From contig JABLUY010000158.1 of the NCBI GenBank assembly GCA_013306675.1, forward strand, positions 28,384 to 92,383: a DNA stretch of 64,000 nt, read 5' to 3'. This document shows, one piece after another, positions 1-64,000 of the stretch. Below the pieces are notes generated by a model. The model had not been told where the DNA came from. It searched no databases and worked only from the letters and a program-made list of their open reading frames with translations. How positions within the stretch are numbered: the stretch's first letter is position 1; every line of letters starts with the position of its first letter. The stretch is from Thraustochytrium sp. TN22. Lineage: Eukaryota; Sar; Bigyra; Thraustochytrida; Thraustochytriidae. The position numbers were made by a program, and so were the translations under genes.

Positions 1-752
1 TTGTGGGGCAGGAGCAAGATGGCCTCCTCCCAGACCACGCCGCGCTCGCGGTCGCGCATGTAATGCACCTCATCGAAGATGGCGTACGCCACCTCGCGAA
101 TCACCTCCGACCCGCGGTACAGCATCGACCGCAGAATCTCCGTCGTCATGACCAGGCAACTCGCGTTCGGATTGATGGTCACGTCGCCCGTCATGAGGCC
201 CACGTCCGAGAACTCGTCCGCCAGGTCGCGGTACTTTTGGTTCGACAGCGCCTTGATGGGAGACGTGTACACCACGCGCTTCTTGTCGCGCAGCGCCATG
301 GCGATCGCGTACTCCGCCACCACCGTCTTGCCTGCGGACGTGTGCGCCGCCACCAGCACGCTCTCGTTGCGCTCCAGATAGTTGATGGCCTCGCGCTGGA
401 ACCCATCCAGCGTGAACGGGTACTCCTTGGCCGGTGGCTTTTGCACCGCCGGCGCCGTCGGCTCCGCGTCCTTGGGCTGCTCGCTCAGCACAGAGGCTGC
501 CGGCGCCGAGGAGGTGGACGTCGCCGGCTCCGCCGGGGCCGCGGGCTCGGCCTCATCCTCCTCGGCCTCCTCGTCGATTTTGGCGCGCTTCGCTGGCGCC
601 TCCACAGCCTCCTCCTCCTCCTCCTTCTCCTTGCCCTTCCCCGCCGCCGCCTCCGGCTGCTTCTTGTCCGCGCCGGCCTCGGGCTGCACGATGTCCACGG
701 GCGCCGCGTCCAGCTCCTCGTCGCCGTCGAAGGCCGAGAACAGCTGGTCCAT
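1..752 (-). CDS. Mtr4/Ski2-like DExH RNA helicase, N-terminal part (runs off window)
   Basis: The minus strand from the ATG at 752 to the window start encodes 250 residues of a Ski2/Mtr4-family ATP-dependent RNA helicase. The first ~100 residues are acidic, Ala/Pro-rich and probably disordered. The RecA1 core follows, with Walker [10 protein letters not shown] at about 135-143, motif Ia around [14 protein letters not shown], motif Ib TGD, and the DEVH Walker B box at 227-230. The [14 protein letters not shown] and [13 protein letters not shown] segments are characteristic of Mtr4 (SKIV2L2), the nuclear exosome cofactor that feeds RNA to the 3'-5' exosome, though Ski2 is very similar here. RecA2, the arch and the ratchet domain lie outside the window, so Mtr4 and Ski2 cannot be separated with certainty. 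Transcribed divergently from the PhyH-like gene. Confidence 0.9.
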
Positions 753-2519
753 CGTGCCGCCGCCGCCGCCGCCGCCGCGCAGGGCCGCCGCGCAAGGCCG
801 CCCGCCGCCGCCGCCGCGCCGCGCCGCCACGCGAGTCTGCCGCCGCGCGCCGCCTCCCGCTCGCCGGGTCTCTCTCCTCGCCAGTCAAGTCAGGCGCCGG
901 GACGCCCCGCGCGGGTCCCGGCCTCAGGGCGCCTTCGAGTTGCTCGTGCTCGCGCAGAGCGGGAGCGAGGGCGCGAGCGGGAGCTAGAGCGGGGCGAGCG
1001 AGAGGAGCGTCGGCCATCACCACGGCTGGCAACTCGAGCGCGAGAGCTCGGTGCCTCGGGAGGACTTGCCCAGATCGTGGCCGGCGCCATGGCGAAGATT
1101 GGCGGGGCTGCGCTGGACGCTGCGTTTTGGAGGACCAGAATGGGACGCTCGCTCAGGAGGACGCTGGCAGCGGCAGACGAACACGCAGGGATGGTGGAAC
1201 GCGAACTGCAGTGCATCATGATGGAGGCGGTCGAGTCGCGTCACGGTGGCCGCGTGCCAGTCAATGACCTGTCTTTCGCGGGAGACTCGGAGGGAGAGGG
1301 AGAGAGAGAAGGCTGACTGGGACGTGCCACGCGCCTCGAGCGAGGACACCAACCGATGCGGCCTGGCACGATGCACTGGCAAGGCTGCCGCGGTGCGTCC
1401 GTCGTTGGTCCTCCGTTGCTCCGTCGCGGAGGCAAACGGGCGTTCCGAGGCTGTAGCTCACGCTCGATCTGCGGCGCGGCGGACGCCCTCATCGACCCCA
1501 CCAAGATCCAAAGTCCGCTTCTGGTCCATCGTAGCCCACCACAAGCTCCGGGCTGCTGGCTGGTATGACGTGATTCAAGCTCCACGGTTCATTGCAAGCA
1601 CTGGCAGCACAACGGCAGGGTCCTTCACCGGGTTCGAGACGTCGGGTTCGAGCGGTCGTGCGGAAGCGTCCCTGGCTGACGAGCAACAACCGACCTGGCT
1701 GCCAGTGCCTGTCAGCTCAAGGCTTCGTGGCTCTTGGCCGCAGTGGAGCCGCTCGATGGAGGCTGCGGATGCTTCGTGAGCGCGTTGTGACCGCGTTGTG
1801 AGCGCATGTCCTATCGTCCGTCTCATCATGGCATCAAGTCCGCATAGGCTCAACAGCAATCGCGCGAAAGCGGACGCGCGCGAGCGGAGAGGCGAGCCTG
1901 AGGCGACGCAGCGCCACCGGTCGCGTCGCGCCGTGGCGTGCGTCGCGCCGTGGCGTGTGTCGCGCCGCGCAGCGGTGGCTCCGCTCCGACCGGCGCGTCG
2001 GGTTGGCCAGGGTCTTGCTCACGTCAGCTTGGAGCGGCCAAGTCTCATCTCATCACCAGGCTGCGGAAAACTCCTCGCGGTGCGCCTGGCCTGCGCGCGG
2101 GCGGGAGCGGGCCGGCGAGCCTGTAGACGGCAGCGCGAGCGCGGCGTCGAGCGCGGGCAGATCCACGTCGGTCGGTCGGGCGGGCGGGCGGGCGGGGCGA
2201 AGTGGATCGATCGGAGCAGAGCGAGAGCTTAGCTTGTCGAAAACGACGGCCATCCCAACCTGCCTGCCAGCGAGCTCGATCGTGTAAAGACCCGCTTCGC
2301 CGCTCGCTCACTGCAGGCTGCTTGGAACCCCGTCGCGCCGCAAACCCTTTTTACGAAGAGAACGATTCGCCGAGGCCGAAAGCTTCGAGCGGCACGCTTC
2401 GAGCACTCACAGCATCGTCACCAGAGCGAGTCGCGCTATTCAGTGTGGTACGGGTTGCAGCGGCGCCCCATCGAGAGGGAGCTGGAGATCGCGGCCAGCC
2501 GGGCCAGCCAAGAGAAAGG
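753..2519. other. Divergent intergenic region, helicase / PhyH gene
   Basis: This 1.77 kb contains no convincing gene and should hold both divergent promoters. The part nearest the helicase is extremely GC-rich, with CCG runs. About 1924-1970 a roughly 16-bp CGTCGCGCCGTGGCGT-type unit is repeated, and 2176-2203 is a GGTC/GGGC tetranucleotide run. The reading frame of the downstream gene is open from 2202, but the encoded Ser/Arg-rich stretch resembles no protein and is taken as 5' leader. No TATA box is evident. Confidence 0.5.
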
Positions 2520-3557
2520 ATGATGCGCAAGCGCGTGCTCTTTGCGAGATTCGTGGACGTGGTGAGCGTGGCGGTGGTGGCCTGGTGGCTTGCCGTGGCG
2601 CAAACGGAGCTGCAGGAGCAGGTGACGCACTGGGTGCGGGAGAGCGCACGGCTGCCGGACATGAGCGGGCTGGACGTGGCGCTGAGCGCGGAGCAGGTGG
2701 CCGAGTTCGAGCGGTCCGGCTTCCTCGTGGTGCGCGGGCTGCTGCGCGAGGACATCGTGGACGCGCTCTACGACAACCGGCCGCGCTCGGTGCTGCCGAA
2801 CTGGCTAGCGCCCGTGTGGTGGCTCATCTCCTGGAGCTTTGGCAGCTCGGTGTCGATCGATATGATCTGGACCGAAAGCAAGCTGGTGCGCAAGCTGTGG
2901 TTCGAGGGCCCCATCCCGGGCGTCGCTTCGCAGCTCATGGAGAATCGCGACGTGCGCATGTTGTCGGACATCGTGTACGGAATCCCGCGCGGCGTTCGGC
3001 CGCGCTTTCTGGGCAAGTGGCACAAGGACTCGACGAGTTTCGACATTGTCGAGCGCGCCACGGCCATGGGCGTCAGCGCGTGGATCCCGCTCATGGACAT
3101 TGACGCCGACCAAGGTGGCAGCGTGTACCTGGCGGACATCGGCAAGGTACGGCCGGACTGCCAGGCGCAGCCTAGCGATGGCTGCTCCGTCGACTGCCAG
3201 CAGCACTTTGACGAGATCAGCACGGTCTTTAGCTTCCGGCGCGGCGACGTGCTCTTCTTCACGGACCACACCTTTCACCGGTCGCAACCCATCCGCTCGG
3301 AGGCCATGTTGCGTGACCGCTTTGCGCTCGTGGGCCGCTTCGCGCAGGCCGATGCCATTTACAAGCGCAGCCGCGACGTGGAGACCATGCGCAAGAATCT
3401 GTGCGACCACCGCTTGCGCGTGGGCGAGCCGATCCACTCGCCATGCTTCCCGATCGTCTACCCGCGTGGGCACGACGTGGATCCGGCGCGTGTCTCGGTC
3501 CCGACGGCGACGCGACATCTGCTGGTGAACATTATGCAGGCCATCGTTGGCGAGTGA
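2520..3557 (+). CDS. PhyH-family Fe(II)/2-oxoglutarate dioxygenase, N-terminal membrane anchor
   Basis: Encodes 345 residues from the double ATG at 2520; the frame is open further upstream but not protein-like. Residues ~6-28 are hydrophobic and form a signal anchor. The rest matches phytanoyl-CoA dioxygenase-like proteins, non-haem iron enzymes that hydroxylate a substrate with 2-oxoglutarate and O2. The iron-binding HxD is H168-K-D170 (WHKD), the distal histidine lies in the DHTFHRS segment (H253 or the preceding H250), and a downstream Arg in the LRDRFALVGRF strand would bind 2-oxoglutarate. An N-terminal line FERSGFLVVRGLL is typical of the family's first strand. The substrate is unknown, since PhyH relatives act on lipids, small molecules or proteins. 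The anchor suggests action at a membrane or in the secretory lumen. Confidence 0.85.
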   Translation: MMRKRVLFARFVDVVSVAVVAWWLAVAQTELQEQVTHWVRESARLPDMSGLDVALSAEQVAEFERSGFLVVRGLLREDIVDALYDNRPRSVLPNWLAPVWWLISWSFGSSVSIDMIWTESKLVRKLWFEGPIPGVASQLMENRDVRMLSDIVYGIPRGVRPRFLGKWHKDSTSFDIVERATAMGVSAWIPLMDIDADQGGSVYLADIGKVRPDCQAQPSDGCSVDCQQHFDEISTVFSFRRGDVLFFTDHTFHRSQPIRSEAMLRDRFALVGRFAQADAIYKRSRDVETMRKNLCDHRLRVGEPIHSPCFPIVYPRGHDVDPARVSVPTATRHLLVNIMQAIVGE

Positions 3558-3868
3558 CACTGAGACCAAGCTAATTTATCATCAGGTACAAGCAGTTTGT
3601 GCATTGGCCAGCCGGCCCGGCCCACTCGCCAAGCTTTCCAATCAATTCTTTTGTAACTCAGTGGGCTTGACGCGGACCCGGCGCGTGGCCCGGTCCAGAG
3701 GGCAGCCCAACATCTGGTGCCGCAGGCTGTCGTCGGCGATCCTCGAGTGTCACGTACTGGTACGAAGCAATAACGAGGTGTTGCCTTGCGCTCTTCAAGG
3801 CAGGATCTTTTCGTATACCAGGTAAGAAAATGTGAGATGATGCTGATCATGTTTTGTGGGTTGTCTAT
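3558..3868. other. Convergent 3' intergenic region
   Basis: Lies between the stop codons of the PhyH-like gene and the MAP65 gene, which converge here. It is less GC-rich than the flanking genes and probably holds both 3' UTRs. No repeat, RNA gene or ORF is supported. Confidence 0.5.
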
Positions 3869-5509
3869 TCAGTACACATTGCGGGAGCCAAGAGGCGGAC
3901 GCGGGGCAGAGCCGCCAAAGCCGACCGGGGTGCCGGGCATGGCGGACTTCTTGGAGGGCGTGCGGTTGGGAAGGAGGTCCTCCTTGCCGTCCTTACCCTT
4001 CTTCTTGCGGAGCTTCTCCTCGGCGACACGGCGCGAGTGGTCCTCCTCAATCTCGTCCATGGTCTCGACGAAGCGGCGGCCGGAGAGCATGAAGGGGCCG
4101 TGCTGCGCCTCGTACTCGGCAATGGTGGCCTTGATGCGCTCGACGCAGCGCGGCAGACCCTGGGTAACGCGGCGGCGCTGCGCCTCCTCCTCGCGGAGCG
4201 CCGAGCCGCCCTTGCGGCTGAGCAGGCGGCTCGAGTCCTGGATCTTGGCCTCGTAGTCGTCGCGCTCGTCGAGCAGCTGGCGGTAGCGCTCGATGGTCTT
4301 GAGGACCGGGCGGTAGAGCTCGGCCTGCTCGTTGAGCACGGCGATCTCCTCCTCGTGAGCCAAGAGGGTCTCCTCGCAAATGGGCGCCATCATGTGGGTG
4401 TGCGTGAAGGCCTCGCGCTGCTCGTCGTCGAACTGCATCTCCTCCCAGAGCGCCTGGATCGTGGCCTGCGCCTGCTGGATGAGCTCGCCCATCTTGGCCT
4501 GCTTGAGGTCGAGCAGGCGCTCGAGCTCGAGCTCGCACTGATGGATGACGCCCATACCGAGGCCGCGGTTGTCCATGAAGAACTGCTGGCGCGTCTCGGT
4601 GTCGATCTCCAGCTTCTCCCAGAGCGGCTGGATCTGCGAGCCGAGCTGCTTGAGGCGCTCGGTGCGCGAGATCTTCTCGTCCGTGAGCTCGCGCGCGCGC
4701 TGGCTGAGGATGGCCACGGCGTCCATGTCGATGCCAAGGCCCTCGCCGCCCTGCATGATGGCCTTGTCGATGTCGTCCGTGGCGTCGTACTCGAGCTCCT
4801 CGAAGAGCGCGGTGATGTCGCGAATGGTGCCCTGGATGGCCGCAATGCGCCGCGTCTTCTCGTGCGTGGCCTCGAGCAGCCGCGCCTCGTAGTCCTCCAC
4901 GCCCTCGCGCGAGAGGAAGTTCTCCAGCTCCATGAGCTCCCTGCTCTCCGGCTCGCCCATCTGCGCGCGGATCTCCTGCAGCTTGGCGCACATGTCCTCC
5001 AGCTTGGCCATGCGCTCCTCCTTGGTCGCCTGAAACTGCGCCAGGTGGCTGCGCAGCCACGTCAGCTTGACCAGCAGGTTCCCGGTGTCCCCGTGCGGGA
5101 AGCGCTGCTGCTCCATGCCCAGCTGCTCGCTCAGCACGTCAATCTCCTGCTCCAGCGCCGCAGCCGCGCTAATGTACTCGTCGCGCAGCGCCACCTCGTC
5201 CGTCAGCTTCTGCACGAAGACCTGCTCCACCTGCTCCAGCAGCGAGTTCAGCTGCAGGCTGCGCTCCTCGGCCGAGAGGCCCATCTCGTCCCACACCACG
5301 TGCAGCTTCTCGGTCGTCTCCTTGGACAACTTTTGCAGCTTCTGCAGCTCCACGATCGAGATCGCCGACCGCGCGCTGCCGCCCAGGTCCGCCTCGCGCG
5401 CCGCGCTGCCCACGCCGGCCGCACGCGTCGGCATCGGCGGCGTCACTGGCGCCGCGCGCGGCGTTGACCGCGCCGCCGCGCTCGGCGACGAGCACGCCTC
5501 CTCGGCCAT
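3869..5509 (-). CDS. MAP65/PRC1/Ase1-family microtubule-bundling protein
   Basis: The 546-residue product starts at the ATG at 5509 (MAEEACSS...). The frame stays open upstream to 6124, but that part is Arg/Ala-rich GC noise. The protein is almost entirely heptad-like helix, as expected for the rod and spectrin domains of MAP65/PRC1, homodimers that cross-link antiparallel microtubules in the spindle midzone and recruit cytokinesis factors. Family signatures include VVWDEMGLSAEER near the start, LTWLRSHL, and the repeated W-x-x-[ML]-x-[IF]-D elements PLWEKLEIDTETRQQF and ALWEEMQFDDEQREAF. The C-terminus after the coiled coil is basic and disordered, with NRTPSKKSAMPGTP, a plausible Cdk (TP) phosphorylation and microtubule-binding tail. 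Length is in the family range (500-700). Confidence 0.9.
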   Translation of the reverse strand: MAEEACSSPSAAARSTPRAAPVTPPMPTRAAGVGSAAREADLGGSARSAISIVELQKLQKLSKETTEKLHVVWDEMGLSAEERSLQLNSLLEQVEQVFVQKLTDEVALRDEYISAAAALEQEIDVLSEQLGMEQQRFPHGDTGNLLVKLTWLRSHLAQFQATKEERMAKLEDMCAKLQEIRAQMGEPESRELMELENFLSREGVEDYEARLLEATHEKTRRIAAIQGTIRDITALFEELEYDATDDIDKAIMQGGEGLGIDMDAVAILSQRARELTDEKISRTERLKQLGSQIQPLWEKLEIDTETRQQFFMDNRGLGMGVIHQCELELERLLDLKQAKMGELIQQAQATIQALWEEMQFDDEQREAFTHTHMMAPICEETLLAHEEEIAVLNEQAELYRPVLKTIERYRQLLDERDDYEAKIQDSSRLLSRKGGSALREEEAQRRRVTQGLPRCVERIKATIAEYEAQHGPFMLSGRRFVETMDEIEEDHSRRVAEEKLRKKKGKDGKEDLLPNRTPSKKSAMPGTPVGFGGSAPRPPLGSRNVY

Positions 5510-6613
5510 CTCCGCTCTTTTGCTTCTTGCTCTATCTAGCACGCGAGCTCGCGTGCCGCCAGCCACGAGGTCCTGCGCCCCCTCGCCCTGCTCGCGCTGC
5601 TTGCCGCCCTGCACGTCGCTGCCCTGCACGTCGCTGCCCTGGCAGGCACTGCGCCGCGCCGCGCTGCGCCGATCTGCACCGAGCAGCTCTGCCAGCGCCG
5701 CCGCGCCTCGCCGCCGAGCTCGCTCGCCCAGGCTCTCTCTGCTGCCGCGCCGCGCTGCGCAGCCCTCGCGGCGGTTTCGTGTTTGCTTGGCTGGCTGGAC
5801 TTCGACTGCGGCCCGCGTGCTCGGCGGTCTCGCTCCCGCCCGCGCCGCCCGCGCCGCTCGCGCCGCTTGCCGCCCGCGGCCGGCGCCGGGCGCGGGGGCC
5901 GCGCCGCGCCGCTCGCCGCCGGGCCCGCGCCCGCCGCTCTGCGCCGCGCCGCCGCGCCCGGACTCCAACTTGTGGTCGCCGCCGCGCGGGACGGCCTGGG
6001 AGGGCGCGAGCATAACGGTCGCCTGGGGCGCGCTTCGAACGCGGGAAAGGCGTTGCGCAGCCAGAGCACGCTTCAAGTTGCGCGGCCTCCAGCGCCAGGC
6101 AGGCTGCGCGCGAGCGGCGAGCACGAGCGAGCGAGCACTGCACAGTCTTCGTTGTCGAGTTTCGACCAGAGCTCTCTCTGGCAGCCAGGCCGAACTTCGA
6201 GTTGAAGCGGCGGTTTTGACCCCGGCCGAGCTCGGTTGAGCTTATGTAAGATCGAGAGGAGGGCGAGCAAGAGAGCGAAAGCAAGCAAGTGTTTGCGGAA
6301 CGTTTTCCGTGAGCGATCCTGGCTGGGAGGCTCGCGGCGTGGCACGGAAGCGCAGAGCTCGTACGTTCTGCCGTGTGCGCGGAGGCTCGATTCGTGGCTG
6401 GTCACCTGGATCAGTGGCGTACGTCCGTCTTTCCACCTTGCGAGCTACGAAGTTCCTTGACAGGCGGTGTTCAAGTTGTACTCGTCGAGTTCACACAGCT
6501 GTCGGCTGGCTGGTCAGAAGAGCTCAGTTTTCACACGAGGCCGCACGAGGTCTGCCTCTTGCAAGGTAGAGACATGGGTTCACACAATGTGCAGTAGCAG
6601 AGTACCAACTAAA
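5510..6613. other. Intergenic, upstream of MAP65
   Basis: A 1.1 kb spacer between two minus-strand genes; it should hold the MAP65 promoter. At about 5600-5645 a 17-bp GCACGTCGCTGCCCTGC-like unit is repeated. Both strands carry Arg/Ala/Pro-rich open frames that are composition artefacts. The sequence is less GC-rich after ~6230. Confidence 0.45.
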
Positions 6614-7435
6614 TTACCTGCCACGAGGCGTGGCCTTGGAGATCTCGCGACGAAGACCCAATAGCATGACGTTAAAGTCATGATGGCTGGCGGGGCCTAC
6701 AGAGCTGACAAAGGGGCGGTGGGACGGCAATGCCGGCCGCGGTCGTCCGGAGGCGTGTTGGGACTTTGCACTATCAGCCTGGCGAATGCGAGCGCGCTCG
6801 AGCTTGGCTTCCCATGCGGCTTTTTCACGCTCGAGCTGGGCCACGCGAGACTGCAACTGGGCGATCAGGTCGAGGTGCTCAGGGTTCGCAGCAGGAGCCT
6901 TGTGGACCTTGTTCAGGCTGAGCGTGGACACCTCTGGAGGCGGCGAGGGCTCTGGGTCAGTCTGCGTGGCGCAGTCAACACCCGTGGCAGGCCGTGGTAC
7001 TGGGCTGGCCCTGCGTGCTGCACCGGCGACCACGTCCTGGAGAAGGTTGTTGGGAAGCGCAGGAGCGAACTGGGGCTTGGGCTCCGCCGCTGCAGGTTGC
7101 GCCACCGCCGCTCGATTCAAGCTCGCGCGCACTGGCGCCGGCCGCTTGTGCTCTGACTGAAAGGTCTCCTGCGCCTTGGTCTCTTGCTCGCTGCTCGCGG
7201 ACTTGACGGACCACAGATCCTCGCTCACGCCCGTGGACGGCGCCTCGTCCTCCTCGCCGCGGAGCATCTCCGCGAGGTCGTTGCAGCTCGTCTCGAACCA
7301 CGGCGTGCTGCCCACCATCCTAAAGATCGCCGGCCTGCCCGCGGAGCTGCGCGGCGATTCGGGCACCTCGGGCGCCTGCTCCGGGAAGATCGGCGGCGGC
7401 TCCAGCGCCGACCTGCGCGGCGGCAAGAAGCTCAT
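6614..7435 (-). CDS. Hypothetical protein, disordered with a C-terminal coiled coil
   Basis: Encodes 273 residues and is not recognised. The N-terminal ~170 residues are Pro/Ser/Ala-rich and low in complexity, apart from a short ordered-looking stretch FETSCNDLAEMLRGEE. Residues ~185-225 form a short coiled coil (LIAQLQSRVAQLEREKAAW). The tail is basic and ends PRGR. The segment VDCATQTDPEPSPPPEV resembles the CATQT elements seen in many cytoskeletal or centrosomal proteins, but this is weak. Codon use and a clean ATG-to-stop frame favour a real gene, and no better frame exists on the other strand. A scaffold or cytoskeletal adaptor is a guess only. Confidence 0.6.
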   Translation of the reverse strand: MSFLPPRRSALEPPPIFPEQAPEVPESPRSSAGRPAIFRMVGSTPWFETSCNDLAEMLRGEEDEAPSTGVSEDLWSVKSASSEQETKAQETFQSEHKRPAPVRASLNRAAVAQPAAAEPKPQFAPALPNNLLQDVVAGAARRASPVPRPATGVDCATQTDPEPSPPPEVSTLSLNKVHKAPAANPEHLDLIAQLQSRVAQLEREKAAWEAKLERARIRQADSAKSQHASGRPRPALPSHRPFVSSVGPASHHDFNVMLLGLRREISKATPRGR

Positions 7436-7826
7436 CGTCGCGAAGCGCAGCTCAAGCGCAGCTCAAGCGCAGCTCAAGCACGCAGACTCTGCGCGCGCGC
7501 GCGCTACGTCGCGAGCCTTGAGCCTCCTCCGGCTCGTGCAGCTTGAAGCAGCAGCCTAGCAGCAGCCTAGCTAGCTAGTAGCAGGGCGTAGCAGGAATCA
7601 GATGATGATTTCTGCGACTAGGTCGCGCGCGACCAGCGCCCAGTGCGCGCGAACGGATTCGAGGACTGCGGCGCGCGCGGGCGCTGACGTGGAGACGCGC
7701 GGGCTCGCAGGCGACGCAGACCAACTACCGCGACGCCCTCGCGACACGAGCGAGCGAGCGAGCTAGCGAGCTCGGGTGCAAGTCGCCGCGGCACGGGCGA
7801 AGCCGGCCGAAGCGCCGGCGGCTGCC
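7436..7826. other. Divergent intergenic region, hypothetical / PPC gene
   Basis: Contains three copies of GCAGCTCAAGC near 7449-7478 and a run of TAGC/CTAG tetranucleotides at about 7556-7585. The remainder is GC-rich and ends in GCGAG repeats (7745-7770). No gene is supported; both promoters should be here. Confidence 0.45.
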
Positions 7827-8369
7827 ATGGAGCTGGACGCCCGCGTGCTGCTGACCGCGGCTGTCGCCGGCGCGCTCGCGGCGGTCGGCACGTGTGCAGT
7901 GCTCCTGCGACAGCAACAGCAGCTGCAGCAGCAGGAGGTGAAGCGAGGCGCCCTGGCAGTTTGCGCGACGCGGCTCAAGCCGGGAGAGGACATCAAGGCC
8001 GGCGTGCTCAAACTCGCGATGGAGAATGGACTGCAGGCTGGCGTCGTGCTGTCGTGCGTGGGCAGCTGCGAGGGCGCGCACATTCGGCTAGCCAACGCGG
8101 ATCGTGACAACAAGAACGATACGCTGCGCCTCGAGGGCAGGTTCGAGATCCTCTCGCTCATTGGCACTGTCGCTGCCAACGGGAACCACCACTTGCACGT
8201 GGCGCTGGGCGACGCCAAGGGCAACGTCTTTGGCGGCCACCTCATGGGCGACATGCCGGTCTTCACTACTGCCGAGGTGGTCCTCGCCGAGTGCGAAGAC
8301 CTCCGCTGGTCCCGCGAGTTCGACGACTGCACCGGCTTCAACGAGCTCCTCGTGCAGCCTCGCACATGA
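7827..8369 (+). CDS. PPC (DUF296) domain protein with N-terminal hydrophobic anchor
   Basis: A 180-residue protein from the ATG at 7827; the in-frame ATG at 7776 would add only a low-complexity Ala-rich stretch. Residues 7-27 are hydrophobic, followed by a Gln-rich spacer, so the protein may be membrane anchored or imported. Residues ~42-178 match the plants-and-prokaryotes-conserved (PPC/DUF296) fold: ATRLKPGEDI at the start, VLSCVGSCEGAHIRLAN, FEILSLIGTV, the NHHLHVALGD histidine strand (H121, H122, H124), and the GHLMGDMPVFTTAEVVL end. In plants this domain sits behind AT-hooks in nuclear proteins. Here there is no AT-hook, as in the bacterial single-domain trimers. The clustered histidines suggest a metal site, as proposed for bacterial members. 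The cellular role is unknown. Confidence 0.85.
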   Translation: MELDARVLLTAAVAGALAAVGTCAVLLRQQQQLQQQEVKRGALAVCATRLKPGEDIKAGVLKLAMENGLQAGVVLSCVGSCEGAHIRLANADRDNKNDTLRLEGRFEILSLIGTVAANGNHHLHVALGDAKGNVFGGHLMGDMPVFTTAEVVLAECEDLRWSREFDDCTGFNELLVQPRT

Positions 8370-8855
8370 CGGGACGGCTTTTCTCCCTGCCATTTCGCAT
8401 CTCTGTACTTCACAGCACCCTTGCCAGTGCGCGGAGCTTTCTGCGGGCGGACGCTCCCGAGACCAGTCGCGCTCTACTTGTCGAACTAACTTTCCTCTCT
8501 CTGTCTCTTTCAGGCTCTTGCGCAACCTTGTAAACTGCGCTGCAGGCCCTCCAGCGCGTCTTGGACAGCTTGACCACGCACGCGCGGACAAGCAGAGCCA
8601 GCGACGCGGCGCTCCGGCCCCACGCAGCCCGTCCGTTGGCAGGCCGCTTGCGCTTGAGCCAGGCATGCTCTTGGCCGACCTCCAAGCTGTGACGTGACGG
8701 TGATGGCAGTGATTGCAGTGATTCACATTACATGATACATGATACAACGGCGCGGGACGCGGCGGCGCCGTCTCGGGCAGCGAGCGGCCACGCCGCCGCG
8801 CGCGGCGAGCAGAAGAGAATCTAGCGAGCTAGCTGGCTAGTCTGGCGCGGCGCGG
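8370..8855. other. Intergenic, PPC gene to PIG-O gene
   Basis: Holds the 3' UTR of the PPC gene and the promoter of the next plus-strand gene. Near 8699-8745 are short near-repeats (GTGATGGCAGTGATTGCAGTGATT and ACATGATACATGATAC, each given here only in part). The last 60 bases are GCGGCG-rich. No gene seen. Confidence 0.45.
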
Positions 8856-11513
8856 ATGCGCGCGGCGGCGGTGCTGGCGGCGGCGGCCGTGCTGCACTTC
8901 GCCGGGCTGCTGCTGTTCAATGAGGGCTTCTTCCTGACGCGCGTGGAGCTGCCGGACAAGAGCTCGTGCGGCGCGGCGCCGCGCGATGCTGGACGCGGGG
9001 CGGCGGCGGGTGCGGCGGCGGCGGCGGCCGAGGGCGGCTGCTGGACGCGACCGCGGTTCCGGCGCGCCGTGGTGCTGGTGATTGACGCGCTGCGGTACGA
9101 CTTTGCGGCGTGGGACCCGGACGCCACGCGCGCGAGGCCGTTCGAGAACAAGATGCCGGCGATCCGCGACCTGCTGCTGCAGCGGCCGTCGCACTCGATG
9201 CTGGTGCCGTTCTACGCGGACCCGCCGACGACGACGATGCAGCGGCTCAAGGGCGTGGTGACGGGCGGGCTGCCGACCTTCATGGAGATTAAGGACGACG
9301 TGGCGAGCGAGGGCATCGAGATCACCGAGGACAACTTTATCGACTTGCTCATCAACGACGGCACGCGCAACATCACCTTCATGGGTGACGACACCTGGAC
9401 GGTGCTCTTCCCGAACCAGTTCCAGCGCTCGTTTCCGTACCCAAGCTTCAACGTCAAGGACCTGCACACCGTCGACGAGGGCGTGCTGGAGCACCTCATT
9501 CCGGAGATGCGCCGCGACGACTGGAGCTTCCTGGTGGGCCACTTCCTGGGCGTCGACCACTGCGGCCACCGCTACGGCCCCGACAACGAGCATATGACCA
9601 AGAAGCTGCTGCAGATGAACCAGGCCGTGGACGACGTCGTGCGTACTCTGGACGAGGGCACATACAACGACACAGTGCTGCTTATCTTCGGCGACCACGG
9701 CATGACCGAGGACGGCAATCACGGCGGCGCCACCGAGGAGGAGGTGGGCGCGGCGCTTTTCGTGTACTCGCCGAGCCCGCTTCTGCTGGGAACGCCGGAT
9801 AGTCAAGCGTCCTCCGCTGACCTCCAGCGCGACCTGCTCCACGAACTGCAGCTGTTGCACGCGGCCGAGACGGAGGCGCTGCGCGCCGTGCAGGATCGCG
9901 CGGCAGCGGGCGAGACAGATCCAGCGGGCGCGCCGTGGCTGCTGGCGCGCAGGCCCAGCGTGCAGCAGATCGACCTGGCGCCAACGCTGGCGCTCCTGCT
10001 GGGGCTGCCCATCCCATTTGGCAACCTTGGCTCGATTGTGCCGGAGCTCTTCTTCGTGGGCGAGTCCTGGCTCGAGCGCTACCGGGCGCTCAATGAGGCG
10101 CTTGAGGTCAACGTGGGCCAGGTCCTGCGCTACCTGGACGCCTATGGCGCGCGCGCCAGTAAGCAGCAGGGCGTGGCGCGCGAGGTGCTCGCGGACCTGC
10201 GCGCGCAGGCGCGCGCGGCCTTTGCGAGCCTGCACGAGGCGGAGGCGCAGAGCCTGGGCGAGGGCGCCCTGCTCGAGGTGCACCGCCAGACCTTCGCGGT
10301 GGCGCACCGCGTGCTGCAGCGCGCCAGCGCCGAGGGCCGGTCGCTGTGGACGCAGTTCAACCTGGTCTATATGGGCGTGGGCTTCGCGCTGGCGCTCTCG
10401 GGCGCGCTGGTCCTCCTGGTCGGCATCTGGCTCTGCTTCGCGGACGTCTTGCGCGCTACGCCGGCGGCGGACCTCGGCGCGCTCGCCGTGCTGGTGCTCC
10501 TGCAGATGCTCTCGCGGCTGTCCAACAGCTTCATTGTCTCCGAGCCGCGCGGCGTGGCGTTTCTGAGCGTGACGCTTGGCGCCTACGCGTGCGCGCGGGC
10601 CGTGCGCGCGGGGCAGTTCCGCGCGGCGTCCTACGCCGTGCTCATGGCGCTCTGCGCCAGGGCGTGCCCCGATTTGGGCGAGGCGCAATGGTGGCGGGGC
10701 CAAGAGGCGGTGCCGGGCGACCTCGACTTGGACTGGTTCTGGATGCTCTGCGTGCTGCCCGCGGCTGGAGTCCTCTTTGTGGTCGTTGTGCGTGCGTCGC
10801 CCGCGCTAGGCGGGCGCACGGCGCTCCTGGCGGCCCAGGGCCTTGCGACCGCCGCACACTGGGCGTGCCAGGCGCTCGCGACCCTGGAGCCCGGTCGCCT
10901 CTGGCTTCCACGCGTCGTATACGCGCTCGGCGTGCCTGTGACCGTGTACGAGCTGGGACGCGCGAGCCAGGCCGAGGTCCCTCGTGCACTCCTCCCGCTC
11001 CTCTTCCCGTTTCTCTTGGTGGTCGGGCCGGCCTCAGCCGCGCCGTGTCTGCTCTTTCTCGCGCAGGTGGGCGCCGTGGTACGCTACGGCCGCGCCGTGC
11101 CGCAGAGCGCGGCGCTCGTGGCGCTCATGGCCTCTATGATGTCCATGTCGTACTTTTTCGCGACGGGCCATGAGTCTTTCTTCAACAAGCTACATTACGC
11201 GTCGCCCTTTGTGGGGTTCGACGAGTATGAATACTTCCGCGGTGGCCTTATGATGGGCTTCAACACCTTTGGGGTCTACATGGTCATGGTGGGGCTGACG
11301 GCACTGCTCGGCGCATCCAAGCGCGAGACAGACTTTCTTGTACTGGTCTTTGTGGCCGTACAGGCGTGTCGATCGATTGTGATGACGGCCTTTGTGGCCG
11401 CCGAGCGCCGCCACCTCATGGTGTGGGCCATTTTTGCGCCCAAGTACGTGTTTGATGGCGTCACGCTGCTGGTCGTGGACGTCGTTGCCGTGCTGCTGTT
11501 GTTCAAGAAATAA
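8856..11513 (+). CDS. GPI ethanolamine phosphate transferase 3 (PIG-O-like)
   Basis: Encodes 885 residues. An N-terminal signal anchor (residues ~3-20) is followed by a lumenal alkaline-phosphatase-superfamily domain: VIDALRYD with metal-ligand D77, the PPTTTMQRLKG segment with nucleophile threonine among T125-T127, then VGHFLGVDHCGHRYGP and IFGDHGMTEDGNHGG, which supply the other zinc ligands. The C-terminal half (~from residue 500) is a polytopic membrane domain with roughly ten helices. The TTTMQRLKG-LTGGLPTF style and DHCGHRYGP match PIG-O/Gpi13, which adds phosphoethanolamine to the third mannose of GPI in the ER, the site used for protein attachment. At 885 residues it is shorter than the ~1,000-1,100 of animal and yeast enzymes, mainly in the membrane half. 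PIG-G and PIG-N are less likely. Confidence 0.9.
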   Translation: MRAAAVLAAAAVLHFAGLLLFNEGFFLTRVELPDKSSCGAAPRDAGRGAAAGAAAAAAEGGCWTRPRFRRAVVLVIDALRYDFAAWDPDATRARPFENKMPAIRDLLLQRPSHSMLVPFYADPPTTTMQRLKGVVTGGLPTFMEIKDDVASEGIEITEDNFIDLLINDGTRNITFMGDDTWTVLFPNQFQRSFPYPSFNVKDLHTVDEGVLEHLIPEMRRDDWSFLVGHFLGVDHCGHRYGPDNEHMTKKLLQMNQAVDDVVRTLDEGTYNDTVLLIFGDHGMTEDGNHGGATEEEVGAALFVYSPSPLLLGTPDSQASSADLQRDLLHELQLLHAAETEALRAVQDRAAAGETDPAGAPWLLARRPSVQQIDLAPTLALLLGLPIPFGNLGSIVPELFFVGESWLERYRALNEALEVNVGQVLRYLDAYGARASKQQGVAREVLADLRAQARAAFASLHEAEAQSLGEGALLEVHRQTFAVAHRVLQRASAEGRSLWTQFNLVYMGVGFALALSGALVLLVGIWLCFADVLRATPAADLGALAVLVLLQMLSRLSNSFIVSEPRGVAFLSVTLGAYACARAVRAGQFRAASYAVLMALCARACPDLGEAQWWRGQEAVPGDLDLDWFWMLCVLPAAGVLFVVVVRASPALGGRTALLAAQGLATAAHWACQALATLEPGRLWLPRVVYALGVPVTVYELGRASQAEVPRALLPLLFPFLLVVGPASAAPCLLFLAQVGAVVRYGRAVPQSAALVALMASMMSMSYFFATGHESFFNKLHYASPFVGFDEYEYFRGGLMMGFNTFGVYMVMVGLTALLGASKRETDFLVLVFVAVQACRSIVMTAFVAAERRHLMVWAIFAPKYVFDGVTLLVVDVVAVLLLFKK

Positions 11514-11709
11514 GCGACACCCACATGAGCGACACTGTGTGTGTCTTGCTTTCCCTGTGTGTGTATTGCTTTTCCTGTGTGTGTGTGTGTCTTGCTTTCG
11601 GATGGTGTTGTCTCAGTTTACATATTTCTCGGAGTTTCGGCCTTGGGCAGACCTTTTGCGTGTTTGCATGCTTGCATACTTGCGTGCTTGCATGTGTTGC
11701 GTTGGTGTT
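11514..11709. repeat. TG-rich convergent 3' region
   Basis: Short convergent spacer between PIG-O and the bestrophin gene. About 11535-11605 is rich in TGTGTG runs separated by CTTGCTTTCC-like segments, and 11650-11700 repeats TGCATGCTTGCATACTTGCG-like units. Probably both 3' UTRs. Confidence 0.5.
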
Positions 11710-13020
11710 TCAAGTCGGCTTGACCTTGCAAATTTTGCAAAAGGTGTGCGAGTGTTTGAGAAAGGAGCGGCACATCTTAGTGAGGTTGCAGTCGGACTTG
11801 CGCCAACCAAAAGGGACCTCCATCTCGCAGGCAGCCTCCTCGATGGAGTAGAGTGCAAAGGTGAGCAGGAAGGCAGCCACGATCGGCAGCGGGGGGTAGT
11901 TGTAGGCCTCGGTGTGAAAGTACCACGGCGCGAGGCAGATGCAGAGCACAAAGTTGAGGAGCAGCGTGAGGTGGTGCAGGACAAAGGGCGCCGGCGTGCG
12001 AACGAGCTCGCGGCACTTGCCCCAGCTGTGCACGATGGCCTCGACATTGTGCTGAAAGAGCTTGGAATCCGGTGTGCTCATCTTTTGCTCGCCAAAGTTG
12101 ACGAACTTGGCAAAGTAGGTGCGGATGGAGATGACGCAGACGAGGATGCGCTCCTGCGGGCCATAGCCTTTGTAGACGCCCTGCTCCGCACGCGTGAGCA
12201 GCAGCTTGAGCGGTGGCGAGCCGTAGGGGTCCTGCACGAACTTTTTTGGGTCCGCGTTGAACCACTCCATGGCGAGGCGCCCCTTTTTGGAGCCCGCCTT
12301 GTAGGTCATGTTGTCCACCTTGTGATGGCGCGACTCGCGCAGGTCTTGGCGGATGAAGGCGAGCAGTACGTTGAGGCGGCGCGTCATTTCAAGAATGTCC
12401 AGGCCGCTGCCGCGCACGTGCAGGCTCGTGGCACACGTGAGGAGGCAATCCACGGCGCTGTGCACGATCTGCAGCGACATCTCGTGGCCCTTGCGGTAGC
12501 TGTGCCAGGCGCCGAAGAGGCGGAAGCCGGCGACAAAGAGCGTCACGAAGAAGAGCGGCAAGAAGAGCTCGGGCGCTGGCGCCACCTGGTAGGCCTGCAG
12601 GGTGCCACGAAGCGAGATGATGAGCGCGGTGACGAGCGCTGAGATGACGGCCGGGAGCAGACACCTGCGCACGACGGTGCCGCGCACGTAAAAGAGGTCG
12701 CGCACGAAGCTGACGATGCCCAGCGCGCTCTCGTCGCCCCCGAGGAAAGCGCGCTTCCAATGCTTTTGCGGGAGCACCTTGGCGTAGCGCAGCCAGGCGG
12801 GAAAGTCACGCTCGAGCGCCTCGTCGCGCTGGCGCGCGGCCTCCTCGGCGCCGGCCTGGTCCTCGTCGTCCTCCTCGTCGTCCTCCTCGTCGTCCTCCTC
12901 GTCGTCGTTCCCATCGCCCGCGCGGCCGTCGTCCTCGGCGGCGCCCTCCTCGACGCTACGGTCGTCGTCTTCGAGCGCGTCTGCGGCCTCGCCGAGGCCG
13001 TCCGCGTGGACCTTGGCCAT
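11710..13020 (-). CDS. Bestrophin-family anion channel
   Basis: A 436-residue protein from the ATG at 13020; upstream in-frame codons to 13218 are Arg-rich and look non-coding. Residues 1-75 are extremely acidic, with D/E runs encoded by GTC/CTC-type repeats, and likely disordered and cytosolic. The bestrophin/RFP-TM core follows: a helix pair around LPAVISALVTALIISLRG and LFLPLFFVTLFVAGFRLFGAW, a helical cytosolic segment with RQDLRESRHH, and a second membrane pair (LTLLLNFVLCICLAPWY, PLPIVAAFLLTFALYSIEE). The family signature is the IEEAACEMEVPFGWRKSDCNL stretch (the conserved PFG followed by an acidic-Asn-Leu motif). Bestrophins form pentameric Cl-/HCO3- channels, often Ca2+- or volume-controlled. 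The protein ends soon after this motif, without the long C-terminal tail of animal bestrophins. Confidence 0.88.
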   Translation of the reverse strand: MAKVHADGLGEAADALEDDDRSVEEGAAEDDGRAGDGNDDEEDDEEDDEEDDEDQAGAEEAARQRDEALERDFPAWLRYAKVLPQKHWKRAFLGGDESALGIVSFVRDLFYVRGTVVRRCLLPAVISALVTALIISLRGTLQAYQVAPAPELFLPLFFVTLFVAGFRLFGAWHSYRKGHEMSLQIVHSAVDCLLTCATSLHVRGSGLDILEMTRRLNVLLAFIRQDLRESRHHKVDNMTYKAGSKKGRLAMEWFNADPKKFVQDPYGSPPLKLLLTRAEQGVYKGYGPQERILVCVISIRTYFAKFVNFGEQKMSTPDSKLFQHNVEAIVHSWGKCRELVRTPAPFVLHHLTLLLNFVLCICLAPWYFHTEAYNYPPLPIVAAFLLTFALYSIEEAACEMEVPFGWRKSDCNLTKMCRSFLKHSHTFCKICKVKPT

Positions 13021-13438
13021 TTGGCGCGGAACCAGGCGAGCTGGCGAGCGGCGGGCGAGCAGCGCGCCGCGCCTTTTCGCCGGGAGGACTGCGCGCGCGC
13101 GGCTGGCCGCGCGTCCCACTGGCAGGCGCCGCCGGCGGGGCTCGCGGGCAAGGTTTGGCGGGACTCCCGCGACATGGTACTTAGTACTACCGTTACGAAT
13201 AGGCCACAGAGCGGACAAATAGGCCGTGAGACCACTGTCATCTGGTCAGACGACTTGGAGGAGCAGGACTCGGACTCGAGACGACGGAGCAAGGGCACGC
13301 TCTTGCGGCAAGTGACAGGTGATCACAAGTTGAGAAACAACAAATGGGTTGGAATGGTCAGACAGGCAGGTGCACGGGCTTTTTGCTTGGCGCGAGGGAC
13401 TACTACGAGCGTGTGCGAGCCCGGCGTGGTGGTCACAG
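13021..13438. other. Intergenic, upstream of bestrophin
   Basis: Spacer between the 3' end of the myosin gene and the start of the bestrophin gene, both on the minus strand. Moderately GC-rich. A short stretch at 13185-13215 is AT-richer (TAGTACTACCGTTACGAAT). No ORF is supported. If the myosin had a downstream tail exon it would have to lie here, but none is recognisable. Confidence 0.45.
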
Positions 13439-16036
13439 TCAGACAGCAGCGTCAATGGCTGCCTCTTCGGCTTCGCGGAGTTGCTTGGCCTCGAGGGCCT
13501 CCTTGAAGATGTCTTCTGGGGCGCGGCCGGAGTCTGAGAACTGGCGCGAGTTGTGGTCGAGGGTCTCCAAGACCTGGTCGACGAGGAAAACCTTGGTGGC
13601 ACCGACGCGAAAGAGCCTATTCTTGGCGTCGGAGCCGCACTCCTGCGAGAGCAGGGAGACCGCGGCGGGGCGGTCGTCGTGGCCCTGGCGCCACTCGATG
13701 GCGTGCGCAGCGAGGAGGTACGGGTAGCGCGACAAAAGGTCGGCGAAGTCGAGGCGCACGGGGAAGCCCTGCTTGCGCACGTCAATCATCTGCAGGACGC
13801 CAAGCGCGCGGAGCTGGCCAATGACGAGGTGGGCATCCCAATGGAACATGGGCGGGGTCTTGAGCTCATTGGGTTTGATGCAGCGCACAAAATGCAGGTC
13901 GGTGCTTTCGAGGATCTCGGCGAGGTCGTACATTTGCTGGCGAAAACGTGAGGAAATGCTCTCGAGCTTGGCCATTTTGCGCGTCTTGGAAGTGACCTCC
14001 TCGAGGGCGGCGACGGCGGCGGCGGCCGTGGCGCGCGCCGTGACCATTCGCGTGGAGCGCACGCGCGCGGTGGGCGTGAGCAGGTGGCGCGGGAAGCCGT
14101 TCTCGCCCCTGCCGTCGACGATGAGGTCGCGCAGGTCAGGCTGGAGGTGGTCGGAGTTCTTGGAGACCAGGCCGTCGGCCTCGTACTTGACGCGGCCGGC
14201 AAAGTGCACGATCTCGAAGGAGCGGTCAAACTTGGAGAGGATGAGGCGGTCGTTGGACTCGCCGTAGATCGACTGCAAGCTGAGAAAAAAGTTGCTGTCG
14301 GAGCCGTTGGCGCCGAGCGTGCCCTGCTCGTCGAGCAGCTGGAAGATGCCGTTAGGCCGGCTGTCGAGGAGGGCGAGCAGATCGTCGTTGGTCTGGAGCT
14401 CGAAGTTGGGTGGCTCCACTTTCTCGGCACTCAGCACGCTGCGCTCGAGCTCGAAGATGACGGCGTCGAACATGCTCTGGAGCTTCTCGTTGGCGTAGTT
14501 GATACAAAGCTGCTCGAAGGAGTTGACCTGCAGCACCTCAAAGCCGAAGACGTCGAGAATGCCGATGAAGAGCGTAGCCTTGCCGAGGTGGCCCGTGATG
14601 GCGAGGCTAGTGGCGGCATTGATGCGATCGACGAGCCAGACGAAGAGCGACGAGTAGAGCGCCTTGGCCAGGCCGTCGCGCGAGTTCTCGGCCTCCTCCA
14701 TGCTCAAGGGTACAATGGAGACCGAGGTGCGGCGGCCGGCGCGCACGGAGCGGCGCACCAGCGCCGTCTCGAGCGCGTCCAGATGCACACCCAGGAGGTC
14801 GGGCAGCGCCGGGTGCACGCCCACGCAGCGCACGCCAGCGCCCACCGGGCCGGCCTCGAAGGAGATGTTGCCAAGCAGCAGGATGCCGACCAGGACGGAC
14901 CACATGTCGCGCATCTCGTCGGGCATGAACCCGAGAACCTCGAGCGCCGCCAGCAGCCGGCGGAACTGCTCGAGGTCGTCCTGGCGCAGCGAGGCCCCGC
15001 CCGCAGCGGCGGCGGCGGCGGCGGCCTCCGCCTCGGCAGCCGCTGCCGCGTCCGCGTCGCTCTCGCTGTTGGCTAGGTACCGGTAGTCCTGCCAGGCGCC
15101 GAGCTCCAGGCCCTCCGGCAGCGCGCCCTCGGGCAGCAGGCCGTTGGCCGCGCCGGCCAGCAGCTGGTAGAAGATGTGGTAATTGCGCTCGCCGGCGCTC
15201 TGCATGGTGACACGGCTCTTCTCAAGCAGAAAGTGCAGCGTGCTGGCGCCCACAATCACGCCCTCTTTGTTATAGTCGAGGCGCACGAACTTGCCGAAGC
15301 GGCTCGAGTTGTCGTTGCGCACGGTCTGCGCATTGCCAAAGGCCTCGAGCACTGGGTTGGTCTCCACGATGCTGGACTCGAGCTCGGTGGCCGGCGCTGC
15401 GGGCGCCGCTTCGCCCGAGGCATCGGCCGCGGCGGCGGCCGCCGCCGCCGCCGCTTCGTCGTTGGTGGACGAGGTGCGGCGCGAGCCCTTGGGCGCGCCG
15501 CGCTTGCCGAAGAGGCCCATGACGCCGAAGCTGCCGCGCGGCTTCTTCTTGCCCTGCAAGCTCTTGCGGCGGCGCGCGCTGGCCGTCGCCAAGTACGCCA
15601 TGACGCGCTTGGACGCCTCGGTCTTGCCAGCGCCGCTCTCGCCGTTCACCAGCACGCTCTGGCTCTTGCCGCGGAAGCCATTCTGCAGCAGGTCCTTGTA
15701 CACGCGGTCCGCCAGGTCGTGCAAGAAGGCGTCGTCCGCCACGTCGTGGTACGGGTTCACGCTCAGCAGCACGTCGCCCACGTGCGTGTAGATGTGGTCC
15801 GCCTCCGCGCGCAGCCGCAGCAGGTTCAGCAGGCCTGCCTCGCTCATGCTCGCCATGCGGTACACGTCGTCCAGCGCGGCGTCCTCATGGCTCGCGTCGT
15901 ACGGCTGCGTGTTCTCCACCGCCACCTCCGCCGTCTCCTCGTCGCCGATGTCCACCACCACCGCGTCCTCGCTCGCGCTCACCACGTCCAGCAGCCGCCA
16001 GCCCGCCACCTCGTCCCGCACCCACAGCCGGTCCAT
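13439..16036 (-). CDS. Myosin motor protein without visible neck or tail
   Basis: Encodes 865 residues from the ATG at 16036 (MDRLWVRDEVAGW, an SH3-like N-terminal subdomain); the longer open frame to 16585 is low-complexity. The motor is complete: P-loop GESGAGKT at 132-139, switch I NDNSSRFGKF, switch II DVFGFE, relay and SH1-like region, actin-binding loops, and the converter ending FRVGATKVFL. Loop 1, between the P-loop helix and NPVLEAFGNAQT, is expanded by roughly 60-70 residues of Lys/Arg-rich then poly-Ala sequence. A second poly-Ala insert follows QDYRYLANSESDAD. After the converter only ~55 residues remain, with a short charged helix and no IQ motif or tail domain recognised, so the product is essentially a free motor. 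A tail on a distant exon cannot be excluded. Function would be ATP-driven movement on actin; class not assignable. Confidence 0.9.
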   Translation of the reverse strand: MDRLWVRDEVAGWRLLDVVSASEDAVVVDIGDEETAEVAVENTQPYDASHEDAALDDVYRMASMSEAGLLNLLRLRAEADHIYTHVGDVLLSVNPYHDVADDAFLHDLADRVYKDLLQNGFRGKSQSVLVNGESGAGKTEASKRVMAYLATASARRRKSLQGKKKPRGSFGVMGLFGKRGAPKGSRRTSSTNDEAAAAAAAAAADASGEAAPAAPATELESSIVETNPVLEAFGNAQTVRNDNSSRFGKFVRLDYNKEGVIVGASTLHFLLEKSRVTMQSAGERNYHIFYQLLAGAANGLLPEGALPEGLELGAWQDYRYLANSESDADAAAAAEAEAAAAAAAAGGASLRQDDLEQFRRLLAALEVLGFMPDEMRDMWSVLVGILLLGNISFEAGPVGAGVRCVGVHPALPDLLGVHLDALETALVRRSVRAGRRTSVSIVPLSMEEAENSRDGLAKALYSSLFVWLVDRINAATSLAITGHLGKATLFIGILDVFGFEVLQVNSFEQLCINYANEKLQSMFDAVIFELERSVLSAEKVEPPNFELQTNDDLLALLDSRPNGIFQLLDEQGTLGANGSDSNFFLSLQSIYGESNDRLILSKFDRSFEIVHFAGRVKYEADGLVSKNSDHLQPDLRDLIVDGRGENGFPRHLLTPTARVRSTRMVTARATAAAAVAALEEVTSKTRKMAKLESISSRFRQQMYDLAEILESTDLHFVRCIKPNELKTPPMFHWDAHLVIGQLRALGVLQMIDVRKQGFPVRLDFADLLSRYPYLLAAHAIEWRQGHDDRPAAVSLLSQECGSDAKNRLFRVGATKVFLVDQVLETLDHNSRQFSDSGRAPEDIFKEALEAKQLREAEEAAIDAAV

Positions 16037-17070
16037 GCCGCCGCCGCGCCGCCGCCGCCGCCGCCGCCACGCCGCCGCCGCCAAGCCGCCGCCGCCGCCG
16101 CCGCCGCCGCCTCGGCCGCGCTGCCACTCCGCACTGCCGCGCGCGCGCGCTCGCTCGCTCGCTCGCTCGCTCGCCCGCGCGCCTCCAGCGGCGCGCGACC
16201 AAAGCACGCGCGCTCGCTCGCCCCGCTGCACACGCGCCGCGCCCCCTGCACGGGTCGCGCGGGGGCGCGCCGCGAGTGCCGGCGGCCGGGGCAACCGCGC
16301 GCGCGGCCGCCGCCCGGGCGCGAGGCGGGCGGGAGGTACCGCCGCGCGCGCGCCGCCGCCGGAAGCCGCACGCTGCACCCCGGCGCCCCCGCCCGCGCGT
16401 GCCGGGTCAGCGGCCACGAGGAGGAGGAGGAGGAGGGCGTGTGCGCCGAGGAGGAGGAGGAGGAGGAGGAGGAGGAGGGGCGCTTGGCTGCGCGGGCAGG
16501 AGCTCGGCAGGCAGGCACGGCAGGCGGCCGAGGAGCTGGTCGGGCTGTTGCCTGGCTCGAGACCCGAGTCTTCGTCGAGCTTCAAGGCCTCAAGGCTTCC
16601 AGGTCAAGGCAGTTCAGTTCAAGGCAGTTCAAGGTACGGGCAGAGGTTCTGACTGACATGTGAAGGCTCGCTTGCAGTGCTTGCCGTGCCGGGGAAAGAG
16701 GGTGTCTATGAGCGTGCTGAAGCTGGTGCGGCCACGAGTACGCGCGTGCAGGGCCGTGACTGGCGAAGGCGTGCGCGTCTCCGCAAGACGCAAGCCAGGA
16801 GCAAACACAGTGCACTGAGTGCAGGGCGCAGCGTGGAGGATGATGTATGATGTGAGTGCAGCGTAGTTCGGAGTGCAGCATGGCGCACTGCAGCGCGCAG
16901 CCCAGCGCGCGCAGCGACGCGGCGCGGCCCCGTGCTGGCCCAGCAAGGCCCAGAGGGTGGCCGTAGCTGGAGCTGGTCCAGCCGCGAGATACTGTAACAG
17001 ACAGTAATTTTCCGCGCGGCCCGCTCGGAGCACGCACGGAAGCAGCGCAGGCTAGCGAGCTAGCCTGACG
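16037..17070. other. Intergenic, upstream of myosin, repeat-rich
   Basis: The first 550 bp next to the myosin start is extreme GC sequence: CCG runs (16037-16125), a GCTC tetranucleotide run (16147-16175) and GAGGAG runs (16418-16480). It keeps the myosin frame open but looks like leader or promoter. From ~16600 the composition is more ordinary, with a duplicated AGGCAGTTCA unit at 16608-16632. No gene is supported. Confidence 0.45.
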
Positions 17071-17835
17071 CTAGCCTTCTATCGTGGCATGGTGCTCGGC
17101 GGCGGCGCGAGCGTACTTGCTGCCGTGGACGATCTGGTAGTTGGCCTGGCGCTCGGCAAGACGCGGCAGGACGCCCGTAGGGGCGCCGGAGGCGAGTAGG
17201 GTGCCGTTGTCGTCGACGAGCACAAAGGTCGAGAAGTCCGGCGGGCACCAGACGAGCTTGAAGGCGATGGCGCTCTGGAACTGCACGTGCGCCACGTCGC
17301 GCGGCGGGTCCTCCCCGGCGCCCAGCTGGCAGGTGGTCCATGAGCCGCCAGGCCCGAGCTCCGGCAGGCTCGCTACGCGGATGCCTTCGCCCAGAGGGTT
17401 GCCAGGCGCGATGCCGGGGATGCTGCCGTCGTGCTCGGCGTCCGCGGTGTCCATGCGCATCGTCGTCAAATCCACGTGGTTGAAGTCATTGAAGGCGTGG
17501 CCCGTGTACCCCTTGCCCGGCGCCACCTCGCGCAGGTCGCGCAGGCCACCCGCCCAGAGCAGGCTGCGCCGCACCTCCTCCCAGTCCTTGGACAGCGCCT
17601 CGCGCGACAGGCTCGCCACGCGCTGCTGCACGCCGCGCAGCCTCTCCAGCGCCGTGCCCGGGTACTTGGCCTTCATGCTCGCCTCCGCGTCACGCTGCGC
17701 CTCGCACGCCGTCGCGCTCTCCAGCGGCGCCGATGCCAGCGCCGGCGCCAGCGTCAGCGCTAGCGCCAGCGCCAGCAGGCGCGCCGCGGTTGCCTGCGTC
17801 GCGGTCGCCTGCGCCCTGCCGCTCGCCGCACGCAT
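17071..17835 (-). CDS. Secreted conserved-looking hypothetical protein
   Basis: A 254-residue product from the ATG at 17835. An upstream in-frame ATG at 17892 would bury the signal peptide, so the internal start is preferred. Residues ~1-35 form a signal sequence (basic start, then a Leu/Ala-rich core ending ALAS). The mature part has three cysteines, C44, one in TTCQLG and one in KLVWCPPD, and a distinctive line GYTGHAFNDFNHVDLTTM, in which His, Asp and Asn could form a metal or active site. The C-terminal part is beta-like (FKLVWCPPDFSTFVLVDDNGTLL). No family is recognised. Its first 146 bases overlap, in a different frame, the 3' end of the neighbouring minus-strand ORF. Confidence 0.65.
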   Translation of the reverse strand: MRAASGRAQATATQATAARLLALALALTLAPALASAPLESATACEAQRDAEASMKAKYPGTALERLRGVQQRVASLSREALSKDWEEVRRSLLWAGGLRDLREVAPGKGYTGHAFNDFNHVDLTTMRMDTADAEHDGSIPGIAPGNPLGEGIRVASLPELGPGGSWTTCQLGAGEDPPRDVAHVQFQSAIAFKLVWCPPDFSTFVLVDDNGTLLASGAPTGVLPRLAERQANYQIVHGSKYARAAAEHHATIEG

Positions 17836-18799
17836 CCCGTCTGCTGTGCGCTGGGGCGTCGCGCTCGTGAGACGGGTGAGGCTGGGACTCACTGGGAAGT
17901 CGCTGCGCTGCCCTCGTCTCCTTCACTTGGGCCCACGCCAGCTTCTCGTACGCCTTGACACACACACTCTCGAGGCTATCCTCGTTCTTGGCATGGACCA
18001 GAGCCCTCAGCCTATTCAGCTTCATCTTGTATTGCCCGTACCGTGCATAGGCCGACGTGCACGGCTTGCATCGCTGCTCACCACCGTGGCATGCGCGGCT
18101 CCAGCCCCTCTGGCCATTGCAGCGAATTCCCGGCACACGCTCCGTGTCAGGGTACGAGAACGCTGCCTCGAACCCAGGGCAGTGCTCGCTTTGCAGCTCA
18201 GGAGGCGTCTCGAGCGCAGGCTTGGTCCCTTCGGCGGGTTGAGAGGAGTTCCCGTCCGTCATCAGCAACGCCGGCTGGATTTGATCTTCTTCGTTGCCTT
18301 CCATTGCCTCTGGTGAGCCAGGACGAGCGTCAGTCTCCGGTACCACCTCAAGGCGGAGTCGCTTGGAGACGACGGCACCCTCACCGTCGTCGGCAGTGAG
18401 CCTCTTCTGGAGATCCTTCAGGGCGGCACTTTGCTCTATCGTCGGGGGAGGCTGCTTGGTCGGCATTGTCAGCAGCTGCTCGTGCAGCTTTGCGCACGCG
18501 GCTTCGTCCTGGAGCTTTTCGTAGCGCAGGAAATAGCACCAGTTTTTGCGATGCTTCTTCACATCGTCCCTGATAAGAACGAACGATGTCGCACCCAGGC
18601 GCGTATACAGCAGGCTCGAATGTCGAAAATTGCCTGGAAGCGCTGCTTGCCAGTTCTCGCTCTTCCAGAACTTCTTTGGTAAAGCGTTCAGCGTCGGCGA
18701 GCGGTGCCACCACCACTCTTCTAGAGGCTGCACGCAGCCCTCGTCCATTACAGCTTGAACCAAGCGATGCACAGCATCGGATGATGCCGCCGCGCTCAT
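17690..18799 (-). CDS. Hypothetical protein with Cys-rich segment; 3' end overlaps next gene
   Basis: A 369-residue ORF. Residues 1-115 look globular (EEWWWHRSPTLNALPKKFW, SFVLIRDDVKKHRKNWCYF) and match nothing I recognise. A disordered middle (120-205) has a basic patch SKRLRLEV resembling a nuclear-localisation signal. Residues ~215-265 carry cysteines and histidine in a CNGQRGWSRACHGGEQRCKPC arrangement, possibly a small zinc-binding or DNA-binding module. The last ~65 residues are Ala/Gly/Asp repeats that read through the 5' end of the secreted-protein gene in another frame, so the true C-terminus may be shorter (alternative splicing or annotation end). A nuclear role is a guess. Confidence 0.55.
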   Translation of the reverse strand: MSAAASSDAVHRLVQAVMDEGCVQPLEEWWWHRSPTLNALPKKFWKSENWQAALPGNFRHSSLLYTRLGATSFVLIRDDVKKHRKNWCYFLRYEKLQDEAACAKLHEQLLTMPTKQPPPTIEQSAALKDLQKRLTADDGEGAVVSKRLRLEVVPETDARPGSPEAMEGNEEDQIQPALLMTDGNSSQPAEGTKPALETPPELQSEHCPGFEAAFSYPDTERVPGIRCNGQRGWSRACHGGEQRCKPCTSAYARYGQYKMKLNRLRALVHAKNEDSLESVCVKAYEKLAWAQVKETRAAQRLPSESQPHPSHERDAPAHSRRDACGERQGAGDRDAGNRGAPAGAGASADAGAGAGIGAAGERDGVRGAA

Positions 18800-20433
18800 A
18801 GAGTTGCGTGCGTATGCGCGGCGTCAACAACGACCGAGTAGGATGAGGGCGCCGCGATGAGGTCGTCAGCCGAGCTGGTTGTCAGCGTGCTTCGCGAGCT
18901 GCCTTCCACGCCTAGAGCTGACGAGCGAGCTGCGCTACGCGGCACTGCTGCTAGCTCCTCCTCGTCTCCGCTGCGCGACACCTGCGCTGGCCGCTCGCGG
19001 CGGTCCTGCACCACGTGTCGAGCGCGCTCGTGGGACGAAGCGATGTGCGATGGGCACGAGGTGGCGCGAGGGATCCCGTCAGCGCACTGACTGCGCCTCA
19101 GCGCCTCGTGCAAGGCAGAAGCACGAGCGAGCTGCGTATGGCGCGCGCCAACACGCTCTGCACGCAGGCGCCACTTGCCCGCGGCTGCTCAAGTCGCCAC
19201 GGCGATCTGCGCCCTTCGCGCAGCGCGCCGAGGCGCGCCGAGGCACCCCTCGGCTTTTTCCCTCGTGCTTGCTCGCCCGCCACCGCTCGCGCCGCCGTGG
19301 CTGCGTCCCCCCGGTGTGTGTTCGCTTTTTCGGCCAGCGGGCCTTTGCCTCCAAGTGGACTTTTGTCGCGGCAAGTCAAGAGTTAAAGAAGAAAAGTAGA
19401 ACAAAATTCTGTGCAATCTTGCCGCTTGTCAGCATGAAGTCGGCGTCAGCCAGATTGAAATGAGACTCGGCAGAAGTTGCGCACAAAGACGCGTCGCGGT
19501 CTTGCCCACCAAGATCTGCGAGCTCTCTGATGATCGAGGCGCCTGAGAGCGCAGCCTTCCTTCGCAGCAAAGTACGAGCCGTGGGGCGTCGTCTGCTCCT
19601 GGCTCCTAGCGTGTGGGAAACGCTGCCTCGGCGCCGTCGGCGGAGCGCGACCCACAGTAGCGGCGAGTCAACCTGGGACGGGTCAAAGGACGCCACACTG
19701 AAAGTGGCGGACAGCGCGTTGGTCGCCGCGTGGATAGCCGTAGCCGGCGTGGCTGCGGCCGCGGCCGGAGCGGCCGGCAGCGCTGCCGATGCGACGTTAA
19801 GCGGGCCGATCTTTGCTGGCGGCCACAACTCACAGCCTCCAATGACTCGTCTCAAGGCGCGATTGCGTAGCGAGCAAGAAGTCCAGCTGGCTTCGCGGAA
19901 CTTCCCTCGCCAGTCTCGCCAGCAGGCGAGTGCTGGTTCTCGCTAGAGTCGAAGCCAGGCTTGCGAACCACTTTGCCAGCAGCAAAGCACGCAAGCGCTG
20001 AGCGAGCAGATAGTTAGCGTGCGGCAAAAGCCAGCGCAATGTCCTGTCTGTTCGGAGCTCTGACGCTGGACAAGTCTGGCGAGACTACGTGGTACTAACG
20101 TCAGTACTGACAGTGCGCTGGCGCGGCGACTCAGACTGAGTCAGACTCGGCCTGGGCGGGCACTGGGCGGGCACTGCGGCAGTCGGTCTGATAGTGACTG
20201 ATCAGAGTCTGTCTTGAGGCGGCAACTGCGGGCATGACATTTCCGAGTCGAGTCCAGAATCCGTGCCGAGTCCCCGGACCGCGGGTACTACTTACTTCTG
20301 CAGTTCAGTACACGTCTCGCCAGACGATGTTCAGTTTGGTGGCGAGCTTCGACGTAAAGCCTGAGGTACCGCCGGGAGAACGGCCGGGAGAAGGAGAGTT
20401 GCGATCGTTCTCCGTCCGGACAGACGACGCTCC
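18800..20433. other. Large divergent intergenic region
   Basis: A 1.6 kb region of lower coding potential between the minus-strand hypothetical gene and the kinase-fusion gene. Two overlapping antisense ORFs (19376-19855 minus, 159 codons; 19530-19946 plus, 138 codons) are Ala/Arg-rich and neither resembles a known family, so I do not call them. A direct repeat GCGGGCACT occurs twice near 20156-20176. CpG density falls compared with flanks. Confidence 0.4.
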
Positions 20434-23400
20434 ATGGGAGGCGAGCGCGGGGCGGGCGACGGCAGCAAACCAGCAACCTTGTCCTCGAAAAACAGCAGAC
20501 CCGCAAGGTACGCCTCGAAGATGAGCGACATGCCCGAAGACGTGAAGCTCGAAAAGGAGATCGCGAACGACATCGTCGAGGGCCTCAACAACGCGAGTCT
20601 TGGCGTCGCTGGAGCCTCCAACAAGTGGCTGCGCAAGCAGGCGCCCACGGCGTCCGGCGTGCAGCTTGGGGTCATTCTTCAGGTAGCGGGTGATCTACTC
20701 CATGGGATTGCCTCGGTGGGCGACAATGCGGCAAAGGCGGCGGAGATTGAAAAGAACGTGATTGACCGGTACGACAAGCTCAAGTGCGAGGAGATGAGGA
20801 AGACCTACGAGGCTGCCTTAACGAGGTGCGCCGATGAGTGGATTGGCCGCGCCGAGCACCCCGCAGCGGTTGCGTGTGCACTCAAGAAGGTCCTGCTGGG
20901 CGTCGTCCCGAACTGCAACGGGACTCGGGACGCGATCTACCAGGTCTGCAAAGACCTAGACGTGCACCTCGACGAGGACACGCGGCGCGCCCTTGATGCA
21001 CAGACCGAAGCCTTGAAGGCGATGAGCTTCGGGATCGCAGGTATCGGCCAGCTGCTTGGCGAGACGGAGCTCTCGGAGCTCACGATGCTCGACAAGCAGG
21101 GCGACGTTATGGACAAGCTGCGCAAGCTCCCCGGTGATCTTCTTGAGCAGGCGCTCGCAGTTGTGGATCTCAACTGGAATGGCAAGCAACTGCGACTGGA
21201 CATGAAGAAGGTACTCGACGTGCTGAACGACACACACGGCGCTCAGCGCGATGACGACGCCACCCCGTTCGAGCAGAAGCTTGAGGGCGCCGTTGCCGTT
21301 TGCGACGCCGTGAACACCATCGGCGTGATGCTTCACCAGCCCAGCCTACGCAGGGTTGCTGCGGTCGGCAAGAGTGCGGTCGACATCGCTGCTGCCACCC
21401 GGTCGCTCAAGCTAGCTGGCGAGCAAGGCACGCGCGCCTGGCTTGGTGCCGGCGCCAGCATTGTGACGGCCTCCGTCGGCGTCCTCCAAATGCTAGGCTG
21501 CCTCGGCAGCGACTGCGGCTCGAGCTACTTGGCCGACATGCTCGAGGCCATCTCGGAACAGGTGGAGCACCTTCGCAGGGAGATGCATCAGCGTTTCGAC
21601 GAGCTGGAGGTCCTCATGGAGGTGCGATTCAGTGAACTTCAGTACGAACTCCGTAACCATGCCATTCGCACTCGCATCGCGCTCGCCACCATCCATGTGG
21701 ACCTGCGGGAGCGCGTGGACGCGGAGTCCTACCGAAGTCTGGCGTATGCCACAACTCAGATGCTGAGCGAGCTGAAACGCTTCTGCAGCGAGGCATACCT
21801 TCTAAAGTCGGGCGATGATAAGGCGAGCTTCCTCGCAGCCGTTGCCGAGGGCGTCGGGCTGAGTCGCTCGGTCGGCCAGCACAAGTGGAACGGCGTTGCT
21901 TACCTCAACCCGATTAACGGAGCCGGCATTGCAGGAGACCACAGCCGCCTGCATATCGACGCCAGCCTGATGCGCTTCGCAGGCACAGAGCGCACTGGCC
22001 TATTTTTGGACGTCGTGCGTCTGCTCAAAGTACAGTGCGCGCTTCCTGACTCCCTTATTGCCCCGCAGACCTGGACCTCGCTTGTCCTGACCACATGCAG
22101 GAGGATTCGCGAGGTTCAGTGCAGCCCCAAGGGGCCGCGCTTCATGGTGGATCTCGGGGCTCAACTCGACACTCTCATCGAAGACGGCGAGGCCTTCCTG
22201 GCCTTCTGTGACACTGACACGAGCCTCCCGCTCGTGGCCAAGCTGGTGTGCGAGTCCCTCAAGAAAGACCTGCAGCAGCTGCTCGAGGAGGTCAACAGCG
22301 CGATCGCAAAGCTCAACAAAGGGGTGGTAGAAAAAGACCCCATGTGCCACGAAGGCCTCAACACAACACTGGCCGACATGCTCGCCGCGGGCGTAGAGGC
22401 GCGCACGGTGCTTGCGGGCGCCGCGTGGACCAACGACACCATCACACGGAAGAGCGCAAAGGCCGGCGCATATTTCAAATGGCCGACACCGGAGCAGTAC
22501 CTCAACGCGATGCCAGACTGGTCGTGGATGCCTCCGGTTCTCCGCGCGCTCGTCGCGTCACGGACTGTTTCTGTGAACGTGTCCGTCAGGACTGGTGTCG
22601 GCGAACTGATCGAGGTGCACCCATGGGAGCCGCATCGTGCCAGATATGTTGTTCACACCGCACAGAACATGGGCCTCCGGGTGGTCGTCACGATCCCGGG
22701 CGTCGACGCCTTCGAAATCTGGTCTCCCGCGACGGGAGAATACCCGCAGTATCCCCGCTCTCATTGGTGGGGCGCCAAGAACAACTCAGTCCCGCACATG
22801 CTCGACATGCGGCCCTGGAAGCTCAAGATCGGCAGGCCGCAGCCGGTGGATGAAGCGACCATTGCCAGACTTGAGGCCGAGTTGACCAGTGTGCTGCGCA
22901 AAGAACGACGCGACGCCAAGGAGAGGCTTCTGGAGCTCGTCGGCTCTGAGTCAGAGCTGCCTCGGAACATCAGAGCGAAGCGGATTGTGCTCGAGTTTAT
23001 CGCAAAGCTCAAGGGCGTGCCGCTCGACCGTCAGCTGCTCGCATCCCTGGACGCACCCGAGCGCTACGCTGAACTTCTGCGCGCCATGAACCCCGACGAG
23101 CTTGGCTTCTTCCCAGACATCAGCCCTGTGGTCCAGAGCGCGTGCGACGGCCTTGCTACCGTCGACGAGCTGCTTCGCAATGGACGTGGGGGCGTGGCCA
23201 GGTCGAGCGTTGTGACTGCGGTGGAGGAGGTGCGCCTGGTGCGAGCTGCATGCCTCAAACTTCCGTCTGCGTCGCTGGACCCCATCGAAGACCTCGGCGA
23301 ACCCCACGACGCGACCATGGCGGAGTTTCGCGGCACCGAGGCCAAGAAAGTCGATCGAGCTCGGTGGGCCCGCACAACGAGCGCTAAAGACGGTGCCCTC

Positions 23401-24249
23401 GAACTGCTCGGACGGAGCGAGCGGAGTACGGTCCACGTGGGCAGGCTGGAGACTGAGAAGGGCCTAGTGAAGGTCGCCATCAAGTCAACCTGTATCCAAG
23501 ACTCGGAGGATCTCGAGTCCCTCGCCAATGAAGTGCGCGCGCTCGTGCGCGTCGGTGACCACCCCCGGCTGCTTGGCTTCTACGGTTACACGATCACGCG
23601 GGATGCGAAAGGCGAGGAGCGCGTGGTATTGCTCCTGGAGCTCGGCACGGCCAACCTCGCCGCGTTATTGCAGCAAAGAGGACCTGAGCTCTCAGCGGAC
23701 GAGGCGCTGCGTTTCAGCAGGAGCATCATCGAAGGTGTTCGTGAGTGCCACGCAAGGGGTGTCGTGCACCAGGACATCAAGGCAGAAAACATCGTCATGG
23801 TGGGGAAGAGCGCGAAAGTTGCCGACTTGGGTAACGCGGGAATCCGTCGCATGGCGGCAACCACACGCACGATGCGGCGCCCAGTCCAGGCCGGTTTTTC
23901 TGCGTCGGCCGCGCCTGAGGTACTCAAGAAGTTTGAAGGCCGCGAGCAAGGCCACACGGTGCAGAGCGACGCGTACAGCCTCGGTCTCCTTCTGCTCCAG
24001 ATCCAGCTCGCACGCCTTGTCGTTCCTCTCTTTGGTCCCAGAGCCTCCGGTTCTCCACTGCCAGACGACTTTCTACAGGTCATTGCCATGTACGTAGGCA
24101 TCGACGACCCGTTCCAGCTGCACCCACGCATCGCCACTGCCTTGTGCCACAAGGGTATCGACAGCCGCGTCCTGCCGGCCATCAGGACCTGCCTCGAGGA
24201 GCGCAAGCTGCCATGTGCACTCCAGCTGCCGAGTTCGCCTGGCCCTTAG
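20434..24249 (+). CDS. Large helical protein fused to C-terminal protein kinase (non-RD, HQD)
   Basis: Encodes 1271 residues from 20434; an ATG at 20521 (A at -3) is an equally good start. The C-terminal ~280 residues are a protein kinase: glycine loop LGRSERSTVHVG, VAIK lysine K1017, alpha-C glutamate in LANEVRAL, catalytic loop HQDIKAEN with D1114 and N1119, DLG in place of DFG (D1131), APE as SAAPEVL, and SDAYSLG. All catalytic residues are present, so it should be active, but Arg of HRD is Gln (a non-RD kinase). Upstream are an N-terminal helical bundle (~33-250), a hydrophobic Gly/Ala segment (~335-357, GASIVTASVGVLQMLG), a heptad-rich coiled coil (~370-430) and a beta-like region around 710-800 (VSVNVSVRTGVGELIEVHPW). 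I recognise none of these. Kinase plus helical and hydrophobic regions suggests a signalling receptor or scaffold; this is inference. Confidence 0.88.
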   Translation: MGGERGAGDGSKPATLSSKNSRPARYASKMSDMPEDVKLEKEIANDIVEGLNNASLGVAGASNKWLRKQAPTASGVQLGVILQVAGDLLHGIASVGDNAAKAAEIEKNVIDRYDKLKCEEMRKTYEAALTRCADEWIGRAEHPAAVACALKKVLLGVVPNCNGTRDAIYQVCKDLDVHLDEDTRRALDAQTEALKAMSFGIAGIGQLLGETELSELTMLDKQGDVMDKLRKLPGDLLEQALAVVDLNWNGKQLRLDMKKVLDVLNDTHGAQRDDDATPFEQKLEGAVAVCDAVNTIGVMLHQPSLRRVAAVGKSAVDIAAATRSLKLAGEQGTRAWLGAGASIVTASVGVLQMLGCLGSDCGSSYLADMLEAISEQVEHLRREMHQRFDELEVLMEVRFSELQYELRNHAIRTRIALATIHVDLRERVDAESYRSLAYATTQMLSELKRFCSEAYLLKSGDDKASFLAAVAEGVGLSRSVGQHKWNGVAYLNPINGAGIAGDHSRLHIDASLMRFAGTERTGLFLDVVRLLKVQCALPDSLIAPQTWTSLVLTTCRRIREVQCSPKGPRFMVDLGAQLDTLIEDGEAFLAFCDTDTSLPLVAKLVCESLKKDLQQLLEEVNSAIAKLNKGVVEKDPMCHEGLNTTLADMLAAGVEARTVLAGAAWTNDTITRKSAKAGAYFKWPTPEQYLNAMPDWSWMPPVLRALVASRTVSVNVSVRTGVGELIEVHPWEPHRARYVVHTAQNMGLRVVVTIPGVDAFEIWSPATGEYPQYPRSHWWGAKNNSVPHMLDMRPWKLKIGRPQPVDEATIARLEAELTSVLRKERRDAKERLLELVGSESELPRNIRAKRIVLEFIAKLKGVPLDRQLLASLDAPERYAELLRAMNPDELGFFPDISPVVQSACDGLATVDELLRNGRGGVARSSVVTAVEEVRLVRAACLKLPSASLDPIEDLGEPHDATMAEFRGTEAKKVDRARWARTTSAKDGALELLGRSERSTVHVGRLETEKGLVKVAIKSTCIQDSEDLESLANEVRALVRVGDHPRLLGFYGYTITRDAKGEERVVLLLELGTANLAALLQQRGPELSADEALRFSRSIIEGVRECHARGVVHQDIKAENIVMVGKSAKVADLGNAGIRRMAATTRTMRRPVQAGFSASAAPEVLKKFEGREQGHTVQSDAYSLGLLLLQIQLARLVVPLFGPRASGSPLPDDFLQVIAMYVGIDDPFQLHPRIATALCHKGIDSRVLPAIRTCLEERKLPCALQLPSSPGP

Positions 24250-25282
24250 ATTGTCCAGCAGCCTTTGCAAAGGCCTGCGTAGCAAGTAGCCTCTTCACAC
24301 GTCCATCACAAACAATTCTCAAATTCTCTTGCTGCATAGCGAAACCTTGCGTACGTATTCCATCCGTAAACCTGCCTCGCTCCCACCTTACCTTGCGATT
24401 CGGGCCCAGCGCTATGTCTTTGAGCTTATTACGCATCTTTCAACCCAAAAGAGACCCGGTCAACTTGTTCTCTCGCCTTGTAGCAAACGACGCGCGCAAA
24501 CACAGCAACGCGCACCGCCATGCCTCGTCTCGCCTTGCTCGCCTGCGTCCTGCGGTCCGCGACCCAAACCGGGGTCTTCTTGGCCGCAACGCGCTGGCAG
24601 CCAGGCTCGCTGTTCCTTCCGTCACCTGCCCCTGGGTCGCGTTGCAGAGCGCTTGATCGGCAGCCGCACTCTGCGATGCACCTCCAAGCACAAAGCGGCT
24701 AGCCGCCGAGCCCACCGTGGCAGAACATCTCACTGCAGCTCCTCCTACCACACTGCAGCAGCAGGACTGACTCATGACCGTGACGGTGTCACGCGGGCAC
24801 CGTCCCGGCCAGCTGCAGCGCAGCCTGCCAGGCTGTGAGTGCGGCAGCGCGCCCCGGCCCGGCGCATAATTTGCAGAACCCGGAGCTGGCTGCTGCAGGC
24901 GAGGATCGCGCAGACGGTTGTGATGCGCGAGTCGGCGTCGGGTTCCTCGTTCGATGAGGCGGTAGCGTGTCCGCCGGCCTGACTGTGCGCGCAGTGGCCG
25001 ACTCGGATCCTGATCGTGCAACTGCGCGCGTGCCGTGTACAACCAGGCCCACTGCAGCCAGCTGTACGTAAGTTGGTACTCCTCGACCTACAACTCCAAG
25101 TCAGGGCGCTAGCGGCGACCCTGGGTCGACGGCCGTCGAGCCTGGGTTAGCGCCTGGTTCGCGCGGCACGCTGGTAGCAACGCGGGGCGCGGCGCGGCGC
25201 GGCGGCGAGCAAATCCCAAACGCCAAGAAAGTCTCGGAGGAGCGGACGGGCTGCGCCGAAGAGATAGATCACCGCGAACGAG
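24250..25282. other. Intergenic with left part of segmental duplication copy 1
   Basis: From about 24630 to 25282 this spacer is alignable by eye with 26638-27262 (shared blocks such as CCCCTGGGTCG, CACTCTGCGATGCA, GCTGCAGGCGAGGAT and GTCGACGGCCGTCGAGCCTGGGT). It is the 5' flank and promoter of the first VOC gene. 24250-24630 is unique and holds the kinase gene's 3' UTR. No gene is supported. Confidence 0.6.
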
Positions 25283-26317
25283 ATGTCCGTGCCGGCGGTG
25301 CCCACGGCCAAGAGCCTGAGCACGAGCGTGACCTTCAAGAAGGCAGGCGAGGCGCTCAAGGCGTACCGCGAGATGGGCGCCGAGGTCGGCGAAGAACTCC
25401 GCGCGGACAATGGGGCGCTCTTTTATGCGCAGGTGGTGCTGGCGGGGCGGGAAGTGATGGGCGCAGACGAGGTGCACTGCATGCCGGAGAGTGTGCCGCG
25501 TTACGAGGCGGTCAAAAAGGTCGGAGAGCTGGGGTCCACGACGGTGGATCTTATGCTTCAGTTCGAGACGCCGGAGGAGGTGGACACCATCTTTGCGCGC
25601 ACCAAGGCAGCCGGCTTCGACTCCGTTTGCGAGGCACAGGACATGTTTTTCGGGGATCGCTATGCCTGCATGGTGGACAGATTCGGCCAGAGCTGGAGCT
25701 TTGTCGCGCCGCTCCCGGCGGAGCGGGCCAAGGCCGCCTTGCAGGGCGCACCGCCCGGCGCGGACTTCCCGGACCCGGAACAGGCGCCAGCGCCGGGCCC
25801 GCCGTCGCCCGCGACAGGGCCCTCGGGCCCGGTCGCCACGAAGATGCTGCCATACATCTCCCTCAAGGACGCGCGCAAGGCGCTCGAATTCTACCAGGCC
25901 ACCTTTGACGCCGAGATCACGGCGCAGTGGGTGGTCAAGGGGAGCGGCCTGCTCATGTACGGCCGCCTGCGCATTGCCGGTCAGGAGCTCGTGTTGGTGG
26001 ACATTGCGTGTCGCGAGAAGAACCCCAGTGGTGCGCTCGCGCGCCAGGTGGTGGATGCTGGCAGCACCTACGTCACGCTCGGGCTCGAATTCGACGCTCC
26101 TGAGGACGTGGACGCCCTCTTCGCCAAGATGAAGGCCAGCGCCAAAACGATCGATCGATCGCCCGTCGACCTGTGGACCGGCGAGCGATACTGCAACCTG
26201 ATCGACGCGGGCGGTCTGTCTTGGTCACTCAGCGCGAGACTCCCAGCGGACCGCGCCGAGGCTGCCAAGGATGTCATTCCGGAGGAGTTTTGGGTCCCTG
26301 AGATGGAGAAGCTCTGA
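25283..26317 (+). CDS. Double VOC-domain (PhnB/glyoxalase-like) protein, copy 1
   Basis: Encodes 344 residues with two vicinal-oxygen-chelate (glyoxalase/bleomycin-resistance) modules of the PhnB-like type, at ~9-145 and ~185-325, joined by a Pro/Ala/Gly linker (~150-182). The second module is clearest: ALEFYQATFDAEI, then GLLMYGRLRIAGQELVLVD, then the DVDALFAKMKASA helix and DLWTGERYCNLIDAGGLSWSL, as in PhnB proteins. Module 1 keeps the same order (ALKAYREMGAEV, GALFYAQVVLAGREVM, EVDTIFARTKAAGF, FFGDRYACMVDRFGQSWSF). VOC proteins are metal-dependent isomerases, dioxygenases or resistance/binding proteins, and this subgroup has no fixed function. No targeting signal is visible. It is the first of a tandem pair; copy 2 is nearly identical. 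Confidence 0.85.
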   Translation: MSVPAVPTAKSLSTSVTFKKAGEALKAYREMGAEVGEELRADNGALFYAQVVLAGREVMGADEVHCMPESVPRYEAVKKVGELGSTTVDLMLQFETPEEVDTIFARTKAAGFDSVCEAQDMFFGDRYACMVDRFGQSWSFVAPLPAERAKAALQGAPPGADFPDPEQAPAPGPPSPATGPSGPVATKMLPYISLKDARKALEFYQATFDAEITAQWVVKGSGLLMYGRLRIAGQELVLVDIACREKNPSGALARQVVDAGSTYVTLGLEFDAPEDVDALFAKMKASAKTIDRSPVDLWTGERYCNLIDAGGLSWSLSARLPADRAEAAKDVIPEEFWVPEMEKL

Positions 26318-27262
26318 GGTCCTTGTCTTCGCGCGCATCCTCGCGCAGATCCTTGAGCGAGGCCCGCGGCCGCACACCAACGCACGTCATTTAGAAGTTC
26401 ATCAAGCAGGGGGCGCGACACGGAGCTGAGCTAGACGTCCGTCGACGGTACTTGGTCAACGAGAAGGCAATGAATCAATGTCCGCGTTCACACAGTATGG
26501 AGATGGGGTGTGAGGCTCGCGCATGCCCGGTCCAGGCATCAGATGCCGAGGAAGAGGATGAGCGGAATAGTGTTGCTCAGCAGAAAGCAAAACACTGTTC
26601 ATCAAGTTCTCTGTGCTTCATCACTTGTTGACGTGCCCCTGGGTCGTGTTGCAGTGCGCTTGATGCCGCACTCTGCGATGCAACTTCAAGCGAAGGCGAA
26701 GCATGAAGCAGCTCGCCGCCGAGGTGCGTCATGTACCACCACAGCCCACCGCAGCAGAACAAACTTCCTTACCACGTCCTTACCACTGCCATTGGGTCAA
26801 GCTCTAGCTAGCTAGGCTACACAGCATGCAGTAGTAGTTACTGTGGCCGCCCTGGCTCGGCTCAGAACTTGCAGAACCCCGGGGCTGCTGCAGGCGAGGA
26901 TTGCGCCGGCGGCGATGATGCGCGAGCCGGCGTCGGATTCCCTGTTCGGACTCGGCCGAGCGATGAAAGGCAGCACGGTGCAGTGCTCGCCTCGGATCTG
27001 GCCGCAGGTTGCGGAGTGCATGTGCATGTGCGGTTGTCCAGCCAAGACCGCCAGGCCCACTGCAGCCAGCTGTAGGTACTAGTAGTAGTAAGTCAGGGTG
27101 CTCGCGGCGACCCAGGGTCGACGGCCGTCGAGCCTGGGTCAACGCGCCGGCGGCACGTTGGTGGCAAGGCGGGGCGCGGCGCGACGACGAGCAAATCCAG
27201 AACGTGAAGGAAAGTCTCGGGAGAGCGGGAAGGGCTGCATCGACGAAGTCACCGCGAACGAG
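26318..27262. other. Spacer between the two VOC genes, containing the duplication junction
   Basis: Composed of the 3' flank of copy 1, one degenerate 44-bp unit (~26410-26450), a fragment of the tail-anchored gene (26539-26594), the junction (~26595-26637), and the copy 2 5' flank (26638-27262). An in-frame extension of the copy 2 gene to 27098 exists but is not conserved in copy 1 as protein, so it is treated as leader. Confidence 0.6.
26539..26594 (-). pseudogene. 3'-terminal fragment of the tail-anchored gene
   Basis: Read on the minus strand, this gives FCFLLSNTIPLILFLGI followed by a stop. The intact gene ending at 29146 has the same C-terminal tail with one substitution. The flanking non-coding DNA (AGGCATCAGATGCCGAGGAA, GGGGTGTGAGGCTCGCGCAT) is also shared, so the fragment came with the segmental duplication and not by retrotransposition. 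It has no upstream coding part and is non-functional. Confidence 0.85.
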
Positions 27263-28297
27263 ATGTCCGTGCCGGCGGTGCCCACGGCAAAGAGCCTGAG
27301 CACGAGCGTGACCTTCAAGGACGCAGGCGAGGTGCTCAAGGCGTACCGAGAGATGGGCGCCGAGGTCGGCGAAGAATTTCGCGCGGGCAATGGTGCGCTC
27401 ATGTATGCGCAGGTGGTTCTAGCGGGGCGGGAAGTGATGGGTGCGAACGAGGTGCACTGCATGCCGGAGAGTATGCCGCGTTACGAGGCGGTCAGCAAGG
27501 TCGGAGAGCTGGGGTCCGCGACGGTGGATCTGATGCTTCGCTTCGAGACGCCGGAGGAGGTGGACACCATCTTTGCACGCGCCAAGGCAGCCGGCTTCGA
27601 CTCCGTTTGCGAGGCACAGGACATGTTCTTCGGGGAACGCTTTGGCTGCATGGTGGACAGATTCGGCCAGAGCTGGAGCTTTGTCGCGCCGCTCCCGGCG
27701 GAGCGGGCCAAGGCCGCCTCGCAGGGCGCACCGCCCGGCGCGAACTTCCCGGACCCGGAACAGGCGCCAGCGCAGGTGCCGCCGTCGCCCGCGGCAGGGC
27801 CCTCGGGCCCAGTCGCCACAACGATGCTCCCATATATCTCCCTCAAGGACGCGCGCAAGGCGCTCGAGTCCTACCAGGCCACCTTTGACGCCGAGATCAC
27901 GGCGCAGTGGGTGGTCAAGGGGAGCGGCCTGCTCATGTACGGCCGCCTGCGCATTGCCGGGCAGGAGCTCGTGTTGGTGGACATTGCGTGTCGCGAGAAG
28001 AACCCCAGTGGTGCGCTCGCGCGCCAGGTGGTGGATGCTGGCAGCACCTACGTCACGCTCGGGCTCGAATTCGACGCTCCTGAGGACGTGGACGCCCTCT
28101 TCGCCAAGATGAAGGCCAGCGCCAAAACGATCGATCGCTCGCCCGTCGACCTGTGGACCGGCGAGCGATACTGCAACCTGATCGACGCGGGCGGTCTGTC
28201 TTGGTCACTCAGCGCGAGACTCCCAGCGGACCGCGCCGAGGCTGCCAAGGATGTCATTCCGGAGGAGTTTTGGGTCCCTGAGATGGAGGAGCTCTGA
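27263..28297 (+). CDS. Double VOC-domain (PhnB/glyoxalase-like) protein, copy 2
   Basis: Encodes 344 residues from the ATG at 27263, which matches the copy 1 start exactly; the frame is open to an ATG at 27098 that I regard as leader. The domain plan is as in copy 1. I count about 21 amino-acid differences from copy 1 in residues 1-203 but only one (Glu for Lys next to the C-terminus) in residues 204-344, where the DNA differs at only about three bases. Such a sharp step points to recent gene conversion or selection on module 2. Differences in module 1 fall in and around likely pocket strands (Y127F, A128G, F47M), so substrate range may differ. Function is as uncertain as for copy 1. Confidence 0.85.
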   Translation: MSVPAVPTAKSLSTSVTFKDAGEVLKAYREMGAEVGEEFRAGNGALMYAQVVLAGREVMGANEVHCMPESMPRYEAVSKVGELGSATVDLMLRFETPEEVDTIFARAKAAGFDSVCEAQDMFFGERFGCMVDRFGQSWSFVAPLPAERAKAASQGAPPGANFPDPEQAPAQVPPSPAAGPSGPVATTMLPYISLKDARKALESYQATFDAEITAQWVVKGSGLLMYGRLRIAGQELVLVDIACREKNPSGALARQVVDAGSTYVTLGLEFDAPEDVDALFAKMKASAKTIDRSPVDLWTGERYCNLIDAGGLSWSLSARLPADRAEAAKDVIPEEFWVPEMEEL

Positions 28298-29145
28298 GAT
28301 CTTTGTCTTCGCGCACATCCTCACGCACATTTTCGCGTGAATTCAAAACGCCCTGCCTGGGAAGATGGAGGTGCTCTCTCAGCCTTTGCGCAGATCGAAT
28401 GCTCAAACACGTGCCAACGCCGCATGAGGAACTGAGAGCCAGTCGGAAAAGAAATAAATGTCCACGTTCTCAAGTGTGATCCGCGTCTGATCGAGACCCG
28501 CGGCAGCCAACTGACATCGTTTTGAAGTTCATCAAGCAGGGGGCGCGACACGGGAGCTGAGCTGGGCGTCTCGTCGACACGGAGCTGAGCTGGGCGTCTC
28601 GTCGACGGTATTTGGTCGCGACACGGAGCTGAGCTGGGCGTCTCGTCGACGGTTTTTGGTCGCGACACGGAGCTGAGCTGGGCGTCTCGTCGACGGTATT
28701 TGGTCGCGACACGGAGCTGAGCTGGGCGTCTCGTCGACGGTATTTGGTCGCGACACGGAGCTGAGCTGGGCGTCTCGTCGACGGTATTTGGTCGCGACAC
28801 GGAGCTGAGCTGGGCGTCTCGTCGACGGTATTTGGTCGCGACACGGAGCTGAGCTGGGCGTCTCGTCGACGGTATTTGGTCGCGACACGGAGCTGAGCTG
28901 GGCGTCTCGTCGACGGTATTTGGTCGCGACACGGAGCTGAGCTGGGCGTCTCGTCGACGGTATTTGGTCGCGACACGGAGCTGAGCTGGGCGTCTCGTCG
29001 ACGGTATTTGGTCGCGACACGGGAGCTGAGCTGGGCGTCTCGTCGACGGTATCTGATCAACCAAAAGGCAATGAATAAATGTCCGCATTCACACAAGTAT
29101 GGAGATCAGATGGGGTGTGAGGCTCGCGCATGCCCGGTCCAGGCA
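28298..29145. other. Convergent spacer, mostly minisatellite
   Basis: Between the stops of the VOC copy 2 gene and the tail-anchored gene. The first ~250 bp is unique, with the 3' UTR. The rest is the 44-bp array and its flank. The open minus-strand frames through the array cycle through all three phases of the repeat and are not genes. Confidence 0.7.
28553..29053. repeat. 44-bp minisatellite, about 12 units
   Basis: A direct tandem array of a 44-bp unit containing GAGCTGAGCTGGGCGTCTCG, then TCGACGGTATTTGGTCGCGACACG. Most units are identical; one reads TTTTTGG for TATTTGG, the first spacing is shortened (about 28 bp), and the end units carry an extra G (CGGGAGCTG). The TCGTCGAC/GTCGACG part contains a SalI-type palindrome GTCGAC in each unit. 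44 is not a multiple of three, which argues against coding. Confidence 0.95.
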
Positions 29146-30318
29146 TCAGATGCCGAGGAAAAGGATGAGCGGAATAGTGATGCTCAGCAGAAAGCACAAC
29201 ATGGCGAGAATAGGCGCGAGCTGCGCCTGCGTCGACCGCGACAAGCAGCTGCGAGCGCGCTTATAGTGTGTGTCGTGGACCTCGGTAACGCGCGCGAGGC
29301 TCTGGCCCCGTTCGTCCGCAAAGCTGAGTGATCGCGGAGGATTCTTGGGCGGCGCGCTTCCCGCCGCGTTGGACCGCGCCGAGAAGGAGGCTGAATTTTC
29401 GCCGTACGACACAGAGCCACCGTCCAAGCTGTTGTTCTGCTGCATGCCTGGGATGGCGATCCGGTTCCCGTCCTTGTCAACGCCGTAGGCGCCCTTGAAG
29501 CTGTCCAGAGTGGAGCTGGCCAATCTTCGAGAGCCAAATTCAGTGGCGCTGCTGCGCCCAGGAGCCTCCATGCTCCCATTGTAGCGTGGCGCCAGAATGA
29601 GCGAGCCGCCGAGCTGCAGACCAGGCGACCGCGTGGATTTATCCAGAATCAGTGACGAGGTGCGGTACTGGCGGTCTTCGCCCACCATCCTGACGGCCGC
29701 AGACACAAAGCGCACGGGCGATTGCGGCGACATGACGTGGACGGGCTTGAGAAAGCCCTGGCCATCGTCGTCCGAGTCCGACAGGGAATCCACGTCCGAG
29801 TAAGCGCCATTGCCGCGCGCCTGCGCCGTCGGGTCCTCCATGCCTCGATCCGTGCTGCTGTCTTGGTCCAAAACCACGATCTCGGCGGACGGCTCCGAAT
29901 CGCCGACTGATAATTCATGCATTTCCATGTGCTCCCCCTCCTCCTCCTCCTTATGCTCCTCATGCACCTCCTCCCTTTTTGCCGCTGCGGCGGCGGCCCC
30001 GTCGCCGGCCCCGTTCACCACCACGAGGAGCTCTGGCCGCTCAATTGACACCACCTCCAGCTCCGCCTTCTCAGCCTGGTTCCCGTCCCCGGCACTGTTC
30101 CTCTCACCAATAGCGTCGCTCGGCGCGTCGGCCACCGACTGCTGCTCGGCTAGGGACGCTGGCCGCGCAGTGGAAAGCTCTTCATCGCGGCCCGACTTGT
30201 CCTCGAACTCATCGTTCTTGTTGATCACCGCGAGTATGGACGTGGACGTGGAGTCTTTCCTCACAATCCGGTCCGTGGCGCCGTCGCCCGCGTCGCACAG
30301 GTCCGGCACCACCTTCAT
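29146..30318 (-). CDS. Tail-anchored membrane protein, otherwise disordered
   Basis: Encodes 390 residues from the ATG at 30318 (MKVVPDLCDAG); the upstream frame to 30417 is poly-Arg and rejected. The protein is Ser/Glu/Asp-rich and largely disordered, with an acidic stretch EEHKEEEEGEHMEM near the middle and several SP/TP sites (HVMSPQSPVRF, KSTRSPGLQLGG). A single C-terminal hydrophobic segment ILAMLCFLLSITIPLILFLGI ends the protein, preceded by basic residues (HYKRARSCLSRS). This is a tail anchor, expected to insert post-translationally into ER, mitochondrial or other membranes with the N-terminal part cytosolic. No family recognised. The last ~55 bases are duplicated at 26539-26594. Confidence 0.7.
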   Translation of the reverse strand: MKVVPDLCDAGDGATDRIVRKDSTSTSILAVINKNDEFEDKSGRDEELSTARPASLAEQQSVADAPSDAIGERNSAGDGNQAEKAELEVVSIERPELLVVVNGAGDGAAAAAAKREEVHEEHKEEEEGEHMEMHELSVGDSEPSAEIVVLDQDSSTDRGMEDPTAQARGNGAYSDVDSLSDSDDDGQGFLKPVHVMSPQSPVRFVSAAVRMVGEDRQYRTSSLILDKSTRSPGLQLGGSLILAPRYNGSMEAPGRSSATEFGSRRLASSTLDSFKGAYGVDKDGNRIAIPGMQQNNSLDGGSVSYGENSASFSARSNAAGSAPPKNPPRSLSFADERGQSLARVTEVHDTHYKRARSCLSRSTQAQLAPILAMLCFLLSITIPLILFLGI

Positions 30319-32628
30319 CTCGTGATCTGCTTGCTCAGGCCCGCGGCTGCCGCGATGGCGTGCACCGCGCCGCGCCGCGCCCCCGCGGCGGCGGCGACGG
30401 CGGCGGCGGCCGCGCACAGGCGCAGCACACGCGTCCAGGCTCTCGAGCTACAGCTTTACCGAGCCTTGCTTGCCTCGACGTCGCGCCTGCAGCGCGGCGC
30501 CCCGCACATTGCGCGCGCCGCCAAGCTATCAGGAAGCTGTTGCTTGCCTAAGACCCCGCTACGCCGCGCTTAGTGCACCACTAGAATAAATCCGCTCAGC
30601 CAGGTCCTCATGCGCCCGCAGAACTGTGGCCCGGATCGCCGCGGCGCTGTTGACTTGCCCCCACTGGCACGTCCGGAAGAAACACCGTCCGCAGTCCACA
30701 TTGCCCTCGTCCAAAGACGGACATTCCCTTCACCAAAGAAAGCCTTGCTTGCTAGCTAGCTGAGCTCGCGCCTCAGGGCGCACGGCCACCGGGCAAGAGA
30801 CACGGACCCGGTCTCGCGCAGCTTCCGTGGCCTGTTTGTCGCTTCTTCCTTCCAGCGCGCGGGATGTGGATGCTGCCATTCTCGCGACGTGTGCCACCCG
30901 ATGCTTGGCGCCCGCTCGCGCCCGCTCAACGGCACGGAGAGTCCCACTTGGCCCGCCACTTGTCCTGCGCTCCTACGAGTGGACAAACGCCGCGGAAACT
31001 CCATAAACGCCGGCCGCCCACTTGCGGCCGCGCGGCGCAACAAGAGCAACTGGAGCAGCGCCGCCTGGGCCTGCCGGGCTCGCGGCGCTGCGGCGCTGCG
31101 CTGCGCTGCGCTGCGCAGCGCATCGCAGCGCAGGCAGGCAGGCTGGCTGGCGAGCTAGGAGCGCGAGGCAGGCAGCAGCACGCAGTGCTCCGGCTGCAGG
31201 CGCGCGCTGTGGTCCGCGAAGGCCGGCTTCTGGCTGCCGCCCACGAGCGCCAGCAGCGGCTTGCTCGCCTCGCCGTTGACGCGCGCGGGCGCCGCGCCGC
31301 CGCCGCGCGAACGCGAAGGCGGCGCGCGCGCGGGCGTCGCCGCGCCGCGCTGCATGCTCCGCCTGCGCCGCCCGGCCGCGCGTTCGCTCTCGCTCGCTCG
31401 CTCGCCGCGCCGCGCCGTCAGGGCAGAGCGGGGCGCGATGGTTGGTGGTTTGCTGTGCGGCCGCCTCGGCCTGCCCGCATCAAGATGCCATACTCCGATT
31501 CGAACGCGCCAGGCGCCGCGCCGGCCGAGGAGCATGCTGCGCGGGCCGCTCGCAGGCGCGCGGCGCTGGCTGGCCGCGCGCGGCGCCGCGGCCTCCGGCC
31601 GGCCCGAGCGCCGCGCGCGCTTCCTGGCGCGCTCGCGGCCGGGTTTGGATGGATTTTGAAAATTTGAAAAGGATCGCAGCTTGTTGTTGATTGGCCTGGT
31701 TCAAAATTTCAAATCAAAGCTCGGCCGGCCAACTTCGATTTCTTTCGGGGCGCGCGGAGCCGGCCTGCCTGGCGGGCTGGCTGGCTGCGGCGAGGCGGTC
31801 GTGCGCGGCGCGGCGTCGTGCGGCTCAGACAGGCGCGCTCTTGCCGACAGGCGCTCTCTGACTGTCGAGACTACTCCGCTCGCTCGCTCGCGGCGCTCAG
31901 CTCGCTCGTGGTCGCTCGCCGTGTGCTATCCTTGGTCCTCGCTCTTGCTCCCGCTCGTCGCTGTCGCTTACACGCTCTCACGCTCATGCTCACGCTCACG
32001 CTCACGCTCACGCGCAGGCCAGGCCAGAAAGGCCCACGCCCCCGCGGCCCCGCCCCCGCGCCCGCCCCGGCGTGGCGTGGCGTCACTCGCGTGTACTACT
32101 TGGAGCGCGGCGCGCAGGCTCGCGGGCGCGACGGGACGCGGCGATTGCAAGCGCCTTGCCGGTGGCGGCGCGCACTGTGCAAGGCGGAGTTGGAGGCAGC
32201 GTGCGGCGCGGTTGTGCAGGCAGGCAGCTGAGCAGGCCCGTGCTGCCCCGGGGCAGAAGCAGGGCGCGTCGCGAGTCCCGGTCCCGAGAGGCACAGGATT
32301 ACCTGCTCGCCGCCAGTTTCCTGGACCCCGCCTCAGGCTGCGCTGAGTCAATGAAAGGCTGGTCGCTGCCTCGGAGGGCGTCTCGCCTTTCACCTCCCTC
32401 ACCTCGCTTTGCTTGCTTGCTTGCTTGCACGCACAGGCAAGGCGCAAGGCTGACGAGCCGTGACACGACTCGTCACTGGCGGGAGGGAGGCTGGCTGGGG
32501 CAGACCAGCACCGCGAGGAGCAGAACCTGAAGCAGAACCCAATCGATCGACCGCCCTCTCCGAAGAGGCAAGCAGCAGCAGCAGCAGCAGCAGCAGCAAG
32601 CAAGCAGGCAGGCAAGCAGGCAGGCAGG
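30319..32628. other. Long divergent intergenic region
   Basis: At 2.3 kb this is one of the longest gene-poor stretches. It contains GCTGCG runs (31085-31125), CpG-rich sequence to ~31650, a short AT-richer block (31650-31745) with repeated AAAATTTGAAA/AAAATTTCAAA, a CTCACG array (31973-32015), CTTG tetranucleotides (32408-32430) and a CAG/GCAG array (32574-32628) just before the isocitrate lyase start. A small minus-strand frame (31155-31355, ~66 codons, ending in PEHCVLLPASRS) is not Arg/Ala-biased at its C-terminus and could be a small gene, but I cannot support it. Confidence 0.4.
32574..32628. repeat. CAG and CAAGCAGG array in isocitrate lyase 5' leader
   Basis: About nine AGC/CAG triplets (32574-32597) followed by four CAAGCAGGCAGG-type units ending one base before the ATG at 32629. 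Lies in the presumed 5' UTR and might form stable structure in the leader. Confidence 0.85.
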
Positions 32629-34215
32629 ATGACGAACTTCAACGTGAACGACGATGCCGTGGTGGCGCGCGAGCTGGAGGAGATGAAGGCGTGGATGAGC
32701 TCCAAGCGCTTCGAGTTCACCAAGCGCCCGTACACGCCGGAGCAGGTGGTGGCGCTGCGCGGCGACTACTGCTCGCTCTCGTCGTCGGAGCACTCGTACG
32801 CGCCCATCGCGACCAAGCTGTACGATCTCGTGCGCTCCCGCTTCAACGAGAAGAAGTACTCGCACACCTTCGGCTGCCTCGACCCGGTGCAGCTCGTGCA
32901 GATGAACAAGTACCTCGAGACCGTGTACGTGTCGGGCTGGCAGGCGTCCTCGACCGCGTCCTCGAGCAACGAGCCGGGCCCGGACTTCGCCGACTACCCG
33001 TCCAACTCGCTGCCGCTCAAGGTGGACCAGCTCTTCAAGGCGCAGATGTTCCACGCGCGCAAGCAGCGCAACGAGCGCTCCAAGATGTCGGCCGCGGAGA
33101 AGAAGGCCACCCCGCCCGTGGACTACTTCCGGCCCATCATCGCCGACGGTGACACCGGCTTCGGCGGCATGACCTCGGTCACCAAGCTGACCAAGATGAT
33201 GATCGAGTCCGGCGCCTCGGGCATGCACCTCGAGGACCAGAAGGTCGGCGCCAAGAAGTGCGGCCACCTCGGCGGCAAGGTGCTCGTGCCGGTGCGCGAG
33301 CACGCCGACCGCATGGCCGCCGCCCGCCTCCAGGCCGACATCATGAAGCACCCGCTCGTGCTCGTGTGCCGCACGGACGCCGACTCGGCCAACTTCCTCG
33401 AGAACGACATTGACCCGCGCGACCACCCGTACATCGCCGGCTCCACCAACCCCAACATCGGCACGGCCGAGGACGCCAAGGACCAGGGCGCCTGGATGGA
33501 GCAGGCCGGCCTCAAGCGCTATTCGGACGCCGTCGCCGACGCCATGCGCGCCAAGGGCAAGGCCAACCTCGTCGACAAGTGGATGAAGGACTCCATGGTG
33601 CTCTCGAACGACGACGCCAAGGCCCTCGCCACCAAGCTCGGCTTTGGCGACGTCTTCTGGTGCAAGCAGGCGCCGCGCTCGCGCGAGGGCTTCTTCCGCG
33701 TCATCGGCGGCATCGACTACGCCGCCATGCGCGCCATCGCCTTCTCCCCGGTCTCGGACATGATCTGGTGCGAGACCTCCACCCCGTCCATCCCGGAGAT
33801 CAAGGAGTTCGCCGAGGCTGTGCACGCCGTCGTGCCCCACCAGATCTGCGCGTACAACCTGAGCCCTTCGTTCAACTGGTCCATCGCCGGCTCGGACGAC
33901 GACATCCGCAACTTCCAGACCGAGCTCGGCAAGCTCGGCATCACGTGGCACTTCGTCACGCTCTTCGGCTTCCACACCAACGCCCTGGCCATTGACCTGG
34001 CGGCCAAGGCCTACGCCGGCCCGGACGGCGTTCTCGCCTACGTTAAGCAGGTGCAGAACCAGGAGCGCGTCCACGGCGTCGAGACCCTCACTCACCAGAA
34101 GTGGTCTGGCGCTGGCCTCATGGACGACGCCCTCCAGGCTGCCACTGGCGGCGGTGCCTCCACCTCGGCCCTCCACGGTGCCACCGAGGACCAGTTCAAG
34201 CAGTCCAAGCTGTAA
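32629..34215 (+). CDS. icl: Isocitrate lyase with C-terminal peroxisomal signal
   Basis: Encodes 528 residues. Isocitrate lyase splits isocitrate into glyoxylate and succinate, the first step of the glyoxylate bypass that allows growth on acetate or fatty acids. The catalytic signature KKCGH is present with C211, alongside DGDTGFGG, the GASGMHLEDQ metal-binding region, RTDADSANF and NLSPSFNWS near the C-terminus, all typical of eukaryotic enzymes. The length fits fungal and plant enzymes (~530-575). The protein ends SKL, a canonical PTS1, which places it in peroxisomes or glyoxysomes. Base composition is strongly C/G at third positions, consistent with high expression. The partner malate synthase is not in this window. 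Confidence 0.97.
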   Translation: MTNFNVNDDAVVARELEEMKAWMSSKRFEFTKRPYTPEQVVALRGDYCSLSSSEHSYAPIATKLYDLVRSRFNEKKYSHTFGCLDPVQLVQMNKYLETVYVSGWQASSTASSSNEPGPDFADYPSNSLPLKVDQLFKAQMFHARKQRNERSKMSAAEKKATPPVDYFRPIIADGDTGFGGMTSVTKLTKMMIESGASGMHLEDQKVGAKKCGHLGGKVLVPVREHADRMAAARLQADIMKHPLVLVCRTDADSANFLENDIDPRDHPYIAGSTNPNIGTAEDAKDQGAWMEQAGLKRYSDAVADAMRAKGKANLVDKWMKDSMVLSNDDAKALATKLGFGDVFWCKQAPRSREGFFRVIGGIDYAAMRAIAFSPVSDMIWCETSTPSIPEIKEFAEAVHAVVPHQICAYNLSPSFNWSIAGSDDDIRNFQTELGKLGITWHFVTLFGFHTNALAIDLAAKAYAGPDGVLAYVKQVQNQERVHGVETLTHQKWSGAGLMDDALQAATGGGASTSALHGATEDQFKQSKL

Positions 34216-35122
34216 GATCTTTACTTTTGTCCCCATCGTCTAAGTATATCAGCCACACAATTTGCGTACCGGTTTCTGTTTGGTTTTTGTTGCCGAGTAG
34301 TTGTCAACCAACCAAGGCCGCTGAGCAGCGCTGAGCAACTTGTTTGAAGGTGCACGGCGAAGGCGAAGAGAAATAAGAAGTCTATCCAAAGCTTCGCTGC
34401 GTCATTTCGACCATCCAGCCATAAGTCAACCATAAGTCAACGCCGCGTTCCACGGTCGAGCTGAGTCTGACCGTCTCTGACGGACACCACTGCAGGCCGC
34501 CGCTAACGAACAGTCTAACAACCTTCGAGCCACCATGCTTCTTTCAGGCAGGCTTCAAGTTCTCGCCGCCGGCCGGGCCACTCTTTCGGCTTCTCGCCGC
34601 TTCTCCAAAGCTGCCCGAGGCCACAGCCAGCTCTCTCGCTTTTCATTTCTCCAAGTCGCGCTTCAAGTCCATCCACGTGCTCGCTTCCTCTGCACTGCAC
34701 TGTGCCCCTGTGCCGCTGCACGTGGCACGTCGGGCACTGGCACTGCACTGCACTGCACGAGTTCGACAGATGGGCCAGCGCAAAGGGCCCATGCGGCACG
34801 CCGGCGGGCTGGCACGTGCACACGCGAGGGCGGGCCACCTTAAGGCGGCCAGCGGCGCGCGCGGCACAGGGGCACGCAAGCAGGCGGCCCCGCGCGCCCG
34901 CGGCGTGGTAAGGCGCGCCCGGCGGGGGAGGGCGCCCGACTCCAGCCCGGCCAGCGCCGAGACCAAACTGCAGTCCCTCCGCCGCGCGAGCAGCGCGAGC
35001 GAGCGAGCGAGCGAGCGAGCGAGCGAGCGAGCGAGCGTCCGCGCGCCCCGCCCCGCCCCGCCCCGCCTCTCCGCGCGCGCCGCCGCGCCAGGCCCGCTTG
35101 GCCCTGCTCGTAGACGGCGACC
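34216..35122. other. Intergenic, isocitrate lyase to CX14CXCX6H gene
   Basis: Contains the isocitrate lyase 3' UTR (AT-richer to ~34430), GCACTG short repeats (34694-34760), a GAGC tetranucleotide run (34997-35037) and a CCCGC run (35043-35067) directly before the next ATG. Overlapping small ORFs on both strands are compositional. No gene supported. Confidence 0.45.
34997..35067. repeat. GAGC run followed by CCCGC run in 5' leader/promoter
   Basis: About ten GAGC units, then five CCCGC units. The CCCGCCCCGCC element resembles GC-box sequence and sits ~55 bp before the start codon at 35123. The same GAGC motif recurs before or after other genes in this window (16147, 36328). Confidence 0.8.
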
Positions 35123-35851
35123 ATGGCGGCCGTGGTGGAGGAGTACGAGTACGAGACGGACTCCGGCGAGGAGGACGACGATGACAGCGAGTACGAGGAG
35201 GAGGTGATCGAGGAGACGGTGGTGCCGGCCGGGAAGAAGAGCGAGGTGGGCAGGGCCAAGGTGGCGTGCGCCAACTACCGCGTGGACACCACGGCCGCCG
35301 TGTTCGGTACGTGCAAGTGCGGGTGGCCCAAGAGCGACCACATGGCCAAGGGCGAGAACAAGGCCGCGCAGGCGCTCTCGAAGCTGCGCAGCAGCAGGGT
35401 GGACGGCCCCCAGGGCACCGGCGGCAGCGGGCCCTGCTCCAACTTTCGCGTCGACGTGACCGCCGACAAGTTCGGCATGTGCAAGTGCGGCTACCATCAG
35501 AGCGAGCACAAGGCCAAGGAGGAGAACCCGGCGCGCCGCGCGCTCAAGTCGCTCAAGTCAACCTCGGGCCTCGCGCCCATCGAGCATACCTCGCAGCCCT
35601 GCAACAACTATGTCGCCGACGTGACCGCCGACCGCTTCGGCATGTGCAGGTGCGGCTTCCACAAGAGCGAGCACGGCAGCAAGTCAGAGGACGCCGCCGC
35701 CGTCATGCTTCGCAACCTCAAGGAGCGCAACCGGACCGCCAACGAGGAGGCCGACCGCGCCGCACTCGGCATCGAGGACAAGGCCAAGGGCGCCTCTGCG
35801 GCCGCCGCCGGTGCGCCCTCTGGCGCGGGTGGCTGCTGCATCGTTATGTAA
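35123..35851 (+). CDS. CaaX-box protein with three CX14CXCX6H modules
   Basis: Encodes 242 residues. Residues 1-35 are strongly acidic. Three copies of one module follow with identical spacing C-x14-C-x-C-x6-H: C49/C64/C66/H73, C105/C120/C122/H129 and C160/C175/C177/H184. Each has the consensus [NY/NF]-x-x-D-x-T-x-x-x-F-G-x-C-[KR]-C-G-x-x-x-S-[DE]-H. Three Cys and one His in fixed spacing suggest a small zinc-binding fold. The last residues are CIVM, a CaaX box; the terminal Met predicts farnesylation, and a preceding Cys could be palmitoylated. So this is probably a membrane-tethered adaptor. I do not recognise a named family; related short FGxCxCGxxKxxH modules may exist in other protists, but I cannot confirm it. 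Confidence 0.82.
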   Translation: MAAVVEEYEYETDSGEEDDDDSEYEEEVIEETVVPAGKKSEVGRAKVACANYRVDTTAAVFGTCKCGWPKSDHMAKGENKAAQALSKLRSSRVDGPQGTGGSGPCSNFRVDVTADKFGMCKCGYHQSEHKAKEENPARRALKSLKSTSGLAPIEHTSQPCNNYVADVTADRFGMCRCGFHKSEHGSKSEDAAAVMLRNLKERNRTANEEADRAALGIEDKAKGASAAAAGAPSGAGGCCIVM

Positions 35852-36750
35852 AAGCATGCCGCGAGGGTATCGTGCGTCGTCCTACGATGTTGACGTGCTG
35901 TGATGACACGCCGTACGACGCTCACCCCCATGGCCCCGCCTTTATGATGACTACATCTCCTCCTTCCCTTCCCTTACTCTTAGCCACGAGGCGAGGCGAG
36001 GCGAGGCGATTCGAGGCGAGGCGAGGCGAAGAGATGCGGGCGAGGGCGTGAGGAGGAGTCGTTGCAAGGAACCGCGCGCTCTCCGCTGCCTGCCTGCCTG
36101 CCCGGGTGTAATCTCCGCGCCTGCGAAGCCTCGACAAGCCCTCTCCCTTTTTAGCTTGCAACCGTGGAACACCGGCCAGCCATTCTCAGCCGCTGCGTCC
36201 GCGTCTTTTCAGATGATCATGTTTGATGAAAATACAGCACAGCGAGCTGAGCTTTCTTTTCCACTTGTGCGTGCGTCTTGTGCGTGCGTGCGTGTGCGCG
36301 AGTCGCTGAGGGAGCGAGTCCGCGGCCAGCGAGCGAGCGAGCGAGCGAGCGAGTGACTTTCATCAACTTACTCCGAGTCTTCCTCCCATACCAACAAACA
36401 AACAATCAAACAAACAAACAACATAGCTTGTCTTGCTTGCATGCAGTGGGCGAGGCGAGCACGCGCCTCACCCAGTGCAGCAAGAGCAGGCGCAGGCTCG
36501 CGCGCCCGGCCTCTCTCGCTCCGCGGCGCGCAGCGCAGCGCAGCTCGCACCTTGTGTGCGTGCACGTGCGCTCAGCTGCGTCCGAGGTCTCGAGTACCTC
36601 CGTTGGCCGTGAAGACGGTGAAGCGCCGTGAAGCACTTGCGAGCGTGCAAAAGGGAGGCTCAACTCCAACTTGAAGACTCGGAGAAGGCCAAGGCAAGCA
36701 AACGCCAAGCCTCGGCCTGGCCGCACCTGGCTGGCAGGCGCTCGCGCAAG
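35852..36750. other. Intergenic, upstream of GH5 gene
   Basis: Contains GAGGC pentamers (35989-36030), a GAGC run (36328-36353), AAACAAAC repeats (36400-36421) and GC-rich leader. The GH5 frame is open from an ATG at 36628, which could add 41 residues, but the membrane segments begin only after 36751. No separate gene. Confidence 0.45.
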
Positions 36751-39204
36751 ATGGGCGCGCCCATGTGGGCGTTCAAGCTGCTGCGCGCGGCGCTGTTCGT
36801 GGCGAGCGCCGAGACGTGGCTGCTGAGCCCCGTGCTGCTGGTGGGCGTGCTCCTGCTGGTGGGATGCGTGGCGGCAGACAGCGTGGGCGCGCGCGTCGTG
36901 CTGCTGGTGCTGGGCATGGCGTGCGTGCTCGGGTTCGCGTGGCTGTACGTGTATCGACGGCGTTTCCCCGAGGTGCCTGACCAGGACGACGTGGACTTCG
37001 TGGACGCCGCGGTGCTTGACGCGGCGCCCAAGGCGCCGCGCATGCTGGAGCGCGGCGAGCTCAAGTGCGAGGGCAACTTCTGGTTCCGCGACGCGCGCGG
37101 GCGTCGCGTCATCCCGCGCGGCGTCAACCTGGGCGGCGGCAGCAAGATGCCGACGAAGCCGCTCGGCTTTACGCAGCGCGCCGACAGCCTGGAGGACTGG
37201 GAGAACGCCAGCTTCGTCGGGAGGCCCTTCCCGCTCGGCGAGGCGGACGTGCACCTGGCGCGCCTCCGCTGCTGGGGCTACACCTTCTTGCGCTTCATCG
37301 TCACGTGGGAGGCCGTCGAGCACGCCGGCCCAGGCCAGTACGACGAGGAGTACCTGGCGTACCTGCAGGCGGTAGTGCGTCGGTGCCGCGAGCACGGCAT
37401 CTCGGTCTTCATCGACTTCCACCAGGACGTCTGGAGCCGCTGGACCGGCGGCGACGGCGCCCCCGCCTGGACCCTGCGCAACCTCGGCTTCGCGCTCGAC
37501 CAGCTCGACGCCAGCGCCGCTGCCGTCACGCAGCAGGGCTTCGGCCTGGCGAGGCCCTACCCGCGCATGGTTTGGAACTCCAACAACCAGCGGCTGGCCG
37601 CCGGCACCATGTGGACGCTCTTCTACGCCGGCAACGATTTCGCGCCCGCCACCCTCGTCGACGGCCGCCCCGTGCAGGACTACCTGCAGGACCACCTCTG
37701 CGGCGCCATCGCGCGCGTGGCGCAGGCGCTGCGCGACGAGCCCAACGTCATCGGCTTTGACGTGCTCAATGAGCCCTCCGTCGGCTACGTCGGCATCAAG
37801 GACTGCACCGACATCTCCGATAACTCCTTCTACATGGGCTGGCGCGTCGCGCCCTGGGATGCCATGCGTCTCGGCGCCGGCCACCCCGTCACCGTGGACT
37901 ACTTCTCCAGCCTGCTCGTCTACGACGGCCGCCGCCAGCTCAACTCACGCGGCGCCTGCGCCTGGACCGACGGGCCGACCGCCTGCGTCTGGCTGCAGAA
38001 CGGCGTCTGGGAATTTGGCGACAACGGCGCGCCGCGCCTGCTGCGCCCCGACTACTTCGCCAAGCACCCGCGCACCGGCGAGCCCATCGACTTTTTGCAC
38101 GAGTACGGCATCCCGTTTTGGCGCCGCGCCGCTGCCGCCGTGCGACAGCACATCCCGGATGCATTCCTTTTTGCCGAGCCTGTCTTTGACATGACCTCAG
38201 TCGGCGGCAAGGAGCAGCCGCGCGTCGACGACGCCGACGTTGGCGCCGGCTTCGTCTGGGCCAAGCACTGGTACGACGGTACCACGCTCATGTCCAAGCA
38301 CTTCTCCAGGTTCTTTGGCCTCGACACCGTGCACATGCGCCCTTACTTTGGACTCGATTCCATCCAGCGCGGCCACGGCGCCGCCATCGCCTCTTTTGCG
38401 GACGAGTCGCGCACCATTGGCTCCGGCGGAAGCCCGGTCCTCGTCGGCGAGGTCGGCGTGCCCATGGACCTTAGCGACGGCGCCGCCTTCACGCCCGGCG
38501 GCGACTTCGCCGAGTGCACCTGCGCGCTCAACACGACCATGCGCGCTCTCGAGCACGCGCTGGTCGCCTTCACCTACTGGAACTACTCCCCCCAAAACTC
38601 CAACCTCTACGGGGACAACTGGAATGGCGAGGACCTCAGCTTGTTCTCGCGTGATCAACGGTTCGACCGCAACAACCTCCACTCTGGCGGCCGCTGTCTC
38701 CCGGCCGCCATTCGCCCGTACCCCTTTTGCGTCGCAGGCGACCCGCTCGTCATCTCCTTCGACCCGTACCTGCCCGACCGCGAGTTCCGCTTTTCCTATC
38801 GTGGCGACCAGACGCTCACCACCACTGAGACCATCATTTTCGTGCCCCGCTACCACTACCCGCGTGGCGTAGACATTAACATCACTGACGGCACCTACAC
38901 GCTCGACTGGCCCACGCAGACGCTCACCTGGCGCCACGACCGCAACATCACCTCCGAAGTGCACACCATTGTGCTTCGCAAGATCATGCCGCCGCCGCCG
39001 CCCTCTTCCTCGCCTGCCCGAGAGAAGGACAAGCTCCGGGGGCGTGTCCTCGCCCTGGCCGCGCACGAGAAGCCTGCCGACAACCGCCGCGCCCCGGGCC
39101 GCGGCGGCGGCGGCGACGACGACGACGACGACGATGACGATGATGACAACGCCAGCGTCATTCACACTCGCGTATCCGACCTCGAGGCACAGCGCCGCTC
39201 ATGA
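36751..39204 (+). CDS. GH5 endoglycoceramidase / steryl-glucosidase-like enzyme, membrane anchored
   Basis: Encodes 817 residues from 36751 (858 from the ATG at 36628). Residues ~13-68 contain two hydrophobic helices, so the enzyme is membrane-anchored. The catalytic part resembles fungal EGCrP/Egh1-type glycoside hydrolase family 5 enzymes that cleave glucose from sterol glucosides or glucosylceramide: VIPRGVNLGGGSKMP, the DFHQDVWSRWTGGDGAP signature, acid/base E341 in GFDVLNEPS, HWYDGTTL, and nucleophile E567 in VLVGEVGVPMDL. A C-terminal beta-sandwich (TYTLDWPTQTLTWRHD) follows. The tail (~770-817) has poly-Pro and an 11-residue poly-Asp run and is disordered. The substrate (steryl glucoside or glucosylceramide) is not certain from sequence alone. 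Confidence 0.88.
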   Translation: MGAPMWAFKLLRAALFVASAETWLLSPVLLVGVLLLVGCVAADSVGARVVLLVLGMACVLGFAWLYVYRRRFPEVPDQDDVDFVDAAVLDAAPKAPRMLERGELKCEGNFWFRDARGRRVIPRGVNLGGGSKMPTKPLGFTQRADSLEDWENASFVGRPFPLGEADVHLARLRCWGYTFLRFIVTWEAVEHAGPGQYDEEYLAYLQAVVRRCREHGISVFIDFHQDVWSRWTGGDGAPAWTLRNLGFALDQLDASAAAVTQQGFGLARPYPRMVWNSNNQRLAAGTMWTLFYAGNDFAPATLVDGRPVQDYLQDHLCGAIARVAQALRDEPNVIGFDVLNEPSVGYVGIKDCTDISDNSFYMGWRVAPWDAMRLGAGHPVTVDYFSSLLVYDGRRQLNSRGACAWTDGPTACVWLQNGVWEFGDNGAPRLLRPDYFAKHPRTGEPIDFLHEYGIPFWRRAAAAVRQHIPDAFLFAEPVFDMTSVGGKEQPRVDDADVGAGFVWAKHWYDGTTLMSKHFSRFFGLDTVHMRPYFGLDSIQRGHGAAIASFADESRTIGSGGSPVLVGEVGVPMDLSDGAAFTPGGDFAECTCALNTTMRALEHALVAFTYWNYSPQNSNLYGDNWNGEDLSLFSRDQRFDRNNLHSGGRCLPAAIRPYPFCVAGDPLVISFDPYLPDREFRFSYRGDQTLTTTETIIFVPRYHYPRGVDINITDGTYTLDWPTQTLTWRHDRNITSEVHTIVLRKIMPPPPPSSSPAREKDKLRGRVLALAAHEKPADNRRAPGRGGGGDDDDDDDDDDDNASVIHTRVSDLEAQRRS

Positions 39205-40175
39205 CCATGCACATGCTCAGATGCTATGCCGTGCTCTGCGACGTGCTCTGCGAGCTTTGTTCGTTCTGCGAGCTTTGCTCGTTCTGCGAGCGTTGCTCGT
39301 TCTGTGAGCTTTGCTCGTTCTGTGAGCTTTGCTCGTTCTGTGAGCTTTGCTCGTTCTGTGAGCTTTGCTCGTTCTGCGAGCTATGCTCGTTCTGCGAGCT
39401 TTGCTCGTTCTGCGAGCTTTGCTCGTTCGCAGCGCACGACAATGAGATCTTGGCCTTTAGCGTCACTGCGGCTCAGAAAGGAATCAGCGCGGTCGATTGA
39501 AGGCTCCTGCATCGCATGGCGCGCACCACCGCTCTTTGATCATTGATACCTTCACAAGAAAAGTAAGCATCCGCCATGATGACGGTCAAGATTCTCTGCC
39601 TGTCTGATCCGACATACGCGTCTCCCGAGCCTCCGTCTCCAGTAGCTCGGCGTAGCTAGTGGCTAAAGCTAGTTCCTCGCTGCTCGCCGCACTGACAGTG
39701 ACCATCCGTCTTCCTACCCCGATGTTCGCGGACGAGCGAGCGAGCGAGGCTGGCTCAAGCCGGGCACCGTCCAGCACGAGCGAGCGAGCATGTCCAGTCG
39801 CAGCGCAGCCGACGCCATGCCCACCAGCGCAGCGTCGGGCCGCGGTGCTCGACCTGCATTCCGTGCGCCCCTCGGCCAGGTCGCTCCGCGCTGCGCCGGC
39901 CTCGGGCAAGTTCTGTTGTTGCGTTAGGAGTAGGTTGCGCGCGTCGTCTTGCACGTGCACTTGCAAGTCTTGCACAACACGTGCCGCAGGTAGTAAGTAG
40001 TAAGGCGCCTCCAAACCCGCAACTCGGTACCTCTCGGCGCGGCGCGGCGCGGAGGGCGACGCGCGCGGCGGCGGCGGGCGCGCGGCGCGGCGCGGCGCAG
40101 CGCAGCGCGGCGCTCCCCGCCCTCCCGCGGCCCGGCCCGGCCCGGCCCGGCCCGCGCGAGCGAGGGAGCGAGGCG
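39205..40175. other. Intergenic, GH5 to LtrA gene
   Basis: Starts with an 18-bp tandem array (39243-39429), then ~550 bp of ordinary sequence and a GC-rich leader ending in a CCCGG run (40130-40160). The LtrA frame is open from 39981 but Arg/Ala-rich until 40176. An ORF through the array (39201-39500, plus, 99 codons) consists mostly of a Cys-rich hexapeptide repeat; see findings. Confidence 0.5.
39243..39429. repeat. 18-bp tandem array, about 10 units
   Basis: Unit GAGCTTTGCTCGTTCTGC or its GTGAG variant, repeated about ten times immediately downstream of the GH5 stop. As 18 is a multiple of three, all units keep the same frame: plus strand Cys-Glu-Leu-Cys-Ser-Phe, minus strand Asn-Glu-Gln-Ser-Ser-Gln. 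Confidence 0.9.
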
Positions 40176-42671
40176 ATGAGGAGATCCAGGCAGGAGGTGC
40201 AGCCGTACGTGGGCGACGGGGACGAGCTGGAGGAGGAGGAGGAGGAGGACGGGGTGGAGGACGTGGACGATGACCTGGAACGCGGGCTCGGGCTGAGGTC
40301 GCCGTTCGACGAGACGGGGGATTTTGAGATGGACATGGAGCAGGTGCGCGGCGGGCTGGCCGCGCGCGGCAGGAGCAAGAGCGCAGACACGGTGGTGGAG
40401 ATGGCGCAGCTGGAGCACATCGAGGAACTGCTGGAAGAGGAGGAGGCAGAGGCGGAGGAACGCCGAGGCCCGCAGGATGATAGGCATGAGACTGCCTCGG
40501 ACGACGGCAAGTCTGGCGGGAGGCGGTCGCGCGCCGCGTCGCAGGAGGCGGAGGGAACGCGGCGGTCGGCGCACCGGCGCAGGTCGATCTTTCGGCAGTC
40601 GTTCCGGCGGCGCAGCCGGCGGTCGTCGTCGAACGGGAGCTCGGGCGGCGGCCTGGACCCAGCGTTCGTGGCGGACATTCGCCAGTCGCTCCTCGAGTAT
40701 TCGCGCATCATCAAGAAGCGGCAGGGCGTGGGCACGGGGCTGTACGCGACGCCCGAGACCACTCACGACTGGGGCGAGAAGCAGAAGCGGCACCAGGTGA
40801 ACTGGGCCGACCTCTTCATGGACCTGGTCTTCGTGGCGACGGCCTTCCAGGAAGGCAAGCTGCTCTCCGACACGCTCGCGACGCAAAAGTGGATCGGGCT
40901 CTTCTACTTTTACGCCACCTTCTCCATGCTGCACGAGTGCTGGTCCTTCAAGTTGCACTTCTCGTCGCGCTTCAGCAGCGAGGACATCGCGCATAAGGTC
41001 TTCGACATTTTCGAAGTGCTGCTCGTGGCGCTCATGGCCGGCCACCTGAGCACCAAGGTCAAGGATTTCGAGCACATTGAGAACGGCCAGCTGTACGGCT
41101 TTGTGATCTCAAAGATTTCGCATCAGGTCCTCCACCTGCTGCGCTGGCTCGAGCTCTACCAGTTCAGCGACAAGGTTATTGTGCGCCGCCAGGCGGAGAG
41201 CTTCTCCATGGAGCTCATGCTCGGCTCGTTCCCGCTGCTCATCGCGCTTGTGCTCCTGATCCTCGGCTACGGCGCCAAGATCGTCTCGGCCTGCCTCTTT
41301 GGGTCCACGCTCATCGACATCATGCACGAATTCCTGCGCGTCAACAACATGGGCACGCGCAAAAACCTTGAGCGCTACGCTGTTCCCATGCACATCGAGT
41401 ACTGCACGCACCGCTACGGCGAGTGGACCATGCTTATGCTGGGCGAGGGCGTCATGCAGATCATTCTCGTCACCTTTGACCGCGACGTGGCGCGCTATGC
41501 CACCTTCGTTCCGGCCTACCTGCTCATGGCCGCGCTGCGCATTCTCTACTACTCCAGCCAACCCTTCAAGGCGCAGGGCCACGCGCTCGCCCAGTCCTCA
41601 CGCCGCGGCTTCATCTGGATGCAGCTGCAGCCCATCGAGTCCAGCCTCATTGTCGCCGTCGGTATCGGCCTCAAGGAACTGGTCACCTACTGCGACTACA
41701 TCGGCCAGCCCGAATACAGCCGGTACAGCTGGTTCTTTTGCATATCCACTGCTCTTCTGCTCATGTTCGTCTGGCTCGGCTCGCTGCTGCACCATGGCCT
41801 GGAGCAAGAGTTTTTCAAGCTGCCGCCCCGCATCCGAAACCTCAAGATTTTCACGTACGCCTGGAAGTTCTCGCTCTCCATCGTGCTCATCGCGCTCGCG
41901 CCCGCGACTCTGCACCTGCGCAGCTACACGCTCGTCGCAGTCGCGCTCGTCATTTGCACCATTCAGGTCTTTACGCACGACCTCTACCACCGCATCTCCA
42001 AGGAGAACGAGCAGGATACCAACTACATGGCCTCGCTGCACCTCATGAGCCTGTCCAACCGGAGCCTGAGCGGCCGTACCACCGCACGCAGCGGCGCCAA
42101 TCCGCCCTCCGAGGAGGACGTCAGGCGCCACATCCTCACGGCTGATGAGGTGAACGGCGGCGGCGGCGGCGGCGGCGGCGACAGGAGTCGCCGCCACCAT
42201 TTCCACCGTCGCAACCACCACATGCCGCATGCTGACAGCATGCCGCCCACGCCAGATGGCGGCTCGCACCCGCGGCCGGCGCCGCGCTATAACCCGGGCT
42301 CCGTCGCCATGCTGGAGCGCGAGCGCAAGCACATCGAGGCCTCCTTCAAGGAGACGTACTCGCACGGCGCCTTCCGCTCGAGCGACGCCGCCGTGCCGCC
42401 CGGCATTAAGCTCACGGGCGGCCCGCGCCGCAGGGACCGCGCGGCCGCCGCCGCCGCTGCGGCTGCGGCCCCACCAGAGATTCCGGACGCCGCCGAGCAG
42501 GACCTTCACCTCCAGCTCGAGGCCAACCCGGCGCTGCACACCGAGCTCCTCGCCCTCGCGCACCGGTACCCGCTCGAGACCATCCAGATGGGCGTTGCGG
42601 CGCTCATGCAGGCCAACCATGCCGTCAAGAAGAAGAAGAAGAAGAAGAAGACCAAGTCCGGCAGCGACTGA
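40176..42671 (+). CDS. LtrA-like (low temperature requirement) multi-pass membrane protein
   Basis: Encodes 831 residues from the ATG at 40176. The N-terminal ~200 residues are disordered, with acidic runs, a heptad-like EEEEAEAEERR segment and Arg/Ser-rich phosphorylation-type sites. The LtrA domain spans ~210-620 with about ten helices and carries the family hallmarks VNWADLFMDLVFVATAF (acidic helix at the start) and HRYGEWTMLMLGEGVMQI (the conserved GE...LGE line). LtrA was named in Listeria for cold growth; its molecular activity is not established and a transport role is assumed. The C-terminal cytosolic tail (~650-831) holds Gly, His and Ala homopolymers and ends in an eight-Lys run. 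Long flanking disordered regions are unlike bacterial LtrA and common in protist versions. Confidence 0.87.
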   Translation: MRRSRQEVQPYVGDGDELEEEEEEDGVEDVDDDLERGLGLRSPFDETGDFEMDMEQVRGGLAARGRSKSADTVVEMAQLEHIEELLEEEEAEAEERRGPQDDRHETASDDGKSGGRRSRAASQEAEGTRRSAHRRRSIFRQSFRRRSRRSSSNGSSGGGLDPAFVADIRQSLLEYSRIIKKRQGVGTGLYATPETTHDWGEKQKRHQVNWADLFMDLVFVATAFQEGKLLSDTLATQKWIGLFYFYATFSMLHECWSFKLHFSSRFSSEDIAHKVFDIFEVLLVALMAGHLSTKVKDFEHIENGQLYGFVISKISHQVLHLLRWLELYQFSDKVIVRRQAESFSMELMLGSFPLLIALVLLILGYGAKIVSACLFGSTLIDIMHEFLRVNNMGTRKNLERYAVPMHIEYCTHRYGEWTMLMLGEGVMQIILVTFDRDVARYATFVPAYLLMAALRILYYSSQPFKAQGHALAQSSRRGFIWMQLQPIESSLIVAVGIGLKELVTYCDYIGQPEYSRYSWFFCISTALLLMFVWLGSLLHHGLEQEFFKLPPRIRNLKIFTYAWKFSLSIVLIALAPATLHLRSYTLVAVALVICTIQVFTHDLYHRISKENEQDTNYMASLHLMSLSNRSLSGRTTARSGANPPSEEDVRRHILTADEVNGGGGGGGGDRSRRHHFHRRNHHMPHADSMPPTPDGGSHPRPAPRYNPGSVAMLERERKHIEASFKETYSHGAFRSSDAAVPPGIKLTGGPRRRDRAAAAAAAAAAPPEIPDAAEQDLHLQLEANPALHTELLALAHRYPLETIQMGVAALMQANHAVKKKKKKKKTKSGSD

Positions 42672-42843
42672 AACAAAAAGAGGAGAAATAGAAATGGAAA
42701 AGAGAGACAGTGTACGTGCCGACGTTCGAGACCACAGAGGCGAAATCGAGCAAGCACAGAGAAACAGGCCCAGGCGACCGCCCCGCAAGCATGCATGCCG
42801 CGGTCCTCTGCCTCTCCTGGGCGCGTCTGCGTCTTGATGCCAG
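42672..42843. other. Short convergent spacer
   Basis: Only 172 bp separate the LtrA stop from the convergent PPAT stop, so the two 3' UTRs must abut or overlap. AT-richer just after the LtrA stop (AAACAAAAAGAGGAGAAATA). Confidence 0.5.
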
Positions 42844-43863
42844 TCAAATGTTGGATGTTGACGAGGACGAAGATGAGGACGATCCCGTGGCAGGAGCCGC
42901 CTTGTCCGCGCGCAGACGGCGCATAAAGGTGGAGGAGAGCGTGTAGACGTTACTGCGCGAGACGGCAATCACCTGGAGCGGCGCCATGTCGCGCTTAGCG
43001 CGCTCCTCGTTAATGAGCCGCGCGCCCTTGAGCGTCTCGGTGGACACGACGATGGCCTCGATGTCCTTGTCGTCCACCGTGGGCCCCCAAACGTCCTTGA
43101 TGATGACAATCTTGGGCCGGAGCGAGGTCGGCGCGACGCGGCCCAGGAACTTGCGAACGTGCTCCTGGCGCACGTCCACGTCCTCGATGAACTCGCGCAG
43201 CTTCTTCTCGCCCAGCATCGAATCGTCCGTGACACCGACCGTGAGCTCCTCGGTGCACGATTCTACGCAAATGGTCAGCAGCTTCTTGTGCCCGCCGTGG
43301 AAGTGGTCAAAGGTCCCGCCCACGGCCACCTTGCGGAAGGTGCGCAGCGCGTCCTGCGCGTTGTCGTACAGCACAAAGGGCACACCGAAGGCCTCCTCCT
43401 GCAGCTGCGCCTCCAGCGCCTGCACGTTGACGCCGCTCTGCTCCACATCGGCCGCCGTGGCGGCCGACGTGTCGATGGCAGGGCCGGCGTTGAAGACCGC
43501 CTCCACGCCCTGGCCGCGCTCCGACCGCAGAAAGTCCGTCAGCGACGTGGTCCCCAGCAACACCACAAAGTCCAGCTCCTCCTGGCCGGTCTCCAGCGCA
43601 GCGTCCCACAGGTCGTTGTACAGCCTCGGCATGTGCTCGCGCGTGAGCGCCGCGTCGGCCGCCTTGTCCGGCCCCTGGCCGGAGAAGACAACGAAGAGCG
43701 TCTTGCGCGTCCTGCGCACGGCCTCCAACACCATCTTGGCGTTCACCACGGACGCCACGGACGCCGCCAGCCTGCCCTCGCCCGCGCACGTCGCGCTCAG
43801 GGTCGTGTCGCGCGCCAGCTCCAGCGCCGCCACGTCCACCGTGCCGCTCATGCCGCCGCTCAT
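42844..43863 (-). CDS. Phosphopantetheine adenylyltransferase (CoaD/Cab4-like) with N-terminal extension
   Basis: Encodes 339 residues. Residues ~175-320 form a nucleotidyltransferase of the eukaryotic PPAT type that joins ATP and 4'-phosphopantetheine to give dephospho-CoA, the penultimate step of CoA synthesis. The signature VAVGGTFDHFHGGHKKLL contains the HxGH-like HGGH box (~188-191) that binds ATP phosphates, and VVSTETLKGARLINEERAKR followed by VSRSNVYTLSSTFMRR provides the second signature. The N-terminal ~165 residues (LFVVFSGQGPDKAADAAL, DFVVLLGTTSLTDFL) resemble the partly conserved N-terminal domain of yeast Cab4 and mammalian COASY. No dephospho-CoA kinase domain follows (the tail is poly-Ser and ends STSNI), so the last step must be a separate protein. 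Confidence 0.92.
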   Translation of the reverse strand: MSGGMSGTVDVAALELARDTTLSATCAGEGRLAASVASVVNAKMVLEAVRRTRKTLFVVFSGQGPDKAADAALTREHMPRLYNDLWDAALETGQEELDFVVLLGTTSLTDFLRSERGQGVEAVFNAGPAIDTSAATAADVEQSGVNVQALEAQLQEEAFGVPFVLYDNAQDALRTFRKVAVGGTFDHFHGGHKKLLTICVESCTEELTVGVTDDSMLGEKKLREFIEDVDVRQEHVRKFLGRVAPTSLRPKIVIIKDVWGPTVDDKDIEAIVVSTETLKGARLINEERAKRDMAPLQVIAVSRSNVYTLSSTFMRRLRADKAAPATGSSSSSSSSTSNI

Positions 43864-44436
43864 GGTGGCCGCCGCTCCGCGCGCAACGCCTAGACGCCTA
43901 GATGCCCGCCCGCTTGCCCGCTTGCCCGCTTGCCCGCTTGCCCGCCCGAACGCCCGCCCGCCCGCTCGCGCGCTCGCCGCTGCAGCCGCCGCCTCGAGCT
44001 CCGGGCTTCAGGTTCTGCGCGAGCGTGTTTGTCGTCGTCCTCGTCGTCGTCTACTTCGTCTTCGTCGTCGTCTTCGTCGAGGTCGGGCTCGGGTCCGACC
44101 CGCGCAACGCAAGGTCCGGTTCCAAGATGCGCAAGATGGTGAAGCTGGGCCCTTTGCGATGTTGCACGGTCGCCGTCAGGGGCGTTCGAGCGAGCGAGAA
44201 GCTGGAGAGCGTATAAGATGGGAGCCTCAGGTTCGTCATGTCAACAAGACCTGCCTGCCAGAGCGTCGCAAGTCAAGGCATGAGCTGTGCTAAACTTACG
44301 AGAAAAGCGACAAGAGTCAAGTTGAGCTGCTTGATGTGAGTCAGCGATGTTGCAGCTGTGAGGAGTTCTCACTCGACGAGAACGTGGAGGAAAGATACAA
44401 GATTTGCGTTTAGGTCGTCACAAGTCGGCTCTGGAC
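43864..44436. other. Intergenic, PPAT to YccF gene
   Basis: PPAT start is near 43863, so its promoter is here; the YccF gene ends at 44437 on the same strand. Contains a CCCGCTTG run (43909-43965) and GTC/TCG triplet runs (44030-44082). From ~44220 the sequence is AT-richer, presumably the YccF 3' UTR. No gene supported. Confidence 0.45.
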
Positions 44437-45312
44437 TCACTTGCGCGGCGGCAGCGGCGGCGGGTGGCCGTCGCGGGCGGCAGAGGCGCCGGTGCTGGAA
44501 GGCACGATCTCCGCGAGCACAGGCTCGCGATGATGGTCATGGTGTTCGTGTTGCTGGTACTGGTGGTGTGCGGCGTCCAGGAGGCTGGCAGTACCGTCCT
44601 CGACAGGGATGGCGTCGTAGACGGGCTCTGCGCGCACACTGCGGACGAGGGTCTCGACGGGGCGAAAGCCGTGGTCGTCGAGCTTGCCAAAGGGGCAGAT
44701 GGCGAGCGCCGCGAGCTTGAAGTGCTGCAGGCCAAAGGGAATTCCGAGAATGGTGAGGCAGAGCGAGACGCCGAGGCTGACGTGCACGAGGGCCAGCGCC
44801 AGACCGATGGGAAGCCAGAGGATGGAGGCGAGCCAGAGCAGGAGGCGGCCGCAGCAGGAGCAGCGGCAGCAGGCGCAGCAGCGCGCGCGGCAGCAGCACG
44901 AGCAGCAGCCGCCCCTGGTCCCGGGCGCGTCCTCGCCGAGCGCGCCCGTGCAGCAGAGCGGCTCGAAGCAGCCAGCGTCCGACGGCAGCGCCAGGCCCGA
45001 CTCCACGTCCGCCGTCACCGTGACAACCTTGCGGCCGAAGGGGAAGAGCGCCAGCGACCCGAGCTTGAAGAGCTGCGTCCCAAACGGCGACAGCACGATC
45101 GTGCACGTGAAGACGATGCCGATCAAGAAGTACACGCCGGCCACGGCGAAGCCGCCGCAGCACAGCAGCCAGAACGCGTTGCCCAGCCAGCTCAGGCCGC
45201 CGCGGCGGTCCTCGAGGTGCCAGGCGCTCGAGGTCTCCTCCACGTTCACGGTGCGCTGCGCGCCGCGTTCGCTGCCGCCTCCGGCCGCCGGTCGGCCGGC
45301 ATCGCGGGCCAT
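44437..45312 (-). CDS. Double YccF-domain membrane protein with Cys-cluster linker
   Basis: Encodes 291 residues from the ATG at 45312; the longer frame upstream is poly-Gly from GCC repeats. Two YccF (DUF307) modules are present, at ~41-95 and ~155-212, each a short helix pair followed by the signature SPFGTQLFKLGSLALFPFGR or IPFGLQHFKLAALAICPFGK. YccF proteins are small bacterial inner-membrane proteins of unknown role with two such repeats, so the fold is probably preserved. Unusually the modules are separated by a linker (~96-154) whose last part has 12 cysteines in 19 residues (136-154), suggesting heavy palmitoylation, metal or disulphide binding. The C-terminal tail is His-rich (HHQYQQHEHHDHH) and ends in PPPLPPRK, a possible SH3 ligand. 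Confidence 0.85.
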   Translation of the reverse strand: MARDAGRPAAGGGSERGAQRTVNVEETSSAWHLEDRRGGLSWLGNAFWLLCCGGFAVAGVYFLIGIVFTCTIVLSPFGTQLFKLGSLALFPFGRKVVTVTADVESGLALPSDAGCFEPLCCTGALGEDAPGTRGGCCSCCCRARCCACCRCSCCGRLLLWLASILWLPIGLALALVHVSLGVSLCLTILGIPFGLQHFKLAALAICPFGKLDDHGFRPVETLVRSVRAEPVYDAIPVEDGTASLLDAAHHQYQQHEHHDHHREPVLAEIVPSSTGASAARDGHPPPLPPRK

Positions 45313-45321
45313 GATGCCGCT

Positions 45322-45353
<32 letters not shown>

Positions 45354-45390
45354 AGCCGCCGCAGCCGCTGCTCCGCGCCGCGCCGCGTCG

Positions 45391-45425
<35 letters not shown>

Positions 45426-45553
45426 GCGCGCGAAGCCGAGGAGCTTGACGCGGCTCGGGGTCTGCAGATAGGCGGCCTCGACCAGGAACTCGTCGAGCCC
45501 AGTCTTGCCAGACGAGACCGCGGCCGCGGACGAGAGCGAGGACGAGGGCGAGG

Positions 45554-45598
<45 letters not shown>

Positions 45599-47488
45599 CG
45601 GTGCGGAGCCAGCCGGCAGCCGCGCGACGCTGCGCGCCCGACGAGGCCCAAGGGGACTCGCGCAAGCGCAAGCTGCTCAAGCACAAGCTGCTCAGGCACG
45701 AGCGGGAAGCTCCCCCCCACCAAGACCTTGAAAGACAGTGGACGAGTTGGTCTTCAACCTGCCAGGCAGGTCGGGATGCTTGCGAGGCAGTGCACCCAAC
45801 TCGGGCTCTACGCTGGCCGCTGTTCTCCGAGGCAGAGCTAGCTCTCAATGTCAAGTGCAAAAAAGCCTGGCCCTGCTTTCGGCCAGGTCGAGGAACTTTT
45901 ACGCGCCCGACTAGATGCACAGCACCATGCCATGCAGTGGCTCCGCCGAGGCGTATAGCATCGCTCCTATCACCGCCGGCGCCTGCACACCAGGCTCACG
46001 GCGCCCGCAGGCGCCCGCAGCGACCGTCGTTTCATGAAGCCTGCGTGCGGACTCCCAGACCGGCTCGTCCATGCGTATTCTCCGGCGTGTACGGTGTACC
46101 CCTTGTAAGGAGCGCAAGCTACACAGCTGCTCAGCCCACGCACGCTGGACGCACGCTGGCGTCAACGGCATTCTCACACAGTCCCGGCAGTGCTCATGAG
46201 CAGGCTTTCCCTTCGCGGAAGATGGATTGCCCAGCATTCATGGAGACCTTGTTTGCTGTTTGCCTCTAGCTAGAGATCCCCGCATCAACAACAAAGCGGC
46301 GCTTTGGGCAACATCTGCGAGGAGAGAAGCACCGGGTCAAGACATCGCTAGCCTGGCAAGCTAGAGGCCGCTAGTCGGTGCGCTGGAGCACGCGAGTTCG
46401 CACGTCCCCAGGCTCTTCCAGCCAGCACTCGAGCTGCCCCGAAAGAGGCCGCGCTGGACGGCGCCGGGACGGCCGGGAGCCCTCGTAGCAACCAGCCGCC
46501 GCCGGAAAAAAATCGTGACGAGATGCTTCGTTAGAAGAGCTTGCATGGAGGACCGTCCTCCTTCCTCCCGAGTCCTGCCGCGCAGGCCGGGTCGCCCTCG
46601 ATGAAGAGTTCGTTGTGGACACCCCCGCCGCGCGCGCGGCGGCGCCGCCGGCCCCCAACGGATCGCTCGCGGCGGCCCGACTCGCGCGCCGCCCCCTTTC
46701 CCCGCGGCCGGCCCTGCTCGGCCGCCTTGGCGCTGGCCGCGCGGGGGGGTCTCCCCGCGAGTCCCGCGCCGCGCGGCGCCTTTCTCAGGCGCGCCTCGCG
46801 GCGCCTCAAGCCGCGCTTGCGCCTTGCGCGCGGCGCTTTCTGCGCTTTCTGCGCGCTGGCCGCTGTTCTCCGGGCAGTCGCGCCGCAGGGCAAGCCATTT
46901 CCGCGCGCCGCGCCTGGACTGCCTGCCTGCCTGCCCTCCTGCCCCGCCGGCCTGGCCTGGCCTGCGCGCCGAGTGGCCTGCGCGCGCGTGCCTGCGTGGT
47001 CCGGCAGGCAGAGCGAGGCGAGGCGGGGCGAGGCGAGGCGAGGCGAGGCGGGGCGTCCGAGGCGCTGGCCAGCGCTGCGCGGCGGCGGAGCTGCTCGCGG
47101 CGGCGGCGCGCGCGCGGCGCGGCGCGCGCGGCGGCGCGCTCGCGGCGGCGCGCGGCGGCGGCGGGCGCGCAGGCCTCGCTCGTGTTCATCCATTTGTCCA
47201 TCCATTCTGATTTCAATTCATTCCATTCCATTCCACTCCACTCCACTCCGCCGCGCGCGAGGCGAGCGCGCGAGGGCCAGGCGAGCAGAGTCGGCGCGCG
47301 GCGCGCGCGCGCGCGGCGCGCCTCCGCGCGCGGCCTCCGAGGCGCGGCGCGGCGCGGCGCGGCGCGGCGCCGCGGAGGAGGCCGGCCGCGGCGACGCGCG
47401 CGTGCAGGGCGCCAAGGAGAGGTACGAGCGCGCGCGCGGCGCGGCGGCGCGCGGCGCGGGCGGGCGCGGCGGCGCGCGCAGCGGCGCG
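45313..47488. other. Long divergent intergenic region, YccF / PDE
   Basis: A 2.2 kb spacer. GCC runs (45313-45425) continue from the YccF start, then a GAC/GAG run (45537-45600), unremarkable sequence at 45650-46540, and very GC-rich DNA up to the PDE start with GAGGC (47022-47056) and ATTCC/ACTCC (47217-47250) pentamer runs. A plus ORF at 45505-46269 has an acidic homopolymer start and then no domain; not called. The PDE frame is open from 46541 but Arg/Ala-rich until 47489. Confidence 0.45.
47022..47250. repeat. GAGGC and ATTCC/ACTCC pentamer runs
   Basis: Two pentanucleotide runs in the GC-rich leader of the phosphodiesterase gene. The first is about seven GAGGC/GGGGC units; the second is ATTCC x3-4 then ACTCC x3. 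The GAGGC motif also occurs at 35989-36030. Confidence 0.8.
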
Positions 47489-50400
47489 ATGGAGGAGGAG
47501 GAGGCCGCCGCGGGCGCGCCGCGCAGGGTGCGGCGCAGGGCGACGTCCGGGTCCGAAGCCGGGTCCGGGGCAGGGTCCGACAGCGACGCCGAGGGCGGCG
47601 AGGCCGAGGGCGGCGAGCGCGGCGCGGCCGGGCGCGCGCAGGGCGGCGAGCAGGACGACGCGGAGACGGTGGTGGGGTCCGTGGTGGGGTCCGTGACGAG
47701 CTCCGTGTTCGGGTCGCTTGCGCTGGGCGGCAGGCCGGACGAGAGGCTCATCGCAGTGGTGGTGTTCGGCGTGGCCAACGTGACGATGCTGCAGCTCGTG
47801 CGCAGGGCGCAGGGGTCCGCGGGAGGCCTCATCACCATGACTCTCGCGGAGATGTACGCGGCCGGCGCGCCGCTCGGCCTGTACGTGGTCTTCCTGTTGG
47901 CGCTGCATGCGTGGAACAAGTACTACGGGATCGAGGACGAGCTGGCGGCCGATCTGGCGGCCGCGGAGGAGGCCGTCTGCGCCGCTGGCACGCTCGGCGA
48001 CGGCGACGGCGGCGAGGTCGCGCCCAGCGCCGACGACATGGCTCGCGTCAAGAACATGGGCGACATCGACTGGCTGCTCTCGCCGGCCTCGCTGCTCTCG
48101 CCGACGGCGCCGGCGACGGCCGCGCCTCAGGGCGCGAGGATTCCACCGCCGCGACCCGCGGGCCTGGACGCGCGCGGCGCGGCTGCCGGCGCCGCCGACC
48201 AGTCGCCGCTCTCGCCGTCCCCGCTGCCCTCGCCACCGCCTCCGCCTCTCCTGGCGCCCCAGCCGCAGGCGCTGCCCGGCGTTGCGGCCGCGGGCTCGTC
48301 GGCGGGCTTTGCGGGCTCCGTAGGAACAGCGGCCGCTTCTACGACGGGCCCTTTCGTGGGCGCTGCCGGGGCTGGTGCCTCGCCGCCCTCCATGTTGCCG
48401 GGCGTCTCGCCCTTCTTCACCTTTACGCCGTCGCGCTCGCCGAGCATCTCGTCCATCCCCGGTCTCGACATGGATGAGGCTTCCCTCAACGCGGCCATGG
48501 CTGCGGCCTCGTACCAGCACCCGTCGCAACGTCACTGGCGCAAGACGCGCCAGCCCTCGGCGCACTCGCACCTGTCCACCTACTCGTCGAGTGGCTTCGC
48601 TGAGGCCGGCCGTCTCACCCGCCACCTCTCGTGCGGCTCGAGCTTTGACTTTCTCGGCAAGTCCATCGACACGCCGCTACAGAGCGCCGTGGGCGACCTC
48701 CTGCGCGTGCGCGCCTTCTTGGCGCGCCTCGACAAGGGCGCCATGCTGGCCGCCATGGAGGACTTGGAGCAGGAGGATACCTGGGCCGAGCACCAGTCCG
48801 AGACGTCCTCCATGTACTCGTCGCCCACGCACGCCTCGTACCGCGGCAGCAACGGCGGTAACGGCGCGCTCTCGCCACAAGCCAGCCGCAAGAAGCACCG
48901 CCTCAAGAGCTCCGGCGCGTCCTCCTCCAACCTGCAGCGCCGCGCCTCGGGCCCCTCCCAGTCGCGCGCCAGCGGCGTCGGCGGCGGCGGCGCCGGCGGC
49001 GGCATGTCGCGTTCCCCCTCCACCAACTCGGTGCCGGCCGCCGCCGTGGCCGCGCAGCGCCGCAAGGGCGCCAGCAAGCTCGCCAAGCGGCGACCGTCGC
49101 GCCGCGCCAGCGGCGGCACCGAGGGCGGCAGCAGTCAGCTCGGCGCGCCCCGCAGCGACGCCGCCGCACGCGCGGGCTCGCGGACCTCGCCGCCCACGGG
49201 CACCTCGGGCCTGGCGCAATCGCGCAAGGGCGTCGCGGCCGCTGCCACTGCCACTGCTACTGCCGAGGACGCCACCAAGGCCGCCGCCGGAGGGCCCAAG
49301 CGCTGGCTTGCGCGCGAGGATGCCGACGAGGACTACATCGACCCAGGGTCCACGAGCGAAAGCGAGGGCGACGCCGACGCAGAGGGCGGGCCCTTTGAGC
49401 ACTTCAGCGATGAGCGCACCGACGAGAGCGCCGACCAGGACGCAGACGGACGGCACGCGAAGCCGACGGTGACTTCGGGCGCCGACAAGGACGCTAACGA
49501 CGATGGCGGCGACCTGCCGCCGCCGCCGGCCATCGAGGGCGCCGACTCGATCCCCGGATCCACGTCCTCGGACGACCATTTTGACGCCAACGCCGACGCG
49601 CTCAAGGACCCCGAGGTCTGGGAGTTCGCCATGACGCCGAGCCGATGGCTCGAGAACGCGATCGAGGCGCTCAGCGAGCCCGAAACTCTCATGCAGCCCG
49701 TCCTGCACGGCGACGTCTTCGCCAACGGCGCCCCCCACAACGGCTGGCTCAACATGGCCGGCGGTCCGCCACTCGGCTACGACTTCGACCTCGACGACGA
49801 TCCCGACTTTTGTAGCATGCTGCCCGGCGCCACGCATGGCCCGGACGGCGCGGCTAACCGCGGCAGCTTCAACAGCGACGACCCCACGGCCAACTCAGAC
49901 AAGTCCGGCAAGTCGGCTTTCCTTCGCGTGGTAGATGACTACAGCGGGGCGCCCTCCTCGTCGTCAACGTCCACCACAGGCAACACCAACGCCAAGGAGA
50001 CAAACAAGCAGGCTGGCTCCGGCACTGAAGACGCCAAGGACACCAAGATTCGGCCCGCGGCGCTGGAGACCGGCTCGCCCACCGCCTCATCAACCTCGCC
50101 TCACATCATCAGCGAGACCAAGGCAGAGTCCGAATACCGAACCGGACCGCCGAGCCCTGGCGAGGTGTTCTCGCGGCCGCGGTCCTCGAGCCTCAGCGAG
50201 TCCGGCTCGCCCACCTCCTCGTCCCTGCAGGTGCTGCTCTCGCACCTGCAGGACTGGAACTTTGACGCGCTGCATCTGGCCGAGGAGACCGAGGGCCGCC
50301 CTCTGTATGCCATGATCTGGACGGTCTTCTCCAAGTGCGAGTTCCTGCGCATCTACAAGATGGACCGCCGCATCTTTAAGGCCTTCGCGAAGCAGATCGA

Positions 50401-51376
50401 GGCATCCTACAACCATTCCGTGCCCTACCACAACAGCGCGCACGCCGCCGACGTCCTGGTGTCCATGCACCACCTTCTGTTTAACCTGCAGCTCGGCACG
50501 GAGCTTTCCACGCTCGAGTCGCTCTCAGCGCTCTTTGCGGCCGCTGTGCACGACATTGCGCATCCGGGCCGCAACAATGCCTTCTTGGTGCGCAGCGAAC
50601 ACCGCCTTTCCATCATTTACAGCGATGTCTCCGTGCTGGAGCACATGCACCTGGCGCACGCCTTCCAGCTCCTGCAGCACCCCAGCTTCAACATCCTCGC
50701 CAACTTGCCAAAGGACGATTACACCACCTTTCGCAAGCTGTGCATCCGCATGGTTCTTGCCACGGACCTGCGCCTGCACTTTGAGACCGTCACCAAGCTC
50801 AAGAACCTCGCCGGCACACTGAAGGGAAGCTTCGTGTCGGCCGAGCGCCGCGATCTCATCCTTGAGGTCTGTATCAAGGTGTCTGACATCGGCCACGCCA
50901 GCAAGCGCTTCTCGCTGCACAAGCGCTGGTCCGACCTCATCACGGAGGAATTCTTTCAGCAGGGCGACGATGAGCGCGAGCGCGGCCTCAAGATCTCCGA
51001 CTTCATGGACCGCCATAACCCGGACAACGAGCGCAACCAGATTGGCTTCCTCGACTTCATTGCGCTTCCGCTCTACCAAGGCCTGCGCGAGGTGTACCCA
51101 CGTTCCGCCGACCTCTTCCGCGAGGCGCGCAAGAACCGCAACGAGTGGAAGGCCATGCACCGCGCGGCCATCGCCGCTAAGCGTGAGCAGGGCATCGCCG
51201 TGGCCGAAGACTCGGCCAAGGACGCCAAGGAAGAGGAGGAGGAGCTCTCCGACGCTGAGCCCGACGCTGAGTCCCACGCTGACTCGGAGAAGGCCACCGA
51301 ACCTTCCAAGGGCGATGCCAGCACCAGTGCCAGCACTTCTACTACCGACACTGCACCGGCGGCATCCAAGGTGTGA
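47489..51376 (+). CDS. Class I cyclic-nucleotide phosphodiesterase, membrane anchored, long disordered middle
   Basis: Encodes 1295 residues from the ATG at 47489 (MEEEEAAAG). After an acidic disordered start (~1-75), two hydrophobic helices (~85-105, RLIAVVVFGVANVTMLQLV; ~128-147, APLGLYVVFLLALHAW) form a membrane hairpin. A ~770-residue Ser/Pro/Ala-rich disordered region follows. The C-terminal PDEase_I catalytic domain (~920-1235) has YHNSAHAADV with H981 and H985, VHDIAHPG with H1021 and D1022, SDIGHASKRF and the glutamine-bearing pocket line RNQIGFLDFIALPLY. These residues bind two metals and hydrolyse 3',5'-cAMP and/or cGMP; the conserved Gln is present but specificity cannot be set from sequence. 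No GAF or PAS domain is visible. The C-terminal tail is acidic then Ser/Thr-rich. Confidence 0.93.
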   Translation: MEEEEAAAGAPRRVRRRATSGSEAGSGAGSDSDAEGGEAEGGERGAAGRAQGGEQDDAETVVGSVVGSVTSSVFGSLALGGRPDERLIAVVVFGVANVTMLQLVRRAQGSAGGLITMTLAEMYAAGAPLGLYVVFLLALHAWNKYYGIEDELAADLAAAEEAVCAAGTLGDGDGGEVAPSADDMARVKNMGDIDWLLSPASLLSPTAPATAAPQGARIPPPRPAGLDARGAAAGAADQSPLSPSPLPSPPPPPLLAPQPQALPGVAAAGSSAGFAGSVGTAAASTTGPFVGAAGAGASPPSMLPGVSPFFTFTPSRSPSISSIPGLDMDEASLNAAMAAASYQHPSQRHWRKTRQPSAHSHLSTYSSSGFAEAGRLTRHLSCGSSFDFLGKSIDTPLQSAVGDLLRVRAFLARLDKGAMLAAMEDLEQEDTWAEHQSETSSMYSSPTHASYRGSNGGNGALSPQASRKKHRLKSSGASSSNLQRRASGPSQSRASGVGGGGAGGGMSRSPSTNSVPAAAVAAQRRKGASKLAKRRPSRRASGGTEGGSSQLGAPRSDAAARAGSRTSPPTGTSGLAQSRKGVAAAATATATAEDATKAAAGGPKRWLAREDADEDYIDPGSTSESEGDADAEGGPFEHFSDERTDESADQDADGRHAKPTVTSGADKDANDDGGDLPPPPAIEGADSIPGSTSSDDHFDANADALKDPEVWEFAMTPSRWLENAIEALSEPETLMQPVLHGDVFANGAPHNGWLNMAGGPPLGYDFDLDDDPDFCSMLPGATHGPDGAANRGSFNSDDPTANSDKSGKSAFLRVVDDYSGAPSSSSTSTTGNTNAKETNKQAGSGTEDAKDTKIRPAALETGSPTASSTSPHIISETKAESEYRTGPPSPGEVFSRPRSSSLSESGSPTSSSLQVLLSHLQDWNFDALHLAEETEGRPLYAMIWTVFSKCEFLRIYKMDRRIFKAFAKQIEASYNHSVPYHNSAHAADVLVSMHHLLFNLQLGTELSTLESLSALFAAAVHDIAHPGRNNAFLVRSEHRLSIIYSDVSVLEHMHLAHAFQLLQHPSFNILANLPKDDYTTFRKLCIRMVLATDLRLHFETVTKLKNLAGTLKGSFVSAERRDLILEVCIKVSDIGHASKRFSLHKRWSDLITEEFFQQGDDERERGLKISDFMDRHNPDNERNQIGFLDFIALPLYQGLREVYPRSADLFREARKNRNEWKAMHRAAIAAKREQGIAVAEDSAKDAKEEEEELSDAEPDAESHADSEKATEPSKGDASTSASTSTTDTAPAASKV

Positions 51377-51835
51377 CTTTTTTCTTGCCGCTCCGCCGGG
51401 AAGCCAAGGTGGAGAGGTGGAGATTGGGGGAGACCTCGGAGAGAGACCGAGACAAAGACAGAGACGGAGAGACAGAATGTGCGTGTGTGCGCCTCTCTTT
51501 CTCTCTCTCTCTCTCTCCCTCACACACACGATACACAACCATTCCGTCTGTCCTGTCCTATCGCGTGTCTGCACATAGAGCGCCTGCAACACTTTCGCCG
51601 CGTAGCGACGACACGCACCGATCCAAAGAGGAGGGAGGACAAGAAGGTGGAGGGGCTGGGTGCCCTGCGCTGTAGCTTACATCTATACTCTTTACTGTAC
51701 CAAAAGCAAAAACGCAATATGCAAATGCTATTTGCCGACTCGGAGCCACGCCGACTCGGACGCGTGCACACCATCTTGCTGTTGCGGTTTTTCTCGTGTG
51801 TATGTTCCCCTCCCTCTTAGCTCCTCCGCGGGCTA
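51377..51835. other. Convergent 3' intergenic region with CT/CA repeats
   Basis: Between the stops of the phosphodiesterase and ferric reductase 1 genes. GAGA-rich at 51425-51475, CT then CACA dinucleotide run at about 51495-51530, then AT-richer sequence (51680-51800). No gene supported. Confidence 0.5.
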
Positions 51836-52460
51836 TCAAAACCCATACTCCTCCTCGTCCGCAATAAAGTGTACTCGACCCGGCGGGGCCGAAGCGTCGC
51901 GGCACGCCGCCGCCGTGGCATCCAGGAGCCGCTCCGGACCGCAGATGGAGACGCCCACGAGTGCATGCGGCCCCACAAAGCGCCGAAACGAGCTGGGATG
52001 TGGCTGCAGCAAATCCGCGACGCCCTGCAGCACCTCGCGCAGGTCTGGCCTCCCGCGAATCACCTCGAGCGGCTTGGGCGCCTGTCGCAGGAGCGGCAAC
52101 AGCGCCTCTGCGTGCCGCTCTTGCTGCTGTTTGTGCGTCGCCGACTCGCACAATACCAGGTCCACCATGTCCACACGGCGCAGCGTCGGGAAGCACAAGC
52201 ACAGAACGGCCGCCGAAGCCGACGCCGCCAGACCCGCAGCAAGACCCATACCTGCGACTGCGCCCAGCTGCACGGCGCGCTTCACCGTGTGCGACACGTC
52301 GTGGTGCGCCTCGCCATATTGGCCGCCGTAGCAGAGTCCAGCCAGCATGCCAAGTGCCGTGACCCCGGTCACCCAGGCCTTGGCCACAGGCGAGTCCAGC
52401 TGCGTGGCGTACCCGTGTGTCTCCTCCTTGTCCTGTTGGCGTAGCTGTCGGTGTTGCTGT

Positions 52461-52492
<32 letters not shown>

Positions 52493-54127
52493 CTGTTCCG
52501 TGGCAAGGTCCGGCGAGGAGGGCTCTCTCGCGGGCACTCGCATGAGACGGGCCTCGTCCAGGCCGGTGTCAGGACGCGTGATGAAAACTCGCGCATCCAC
52601 GCCTCTGGCAGCCAGGTCCTCGAGCGCCGCGCGATGCTCGTCCACAAAGGCTTCGCCTGTGACGAGCCAGCGCAGACCCACGTACGAGTACGCGTCCGCT
52701 TCCACTGCGGCACGGGCTGCGAGCAGGTGGGCGGTAATGCCGACGCCGCCCGACACAAAGACCGCCGCATCGTGGGCCATGTAGGCGCCATTGCGCGTGT
52801 GCGTGCCGCCGAACGGCCCGTCTAGCCGCACTGTGAGGCGGCTCGCGGCGTCCACCCTGCCTCCAACTGCGTCGGCCAGCGCGCGCGACCAGTCACCGCT
52901 GTCGCAGCGAATATAAAAGGAGATGGAGTGGCGCTCCGCCGAGGTCTCAGCAACGCTCATTGGGTGCCACTGCAGCGCCGACGCCTGCTTGACATTGAGG
53001 TGGTACCAGTGGCCCTGGCGAGGCAACGCCGTGGTGGGCGCCAGCGCGAGCTCCAGCCGCACGCAGGCCGTCGCCTCATTGACGCTCGCGTGTAGCACGG
53101 CACATGTGCGCGCCCTCCGCCACAGCGAGATGGCCTTGTCTGCCGTGTAGGTGGCCAGCCCTGGCAGCAGGTAGACCATGGTGGTCGGATCGTGGAGGAT
53201 GCCAAAGATAAAGAAGACCGCGGCGCCCAGCACGTGCGAGTAGTAGAAGAGCTGGTACCAGCGGCGCCGCACCTGCGGAAAGGACGTGATGCCGAGAACA
53301 AGTCCGCCGGCGATGGCCACCTCGCCCAGGATGTTGATGGTGACCAGCATGGGCTTGCAGTACGAGCCGCCCTCGGGTTCGACGCTGGTCCAGCCCATGC
53401 AGTGCAACAGGCTACCGGCACTCACATAGGCAGCCATGCCGACGAGCGCGTGCGCGATGACAAGAACCATGACGAGCGCTCCTAGCCAGCGGTGGAAGCG
53501 CACGGCCGCCTCCAGGCCAACGTCTGTCAGCTCGAGCCAGAAGGAGTGCTTGGAGACCGGGACCATGAAGACCGCCGCGTTCAGCGCGAAGCCAATGCCC
53601 AGCATCCTGCACAGGCCCAGCAGCGCCGTGCTCAGGTCGATCTCGCCGCCTTCCTTGTGCCGCCGCACGTGCTCCTTGAAGCCCGCGTAGTTTTGGTACA
53701 TGGTCGCGCTCTGAAGCACGAGCCATGCGAGCAGAATGGCGAGCTCCGCCAACGCCATGCGGCCCACGAGCGGCACGCCCACGCTGCGCCACAGCAGCGC
53801 CGCCGGCCTGCGCCGCCAGCCGGGCGAGCGCCGCGCGCGCTTCGCGCCGCGCCGCGTCGCCACGTGCAGCGCCACCACGACGGCGGCCAGCGCCGTGCCG
53901 GGCCCCAACAGGAGCACAGCGAGCTCGCTAGAGTGCACGCCCTCCAGGCGGAAGACCCCGCTCTTGAAGAGGGCCATGAAGTCGTGGTCCTGGCTGAGCA
54001 GCAGCGTCGCCGCCAGGGCCAGCGCGCTCGCCCAAGCCGCCGCTGCCGCCGCCCTCGCCGCGCCGCGCGCCGCCCAGCGCCGCACGCTGCGCAGCAGGCC
54101 GCCGGCCGCCGCGCGTCGCGACGCCAT
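51836..54127 (-). CDS. FRO/FRE-type ferric-chelate reductase, paralog 1
   Basis: Encodes 763 residues. It is a transmembrane flavocytochrome b that moves electrons from NAD(P)H via FAD and two haems across a membrane, normally reducing Fe3+ or Cu2+ chelates. The ferric-reductase-like core has two histidine pairs in adjacent helices, H212/H226 and H298/H312 (each pair 14 apart), for the haems. The FAD-binding line is WHPMSVAE (~387-394), and GGVGITAHLLA (460-470) is the NAD(P)H-binding start. About residues 575-650 hold two further hydrophobic helices inside the NAD(P)H half, preceded by a ~14-Gln run; I recall extra helices here in plant FROs. The protein ends EEEYGF, the terminal aromatic expected in the family. 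A NADPH oxidase is less likely, since no EF-hands are seen. Neighbour 55003-57429 is its paralog. Confidence 0.9.
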
Positions 54128-55002
54128 CGCCTCTCCGCTCTCGCCTGCCTCGCCTGGCTCCTCGACTGCAGCGGCGTGCCGGGCGTGGCCCTGGATGCAG
54201 TCCTCGCTGCCGCAAGCCGGCGCTGTTCGGGTTCTGCGACTCGACGACTTGCCTCACGAGCTTCAAGTTGTGGCCATGGTTGGCGCCGGCCCCTGCGGGT
54301 CGCCCCGAGCCTGCCGGGCCTGCTGCGCTCAGCGAGTCGCCACGAGCCGAGCCGGCCCGAGACGATCAACGCAAGGCAAGGCCAGGCCACTGGCAGGCCA
54401 AGCCGAGCGAGGCGAAGCGTGCCGAGACTCGGAGCGAGCCTGAGCGAGGTGTCAGTCATCATCATCATCACCATAAATACGTGTGGGGCGCGTGTGTGCG
54501 CGTGGGTGCGGGGATGGCTGCGGGGGAGGGCGGGTTCCCCATGGAGGGCTTGCGCGCGTGCGGGCACACGAGGGCACGTGGTCGCGCATGCCGCGGGGTT
54601 CTTTCGGCCATCATCCCATACAAGCACGCATCATCACGCAGACTCATCTTCATTGTAGCGCAGTGACGGTGATCTCAAACTAGCCTAAGGCTAGGCTAGT
54701 CTCGGACTCGGATAGCCGCATCGCTTGGTCATGAGAAGCCTTAGCAGGGACAGACGACAGTCGCTTGGGCCTGGGGGCATCGCTGACCGAGTCCTCGGAT
54801 GCTCCAGTGCCAGTGCCATTGACGCGGCCAAACGACACCATGGAGAAAAGAAGAAAAATGTCTTGGTGGGATGCGTAGAGCGAGTTCGATCTTCTACCAA
54901 GGAAGACTTGCGCTGCGCTGCACTGTACTACGCTGCACTGCAAAGATTTTGCGAGGCGCGATCGTGCCGTGTGCGGCGTGTGGGTCAGATCAGACGGGGC
55001 GA
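54128..55002. other. Spacer between the two ferric reductase genes
   Basis: At 875 bp it holds the promoter of paralog 1 and the 3' UTR of paralog 2, both minus-strand. The GC-rich half (54128-54450) lies next to the paralog 1 start. ATCATC triplets occur at 54458-54475. A short palindromic CTAGCCTAAGGCTAG element is at 54681-54695, and the related CCTAAGGCTAG also occurs near 57930. No gene supported. Confidence 0.5.
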
Positions 55003-57429
55003 TCAAAAGGCATACTCCTCTTCGTCGAGGATGAACTGAACCTTGGACGAGGCGTCCTGGGAGAGGGCATGAATAGCGTCGATGGTGCCGTGCACAAGCT
55101 GGAGCGGGCCGCAGACGGAGATACCCGCCGTGGCGGGGCTGGAGGAGGAAGAGGCCGCGGCAATCTCCTGAGCGAGCTCGCGGACGACGAGGTTGATGCT
55201 GCGGCGCTCGGAGAGCACCTGGAGTTCGCGCGGAGCGGCTGAATAGAACCCGGCGACCCGGCCGTTGCCAGAGCTGGCCGCAGCAGTGCGGCAGTCGAAC
55301 ATCAGAGAGAAGAGCAGCGCGGCAGCAACGACGATGAGCACGCCAGCGAAGGTGTAAAGCATGAGGACGCCAAAGGCGAAGCCACGGATCGTGTCCATCT
55401 CGTACACTTCAGAGTGGGCCTCGCTCCAGTCCTGCGCGCGCAGGCTGCCGTAGACGATAGCGGCCGCGGCCATGGCACCCATGAGGCACTTGGCGAGCGG
55501 AGAGCTGAGCAGCATGGAGTAACGCTGGGGCGAGGCGGCGTCCTTCTTGGTGTAGGCGTGGGCGGGCTGCCCGACGGCGTCCTCCTGAACCTCGGGCTTG
55601 CGTGTGATGTAGACGCGCACGTCGGCGCCCCTGGCCGCGAGGTCTTCAAGCGTGTGGCGATGTTGCTCGAGGAAGGCGTGCTTGGGAATATACCAGCGCA
55701 GCGCGACGTAGCTGTGCGCGGCGGACTCGACGGCGGCCTTGGCACCAAGGAGGTGCGCGGTGATCCCGATGCCGCCCGAAACGAAGACCGCGGCGTCGTT
55801 GGCCAGGTAGCTGGCGCGCGTGGTGTGGGAGCCGCCGAAGGGACCGTCGAGACGGACGGTGAGGCTGTCAGGCGCATTGCGCGCCACCTCACAGAGGCGG
55901 CGCGACCAGTCGCCGGAGTTGCGAATGTAAAAGACGAGCGAGCGGGCTTCAACGTTCACCTCGGCCACGCTCATCGGGTGCCACTGCAGCACAGAGACCT
56001 CCTTGACGTTGATGTGGAACCAGTGGCCGGCGCGCGGGAGCGCGCCGGTGCGCGAAAAGGCCAGCTCGAGCTTGGTGCAATCGGTGTCGTCATTGACGCT
56101 GCAGTGTAGCACCGTGCAGGCGCGAGCGCGGCGCCAGGCAGACACGAACTTGTCGGCCGTATAAGTAGCAAGCCCCGGGAGGAAGAAGTACAGCATTTGG
56201 CTGTCGTGCACGAAGCCAAAGACCAGGAAGAGCAAGCCACCCACGAGGTGCGAATAGTAGAAGAGCTGGTACGACCAGCGGCGCACGGTCTGCAGGGAGG
56301 TGATCGCCAGCAGGAGGCCACCGGCCAGTGAGACCTGGCCGTACTGGTTGACCCAGATGAGCTTGCCATGGCAGTACACGTCATCTTCGGGGCCCACGCT
56401 GACCCAGCCCATGCAAGCGGCCAGGCTGTTAGCGTACGCGTAGGTGACGACGCCCATGAGGGAGTGCGCGACAGAGAAGACGATGATGAGCACGCCGAGC
56501 CAGCGGTGGTAGCGCACGGCGCGCTCCAGGCCGACATCGGCGAGCTCCAGCCAGAAGGAGTGCTTCGAGACCGGGATCATGAAGGCCGACAGGTTCACCG
56601 CGACGCCGATGCCGAGCATGCGGCAGATGCCCATGAGCATGGCCGTTGTGCTCCAAACCATCCTCCGTGTGCTGTTGGCGGCCTCCTCCTCGGTCGGGTG
56701 GAAGCGTGCCCACCACTTCTGATAGTAGTGCACCATGGACATGGTCTGGAGGCCGACCCAGACCAGCAGAAGGGCCAGCTCGATGCGCGCCATGCGCCCC
56801 ACAATGGGCACCTCCACGGTATGCCAGGCCAGGACGTTGAAGCTGCGCCAGCCCTTGGAACCCGCCTTGAGCTTGCGCAGGTACAGGTACGGCAGGGAGC
56901 AAAAGGCCGTGCCGACGGTGCCAATCACCAGGAGGGACATGAGGTAGTACGAGGACCTGAGGCCGTTCACGGAGAAGACATCCCGAAGGCCGTTGGTATA
57001 CTCGGACTTTTGCGACCACAGCAAGTTGACCATGCCATACGAGAGGCATGCCAGCGCGCACAGGTAGGAAAATACAGCCACAGCCGTGCGCACGTGCTGC
57101 GCGCGCGGGTTCTGCTGCTGCTGCTGCTGCTGCTGCAGGTCCGAGGCGTTGCTAGTCCCCTTCTGCAGGCTCCCCTGGGCCTTGAGCGGCGACGGGCTTG
57201 GCCCATCCTGGCTGTTGCTGTTGCTGCTGCGGCTGCTACTACTGTCGCTAATGCTACCGCTGCTGCCGCTTTCAGGGCGTGCTACGGCCTGCTCATCCTT
57301 GGCGATCATGTCGTCGACCTTGACTTGGCTGTGAGGAGCAATGCAGGTTTGCTGGTGCTCCTGCTGGTGCTGCTGGTGCTGCTGGTGCTGCTGGTGCTGC
57401 TGCAGCCGCCGCCGCCGATGCGGCGGCAC
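55003..57429 (-). CDS. FRO/FRE-type ferric-chelate reductase, paralog 2
   Basis: Encodes 808 residues from 57429; an alternative start at 57309 would drop a Gln/His-rich repeat. Same order as paralog 1: an N-terminal disordered region with two poly-Gln-type tracts, a membrane core with YHRWLGVLIIVFSVAH and YYSHLVGGLLFLVFGFVH haem-ligand helices, WHPMSVAEVN for FAD, GGIGITAHLLG for NAD(P)H, two extra hydrophobic helices in the NAD(P)H half (GAMAAAAIVYGSL, FAFGVLMLYTFAGVLIVVAAALLF), and the C-terminus DEEEYAF. Many blocks are identical with paralog 1 (MIPVSKHSFWLEL, PGLATYTADK), so the pair arose by tandem duplication that is old enough for the N-termini and linkers to diverge. The likely role is iron or copper reduction at the plasma membrane or an organelle. 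Confidence 0.9.
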   Translation of the reverse strand: MPPHRRRRLQQHQQHQQHQQHQQEHQQTCIAPHSQVKVDDMIAKDEQAVARPESGSSGSISDSSSSRSSNSNSQDGPSPSPLKAQGSLQKGTSNASDLQQQQQQQQNPRAQHVRTAVAVFSYLCALACLSYGMVNLLWSQKSEYTNGLRDVFSVNGLRSSYYLMSLLVIGTVGTAFCSLPYLYLRKLKAGSKGWRSFNVLAWHTVEVPIVGRMARIELALLLVWVGLQTMSMVHYYQKWWARFHPTEEEAANSTRRMVWSTTAMLMGICRMLGIGVAVNLSAFMIPVSKHSFWLELADVGLERAVRYHRWLGVLIIVFSVAHSLMGVVTYAYANSLAACMGWVSVGPEDDVYCHGKLIWVNQYGQVSLAGGLLLAITSLQTVRRWSYQLFYYSHLVGGLLFLVFGFVHDSQMLYFFLPGLATYTADKFVSAWRRARACTVLHCSVNDDTDCTKLELAFSRTGALPRAGHWFHINVKEVSVLQWHPMSVAEVNVEARSLVFYIRNSGDWSRRLCEVARNAPDSLTVRLDGPFGGSHTTRASYLANDAAVFVSGGIGITAHLLGAKAAVESAAHSYVALRWYIPKHAFLEQHRHTLEDLAARGADVRVYITRKPEVQEDAVGQPAHAYTKKDAASPQRYSMLLSSPLAKCLMGAMAAAAIVYGSLRAQDWSEAHSEVYEMDTIRGFAFGVLMLYTFAGVLIVVAAALLFSLMFDCRTAAASSGNGRVAGFYSAAPRELQVLSERRSINLVVRELAQEIAAASSSSSPATAGISVCGPLQLVHGTIDAIHALSQDASSKVQFILDEEEYAF

Positions 57430-57712
57430 ATGCGAAACATCCTCCTACGTCGCAACGTCCGCATGACTCGGCACCGAGTCCGCTGCAGTTGGGATGCCTC
57501 TCGGCACCTGTTGCGGCGCACGTTTGGCGCACGACAATGCCCGCAGTTCTCTTCATCGTAAGGGGTTGCGGGTGCCCTGCGGGTGCCCCGGCGCATGCTT
57601 GCACGGGTCAACACTCGACAGGAAGTTCGCCGCTGGGGTCATGACCATTCGCAGCGCCGCGCCGGCGGCGCAGGCCCTCGGGTTTTCGGAGGCTCGGCCG
57701 CTGGACATTGTG

Positions 57713-57719
57713 GCTGCAG

Positions 57720-57768
<49 letters not shown>
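57713..57768. repeat. CTGG tetranucleotide run
   Basis: About twelve GGCT units (57713-57768). It keeps a short ORF open with a Gly-Trp-Leu-Ala repeat on the plus strand, which is not credible as a protein. Confidence 0.9.
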
Positions 57769-57769
<1 letters not shown>

Positions 57770-59223
57770 CACGGCCCGCGTGCGCGTCCGCATGTACCGC
57801 CGGGGCCGAGCAACCGCTGGCTAACCCGCCGGCGCGTGGGCTGGTTGGCTGGCGCGCGGCGCCGAGTGCCTGGTCGGGTTGCGGACGGCGTCCTCCATCG
57901 GGGCCGCCGTGAAAGTTCAGCCATAGCCAGGCCTAAGGCTAGTAGAGGTAGCTCGCTCTACGAAGCTAGCTTAGAGCTAGCAGGAGCGCTGGCGTGCACC
58001 GCGGCGCATAGTTACCATGCAGCACACATGGGCTGTGCACCCAGCTTTTCGCACAGCACAATGTCGACACAGCGCTTCGCATTTTACTTCAGAGGTTGAG
58101 CCTGGCACCGAGTGACAAACTACTTCACGAAGTTCACAGGCACCGGTGGACCGCGGCGCGTCGTGGCACGCGCAGCCTGCTTGGTGGCTCGTTGGCGCCT
58201 CGGTACGCCGAATGCTGTGGCGCAGCCGCCGCGAAGTGTGCATGCGAGCCGTCAACGCAATTGACCACCACTGTAGCCCGGCCAGTGGCCCGCCAGCTCC
58301 CAACTTGAACTTGCAGGCTGCAAATGCGATGACGAGCGCGTGGGAAAGAGCTGAGACTCACCGTCAAGAGGGAGCCATTCTCTTTTCCGCTTGCTCTTGA
58401 CGCACCCGGGTGCGGCGCAGGATGTGCGTGGTCCCGAAGATGTCGTGTCGCTCAGCTTGAGAAAACGTGTGCCAGCTCCGGATGTTGAGTAGACCGCGAA
58501 GCGAGCATGTACGTGCGTATGCGAGACATCTGTTGAAGAGCCATCAGCCCACAATGCACTGCGTGCCCAGGCGCAGGGTGTAGGTATGACCAGGAGAGCG
58601 AGAGATCTCAAAGATCTCGCCACGCTTGGAGTCAGCCTGCGCCTCAAGTCGTGGCAGGCCCGAACAAGCAACGTCGCACCTCACTGCGCACGAGGTCGGC
58701 AATAGATTCCTGTAATCTTTCACAAGACGCAGCGAGCTTTTGGGATGAAGCGATTGCATGCAGCCATCGAATTTGTTTGATGCTTGCCAAGAGCAACGCG
58801 CTCGGACGGGGTCGACGTACACTTGAGCTGCAGCGAACTGCGCCGGCGACCAAGTCCAAGATGCCCTTTTCCAAACACGTTTCCCGTGGGGTGCATGCGA
58901 GCCGCCACGGGGAACTCCTCCTTCTTGCAGCATTTCTTGTCAACCTTGCGTAGTTTATCCTCCTCGGTGTTGCAGACTGCCACGCTGCGCAAGCTTCGGA
59001 AACCGCGCGCGATCTGTTGCGCGTTCATCATGAGCTGATCCTCGTAGACCCAGGTCTCCAGCTAGCCCGAGCCTTTCCTCTCACTGCAGCCTCTCGTTCG
59101 CCAGGCTCGACATTGCCCTTGCGAAACTTCGCCAGCGGAGCCGCCTTGGCCATTCTATCTTTGGCCAACGCGCTCGATGAGCAGCTGCGGCGTCGCAGAC
59201 CTATTCCAGTGGCTGGCGAGCTT

Positions 59224-59620
59224 GAGCGCCGGTCGGCGATCGAGCTTCTGCAGGTCGACCGAGCTAGCGAGCGAGCGCCGCACGAGCCCAAGCGCGATCT
59301 CTGGGTCGACCTCATCTGATTCCGCTGAGTTGGCAAGCCGAGGTGGCAGGCGAGCTCTTGAGCGCCGGTCGGCGATCGAGCTTCTGCAGGTCGACCGAGC
59401 AAGCGAGCTAGCGCCGCACGAGCCCGAGCGCGATCTCGGGGTCGACCTCATCTGATTCCGCTGAGTTGGCAAGCCGAGGTGGCAGGCGAGCTCTTGAGCG
59501 CCGGTCGGCAATCGAGCTTCTGCAGGTCGACCGAGCTAGCGAGCGAGCGCCGCACGAGCCCGAGCGCGATCTCGGGGCCGACCTCAACTGATTCCGCTGA
59601 GTTGGCAAGCCGAGGGTCGA
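59224..59620. repeat. 136-bp direct tandem repeat, 3 copies
   Basis: Units start at 59224, 59360 and 59496 with GAGCGCCGGTCGGCGATCGA (third copy GGCAATCGA) and end with CTGAGTTGGCAAGCCGAG. Copies differ at only a few positions (for example GCGAGCTAGCG for CTAGCGAGCG, CTCTGGG for CTCGGGG). It lies ~400 bp before the SSRP1 start, in the presumed promoter. Confidence 0.95.
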
Positions 59621-60015
59621 CAGTTAGGCTGGCTGGTGGCGCAGGCAGCCTGAGCTGGAGAGAGCAAATCAAAGCCAAGACTCGGCGGTCGCGCGGCGCT
59701 GCGCTGCGGCGGCGGCTCGCGCGGCGGCTCGGGCGGGCGCGAGGGCGGGCAGCGGGTTGCAGGCCCCCCGGACGCGCGGCGCGCGGCGGCGGCGGCGGCG
59801 CGAGAGGGGCGGGAGCGGGGTTCATCCATCGTTCATCCATCCCCCGCGGCGGCGGCTCCCGACGCGCTCCGTTCCTGGGCAGCGGGCGGCGCGCGCGCGG
59901 GCGCGGCGGCGAGCAGGCCAGGCCAGACGGCCGCGCTCTGCTCCGCTCTGTTGGCGCGGCGCGACGCAGCGCAGCGGTGAGCGGCTGGCGCTCCGATCGA
60001 TCACGAGCGGGCAGG

Positions 60016-62643
60016 ATGCCGTCGGAGCGGTACCAGTTCAACAACGTGGTGAACACGACCAAGTCGCGGGAGAATGGGCACTTCACGATGAGTGACGAGG
60101 GCCTTTTGTGGCGGCCGGCGAGCGACTCGTCGGCACGCACGGTGGTCATCAAGGCCGCCGACGTGGTGGACGCGAGCTGGACGGTGTGCGGGCGCAGCGC
60201 GACGCTGCAGGTGTTCATGGGCAAGGAGGAGGAGGAGGAGGAGGAGGGCGAGAACGAGGTGGAGGCGGAGAAGGTGAAGGAAGAGGAGGAGGGCGGCGCG
60301 GAGCAAACCGCGGCGACCAGGAAGGCGGAGGCGGCCAAGCCCTCGTACGAGCGCTTCGACGGGTTCAAGCGCGGGGACTTCGAGACGTTCGAGAAGATGT
60401 TCAAGGAGTACTACGGCGTGGCGGAGCTCAAGCAGCAGAAGCTTAGCGCTGCGGGCATCAACGCGGGCGAGCTGCACGTGGACAACATGCGCAAGGCGGT
60501 GACGCTGACGTACCAGGGCAAGACCGCGCTGGATATCCCTCTGCAGGGGCTGTCGCAGTGCGCGGCGCCGTCCAAGAACGAGGTGGAGCTTCAGTTCCTC
60601 GCGGACGACACGGGCGAGCGTGAGGACGAGGTCTTGATCGAGATGAAGCTGTACGTGCCGCCGCAAGGAGAGGAAAACGTGGACCTGAGCGAGGAGGTGC
60701 AGCGCATGATCGTGGAGGCCTCGGGCATTCAGCGCATGACGGGCGGCGATTACATCTGCCAGTTCTCGGAGGAGATCGGGACGTTCTTGAGCCCGCGCGG
60801 GCGGTATGGGGTGGAGATGCATACCAAGTTCTTCCGCATGACGGGCCGGACGTACGACTACACGATCATGTACAAGAACATCACCCGCATGTTCCTGCTG
60901 CCGCGGCCCGAGGGCCAGTCGGACTGCTTTGTCATCTCGCTTTCGGACCCGGTGAGCCAGGGCAAGGTGCGGCACCGGCACCTGGTCATGCAGCTGGAGC
61001 GGCGCGATGAATCGGTGAATCTGAGCATGGGCAAGGAGGAGCTCAAGGAGAAGTACGGTGGCAATCTCCAGGAGGTCATGTCGGGCAACCTCCCGGACAT
61101 CGTGGCGAAGATCTTCAAGTACCTGGCGGGCAAGAAGTGTTTCGTGCCGGGCAACTTTGAGTCGGCCTCGGACGCCAAGTGTGTCAAGTGCTCGCTGGGC
61201 ACCTCGCCTGGTCTGCTCTTCCCCTTGCAGCGCGCCTTCTTCTTCATTCACAAGCCGGCCACGTACTTCCGGTATGAGGACATTGACTATATCGAGTTCC
61301 AGCGCACGGGCGCCGGCGGCCAGGGCACGTCGACGCGCGGTTTCGATCTGCACGTCTCGCTGCGCCCTGTGGCGGGCGCGCCTCCCCAGTCGCACGACTT
61401 CAGCCATATCGACAAGCGCGACTACGGCGCGCTCTTCAACTTCCTCAACACCAAGAGCATCCGCATCATGAATCATAAGGCGGCGCAGGCCGAGGCTGAG
61501 GAGGGCGGCCAGGAGACCATCATGGCGCAGCTAGCCGGCGACGAGTCTGGCTCAGACGACGAGGACTTTGAGAGTGGCGACGAGCAAGCGGCCTCGTCCT
61601 CGGGCTCCGACTCGGACGACGATGTCAGTCTCGCCTCGGACGACGGGCTCAACGGCGCGCTCAAGGAGGAGGCTGGCGAGGACGCCGCCGGCGAGGACGG
61701 TGGCGGCAAGCGCAAGCGCCGCTCCAGCAGCGGCAAGAGCAAGGACAAGGACAAGGCCGCCAAGCGCGCGCGCAAGTCCTCGGACGCCGGCGACGCCAAG
61801 CCGGCCAAGAAAACCAAGAGCAAGAAGAAGAAGCGCGACCCCAACGCGCCGGCGCGCGCCAAGAACGCCTTCATGCACTTTAGCGACGCCATGCGCGCTG
61901 AGGAGTCCGGTGTTGACATGAAGGTCATCGGCGAGCGCTGGAAGGCTGTGTCTGACGACGACAAGGCCAAGTACGAAGCCATTGCCGCCAAGGATAAGGA
62001 GCGCTTTGACGAGGAGATGAAGAACTACAAGGCGCCCGACGGCTTCGACGCCAACGGCATGGAGATCGTGGAGGCCGACGACGACGGCGACGACGCCGCG
62101 GGCGGCAAAAAGGCCAAGAAAACCCGCGCCAAGCGCGACCCCAACGCGCCCAAAAAGGCTCCGTCCGCCTACATGCTCTTTGGCAAGCACCTCCGCGACA
62201 ATGCCAAGGAGGGCGAGAAGGTCACCATGCAGGACATCGCTGACAAGTGGAAGGAGCTCTCCGACTCGGACAAGAAGCCCTTCGAGGAGGACGCCGCCAA
62301 GGAGAAGGAGCGCTACCAGGAGGCCATGGCGGCCTACAAGAAGACGCAAAAGGCCGCAGGCGACGACGCCAAGCCCGCCAAGAAGACCGCCTCCAAGGCC
62401 AAGAAGACTGCTGCTGACAAGAAGCAAAAGGTAAAGAAGGAGGGCGCCGGCGACGCCGAGGTCTCGGACTCGAGCTCCTCCTCCTCCGGCTCCGGCTCCT
62501 CTTCTGGGTCCTCGTCCGGCTCTGGGTCCTCGGGGTCTTCCTCCGGCTCGGACTCTGATTCCAGCAACGACGATGCCGACGCCAAGAAGACCAAGAAGGC
62601 TGCCAAGTCCAAGCCTGTCAAGAAGGAGGACAAGGACGAGTGA
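60016..62643 (+). CDS. SSRP1: FACT complex subunit SSRP1 with two HMG boxes
   Basis: Encodes 875 residues from the ATG at 60016 (MPSERYQFNN). SSRP1 pairs with SPT16 in the FACT histone chaperone that opens and restores nucleosomes during transcription and replication. The N-terminal POB3/SSRP1 dimerisation domain is interrupted by a Glu/Lys-rich insert (~73-98). The middle tandem-PH part shows FLSPRGRYGVEMHTKFFRMTG, YDYTIMYKNI and FFFIHKPATYFRYEDIDYIEF. An acidic region (~510-560) and a basic region follow, then two HMG boxes at ~606-680 (KRDPNAPARAKNAFMHF) and ~706-775 (KRDPNAPKKAPSAYMLF), and a Ser/Gly/Asp then Lys tail. Animal and plant SSRP1 have one HMG box and yeast Pob3 has none, so two is unusual. 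Confidence 0.95.
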   Translation: MPSERYQFNNVVNTTKSRENGHFTMSDEGLLWRPASDSSARTVVIKAADVVDASWTVCGRSATLQVFMGKEEEEEEEGENEVEAEKVKEEEEGGAEQTAATRKAEAAKPSYERFDGFKRGDFETFEKMFKEYYGVAELKQQKLSAAGINAGELHVDNMRKAVTLTYQGKTALDIPLQGLSQCAAPSKNEVELQFLADDTGEREDEVLIEMKLYVPPQGEENVDLSEEVQRMIVEASGIQRMTGGDYICQFSEEIGTFLSPRGRYGVEMHTKFFRMTGRTYDYTIMYKNITRMFLLPRPEGQSDCFVISLSDPVSQGKVRHRHLVMQLERRDESVNLSMGKEELKEKYGGNLQEVMSGNLPDIVAKIFKYLAGKKCFVPGNFESASDAKCVKCSLGTSPGLLFPLQRAFFFIHKPATYFRYEDIDYIEFQRTGAGGQGTSTRGFDLHVSLRPVAGAPPQSHDFSHIDKRDYGALFNFLNTKSIRIMNHKAAQAEAEEGGQETIMAQLAGDESGSDDEDFESGDEQAASSSGSDSDDDVSLASDDGLNGALKEEAGEDAAGEDGGGKRKRRSSSGKSKDKDKAAKRARKSSDAGDAKPAKKTKSKKKKRDPNAPARAKNAFMHFSDAMRAEESGVDMKVIGERWKAVSDDDKAKYEAIAAKDKERFDEEMKNYKAPDGFDANGMEIVEADDDGDDAAGGKKAKKTRAKRDPNAPKKAPSAYMLFGKHLRDNAKEGEKVTMQDIADKWKELSDSDKKPFEEDAAKEKERYQEAMAAYKKTQKAAGDDAKPAKKTASKAKKTAADKKQKVKKEGAGDAEVSDSSSSSSGSGSSSGSSSGSGSSGSSSGSDSDSSNDDADAKKTKKAAKSKPVKKEDKDE

Positions 62644-62924
62644 AAAGTCAAGTGAGCGCGCGCGCGGGCACGCGCGCGCGCGCGCGCGCGAGAGAGAGAG
62701 AGAGTAAAAGTAAAAGTAAAAAAAAAGGAAGAAAGAAAGAGACCGCATTTGAGCTTCGATGGTTTTCCGACAATAGATGGGTGGACACATGAAATAATCA
62801 ATGAAAGACGCAGCTTGGGTTGCCGCGGCGCCGACACAAGTGATCTCTCTGGACTGGTATGGCGATACCACTTCCATGCAAAAGCACGCAGGCAGGCACG
62901 CAGACATGCAGGCCACAGCGCATA
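62644..62924. other. Convergent spacer with CG, GA and AAAGT repeats
   Basis: Starts just after the SSRP1 stop with (CG)n (62656-62692), GAGAGA (62692-62704) and repeated GTAAAA units (62704-62725). These probably lie in the SSRP1 3' UTR. The RluA gene converges from the right. Confidence 0.6.
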
Positions 62925-63914
62925 TCACCACCACGTGGGCCGCTCGCACGCAAAGCGCTTGCCGCCAAATCGTCCTCCGAGGCAAAGAACTTGAGCGTGC
63001 AAACGCAAGCTGGCAGCGCGGCCTGCAACGTCCGAATTGTACAGGTCATCCCCAAGAATGGGCAAGCCTAGCGCTGCGAGATGCACGCGCAGCTGGTGGG
63101 ACCGTCCGGTGATGGGCATCAGCTCCAACAGGGTGGACGTCGCACTCGAAGCGAGCGTGCGGAAGCGCGTCTCGCTCGGCTTACCGTGGTCGAAGCAAAC
63201 CTTTTGCAGCGGCCGGTACACCCAGTCATTCACAAGCGGCAACTTGATAATGCCGGTCGGCCGAAGCGGCTCGCCGCGGACTTCGGCCACATACGTCTTG
63301 TCGACAAGGCGGTCCCTGAAAAGGGCAAAGAGCTCACGTTCGAGAGTCTTGGACCGTGCCAGGACGAGCAACCCGCTTGTGTCCTGATCCAGCCGATGCG
63401 CAAGGAAGGTCTCCTCCCCGAAGACCTCTCGAGCGCGTGTCAGCACCGAGTCCTCGCGTTCGGGGCCCCTTCCAGGCACCGACAGAAGGCCCGCCGGCTT
63501 GTTCACCACCGCAAGCTCCGCATCCTGGTACACGACCTCCAGTCCGGCTGGCACGCGCTCGGCATCGGCCTGCACCTGCGGCTTGGGCGGCTTGGCCCAC
63601 TCCTCACGCAGCCGCAGCGGCCGCGCCCCAGGCACGGCCTCCTCCACGGGGCCCGCCCAGAGCGTCTCACCGTCAATCTCCACAATCGCTGCACGGCGCT
63701 CCGTGCAGGCCGCGCACCGCTCGTGCAGCCTGCAGTCATCCTGTGCGCCAGCCGCGCCAGTCTTGGGCTGGGGTCTGGCTCCGGCTTTGGGTACAGCGTC
63801 GAGTACAGCTTCGAGGCGAGCCATACCTCCGGCCCCAGCTGCAGCCATCGCTCCAGCTCCAGCTCTAGCTCTAGATGCAGCTCCAGCTGCAGCCATAGCT
63901 CCAGCTCCAACCAT
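62925..63914 (-). CDS. RluA-family RNA pseudouridine synthase; start uncertain at window edge
   Basis: Encodes at least 329 residues. The C-terminal ~210 residues are a pseudouridine synthase of the RluA/TruA-like group that isomerises uridine in RNA: VVYQDAELAVVNKPAGLLSVP (NKPAG, 138-142), the catalytic HRLDQDTSGLLVLA with D176, then ALFRDRLVDKTYVAEV and PITGRSHQLRVHLAALGLPILGDDLY. The N-terminal ~60 residues are Gly/Ala repeats from a CTCCAG-type repeat, and the frame stays open to the window edge, so a longer start or an ATG at 63824 (MARLEAVLDA) are both possible. A small Cys/His cluster CRLHERCAACTERR (~61-74) may bind zinc. The RNA target is not predictable. Confidence 0.9.
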   Translation of the reverse strand: MVGAGAMAAAGAASRARAGAGAMAAAGAGGMARLEAVLDAVPKAGARPQPKTGAAGAQDDCRLHERCAACTERRAAIVEIDGETLWAGPVEEAVPGARPLRLREEWAKPPKPQVQADAERVPAGLEVVYQDAELAVVNKPAGLLSVPGRGPEREDSVLTRAREVFGEETFLAHRLDQDTSGLLVLARSKTLERELFALFRDRLVDKTYVAEVRGEPLRPTGIIKLPLVNDWVYRPLQKVCFDHGKPSETRFRTLASSATSTLLELMPITGRSHQLRVHLAALGLPILGDDLYNSDVAGRAASLRLHAQVLCLGGRFGGKRFACERPTWW

Positions 63915-64000
63915 ATCTCCGGCTCCAGCTCCGGCTCCAGCTCCGGCTCCAGCTCCAGCTCCAGCTCCAGCTCCAGCTCCAGCTCCAGCTCCAGCTCCAG
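63830..64000. repeat. CTCCAG hexanucleotide array, extends beyond window
   Basis: A CAGCTC/CTCCAG hexamer repeated to the window end, perfect in the last ~60 bases and degenerate (CTCTAG, CTGCAG, CTCCGG) before that. It is in frame with the RluA-like gene as Gly-Ala repeats. Confidence 0.9.

Follow-up and report, generated by a model that had tools for sequence, protein, structure and literature searches.

Results

An intronless gene encodes a divergent kinase behind a long N-terminal region

The window, that is, the whole stretch of 64,000 nucleotides that was analysed, comes from a protist, probably a thraustochytrid, and carries at 20434-24249 on the + strand an intronless open reading frame (ORF) with an ATG start that encodes a protein of 1271 aa; all parts of the gene described below lie on this strand. 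The longest open frame at the locus spans 1294 codons; none of 300 first-order Markov simulations (19434-25249, + strand) gave a frame longer than 440. GC content at codon positions 1, 2 and 3 of the ORF is.667,.439 and.760. When the ORF is cut into 300-bp blocks, 13 in all with a shorter one at the end, position 3 is always the highest or tied with position 1, and position 2 the lowest. The 900-bp flanks have flat codon-position GC (.617/.64/.64 and.63/.63/.607), and the coding signature is unbroken along 20434-24249 and stops at the ORF borders. The locus is a genuine gene.

Residues 991-1192 (23404-24009) match the protein kinase domain in Pfam (PF00069, E = 5.5e-22), which scores above PF07714 (78.8 versus 66.6 bits). 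An earlier interpretation made from the sequence by itself (hereafter the sequence-only reading) had described a non-RD kinase with all catalytic residues, HQD replacing HRD and DLG replacing DFG. K1017, D1114, N1119 and D1131 are indeed where it had placed them, within HQD (1112-1114) and DLG (1131-1133) in the case of the two aspartates, and the alphaC glutamate (E1033) and the APE motif (1160-1162) are also kept. The completeness claimed for the domain holds for these Lys, Asp, Asn and Asp residues, but not for the G-loop, nor for the end of the C-lobe, which does not model. The usual G-loop motif is GxGxxG; since the segment here is G993-R-S-E-R-S-T-V1000, with one of three glycines left, two are counted as gone. 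An AlphaFold2 model of the kinase (30 aligned kinases) reached block pLDDT values of 87-95 for residues ~995-1134 and 85 for 1175-1194, with a poorly modelled activation segment (47-71). From ~1195 onward values are 35-55, and in these last ~75 residues the alphaG-alphaI end is unrecognisable (unusual, low-confidence C-lobe end, residues 1201-1271, 24034-24246). Protein kinases made up all 50 Foldseek matches listed for this model, and the best PDB sequence matches were MINK1, MAP4K4 and TNIK. The domain therefore has the features of eukaryotic protein kinases (fold, Lys, alphaC Glu, HxD, Asn, DxG, APE), with atypical G-loop and alphaG-alphaI.

Placement in a kinome tree, which had been proposed as a check, yielded no supported neighbour: in a tree of 32 rows from the genome itself, built without named reference kinases, the terminal branch that leads to the domain measures 3.3 changes per site. 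A branch of this length could also mean decay. Searched alone, the kinase had one bacterial locus among GTDB representatives (35% identity in the best segment) and no relative in viral contigs. It is a very divergent kinase that retains the kinase fold and residues.

Judged from these residues, the kinase is probably catalytically competent, but its activity is uncertain because two G-loop glycines are lost, the alphaG-alphaI end is unmodelled and the activation segment is poorly modelled. The same lost glycines and unrecognisable C-lobe end, together with the long branch and a paralog that keeps the middle region of the protein without any kinase core (see below), could instead indicate a decaying kinase or pseudokinase serving as a scaffold, in which the binding regions matter and phosphorylation has been lost. 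We regard this as possible but rather unlikely, as decay would not favour the joint retention of Lys, alphaC Glu, HxD Asp, Asn, DxG Asp and APE.

The N-terminal region matches no family in the libraries scanned

Searches of Pfam, NCBIfam, PADLOC and PDB sequences returned nothing significant for residues 1-985, in agreement with the sequence-only reading, which had seen about 950 unrecognised residues fused to a non-RD kinase; neither N-terminal half gave a confident family match in profile and PDB sequence searches. Eleven of 12 NCBIfam matches fell within the kinase, the exception being CC0731 (residues 97-131, E = 0.065), and PHROGs returned nothing for the three segments scanned. Among PDB sequences, residues 1-439 gave four chance matches to TFIIS and residues 435-985 gave none. 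All 25 PADLOC matches listed, out of 33, fell within the kinase (best mad6, 2.4e-24); we did not accept them as evidence for a role in defence.

No relatives of residues 1-985 were found in viral contigs (searched with 1-439 and 435-985), GTDB representatives, phages or plasmids, by scans that detect close relatives only, as each used six peptide patterns. In the genome itself, residues 1-419 had no relative beyond chance level apart from a 32-bp match at the region's end. One candidate (C21, E = 0.08), located in a long ORF that by eye resembles a dynamin-type GTPase, was taken as a chance match. A weaker match was also seen (C49, E = 1.26). As the organism's own genome was the sole eukaryote genome searched, the region is an orphan provisionally. 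This leaves some room for an ordinary thraustochytrid regulatory region of a known kinase family, diverged beyond the reach of the libraries, the more so as large stramenopile-specific kinase subfamilies have already been described in oomycetes (available text of PMC3019232). We nevertheless consider it unlikely, given that the libraries scanned offer no convincing match for any part of residues 1-985.

Residues 1-419 (20434-21690) are predicted to be mainly helical in a low-confidence model and have no significant Pfam family. The AlphaFold2 single-sequence model of residues 1-539 has a mean pLDDT of 40 and a pTM of 0.24, and helix is likely in this part of the protein; the helical bundle of the sequence-only reading is putative. 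The coiled coil proposed earlier was recovered as a heptad pattern at residues 367-394 (21532-21615), second best in a crude scan where 77-104 ranked higher, with below-cutoff matches such as Apolipoprotein. For the region described as beta-like (residues 661-780, 22414-22773, no Pfam family), composition agrees, V/I/Y/F/W/T making up 20/60 and 22/60 residues, but nothing beyond composition does.

The Gly/Ala hydrophobic segment to which the sequence-only reading had drawn attention did not withstand a comparison with shuffled sequence. The customary Kyte-Doolittle (KD) threshold for a membrane helix is 1.6. Residues 339-357 (21448-21504) just exceed it, with KD 1.65 over 19 residues, a value below that of the kinase's own alphaF (1183-1201, 1.79) and equalled or passed in 73.8% of 2000 shuffled versions of residues 1-985, a region that contains no hydrophobic stretch beyond chance. 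We accordingly dropped the segment as evidence for membrane insertion. With respect to the signal peptide and transmembrane segment of receptor kinases, judged by hydropathy only, the ten best segments begin at residue 78 or later, and 339-357 is borderline. Since this segment does pass the customary threshold, solubility of the protein is not proven.

Comparison with other kinases of the genome

We examined 30 kinase loci of the same genome, the best by PF07714 score, 27 of which were readable. Two are non-RD (both HFD), five have DLG and one has both, with HQD in none. HQD and DLG are thus less remarkable than the sequence-only reading had suggested, and the non-RD state is not specific, given HFD in two of the 27.

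Rows with at least 1000 aa account for 44 of the 148 PF07714 match rows. Among 13 other long kinase ORFs scanned, nine had extra matches (Arm, Ank, SAM, V-ATPase-H-type or a further kinase), above Pfam cut-offs in seven. In the remaining four, no further Pfam domain was matched with an E value of 0.001 or below, and their upstream parts are 49-93% low-complexity. The upstream low-complexity fraction is 0.38-0.94 in 11 of these 13 ORFs (a 14th, L058, was left out), the exceptions being a multi-kinase ORF (L036, 0.14) and L049 (0.0 over only 31 residues); for residues 1-960 of the present protein it is 0.16. A region that is unrecognised without being low-complexity is unusual among the long kinase ORFs of this genome that were looked at, a contrast made weaker by the four that also lack an extra domain.

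A partial paralog without the kinase core

The search for paralogs suggested by the sequence-only reading found one partial copy, on contig C424, with a preserved ORF of 527 aa. Roughly 408 residues at the N-terminus are missing from this copy, as is the kinase core. The copies share a middle region (residues 464-941, 21823-23256) with 93% DNA identity, in which all three indels are multiples of three. Within it, a 536-bp tract (22571-23106) is 100% identical between diverged flanks, likely as a result of gene conversion. For residues 464-712, dN/dS between the copies is 0.57 (bootstrap 0.37-0.90, Fisher p = 0.017). The estimates, which range over 0.57-0.66, point to weak constraint on the shared region (dN/dS ~0.6), which in a comparison made with no outgroup either copy could carry. 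That the C424 copy is a partial pseudogene was not upheld by these values. An element upstream of the gene (17437-17752) is also present upstream of the paralog; the gene was duplicated together with part of its neighbourhood.

As the paralog holds only the middle and the end of the protein, and an identical tract could also be a collapsed repeat, one might suspect that two adjacent genes or a misassembly had been taken for one ORF. Such an artefact is hardly credible in view of the length of the open frame compared with the simulations, the coding signature without a break, and the shared upstream element.

Discussion

The sequence-only reading had likened the general layout of the protein to that of MLKL-like cell-death proteins and of receptor kinases. 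MLKL of animals and plants is built of a four-helix bundle, a brace of two helices and a pseudokinase, and the likeness consists in a helix-rich N-terminal part and a C-terminal kinase-type domain (available text of PMC11476962). Our protein differs in the ~950-aa N-terminal part, the retained catalytic residues and the lack of sequence similarity. Membership in MLKL was rejected, as animal and Arabidopsis MLKL are pseudokinases, whereas Lys, Asp, Asn and Asp are kept here, going by sequence. Pfam includes models of the HeLo, MLKL and RPW8 types, but none of them appeared when matches with E values as high as 10 were admitted, nor was there an MLKL-type match to residues 1-439 among PDB sequences. 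The N-terminal region of MLKL comprises about 125 aa plus the brace. Beyond general layout, the analogy therefore found no support.

Another parallel is the Triticeae kinase-fusion protein Pm13 of wheat, whose kinase keeps its catalytic residues and is joined to an MLKL_NTD of four helices (available text of PMC10951266); the N-terminal part is helical in Pm13 and probably here, but in Pm13 the MLKL_NTD is recognisable and the kinase belongs to RLK/Pelle, and no such N-terminal domain was found in our protein. Pm13, the helix-rich N-terminal part (low-confidence model), the borderline hydrophobic segment and the C-terminal kinase could be taken to suggest an MLKL-like or kinase-fusion immune or cell-death protein, with a helical membrane-disrupting or death-inducing domain restrained by the kinase; the likely conversion tract and the kinase-less paralog ORF would also be reminiscent of receptor gene families. 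We think this very unlikely: HeLo-, MLKL- or RPW8-type matches are lacking in Pfam (E up to 10) and, for residues 1-439, among PDB sequences, the hydrophobic segment does not stand out from shuffled sequence, the N-terminal region exceeds that of MLKL severalfold in length, and its first ~440 residues are well separated from the kinase. HQD does provide the non-RD catalytic loop known from innate-immunity kinases. The TKL expansions of oomycetes resemble our case as stramenopile kinases in lineage-specific subfamilies, some oomycete kinases having novel accessory domains (available text of PMC3019232), but many of the TKL kinases have transmembrane domains, and here no such segment goes beyond chance.

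We therefore favour, with a probability of about 0.45, a soluble, lineage-restricted signalling kinase with a helical and coiled-coil regulatory region. The N-terminal 950 residues, with their helical, coiled-coil and beta-rich stretches, would most likely oligomerise and bind a ligand or partner, and we infer that an active kinase would be switched on by the proximity of kinase domains in the assembly, instead of by an RD-type activation-loop switch. If the present gene is taken as the ancestral copy, its duplication with part of the neighbourhood would have given a second copy without the ~408 first residues and the kinase core, one tract of which has probably been made identical to the gene at 20434-24249 in recent times. 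A more ambitious version, in which a new helical effector or sensor domain under a proximity-activated non-RD kinase forms a protist-specific defence or cell-fate switch, diversified by gene conversion and with the kinase-less paralog as decoy or partner, is a long shot.

We found no paper on thraustochytrids and MLKL in the literature. Should the N-terminal region prove to be a new fold with a sensing or executing role, the protein would represent a kinase-coupled switch in a lineage for which we found no such description. The gene is worth follow-up: a kinase that found no place in the tree, a large partner region that matches no family and a natural copy free of the kinase come together here in a clean example, an easy handle for dissecting the role of each half.

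Coding status and genomic setting

The ORF at 20434-24249 (+ strand, 1271 aa) is one coding gene. Its frame of 1294 codons is the longest of the region, where 300 Markov simulations reached 440 at most, and GC content at codon positions 1/2/3 is.667/.439/.760. In each 300-bp block the minimum falls at position 2, and position 3 is top or equal to position 1 in every block except that at 23134 (.73/.54/.72). This periodicity is absent from the 900 bp on each side. Together, the long open frame and the codon-position GC indicate a single coding gene rather than a chance frame of GC-rich DNA. GC3 (.76) lies near the low end of that of 19 other long ORFs of the window (.607-.964), which were chosen by length and some of which are probably not genes.

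The surroundings look like an ordinary nuclear genome: eight of the 10 other window ORFs scanned have Pfam matches (MAP65, PIG-O/G-like phosphodiesterase, myosin, two glyoxalase-type, GH5, LtrA and ferric reductase) and two have none. The assembly (37.9 Mb in 453 contigs, the window lying on C64) is evidently eukaryotic, judged from its genes; a chlorophyll-binding protein was looked for in it and not found. Contig C124 carries, at 29160-32300 (-), ten acyl-carrier domains spaced by 327 bp in a single 3044-aa ORF, nine with the same score, a tandem arrangement that marks it as of the PUFA synthase subunit A type, identified in eukaryotes mainly in thraustochytrids according to PMC9702510; the source is on these grounds probably a thraustochytrid. 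The window also contains a tandem pair of glyoxalase-type (VOC) genes (24850-28330; 88% identity across ~1.5 kb), a tandem repeat of a 44-bp unit (28575-29052; 10.8 copies, 99% matches), one related unit of which stands by itself at 26411-26457, and three copies of a 136-bp unit (59209-59615; 95% matches).

The kinase domain

Residues 991-1192 match PF00069 (E 5.5e-22) and PF07714 (E 2.9e-18). An AlphaFold2 model of residues 835-1271, built on an alignment that included 30 kinases taken from other records, gave block mean pLDDT values of 87-95 at about residues 995-1134 and 85 for alphaF, 47-71 in the activation segment and 35-55 from about residue 1195. All 50 Foldseek matches listed for the model were protein kinases, among them FGFR, MerTK, RET, TNIK, TTK and JAK (TM by target length 0.55-0.68). 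The protein kinase fold is thus certain, but not the group to which the kinase belongs. A tree of 32 rows from the genome itself, drawn without named reference kinases, has the domain alone on a branch of 3.3.

The sequence-only reading had credited the domain with all kinase catalytic residues. K1017, D1114, N1119 and D1131 are indeed present, with HQD and DLG as described, and E1033, H1112, APE (1160-1162) and D1179 are also kept; the claim falls short at the G-loop, GRSERSTV, where one of three glycines is left. Among the 27 readable of the genome's 30 best PF07714 loci, two are non-RD and five have DLG; since such loci are the most canonical kinases of the genome, odd motifs may be commoner overall than this sample shows. 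Another non-RD kinase of the genome, L055 (C199:42889-43671), has HFD and DLG, with two kinase domains in one ORF.

The N-terminal region

Residues 1-985 gave, as first supposed, no significant family match in the libraries searched: Pfam matches were all below cutoff (best 0.019, Mating_N; several across the coiled coil), three segments searched in PHROGs gave nothing better than 0.042, and PDB sequences yielded four TFIIS matches for residues 1-439 (E 0.41-1.3) and none for 435-985. Searches of viral contigs, GTDB representatives, phages and plasmids, where eukaryotic relatives are not expected, gave none. Single-sequence AlphaFold2 predicted helices across most of residues 35-473 at a mean pLDDT of 40, making helix in this region plausible. 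The hydrophobic Gly/Ala segment proposed at ~335-357 does not stand out: residues 339-357 have a hydropathy (KD 1.65) that is borderline by the usual threshold and that shuffled sequence equals.

The sequence tests able to support the proposed likeness to MLKL were negative or uninformative. An MLKL-like protein nevertheless retains a small probability, by analogy, because wheat Pm13 joins a helical MLKL_NTD to a kinase with intact residues, as described in PMC10951266.

Comparison with other long kinase ORFs

Kinase family searches of the genome gave 148 match rows (not genes; scores for the best candidates only), 44 with an open frame of at least 1000 aa. Fourteen such ORFs occur among the 30 loci, and 13 were scanned within ±1500-base loci, leaving out L058 at a contig end. 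With 0.001 as the highest E accepted, nine have more than a lone kinase domain, the additions being Arm-type repeats (four ORFs), further kinase domains (two), Ank, SAM and a V-ATPase H-type match; the SAM and V-ATPase H matches are below the Pfam cut-off, leaving seven above it. The four others, L039, L042, L050 and L057, are 49, 93, 58 and 71% low-complexity upstream, and the downstream parts of three Arm-type ORFs just 0.0-0.15. The N-terminal part of the window gene has a low-complexity fraction of 0.16 (entropy measure). It thus combines absence of an extra domain with absence of low complexity, as none of the 13 does, a rough yardstick since the flanks examined were shorter than the full ORFs. 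The gene is unusual among the long kinase ORFs of its genome, domain absence alone not being unique to it.

A partial paralog

A search for paralogs in the same genome found a partial copy on C424 (ORF 125528-123945, - strand, 527 aa). The locus aligns as protein with residues 435-943 and, in another frame past a stop at the junction, with 1172-1271, and as DNA with about residues 409-418, 464-941 and 1173-1271; it lacks the kinase core and roughly the first 408 residues. Over window 21823-23256, 107 alignment columns differ, 100 before 22571 and seven after 23106, and none in between. The identical tract, 22571-23106, likely stems from gene conversion or a similar exchange; it may instead be a collapsed assembly repeat. 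The dN/dS ratio is 0.57 (0.37-0.90) for residues 464-712, 0.66 (0.34-1.39) for the piece beyond the paralog's stop and 0.60 (0.42-0.86) for both combined, which puts the shared stretch 464-712 under weak constraint in one copy or both.

Flanking elements are duplicated too. Glyoxalase-type sequence is 71-72% identical between the loci, and window 17437-17752 is 74% identical to its counterpart at C424:127335-127640. At either locus the latter element precedes the kinase gene on its upstream side, and it lies within overlapping ORFs of unclear status; a fragment related to the window's VOC genes lies beside the paralog (C424:127886-128146).

Interpretation

The likeliest reading is a soluble kinase in which the long N-terminal part would oligomerise or bind a partner and so bring kinase domains together. 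Its main rival is a pseudokinase serving as a scaffold. Non-RD catalytic loops are compatible with control other than the classic activation-loop switch, and the one here would suit regulation without it. The gene is a real, divergent and locally unusual kinase fusion, a variant of an already known kind of architecture in which a kinase is joined to a lineage-specific region.
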